Shown piece after piece: positions 1-11,302 of a stretch of 11,302 nucleotides of DNA. The DNA is taken from assembly GCA_020433785.1 (NCBI GenBank), contig JAGRCC010000504.1:1-11302 (forward strand). Reading direction: 5' to 3'. How positions within the stretch are numbered: position 1 is the stretch's first letter; each line of letters opens with the position of its first letter. The position numbers were made by a program, and so were the translations under genes. The notes below the pieces were generated by a model. That model was given only the letters and a program-made list of their open reading frames with translations, had not been told where the DNA came from and did not search any database. The DNA is from Anaerolineae bacterium. Lineage in GTDB: Bacteria > Chloroflexota > Anaerolineae > 4572-78 > J111.

Positions 1-2167
1 GGAGAGCTAATACCATTTCCTGTAATCTCTGAGTAGCATCCTTGGCCGAAATTAAATTGTCTAGAACAAAAAAAATAATAGCAAAAAAAACGATTAAAAC
101 AAGAACTACCATATAGCCAAATAGGGGTACTTCAAAATATAACATTGCCAGTAGGGTGATAATTGATAAAGCCGCAATAACAGAAATACCAATTAATGTT
201 ATTTCTATCTGACTTCTACTGGTACTAACCATAGTTGTTGATGGTTGAGATGGTCTTTCTATCAAGGGAATGAATTTACTATACTGATTTGGATTATTCC
301 CTTTTATATAGGCTAACAGTTCATCGAATTGATCATGTTTCTCACAATAATCGATCAGTAGTTGAATTTTCCATATGTAACTCATCTCCAAGGCAAATTT
401 ATTATATACAGGACGAAAGTTGTCAAAGCAATATATCATCAATTCTTGGTCGTCAAATGTAGCCATCACTAGATCACGGACATCATTTGTGTTGTAGGGC
501 GTTTCATTAGAAACTAATAGGCCAACGCTTGATCTGGTTGAATTAGCCTGGGGGAATTGTGAAGGTGAAGGTGAAATTGACACACCATCTTCCTCGGGTG
601 CCATCCGATTCACCTGATTAGGGTCATCCCAGTTAGGCCATTTATCCAACCGTTCACATAGTAAGGCGGCAGCTAGCAACGCTTGTTCTTTGAGCTTTTC
701 GTCTTCCTGTCTTTGCCAAACATCAAGGGTATGGAAGAGTAAGGCCTGATAATATTCAGGTTTACCATTATTATTAAGTTGCACCAATTCAGAGGCCAAA
801 TAACGCAGCGTCATAATCGTATGGTAGGCCCGCTCAAGACCCTTATCCTCGAAAGGGATATTATCAGGCTTTGTGGCAAGGGTGCTAGGGGCCAGTAATA
901 AATGTTCAAAATGAAATCTATCGGTCAAGCTGGGTAGCGTCGACAGAAAGTTGAATTTGATATCCGTCTCCATTTCGGCAAAATCGTTAAGCGCATGTCC
1001 TTCACCGATGTGAGCGAAGTCAAGCGGCCAATAGTTCCTGTTCTCGATCAGAATATTTTCACCACGCAGATAACTACAACACGGAAACCTCTGCGAAAAG
1101 ACTTCAAAAGCTAATTTGTCTTGCGACGGCAGCCAATCAGCCGGATCGAGAAAATCTCTGTCTAACCCCTCAAAATGCAATTTAGACGGCTGCCCCTCAC
1201 TTTTATCGGATGGAACAACGTCTAAATTGAGCTGGTTAGTATACACCTGGAATAAGTTCATGGGTTCACGTTCAGTTGAACCTGTGATTTTTCGGGGAGT
1301 TTCAAAGAAGATTTTTAGGAGGGCTGTAATTTCCTCTAAATCTTCTTTGATGAAAACGTCTTTGACCGTACGGATATTTTCCAACTCCGTAACGCCACTA
1401 AGCCGACAAAAGAATCCTCCCCACTCCCGTGAGTAAGCGTCCTCCTCAAGATCGACATTACTGCCTATATGACGTTGGAGATGCCGATGAGCGGCCATAT
1501 CGCGTTTTATTTCATCTCGCGTACTGAGTTTAACGACTACTTGTCTCGCCCATTTTTGGCGCCTGGGGCGTACCCGTAGAAGCACGGAGCCGGTTTGTGC
1601 TTTGTCTTTAAGCAGCGGGTAAATGAGGATGCTAGTATCTTCGTGGAACAGATTCTGTAATATATGGCTTACATCGTCCGCTGTTGGGCAAAATGGGTTG
1701 GTAACTTTAGGGTTTGGTAGCTGCGCGGCGATAGTTGCCGGGTCGGGGGAGCCGTTGATCTGTAGAGCTAAATTGGCTGTCATTTCAGAAAATGCTTTGT
1801 CTATTCTGAGGAGCAATTCAGAGTAAGAGGGATTATCACTTTTACTGAAATGGTCAATTGCCCGCTCTCGATGGGCACGACGAATATTTTCAGGGTCATC
1901 GTGCCGACTAAACACGATAAAAGGAATATCATATTTTCGCAAGGCTTTGGCTGGTTCAAGTGGATCGCCAGCCGATCCGGTTTGCCCGGGTTCAACCATG
2001 ATTTCGGTAACGGCCAGATGAATGACCGCCTGCCTCAACCGCTCATCGACCTCGGTTAAATTGACCGCCGTCAAGACACTGTAGCCTTTGTTATTCAAGG
2101 CGGTTACCAGGCGTACCCTAGTTTCTTCTTCTGGATCGACGATTAAAATGCGTTTAGGCATACTCAT
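1..2167 (-). CDS. Degenerate REC / pseudo-phosphotransferase / EAD1-like adaptor / two-TM membrane protein, 3' end beyond window
   Basis: The frame is open for 722 codons from ATG 2167 to the window edge, so the C-terminus is missing. GAGGA lies 8 nt before ATG 2167, which favours it over ATG 2161. Residues 5-127 form a receiver-like domain (start KRILIVD), but the phosphoacceptor position is Glu55 (context AVTEIMV); Ser87 and Lys109 remain. Residues about 165-515 form an aminoglycoside-phosphotransferase/protein-kinase-like fold with the VVVK lysine (K213) and a DFAHIG metal-site motif (D383). The catalytic loop reads CSYLRGENIL where the upstream paralogue has HGDLNSHNIL, so the catalytic Asp is Tyr366. 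A Pro/Ser-rich linker leads to a small helical domain at about 560-632 (VRDLVMATFDDQEL...FDELLAYIKG) resembling the EAD1 adaptor of bacterial conflict systems. Two hydrophobic helices follow at about 655-678 and 681-702, then a polar tail. Domain calls come from motif recognition only. I infer a membrane-anchored, catalytically dead signalling scaffold. It lies 73 bp after its paralogue in one operon. Confidence 0.85.
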   Translation of the reverse strand, partial: MSMPKRILIVDPEEETRVRLVTALNNKGYSVLTAVNLTEVDERLRQAVIHLAVTEIMVEPGQTGSAGDPLEPAKALRKYDIPFIVFSRHDDPENIRRAHRERAIDHFSKSDNPSYSELLLRIDKAFSEMTANLALQINGSPDPATIAAQLPNPKVTNPFCPTADDVSHILQNLFHEDTSILIYPLLKDKAQTGSVLLRVRPRRQKWARQVVVKLSTRDEIKRDMAAHRHLQRHIGSNVDLEEDAYSREWGGFFCRLSGVTELENIRTVKDVFIKEDLEEITALLKIFFETPRKITGSTEREPMNLFQVYTNQLNLDVVPSDKSEGQPSKLHFEGLDRDFLDPADWLPSQDKLAFEVFSQRFPCCSYLRGENILIENRNYWPLDFAHIGEGHALNDFAEMETDIKFNFLSTLPSLTDRFHFEHLLLAPSTLATKPDNIPFEDKGLERAYHTIMTLRYLASELVQLNNNGKPEYYQALLFHTLDVWQRQEDEKLKEQALLAAALLCERLDKWPNWDDPNQVNRMAPEEDGVSISPSPSQFPQANSTRSSVGLLVSNETPYNTNDVRDLVMATFDDQELMIYCFDNFRPVYNKFALEMSYIWKIQLLIDYCEKHDQFDELLAYIKGNNPNQYSKFIPLIERPSQPSTTMVSTSRSQIEITLIGISVIAALSIITLLAMLYFEVPLFGYMVVLVLIVFFAIIFFVLDNLISAKDATQRLQEMVLAL

Positions 2168-2240
2168 AACGCTCGTCCTCAAGTATTTAAGATAGAACTA
2201 AATTTGTCTGGCACTTGATCGACCTAACGAGAATGGCTCC

Positions 2241-3992
2241 CTAATTACGACCGAGAATATTCCCCACAAATTTTTGTATTTTTGCTGAAATCGACGAATC
2301 GTTTGTCTTCGACTTGGATGAAAGGGTAGCCGTAACATTGGTGTCAACCTTCGGCGTCGAGCGCTGCCACGTCGGCCAAGACTCTAAGCGTTCACAAAGA
2401 AGCGCTGCTGAAAGTAGAGCATAACGCTTCTTGGCGTTTGTCATCTCCGTGCCGTCAGAGGCGGTGCAAAGAACATTCAAGGAATAAAATAGTAGGGCTT
2501 GATAATACGCCCGCATATCGGAGCGTAAATTTATCAGATCAGATGCCAGTCGGCGTAAAGACAAAATAATTTGGCCGGCTTTATTTAATCCTTCTCGTTC
2601 AAAGAAGATATTCGAACCATTATCTTCATAAGTTGTCGGCGAGAGAAACCTTATCTCGAATTCAAACAACGCTTCCAGATTATCCAGGGGTAAAAGATTG
2701 AATTTAATATCAGCTTCCAGGCTAATAAAATCGTACAGCGCATGAAACTCTCCCGCCTGGGCAAAATCTGTCAACCAAAAGTTTTTAAATTGATCGACTA
2801 AAATATTGTGACTATTAAGGTCGCCGTGAATTAGCGATGTTCGAGAGAAAACCTCGAACTGTCTGAATTCATTCGTCTCTGATAATATCCAGGTAATGGG
2901 ATTTTTGAACGTTTCGGCTAAACCATCGATGGTTATAACCTCATCGGTCAAAAGTTCCGCCTGAAATGAGGCGGCGGCCGTTTGGAGTTTTTGTGGGGTG
3001 AGGCCAAGCCGTTGCGTATAGCTAGCCGTTAGATCGATCTCTTCTCGGGTGGCATCTGCGAAGATGGGGCCAAAGGTCTGCTCAAAAAATTGCTCTAATA
3101 ATTTTATGACGCTTTCCGCCGAGTCCCACAAGATAATGTCACGTAAGGGTTGCAGTGATACCCGCTCCCCCGCCCCGACGAAGGTATAAATCAATCCGCC
3201 AATTTTGCGAGAGTAAGCCGGCCCTTCTAAAACTGTCAATTGTTGTCCTCCCAAGAAAGGTTTTAAGCGCCGATAATGGTCAAATTCTTCATCAACTTTC
3301 TTCCACCAACCAAATTTCACCACAACAGGCAGACCCGAACCGTATTTGAAATAAGGACGAACTTTTACCAAAACCGTGTTATTTCGGGGTAATACAGGTG
3401 TTTCTGAAGGGTGCTTTGGCTGAAATATAGGTTCGAGTCCAATTTTAATGATACTTCGATCATAAAAAAGCGTTTGCAAAATTTGACGGATATCCTCCTC
3501 GGAAGGACGAGTTTCCTCGTCTGCTTCGGGTATCTGAAGTTTTCCCACTAATTCGATTAGCCTGTCAATGTCTCCCTCAATCTCCAAATCGAAATTGACT
3601 TTGACATCTGACTGAAATAAATGATCAACAGCATTAACTAATTCTCTAGCGGCGTACTGACTATTCTTACTAACCACTTCTTTAGCGCCAACTTCACTAA
3701 ACGCTCGCCGAACATTGTCGCGATCCTCATAAGCGGTATATATCATACATGGCATGTGGGGGGATAATGTTTTGGCCACATCAAAACCGCTGGTGTCAGC
3801 TTGTTTACTGTCATCTTCCAGCCGCAAGTCAACAATACCCAAGTGAAAGATATTTTTATTGAATAAGCTCTGGGCACGCTCAACGCTATTAGCCTTTGAA
3901 ACTTTGTAACCGCGACGGCCTAAGCTTAAGGCCAGTGCATCTAAGACACTGTTGTCATTATCTACCAGTAAAATACTTTTAGCTATTGTCAT
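2241..3992 (-). CDS. Response-regulator receiver fused to an APH/protein-kinase-like phosphotransferase
   Basis: A cytoplasmic protein of 583 aa. Residues 5-128 are a CheY-like receiver with the acidic pair D11/D13, phosphoacceptor D55 (GIVDLRLED), T86 and K109, so all canonical residues are present. After a linker, residues about 170-545 form a phosphotransferase/kinase-like fold: VVVK lysine K226, a candidate alpha-C glutamate at E235/E236, the catalytic loop HGDLNSHNIL (H389, D391, N396), and D409 in LTDFAQAG as second metal ligand. The tail (about 546-583) is polar, Ser/Thr/Lys-rich and ends in a short amphipathic stretch. The substrate is unknown; the fold could phosphorylate a protein, small molecule or nucleotide. 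The start chosen is ATG 3992 because GGAGG sits 8 nt upstream. ATG 4007 would add five residues (MEVKK) but overlaps that Shine-Dalgarno. It lies 41 bp downstream of the histidine-kinase-like gene, its probable phosphodonor. The kinase-like part may match one of the ternary-complex-associated domains described in conflict systems, but this is uncertain. Confidence 0.88.
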   Translation of the reverse strand: MTIAKSILLVDNDNSVLDALALSLGRRGYKVSKANSVERAQSLFNKNIFHLGIVDLRLEDDSKQADTSGFDVAKTLSPHMPCMIYTAYEDRDNVRRAFSEVGAKEVVSKNSQYAARELVNAVDHLFQSDVKVNFDLEIEGDIDRLIELVGKLQIPEADEETRPSEEDIRQILQTLFYDRSIIKIGLEPIFQPKHPSETPVLPRNNTVLVKVRPYFKYGSGLPVVVKFGWWKKVDEEFDHYRRLKPFLGGQQLTVLEGPAYSRKIGGLIYTFVGAGERVSLQPLRDIILWDSAESVIKLLEQFFEQTFGPIFADATREEIDLTASYTQRLGLTPQKLQTAAASFQAELLTDEVITIDGLAETFKNPITWILSETNEFRQFEVFSRTSLIHGDLNSHNILVDQFKNFWLTDFAQAGEFHALYDFISLEADIKFNLLPLDNLEALFEFEIRFLSPTTYEDNGSNIFFEREGLNKAGQIILSLRRLASDLINLRSDMRAYYQALLFYSLNVLCTASDGTEMTNAKKRYALLSAALLCERLESWPTWQRSTPKVDTNVTATLSSKSKTNDSSISAKIQKFVGNILGRN

Positions 3993-4000
3993 TTTTTTGA

Positions 4001-4005
4001 CCTCC
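4001..4005 (-). promoter_or_regulatory. Shine-Dalgarno GGAGG that decides the start of the REC-phosphotransferase gene
   Basis: On the minus strand the sequence reads ATGGAGGTCAAAAAAATGAC. GGAGG is spaced 8 nt from ATG 3992, which is ideal. The upstream ATG at 4007 shares its G with GGAGG and cannot use it. The receiver therefore begins MTIAKSILLVD, the usual short lead-in to the first beta strand. Confidence 0.75.
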
Positions 4006-4033
4006 ATTGTATAAGTAAATTCTATTCACACTT

Positions 4034-5272
4034 CTATGTTGAAGTTACAGTTACTATTGGTAATGTCATCAGCAATTGGGTCCCCCTTCCTTTACCCGTG
4101 TAGACCAGACTTAAGTCTCCATTGTAGCTACAAGCTATGAAGCGCGCGATAAGGACTCCCTTACCGGTGCCCGGTGTTTTATTACCTTGGGGCCGTCTAA
4201 CCGGTCTCTTAAGAAAATTAGCTAAAGCAAAATCAGGAATACCTCGCTGACCGGTATCCGTGATGGTAATATGCGCCAGCTCATCGATTTGCTGCGTAGC
4301 CACGGTTAGTCGTCCCCCCTCCGGCATCGCTTTCAGAGCGTTGTTAACCAATTTCTCCATTGCCACTTGCAGCCATTGGGCAGGAATATTGACTTTAACC
4401 GTGGGGCAGTTCAATTCAAACGCGCACTCTACATCGTGACGATTACTGGCCCAACGGGCGACCATTATTTTTAATTCATCATCGATGCGGGTATCGCCTC
4501 CGGTCTTATCAGGGGCTTCTAAGGGGACCGAACTGGTAAACTGGATGCGACGTAGATCATTAACAACCCGCTCAACACCGTCGAGTGACTCGGCGATCTT
4601 TTTTAGTAAATCGTCTGACACATTGGATGAGGTGATCAAGTTACGCAAATCCTCTGTATAGATATCGATGCTAAACGTTTTTTGATGAACGGTATGCTGC
4701 CATTCGGCCCCAAACAGACCTAACCAGGCCACAGCCTGGCTGGCATATCCAAAATCTCGGGTTTCTTCATACTGGACAGCCGCCAAGATCATTTGGCTCA
4801 ATATCATTACAAATTTTTGGCCGGCCTGATCTAATCCATTTATCTCTTCATGGCCTAAGCTCAAGACTCCGATATAGTGCTCTTGGGTTTGGAATAAAAC
4901 GGCCAGTTCTGCCCCTGTTGGTAATAGAGGCTTGATCTGATCAGGCGGCCGGGTGACATCGCTAATCAACTGATGGCATTTTTCTTGGACTGCCTTTGCT
5001 GCTAAAGTAGAACCGGCTGCCGGAATTTGATCGAGCCGTTCTCTTAGTGGCTCTCGCTGCGTCGATGGGTAAATTGCGACCAGTTTCAAATACTGGCCCT
5101 TAACCAGGTGGATCACTCCGATTTGAGCTTTGGTGGCCATAACAGCTTGCTCTAAAATCTCTTGGAGGACCTTGGCGCTGTCCAGGTCAGGTTCAACAAT
5201 GATGCGGCTGGCCTGATAAAGGGCATCAAGATAGGCTTTGGGGTGATTATTTAAATCTTCACAGTTGTCCAT
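4034..5272 (-). CDS. GAF-domain histidine-kinase-like protein (soluble)
   Basis: A 412-aa protein with no signal peptide or membrane segment. Residues about 15-170 look like a GAF sensor domain (helix YLDALYQASRIIVE, strands IGVIHLVKG and LAVLFQTQ, then YIGVLSLGHE). Residues 175-245 are a helical hairpin with a non-canonical H-box around WQHTVHQK; H193 or H196 is the candidate phospho-histidine. Residues 260-408 are a HATPase_c domain: N-box EKLVNNALKAM (N310/N311), G1 box DTGQRG (D339, G341), G2 box GTGKGVLIARF (G368-G372) and a C-terminal GRGTQLLMTLP strand. A clear F-box is not visible. The likely role is to sense an intracellular cue and phosphorylate the receiver encoded next. It is the first gene of the operon. 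No strong Shine-Dalgarno precedes ATG 5272; only AGG 9 nt upstream is seen. The kinase assignment is firm, but autophosphorylation by this H-box is inference. Confidence 0.87.
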   Translation of the reverse strand: MDNCEDLNNHPKAYLDALYQASRIIVEPDLDSAKVLQEILEQAVMATKAQIGVIHLVKGQYLKLVAIYPSTQREPLRERLDQIPAAGSTLAAKAVQEKCHQLISDVTRPPDQIKPLLPTGAELAVLFQTQEHYIGVLSLGHEEINGLDQAGQKFVMILSQMILAAVQYEETRDFGYASQAVAWLGLFGAEWQHTVHQKTFSIDIYTEDLRNLITSSNVSDDLLKKIAESLDGVERVVNDLRRIQFTSSVPLEAPDKTGGDTRIDDELKIMVARWASNRHDVECAFELNCPTVKVNIPAQWLQVAMEKLVNNALKAMPEGGRLTVATQQIDELAHITITDTGQRGIPDFALANFLKRPVRRPQGNKTPGTGKGVLIARFIACSYNGDLSLVYTGKGRGTQLLMTLPIVTVTST

Positions 5273-5457
5273 CTAACGCTGCCTGTTTAACTAGTTTGAT
5301 CCACTTTAAATGACACTCATTAAAAACCTACCTGATTGGGGTTTAAGCCGTCCCCAAACGGAATTTGATAGACTAAGCCTACGGTTAATTAACTCAAGCT
5401 GCCATCGGTGTACTCAAACTAGGGGACAGGCAAGCGGCTAATGTAAAAACTCGTGCT

Positions 5458-5498
5458 TCTTATGCCGTCTCTTTAAATTCAACATTACAGGCATAAGA
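5458..5498. repeat. Inverted repeat, 9-bp perfect arms
   Basis: TCTTATGCC (5458-5466) and its exact complement GGCATAAGA (5490-5498) flank a 23-nt A+T-rich loop. A short T-run follows on either strand (TTAGTTTTTC on plus; GAGTTTTTAC on minus after a gap). It could be a weak bidirectional terminator or a protein-binding site. The long loop and displaced T-runs make an intrinsic terminator doubtful. Confidence 0.4.
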
Positions 5499-5670
5499 GT
5501 TAGTTTTTCATCCCATTGGCCGGCAAGGTGGCAACCGGGGTTAACTATTTACAAGATGATAAAGAACCTCTGGTCCAATTTCTTGGGGCTTTCAGAAGTA
5601 CTACCTCTATTTTATTACTCGCCTTGTGAGCTAAATTGTTATTTAGTTGGCAAGATGATAGCAGGTTGAT

Positions 5671-5778
5671 GGCAAATTTATGATAAGAGGATGATATTTA
5701 GCCGCTAATGTCAGGTGGGTTACCGGCGGCTTTTCGATGTGGTCGTTAACGCGAGTTGGCAAATTTACTATAAGAGGA
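5671..5778. repeat. Spaced imperfect direct repeat, 21 bp, 87-bp period
   Basis: GGCAAATTTATGATAAGAGG starts at 5671 and GGCAAATTTACTATAAGAGG at 5758. Over 21 bp (5671-5691 and 5758-5778) they differ only at two adjacent positions. Both lie between the antitoxin stop and the signalling operon. They may be binding sites for one regulator, or a small duplicated element. With only two copies and an 87-bp period there is no array. Confidence 0.6.
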
Positions 5779-5831
5779 ACAAATAGTTTGCCTCAAACGG
5801 AAAATCCTCAACAAACCTGTATGATCTGGTT

Positions 5832-6119
5832 TTAAGCCAGTTCCAAAAATATATCGGGATGCTGTTCCGCAATCCGTAGTAGAGACTTAGCGGGTCCGCT
5901 GGGTTGGCGGCGGCCTTGTTCCCAATCTTGGATAGTTCGTACGCTAACGCCCATCAGGCTAGCAAAATCTGCTTGGGGTAAATTTAATTTTTGCCGGATT
6001 GCCTTTGCCGAGGAGGGTTCGGAAAGTTCGCGTTGTCGCAGTAATACTTCACCGGCTTTGTGCGCTTTGATTTCCTTTATTCCATCTAAGATTTCCAATC
6101 CGATAGCTCTATTTGTCAT
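5832..6119 (-). CDS. higA: HigA/NadS-type XRE-family antitoxin and autorepressor
   Basis: A 95-aa DNA-binding protein. Residues about 38-78 form an XRE helix-turn-helix: IRQKLNLPQADFASLMGVSV then RTIQDWEQGRR, where QADFASLMG is the first helix of the motif and VRTIQDWEQG the recognition helix, followed by the typical QPSGPAKSLLRIAE helix. The N-terminal 35 residues probably contact the toxin. ATG 6119 is preceded by GAGGA with 8-nt spacing, located inside the 3' end of the ancestral toxin frame, and the two frames overlap by 11 bp (ATGACAAATAG). Such overlap is usual for translationally coupled toxin-antitoxin pairs with the toxin first. It probably binds the inverted repeat at 6431-6451. It is intact although the toxin is interrupted, so it may persist as a solitary regulator or anti-addiction protein. 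The family is certain; the exact subfamily name is less so. Confidence 0.88.
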   Translation of the reverse strand: MTNRAIGLEILDGIKEIKAHKAGEVLLRQRELSEPSSAKAIRQKLNLPQADFASLMGVSVRTIQDWEQGRRQPSGPAKSLLRIAEQHPDIFLELA

Positions 6120-6423
6120 CTTTAAGTTCCTCTGCTATTTTTTTCAATATGTGGCTTGGAATACTTTCCCGCTCATTTTTACCGTAAACCGTTAATAATC
6201 AAATTTCATGGTCGCGACGTTTCAAGTAGTAAATTACCCGAATACCCCCACTTTTTCCTGTACCAGAGGTAGCCCATCGTAATTTCCTAACCCCACCTGT
6301 ACCTCGAATAATATTCCCTTTCTCCGGGTATTTCAGCAAAAAGTGCTGTAAGCTAAGGTATTCATCATCGTTGAGGTAAGTTCCAATCAGTTTTGTGAAA
6401 AGCGAGGTTTCTATGAATACCAT
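6109..6423 (-). pseudogene. higB: HigB2/RelE-type mRNA interferase toxin interrupted by an in-frame TGA
   Basis: The frame from ATG 6423 encodes 74 residues (starting MVFIETSLFTK) with hallmarks of the HigB2/RelE toxin family: DDEYLSLQHFLLKYPEKG, GTGGVRKLRW and GKSGGIRVIYYLKR. It stops at TGA 6199-6201. Past that TGA the same frame continues for 29 codons, LLTVYGKNERESIP followed by a Lys/Glu-rich helix, ending at TAG 6109-6111. That is the expected last strand and helix, which would give a 104-aa protein. The family usually has an aromatic residue at the TGA position, so one TGG-to-TGA or TAT-to-TGA-like change is enough. The truncated product lacks the final beta strand and helix and is probably inactive, unless TGA is read through or the base is a sequencing error. 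The in-frame ATG at 6441 is unlikely to be used because it lies inside the promoter spacer. The antitoxin gene begins within its 3' end. Confidence 0.8.
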
Positions 6424-6429
6424 AAATAA

Positions 6430-6458
6430 ATTATACGGCATTGCCGTATAATTTTCAA
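6430..6458 (-). promoter_or_regulatory. Sigma70-type promoter of the toxin-antitoxin operon, predicted leaderless
   Basis: On the minus strand, -35 TTGAAA (6458-6453) and a consensus -10 TATAAT (6435-6430) are separated by exactly 17 nt. Counting the last base of the -10 as -7 puts +1 at about 6423, the A of the toxin ATG. No Shine-Dalgarno can exist on such a transcript, so initiation would be leaderless. This excludes ATG 6441 as the start. Confidence 0.8.
6431..6451. promoter_or_regulatory. Palindromic operator for antitoxin autorepression
   Basis: Arms TTATACGGCA (6431-6440) and TGCCGTATAA (6442-6451) are perfect 10-bp complements around one central base. The palindrome fills the promoter spacer and overlaps most of the -10. 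A dimer of the XRE antitoxin bound here would block RNA polymerase. The site fits the usual negative autoregulation of such loci; binding is inferred. Confidence 0.82.
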
Positions 6459-6514
6459 GTCATAAACTCAAATTTTCGTTACAGGAGAGCAGTAAGCCAG
6501 TTGGGGCTAAGTTT

Positions 6515-7792
6515 TTAGGAAATGACATCCAAAAACCGATAATAACTGGCCACCATAGGCAAGAACCAGGCATGACCGTGATAAAAAACCGATGTCTCCG
6601 GCGAAATGCGAGCGAAGGGACTGTTCGATGCCCGCCCTGAAATCAGATCGGCGACCTCTTTACCCAGGTAGCCCGATAGGGCCACACCGTGTCCGGCATA
6701 TCCAAAGGCGTGGTAGATGCCATCGACTTGGCCGATATACGGCATCACATTAAAAGTGAGACCCAACTGCCCGGTCCAAGAGTGAGTGATAGGCACCCCC
6801 TTGAGCTGCGGGAAAATTCGGATCATGGCCTCGCCCAGATTTCTGGCGCTCTCGATCAAATCCAGCCCCGACGAAAGGTTATTGCGACCGCCCATCGACA
6901 TGCGCCCGTCGGGTGTCAGGCGGAAGTAGTTAAGAAACCACTTGGTATCATACATCACCCGGTTTTTGGGGCTAAGTTCGCGCTGCATCGAGGGCGACAG
7001 CGGCGCGGTTGTGATCATGTAGCTACCCACGGTGAAGATGCGGCGCTGAATGGCTTTGACCAGATCGTCGGTGTAGCCGTTGGTGGCAATTAACACCTGG
7101 TCAGCCTTAATCACGCCTCGTCCGGTAGTTACTTGAAAGCCGGCGTTACCGGGGCTGTGGTTGATTTTGAGCGCTTTGGTATTTTCGCAGAGGCATGCCC
7201 CTGCCCGCGTCGCCGCCTGAGCTAGCCCATACACATATTTGGCGGGATGCAGCCCACCCCCCATCCGCTCGAGCAGCCCGCCATAATAGGCATCCGAGCC
7301 GACTTCCTCCCGTAGCCGTTCACGGGGTACGACTTCGACATGGTGAAAATCGAGTTCGCGGGCCAGCCATTCGGCATCTTTAACCATCGCCTCGTAATGA
7401 GCGGGGCGATAAGCCAGAGCCAGCCCGCCCCCGCCGGTGTAATCACAGGTAATTTGTTCGGCGGTCAACGTTTGTTCCAGATGTTCTACTGCCGCAATCG
7501 AGCCGTCCCACAATTGGCGCCCTAACTCTGGCCCATATTTCTGGAAAATTTTTCGGATAGGCAGCTTTAGGCCCGGCGCAACCTGTCCCCCATTTACGGC
7601 GCTGGCTCCATTGCCGATTTGGCCCTGCTCCAGCACCGCCACGCTCAGGCCCTGTTTCGCCAGCTGGAGCGCGGCGTGGAGACCCGTATAACCACCGCCG
7701 ACAATGGCTACATCGACCTCGCGGGGCGGGACGTGGCTCGGCAGCTTAGCCGGGTGTGCAACATCGTCTTTCCAAAAGGGAACCGTTTTCAT
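6515..7792 (-). CDS. FAD-dependent amine oxidoreductase, DAO family, gamma-glutamylputrescine-oxidase-like
   Basis: A 425-aa protein, close to the length of E. coli PuuB (about 426 aa). The N-terminal leader FWKDDVAHP is followed by a Rossmann dinucleotide fold, DVAIVGGGYTGLHAALQLA (G32, G34, G37), with E55 closing the motif (VAVLEQ). NGASAVNGGQVAPG (about 61-74) is the family's conserved FAD-contacting loop. Near the C-terminus, MPYIGQVDGIYHAFGYAGHG followed by VALSGYLGKEVADLISG is the second FAD-binding segment seen in DAO/PuuB proteins. Such enzymes oxidise secondary or N-acylated amines to imine/aldehyde plus H2O2. The true substrate (gamma-glutamylputrescine, sarcosine-like or another amine) cannot be read from sequence, and no other putrescine-pathway genes are in the window. 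ATG 7792 is 6 bp after the fructokinase stop. A GGAG lies 11 nt upstream within the fructokinase 3' end, which suggests coupling. Confidence 0.88.
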   Translation of the reverse strand: MKTVPFWKDDVAHPAKLPSHVPPREVDVAIVGGGYTGLHAALQLAKQGLSVAVLEQGQIGNGASAVNGGQVAPGLKLPIRKIFQKYGPELGRQLWDGSIAAVEHLEQTLTAEQITCDYTGGGGLALAYRPAHYEAMVKDAEWLARELDFHHVEVVPRERLREEVGSDAYYGGLLERMGGGLHPAKYVYGLAQAATRAGACLCENTKALKINHSPGNAGFQVTTGRGVIKADQVLIATNGYTDDLVKAIQRRIFTVGSYMITTAPLSPSMQRELSPKNRVMYDTKWFLNYFRLTPDGRMSMGGRNNLSSGLDLIESARNLGEAMIRIFPQLKGVPITHSWTGQLGLTFNVMPYIGQVDGIYHAFGYAGHGVALSGYLGKEVADLISGRASNSPFARISPETSVFYHGHAWFLPMVASYYRFLDVIS

Positions 7793-7798
7793 CGGCGG

Positions 7799-8695
7799 TT
7801 AGGCTCCGGCCTGTCTTTGAGCCAGGGCAATGGCCCCCAAAATACCGGCTTTGTTGCCCAACCCCGGCGGCACAATGTAGCTGTCTATTTCTTCTAAAAT
7901 TGCCGGCGACTGCACATAGCCATTAAGCAGTTCAATGACCTTCCGGCGCAGCATCGGAAAGACCTGCTTCTGCTCCATCACGCCGCCGCCCATAATAATG
8001 CGCTGCGGCGAGTAGACACAGATCAGATTTTCCAGGCCGACAGCCAGATAGTGAGCTTCCAATTCCCAAGCGGGATGATCTTCGGCTAGCGTTTCGGCCT
8101 TTTGCCCCCACCGTTTCTCGATGGCCGGACCGTTGGCCATGCCCTCAAAACAATGACCGTGGTAGGGACAAAAGCCGCCTGGCGAAGGGTCATCGGCCCG
8201 TGGCGGCAAAAGGAAGTGTCCCATTTCCGGGTGGAGCAGGCCGTGAACCAGTTGGCCGTTGACCACCGCCCCACCGCCGATACCGGTTCCGATAGTCAAG
8301 TAGATAAAATTGTCCAGCCATTGGGCCGCGCCCCAACGGTTCTCACCCAATGCGGCGCCGTTGACATCGGTATCGAAGCCGATCGGCACATTTAACTCGC
8401 GCTGAAGGACGGTCGCAAACTCGGTATTGTGCCAGTGGGGTTTGGGTGTAGTGGTGATGTAGCCCCATGTAGCCGATTTAGGATCGGGATCGACCGGCCC
8501 AAACGAGGCGATACCGATCGCATCGAGCGGCTCATTGGCCGCTTGTTCTTTAAAGTAGGCCACTGCCCGGCCGATGGTTTCCGCCGGCGTGGTGGTTGGA
8601 AATCGAATTTCGTGGCGTAAATCGTCCGGGCCGGTACCTACGGCGCATACAAATTTGGTTCCGCCGGCTTCAATTCCTCCAAAAAGTGTCATCAT
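7799..8695 (-). CDS. ROK-family fructokinase
   Basis: A cytoplasmic sugar kinase (298 aa) that phosphorylates a hexose with ATP. It closely resembles Bacillus YdhR/GmuE fructokinases: the phosphate loop [15 protein letters not shown] at the N-terminus, [24 protein letters not shown] with probable catalytic base D110, [15 protein letters not shown], and a zinc site from H160 in HPEMGH plus C176, H179 and C182 in [10 protein letters not shown]. The C-terminal [14 protein letters not shown] and [16 protein letters not shown] also match. EAGGTK at the N-terminus and the CPYHGxCFEG zinc loop favour fructokinase over glucokinase. ATG 8695 and ATG 8692 are both possible starts. AAGGAG lies 4 nt before the first and 7 nt before the second, so 8692 may be the better one. 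It sits between carB and the oxidoreductase, with 93 bp to carB. Confidence 0.92.
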
Positions 8696-8715
8696 TGATC
8701 TCCTTCTGGTACGGT

Positions 8716-8767
8716 GGAGATAGGGCGATGAGGAGATGGGGTTAATTGTCGCTTACCTATCTCCTCA
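8716..8767. repeat. Overlapping inverted repeats in the carB-fructokinase gap
   Basis: GGAGATAGG (8716-8724) pairs perfectly with CCTATCTCC (8756-8764). TGAGGAGAT (8729-8737) pairs perfectly with ATCTCCTCA (8759-8767). The two left arms compete for one right arm. The gap is rich in GGAGATN words like the heptamer units inside carB. No T-run follows on the minus strand, so this is not an intrinsic terminator for carB. It may be decayed repeat DNA. Confidence 0.5.
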
Positions 8768-8788
8768 CAATCCCTTAATCTCCAAAAT

Positions 8789-11302
8789 CTAAATTTTATG
8801 TAAATCTTGCAGACTACGAACTTGTAGCGACTCCTGCGCCAGCACTTTGATGCCGTTGACAGCCGCCTGGGCTGCGGTTAGCGTGGTAACGAGGGGTATG
8901 CCCAGCCGGATCGCTTCGGTGCGAAGGCGCTGCCCGTCTAGATAGGAGGTGCCGCCCAGCGGCGTATTGATGATCAGAGCGATTTTACCGGTCTGCATCA
9001 TCTCGATGATGATCGGATCGCCCTCGCTGTATTTGTTGACGGCCTGCACTTCAACTCCGACGCGGCGCAGCATAGCGGCGGTTCCCTGGGTGGCGACCAA
9101 CTCAAAACCCAGCGCGGCTAGATCGCGCCCGATTTTCAAGGCGGCGCTCTTGTCGAAATCATTGACCGTGATAAACACTTTACCATCACCGGGTCTGGGT
9201 AGCCGGTCACCCGCGGCCAACTCCGCTTTAGCAAATGCCGCCCCGAAACGAGCGGCGTGGCCCATCACCTCGCCGGTCGAGCGCATCTCCGGCCCTAAGG
9301 CTGCATCGACGCCCATAAATTTGCGGAAAGGCAGTACCGCTTCTTTGACGAAGAAGCCGGTTAATTCCGGCTGCTCGGTAAAGCCAATCTTTTCCAGCCT
9401 TTCTCCGGCCATCACGCGCGCCGCAATTTTAGCTAACGGGGTGTTAGTGGCTTTACTAACAAATGGCACCGTGCGGCTGGCTCGCGGATTGACTTCCAAG
9501 ACGTAAACAATATCGTCTTTGATAGCATACTGCACATTCAACAGCCCACGCACGTTCAGCGCCTGGCCCAACCGTTCGGTGTAGTCGCGAATGATGCTTT
9601 GATGGTAGGCACTGATTTTGTAGGGCGGTAGTACGCAAGCGCTGTCGCCGCTGTGAATGCCGGCCTCCTCGATATGCTGCATAATCCCGCCGATAACCAC
9701 TTGCTGCCCATCGCTGACGGCATCGACATCAACCTCAAACGCATCTTCAAGATAATGATCGAGTAAAATGGGCCGGCCAGGCGCGGCGGCGATGGCCTCA
9801 GTCACGTAGCTTTCAAATTGGCTATCATCGTAAACAATCGCCATCGCGCGGCCACCTAACACAAAAGAGGGGCGCACTAGTAACGGAAAGCCGATGCGGT
9901 CGGCCACCGTGCGGGCCTCGGCCAGGTTGGTGGCGATGCCGTTTGGCGGGCGATCGATGCCTAACTTATCCAGCAGCCGCTCAAACTGCTCTCTATCCTC
10001 GGCCATGGCAATCGCTTCCGGCGACGTACCCCAGATTGGCACCCCTGCCGCGGCCAGCCCTTCGGCCAGATTGAGCGGCGTTTGCCCGCCAAACTGGACA
10101 ATTACCCCGTCCGGCTGTTCCTCATCGACGATATTCAGCACATCTTCCAGAGTCAGCGGCTCGAAATAAAGGCGGTCGGCGGTATCGTAATCGGTGCTGA
10201 CGGTTTCCGGGTTGCAGTTAACCATAATCGTTTCGTAGCCCGCCTCGCTCAGGGCAAAACAGGCGTGGACGCAGCAGTAATCAAACTCAATACCCTGACC
10301 GATCCGGTTTGGCCCGCCGCCCAAAATCATCACTTTTTTACGATCCGTCGGGTTCGCTTCCGACTGGGATTCATACGCTGAATATAGATAGGGCGTAAAG
10401 GCCTCGAACTCTGCCGCACAGGTATCGACACGCAAATAAGCCGGTCGAATGTCATTTTCTAGCCGTTTTTGGCGTACTTGCAAAGCCGAAACTGAGCTTT
10501 TCTGCTTTTCCTTAGCTTTTGCCTTAGCCTGAGCCTGTCGCGATAGCAACCCGGCGATCGTTTCATCCGACAAGCCAAACCGCTTGGCCTGACGCAGCAG
10601 CCCAACCGGCAGCGTATCGAGCGAATATGCAGCGACCGCCTGCTCCATCTCGACAATCTGAGCCAGCTGATCGACAAACCATGGATCGTACCAGGTGGCC
10701 TCAATAATTGCCTCTTGTGGCGCACCGGCATGAAGACAGGCTAGCGTCTGGAATAATCGCTCTCGCGTCGGCGTTCTTAGTTTGTCGATCTCCGATTCCC
10801 AATCTTCAAACTCCAGTCTCCAGTCTCCAATCTCTAAACTCCGCAGCCCTTTACCCAAAGCCTCCTTAAATGTACGGCCAATCGACATGGCCTCACCGAC
10901 GCTTTTCATTTGCGGTCCAAGGGTCGGATCAACGCCGGGGAATTTTTCAAAAGCCCAGCGCGGCAGCTTGACGACAACGTAATCGAGGCTTGGTTCAAAG
11001 CTGGCCGGCGTTTCGCGGGTGATGTCGTTGGGGATTTCATCGAGCGTGTAGCCGACGGCCAGCAGGGCGGCCATCTTGGCGATAGGGAAGCCGGTGGCTT
11101 TGGACGCCAGCGCCGACGAGCGGCTAACACGCGGGTTCATCTCGATGATGAGGACCTCGCCGTCGGCGGGATTGACGGCAAATTGGACGTTGCTGCCGCC
11201 GGTCTCGACACCGACCACGTTGAGTACGGCGCGGGCGGCGTCGCGTAGGCGCTGGTACTCTTTGTCGGTCAGGGTTTGGGCCGGCGCGACGGTGATGCTG
11301 TC
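8789..11302 (-). CDS. carB: Carbamoyl-phosphate synthase large subunit, 5' end beyond window
   Basis: Makes carbamoyl phosphate for pyrimidine and arginine synthesis from bicarbonate, ammonia (delivered by the small subunit CarA) and two ATP. The window holds the last 837 codons. The frame is open from the edge, beginning DSITVAPAQTLTDKEYQRLR, which matches E. coli CarB from about residue 240; E. coli CarB is 1073 aa. Segments in order: end of the carboxyphosphate ATP-grasp domain (GVETGGSNVQFAVNP, EMNPRVSRSSALASKATGFP), oligomerisation domain, carbamoyl-phosphate ATP-grasp domain (RVDTCAAEF, ILGGGPNRIGQGIEFDYCC, VNCNPETVSTDYDT, EVNPRASRTVPFVSKAT), and C-terminal MGS-like allosteric domain (about 700-837). 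All core motifs are intact. Two interdomain spots carry low-complexity insertions coded by tandem repeats (10786-10841 and 10496-10537). It ends with TAG. carA is not in the window. Confidence 0.97.
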   Translation of the reverse strand, partial: DSITVAPAQTLTDKEYQRLRDAARAVLNVVGVETGGSNVQFAVNPADGEVLIIEMNPRVSRSSALASKATGFPIAKMAALLAVGYTLDEIPNDITRETPASFEPSLDYVVVKLPRWAFEKFPGVDPTLGPQMKSVGEAMSIGRTFKEALGKGLRSLEIGDWRLEFEDWESEIDKLRTPTRERLFQTLACLHAGAPQEAIIEATWYDPWFVDQLAQIVEMEQAVAAYSLDTLPVGLLRQAKRFGLSDETIAGLLSRQAQAKAKAKEKQKSSVSALQVRQKRLENDIRPAYLRVDTCAAEFEAFTPYLYSAYESQSEANPTDRKKVMILGGGPNRIGQGIEFDYCCVHACFALSEAGYETIMVNCNPETVSTDYDTADRLYFEPLTLEDVLNIVDEEQPDGVIVQFGGQTPLNLAEGLAAAGVPIWGTSPEAIAMAEDREQFERLLDKLGIDRPPNGIATNLAEARTVADRIGFPLLVRPSFVLGGRAMAIVYDDSQFESYVTEAIAAAPGRPILLDHYLEDAFEVDVDAVSDGQQVVIGGIMQHIEEAGIHSGDSACVLPPYKISAYHQSIIRDYTERLGQALNVRGLLNVQYAIKDDIVYVLEVNPRASRTVPFVSKATNTPLAKIAARVMAGERLEKIGFTEQPELTGFFVKEAVLPFRKFMGVDAALGPEMRSTGEVMGHAARFGAAFAKAELAAGDRLPRPGDGKVFITVNDFDKSAALKIGRDLAALGFELVATQGTAAMLRRVGVEVQAVNKYSEGDPIIIEMMQTGKIALIINTPLGGTSYLDGQRLRTEAIRLGIPLVTTLTAAQAAVNGIKVLAQESLQVRSLQDLHKI
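10496..10537 (-). repeat. Seven degenerate hexanucleotide units inside carB (Lys/Ala/Gln-rich insertion)
   Basis: Minus-strand units are CAGGCT, CAGGCT, AAGGCA, AAAGCT, AAGGAA, AAGCAG and AAAAGC. They encode QAQAKAKAKEKQKS between the oligomerisation domain and the RVDTCAAEF start of the second ATP-grasp half. E. coli CarB has about 16 fewer residues here. It is probably a flexible or helical surface extension produced by repeat expansion. Confidence 0.7.
10786..10841 (-). repeat. Eight tandem heptanucleotide units inside carB
   Basis: Plus-strand units are CGATCTC, CGATTCC, CAATCTT, CAAACTC, CAGTCTC, CAGTCTC, CAATCTC and TAAACTC; on the coding strand these are GAGATTG/GAGACTG-like. Three units make 21 bp, so the array reads as a 7-residue peptide repeat: LEIGDWR, LEFEDWE, SEID. 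It occupies the variable linker after the first ATP-grasp half and stays in frame. It resembles the short tandemly repeated heptamers dispersed in filamentous bacteria. Confidence 0.85.

Follow-up and report, generated by a model that had tools for sequence, protein, structure and literature searches.

What do three adjacent genes do together when they encode a histidine kinase (HK), a receiver joined to an active-looking kinase (RECK), and a second, apparently membrane-anchored copy of that fusion in which both domains are degenerate (RECPK)? The window that raises this question, meaning the whole stretch of DNA analyzed, is 11,302 bp long, derives from a Chloroflexota-like bacterium and appears to be an entire contig, so that RECPK and anything downstream of it are cut off.

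Organization of the locus

A sequence-only reading of the window had proposed three co-oriented genes separated by 41 and 73 bp. Both gaps are recovered when translation begins at internal Met codons (MTIAKS, MSMPKR), a choice backed by where two relatives, P0001 and P0059, begin; counted between the longest open reading frames (ORFs), they shrink to 26 and 58 bp (Table 1). The RECPK frame is intact as far as the contig reaches and is still open at its end, where the gene is cut.

No RNA element in the window reached the gathering score, and promoter- or terminator-like sites did not exceed their count in shuffled sequences. The eighth protein of the window is CarB; the other seven were scanned with Pfam, which returned no match to vWA, MoxR or VMAP in the view that the contig allows, no CARF domain, and no second EAD copy on a core component or effector up to the contig end inside RECPK. 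There is no winged-helix (wHTH) gene in the window, which ends early. A catalogued defense system was rejected on a PADLOC scan of the three proteins, whose only match was a weak one to SduA in the receiver region of RECK (E 2e-4), and a viral origin on a scan of viral contigs with alignment A1, which confirmed no relative.

Table 1. Features of the three-gene locus, in window coordinates.
Feature	Position	Strand	Description or basis
HK	4034..5272	-	GAF-HATPase histidine kinase, 412 aa; ORF scan and Pfam
HK GAF	about 4775-5182	-	Pfam
HK His193 codon	4694..4696	-	predicted phospho-acceptor; alignment of operon HKs
HK HATPase	about 4055-4375	-	Pfam
RECK	2241..4007	-	588 aa; receiver joined to a TCAD9 (APH-fold) kinase that looks active; likely start Met at 3992
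RECK Asp60 codon	3828..3830	-	predicted receiver phosphorylation site; Asp in 47/47 HK-linked REC-TCAD9 genes
RECK HGD (394-396)	2820..2828	-	kinase catalytic loop; invariant in 24 rows of alignment A1
RECPK	2..2182	-	degenerate receiver, dead TCAD9, EAD7-like domain and two TM helices; at least 727 aa; likely start Met at 2167
RECPK Glu60	2003..2005	-	replaces phospho-acceptor Asp; alignment; same in P0059
RECPK CSY (369-371)	1070..1078	-	replaces HGD; alignment; same in P0059
EAD7-like helical domain (RECPK 568-627)	302..481	-	Pfam below cut-off and hhalign
Two predicted RECPK membrane helices (656-683, 687-707)	62..217	-	AlphaFold2 helices and hydropathy

A histidine kinase beside a receiver-kinase fusion

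HK matches GAF_2 (E 4e-7) and, over the cut-off, HATPase_c (E 7e-11); Pfam returned no HisKA match for it. The protein shares homology with the multi-GAF HKs that precede REC-TCAD9 genes, over their C-terminal kinase core. His193 falls in a column that is His in 41 of 42 aligned operon HKs, the 42nd being a fragment without that region, and in the ATPase core the N, D and G positions are mostly kept (38 to 42 of the 42).

RECK exceeds the Pfam cut-offs for both Response_reg (43.5 bits; cut-off 30.2) and TCAD9 (PF19974; 94.6 bits; cut-off 40), and APH and RIO matches fall in its catalytic loop. Its receiver pocket is complete (N17, D18, D60, T91 and K114), and beside HGD the kinase keeps K231, E241, N401 and D414. 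The AlphaFold2 model (mean pLDDT 85.4, pTM 0.80) matches APH(3')-Ia (4few) in Foldseek (E 5.7e-6, TM (target) 0.56), in agreement with the APH/kinase-like fold claimed earlier, for which TCAD9 now supplies a family name. VIA-align of the same model gave receivers only among the best 50 matches listed and is therefore uninformative on the kinase domain, as is a sequence search of solved structures, whose matches are nearly all receivers. RECK is predicted, from the model, to combine receiver and APH folds with catalytic Lys, HGD, Asn and Asp in place. The closest relative, P0001 (88% identical, encoded on an 80.7-kb contig), has HGG instead of HGD, and kinase activity may therefore be dispensable even in the RECK lineage. 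Judged by sequence, HK and RECK qualify as a two-component pair, with a predicted phospho-His, an ATPase core and an adjoining receiver protein.

A degenerate paralog with a putative adaptor and a predicted membrane anchor

RECPK also scores over the cut-off for TCAD9 (60.2 bits), so the phosphotransferase regions of both paralogs match a named family; its Response_reg score (26.5 bits) lies under the cut-off. The two proteins had been described as an active and a dead copy. This holds for the kinases and requires one correction, namely that the receiver of RECPK is degenerate too: its pocket residues are P-E, E60, S and K, which fall short of a receiver. The ATP site retains Lys, Asn and DF, and the best matches to the kinase region of the AlphaFold2 model are 5-methylthioribose kinase and APH(3')-Ia. 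RECK and RECPK are 32% identical, with 50% identity in the C-terminal helical residues and only 24% in the receiver. P0059, encoded on a separate 5.8-kb contig, is likewise a dead copy with the same replacement motifs, 66% identical to RECPK and 71-73% identical in the receiver, catalytic loop and C-terminal parts. The best explanation of these alignments is that RECPK is a retained, putative pseudo-enzyme, degenerate in both receiver and kinase.

Beyond the kinase, the earlier reading had placed an EAD1 adaptor and a membrane anchor. The adaptor, its link to the EAD families and an anchor of two predicted helices stand; the EAD1 label was ruled out, with no EAD1 Pfam match at E<=1. The domain resembles EAD7 (PF19960; E 8.7e-6, 25.9 bits, under its cut-off of 32), and Kaur et al. 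(2020; PMC7159879) treat EAD1, EAD6 and EAD7 as distant relatives. Comparison with seven EAD7 sequences by hhalign gave a probability of 83% (E 8.6e-6), and a custom six-sequence EAD7 model matched RECPK weakly (domain E 0.09). Since the Pfam match is sub-threshold and an equivalent was not found in P0059, the domain is not a fixed part of the protein. The precomputed domain list of database protein P0058 includes PF19960. Among relatives, EAD7 is fused to TCAD9 in L110_6, L137_6, L138_1 and L139_7, whereas L110_9 and L108_12 join it to a receiver, each located one gene ahead of a REC-TCAD9-wHTH gene in an HK operon; custom models did not find REC-EAD7 in L135 and L136. Among database relatives 604-675 aa long, every one of the 21 that fall outside the winged-helix group (P0041-P0057) has hydrophobic C-terminal segments, and P0059 is one of them.

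Histidine kinase linkage across Chloroflexota

The fusion of a receiver to an APH fold had been considered unusual, and it is not isolated. It is present in 57 database proteins among 8,000 candidates scored and in many genomes, which rules out uniqueness; it is a recurrent Chloroflexota architecture, usually found behind a GAF histidine kinase. Within our survey, which covered Chloroflexota, a same-strand HK lies at most three genes upstream of 47 of 55 REC-TCAD9 genes, the misses comprising five contig edges and three true absences. Clustered at 70% identity, 39 of 46 are HK-linked, four sit at contig edges and three are without HK. Receiver-less TCAD9 genes are HK-linked in only 2 of 20 cases (12 without HK, six at edges), and the two classes differ strongly (Fisher p 6.5e-8; clusters, edges excluded). 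Asp60 is present in 47/47 HK-linked receivers versus 1/3 HK-less ones (p 0.0024). The receiver of L083 has the Asp yet no HK nearby; in L101, inspected by eye, REC-TCAD9 has Asn for Asp60 and there is no HK in the short upstream stretch. L101 and L007, both 5,752-bp contigs and probably identical, were missed by ORF picking, most likely through a longer antisense ORF.

These counts describe a non-random sample: 38 places were taken from the listed matches of one TCAD9 search, chosen mainly by reading-frame length. Loci L040-L069 are the best TCAD9 matches of that search; the short loci L013-L069 and L118-L134 lie outside the annotated set; and L008, L010 and L079 were dropped as the same contigs as L070, L071 and L004. 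Some genome searches scored few first-look candidates per genome (3 or 4), and misses there are weak evidence.

As a conserved unit, the trio did not hold up: its exact form was seen in the window only. More than one TCAD9 gene is present at 8 of 67 loci, window included, and none of the other seven pairs an active with a dead REC-TCAD9. The nearest case is L110, where an active TCAD9-EAD7 without a receiver and a dead REC-TCAD9-wHTH flank the same HK. No HK match could be assigned to the contigs of P0001 or P0059, in a search whose filter left longer HKs outside.

Proposed mechanism and alternatives

The proposal of a phosphosignaling operon is upheld by the HK domains, the receiver, the gene order and the HK linkage. 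From these observations, the intact and lost residues and a predicted fold, we favor, with a probability of roughly 0.55, a two-component signaling operon whose output is a kinase and in which RECPK serves as a membrane scaffold or partner. The GAF domain of HK would sense a cytoplasmic ligand or state; HK would autophosphorylate at His193 and hand the phosphate to Asp60 of RECK; and receiver phosphorylation would gate the attached APH-fold TCAD9 kinase. That kinase would then phosphorylate some target, for which the best candidate in relatives is an adjoining AAA/STAND-like, often winged-helix, regulator. RECPK, in which Glu is fixed at the phospho-site and the kinase lacks the catalytic Asp, retains the helical C-terminal part of the family and adds the EAD7-like domain and membrane anchor; its most likely role would be that of a membrane scaffold, or of an allosteric partner, holding RECK and perhaps recruiting other EAD7-tagged proteins.

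The outputs in relatives bear on this reading and on its main competitor. They take three forms: an adjoining gene of the AAA/STAND-like type, often with a winged helix (for example L002_6); a winged helix fused to the protein itself; or, in several relatives, CHAT or caspase proteases, with REC-CHAT or caspase fusions in the sister operons L097, L148 and L077. The AAA/STAND-like gene is the commonest neighbor: of the 32 unfused REC-TCAD9 clusters, 20 have one within three genes (a winged helix being detected in 14 and not in the other six), against none of the five wHTH-fused clusters (edges excluded; p 0.014). A fused winged helix accompanies a dead kinase in every case seen, and in the winged-helix clade 22/22 rows have a dead kinase yet an intact receiver (the partial P0052 has no listed winged helix). 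These REC-TCAD9-wHTH response regulators (P0041-P0057, L106, L108, L110, L111, L114 and others) resemble the window proteins in joining a receiver to TCAD9, with an upstream GAF-HK where the contig permits, and differ in their dead kinase, intact receiver and fused winged helix. Together with the missing catalytic Asp of P0001, such features would fit an ordinary transcription-regulating two-component system in which TCAD9 binds proteins or senses a ligand rather than acting as an enzyme, a winged-helix regulator is the output, and the EAD7-like domain and anchor of RECPK are incidental. We regard this as possible, though not likely. Outside the winged-helix clade, 88 of 91 tree rows keep HGD and the ATP-binding Lys, which is hard to explain without catalysis; the protease outputs also weigh against it, as does the lack of a wHTH gene in the window, early as the window ends. 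On the tree, built without eight near-copies, two pieces of L001, L005_0, L078_4, L093_1 and L117_6, the loss of the RECPK kinase is an event separate from that of the winged-helix clade. The wHTH fusion arose once, giving a sign test against dead kinase a single pair and therefore no power.

It is improbable that RECK is instead a small-molecule phosphotransferase, like APH and the methylthioribose kinases, that would produce or clear a signal or a toxic compound at the command of HK. The best fold matches of both kinase regions are to such enzymes, and passages of Kaur et al. (2020; PMC7159879) propose small-molecule substrates for the APH kinases of conflict systems; however, the identifiable neighbors in relatives, among many unannotated ones, are signaling proteins, AAA/STAND-like regulators and proteases, and the wHTH and protease fusions fit signaling better. 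That RECPK is a functionless, decaying duplicate, for all its degenerate domains and a true gene end beyond the contig, is very improbable, since its 727-codon frame is open, AlphaFold2 still yields the fold and P0059 shares its replacement motifs; with P0059 in hand, a random or decaying ORF is held unlikely.

Relation to known systems

Like two-component systems with enzymatic output, the locus has an HK immediately upstream, in which the His, N and G boxes are conserved, and a receiver, that of RECK, with intact Asp, Thr and Lys. It differs in that the output is an APH-fold TCAD9 and that a second REC-TCAD9, dead in both domains, carries an EAD7-like domain and membrane helices. The TCAD9 matches of RECK and RECPK link them to the TCAD9 proteins associated with MoxR-vWA-VMAP systems and with CRISPR-linked CARF/SAVED proteins, and one figure legend (PMC10910872) names TCAD9 and EAD7 together; here, in contrast, TCAD9 lies under a receiver and HK, and vWA, MoxR, VMAP and CARF have no Pfam match in the window proteins scanned. 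With EAD-coupled, NTP-dependent conflict systems (PMC7159879; PMC8195603) the locus shares an EAD7-like adaptor and, in relatives, CHAT/caspase and STAND-like partners, whereas its receivers accompany an HK and no core component is seen in the window. Histidine kinases are not among the vWA-associated effectors in passages of Kaur et al. (2020; PMC7159879), and parts of a 2021 eLife study (PMC8195603) describe receivers of EAD-type conflict systems as independent of histidine kinases, with nucleotide-driven switching predicted.

That the operon may be the sensing arm of a conflict or cell-death system is an inference, favored by the CHAT/caspase outputs in relatives and the EAD7 links, but the commonest neighbor is the AAA/STAND-like, often winged-helix, regulator. 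In its fullest form, which we put forward as speculative, an HK phosphorelay would drive the APH-fold kinase, and the doubly dead, membrane-tethered, EAD7-tagged paralog would be a pseudokinase scaffold that seeds the assembly of EAD7-tagged effectors, a role comparable to that of pseudokinases and adaptor domains in eukaryotic cell-death signaling. Because the same module would switch CHAT/caspase proteases in sister operons, classical two-component signaling would in that case do the sensing for a death-like program in bacteria.

A branch of the Chloroflexota ties a receiver on TCAD9, a domain of the same network with EAD7 links, to a GAF histidine kinase. Whether or not this branch feeds the published EAD systems, its on-switch is open to ordinary phosphotransfer assays, and the separate losses of catalysis, in the DNA-binding clade, in RECPK with P0059 and perhaps in P0001, offer a natural series for the role of bacterial pseudokinases.

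Gene layout and histidine kinase linkage

The window, apparently an entire contig of 11,302 bp, carries on its minus strand, in this order, a histidine kinase gene (HK), a gene for a receiver fused to the APH-fold kinase domain TCAD9 (RECK) and a paralogue of the latter (RECPK), the three co-oriented genes of the sequence-only reading. The trio proposed there holds in part: the core of HK plus REC-TCAD9 is real, wider in occurrence and more sharply defined than that reading held, and the dead EAD7-membrane partner, RECPK, is less common and less certain. What the operon does beyond this anatomy is something that we infer.

Features of the window, with the matches that identify them
Feature	Coordinates	Strand	Evidence or remark
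HK	5272-4034	minus	Pfam GAF_2 and HATPase_c
RECK	4007-2241	minus	Pfam Response_reg and TCAD9
RECPK	2182 to contig end	minus	Pfam weak Response_reg, TCAD9, sub-threshold EAD7
RelE/HigB-like toxin frame, stopped early	6199-6441	minus	partial, weak PF06296 match
NadS/MqsA-like Xre antitoxin, after the toxin frame	5832-6119	minus	below NCBIfam cut-offs, above Pfam MqsA cut-off
FAD oxidoreductase	6515-7792		metabolic neighbour
ROK fructokinase-like gene	7799-8695		metabolic neighbour
CarB	8789-11302		metabolic neighbour, running off the contig

The neighbourhood survey drew on 12 genome-scan loci, on searches of the phylum (10 of 400 genomes at E ≤ 1e-25, three candidates scored per genome), the class (396 genomes, 107 with TCAD9 at E ≤ 1e-5 and 84 of them above the cut-off; 38 places retrieved) and the order (5 of 82), and on a REC-EAD7 search; 67 of the 71 loci in the final tally hold a TCAD9 gene. 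Counting as linked any gene with a HATPase protein no more than three genes upstream on the same strand, 47 of 55 REC-TCAD9 genes (RECK counted, RECPK excluded) are linked to a histidine kinase, with five at contig edges and three lacking one; a smaller tally made earlier found 42 of 47. TCAD9 genes with no receiver match are linked in 2 of 20 cases (6 at edges, 12 without). One of these two exceptions is the back half of a broken gene at locus L001, and the other, L076_8 (331 aa), is related to the L072 group, so the counts are more likely to understate than to exaggerate the contrast. Among clusters at 70% identity it stands at 39/46 (four edges, three without) versus 2/20 (Fisher p = 6.5e-8, edges excluded). 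For comparison, a HATPase neighbour placed in this way accompanies 49 of 328 other genes of 200 aa or more from these loci (84 at edges).

All eight upstream proteins analyzed with Pfam contain GAF domains, and HATPase_c lies in the same ORF in seven; in the eighth, from L086, a custom model finds it in the next short ORF. Of 42 kinases aligned, 41 have His at the acceptor position; the exception is the short L086 fragment. Asp60 is kept in all 47 HK-linked receivers, whereas the HK-less receivers read Ala (L070_11), Asn (L100_7), or Asp with the Lys lost (L083_8; p = 0.0024 for Asp60 retention). L101, skipped by ORF picking and read by eye, has Asn for Asp60 and no histidine kinase in the short stretch upstream. 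Receiver chemistry thus tracks the presence of a kinase. Many operons also encode a second HATPase protein of ~630-800 aa upstream of the GAF-HK; the one scanned (L002:2746-4983) combines receiver and GAF domains with an S1 RNA-binding domain.

The receivers of published EAD systems are described as 'occurring independently of histidine kinases' (PMC8195603, 2021), and Kaur et al. 2020 (PMC7159879) met no histidine kinase in their set of vWA-associated effectors, whereas the REC-TCAD9 receivers are mostly HK-linked. The comparison covers receivers and histidine kinases, and the operons are at most candidate members of those systems. In the open-access literature, the one informative mention of TCAD9 found is in a figure legend (PMC10910872), and, judged by listing entries, no description of HK-driven REC-TCAD9 operons was found.

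Active and dead paralogues

RECK keeps the receiver's acidic pocket (N17, D18), D60, T91 and K114, together with the kinase residues K231, E241, HGD (394-396), N401 and D414. RECPK reads P-E at the acidic pocket, followed by E60, S and K, and its kinase retains the Lys, the Asn and the Asp of DF, with the helix-C Glu replaced by Asp and HGD by CSY. These motifs support the proposed split into active and dead copies; the label of pseudophosphotransferase is right as to kinase loss, and the receiver is degenerate too (E60). The same receiver and kinase replacements occur in P0059, the one close RECPK relative (66% identity over 71% of the length), which has the membrane helices and no EAD7. RECK and RECPK share 50% identity in the C-terminal helical part and 24% in the receiver; for RECPK and P0059 the values are 71% and 73%. 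For RECK itself, 57 of the 8,000 scored candidates are relatives at E ≤ 1e-3; the top match, P0001 (88% identity), comes from an Anaerolineaceae MAG, so the host is probably Anaerolineaceae-like.

Structure prediction agrees with the APH/kinase-like fold proposed for both proteins. By Foldseek, the first part of the AlphaFold2 model of RECK (mean pLDDT 85.4, pTM 0.80) resembles receivers and its second part APH(3')-Ia (4few; E 5.7e-6, target-normalised TM 0.56, rmsd 7.6), a likeness of the predicted model that is a fold match only. The RECPK model (pLDDT 75.7) matches 5-methylthioribose kinase and APH, with E from 7e-6 to 2e-4, target-normalised TM of ~0.4-0.5 and rmsd of ~9-10 among the matches listed; it also has a low-confidence helical region (566-637) and two long helices (656-683 and 687-707).

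We built a tree of 113 TCAD9 domains with six catalytic columns omitted, scoring as active those with HGD and Lys (88 of 113). Twenty-two dead domains form a single clade (SH-aLRT 100), and three fall outside it: RECPK with P0059, and P0001 on its own. The clade is the winged-helix group: PF00486 is listed for all of its database members but the partial P0052 (16 of 17), and a custom model finds a winged helix in all five of its genome members. P0001 has HGG where RECK reads HGD, which may be a true loss or a MAG error, and counts against a strict reading of RECK as always active.

Outputs and the EAD7 network

Among unfused REC-TCAD9 clusters, with 6 at edges excluded, 20 of 32 have a separate gene of one AAA/nSTAND-like family no more than three genes away; an OmpR-type winged helix is detected in it in 14 of these cases and not in the other 6. 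The family is equally close to 9 of 13 receiver-less TCAD9 clusters (7 with, 2 without; 7 edges excluded). Clusters fused to a winged helix have none nearby (0/5, 3 edges excluded; fused versus unfused p = 0.014, the family counted with or without winged helix). The background in the same loci, 76 of 197 (157 edges excluded), is biased upward because the genes counted share those loci. A likely interpretation is that the regulator comes either as a separate protein in trans or as a fusion in cis, the kinase being dead in the latter case.

Other outputs are proteolytic in type. REC-TCAD9 carries a fused CHAT domain in P0034 and L116_4 and a caspase C14 domain in L077_6, and a REC-CHAT gene adjoins REC-TCAD9 in L071, L097 and L148; His and Cys motifs, which we take to be the CHAT/caspase dyad, are visible in all six. 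The operons of L097 (4439-11703), L148 and L071 each combine GAF-HK, REC-TCAD9 and the receiver-CHAT protease fusion, with a lone receiver between HK and REC-TCAD9 in L097 and L071. Outside the winged-helix group, every one of the 21 database relatives 604-675 aa long has hydrophobic C-terminal segments.

The RECPK adaptor, which the sequence-only reading had called EAD1, instead matches EAD7 by Pfam, below the cut-off, and by hhalign against seven EAD7 segments (probability 83%, E 8.6e-6); the match to a six-sequence custom model is weak (domain E 0.09). EAD7 is found in 116 of 396 genomes of the class at E ≤ 1e-4, 108 above the cut-off. L110_9 and L108_12 are receiver-EAD7 fusions, both encoded in HK operons one gene upstream of REC-TCAD9-wHTH; receiver-less TCAD9 carries EAD7 in L110_6, L137_6, L138_1 and L139_7. 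An AAA-wHTH gene lies within three genes of the last three, and likewise in L140, where EAD7 is in the next gene. The nearest equivalent of the window's active and dead pair is L110, with an active TCAD9-EAD7 and a dead REC-TCAD9-wHTH on either side of one histidine kinase. This locus (5910-17493) brings phosphorelay parts and EAD7 together in one stretch, as TCAD9-EAD7, HK, REC-EAD7 and REC-dead-TCAD9-wHTH; its kinase has 2,094 aa and ten GAF domains (custom model). Given these fusions of EAD7, receiver and TCAD9 in relatives, RECPK is put together from domains that recur within one network.
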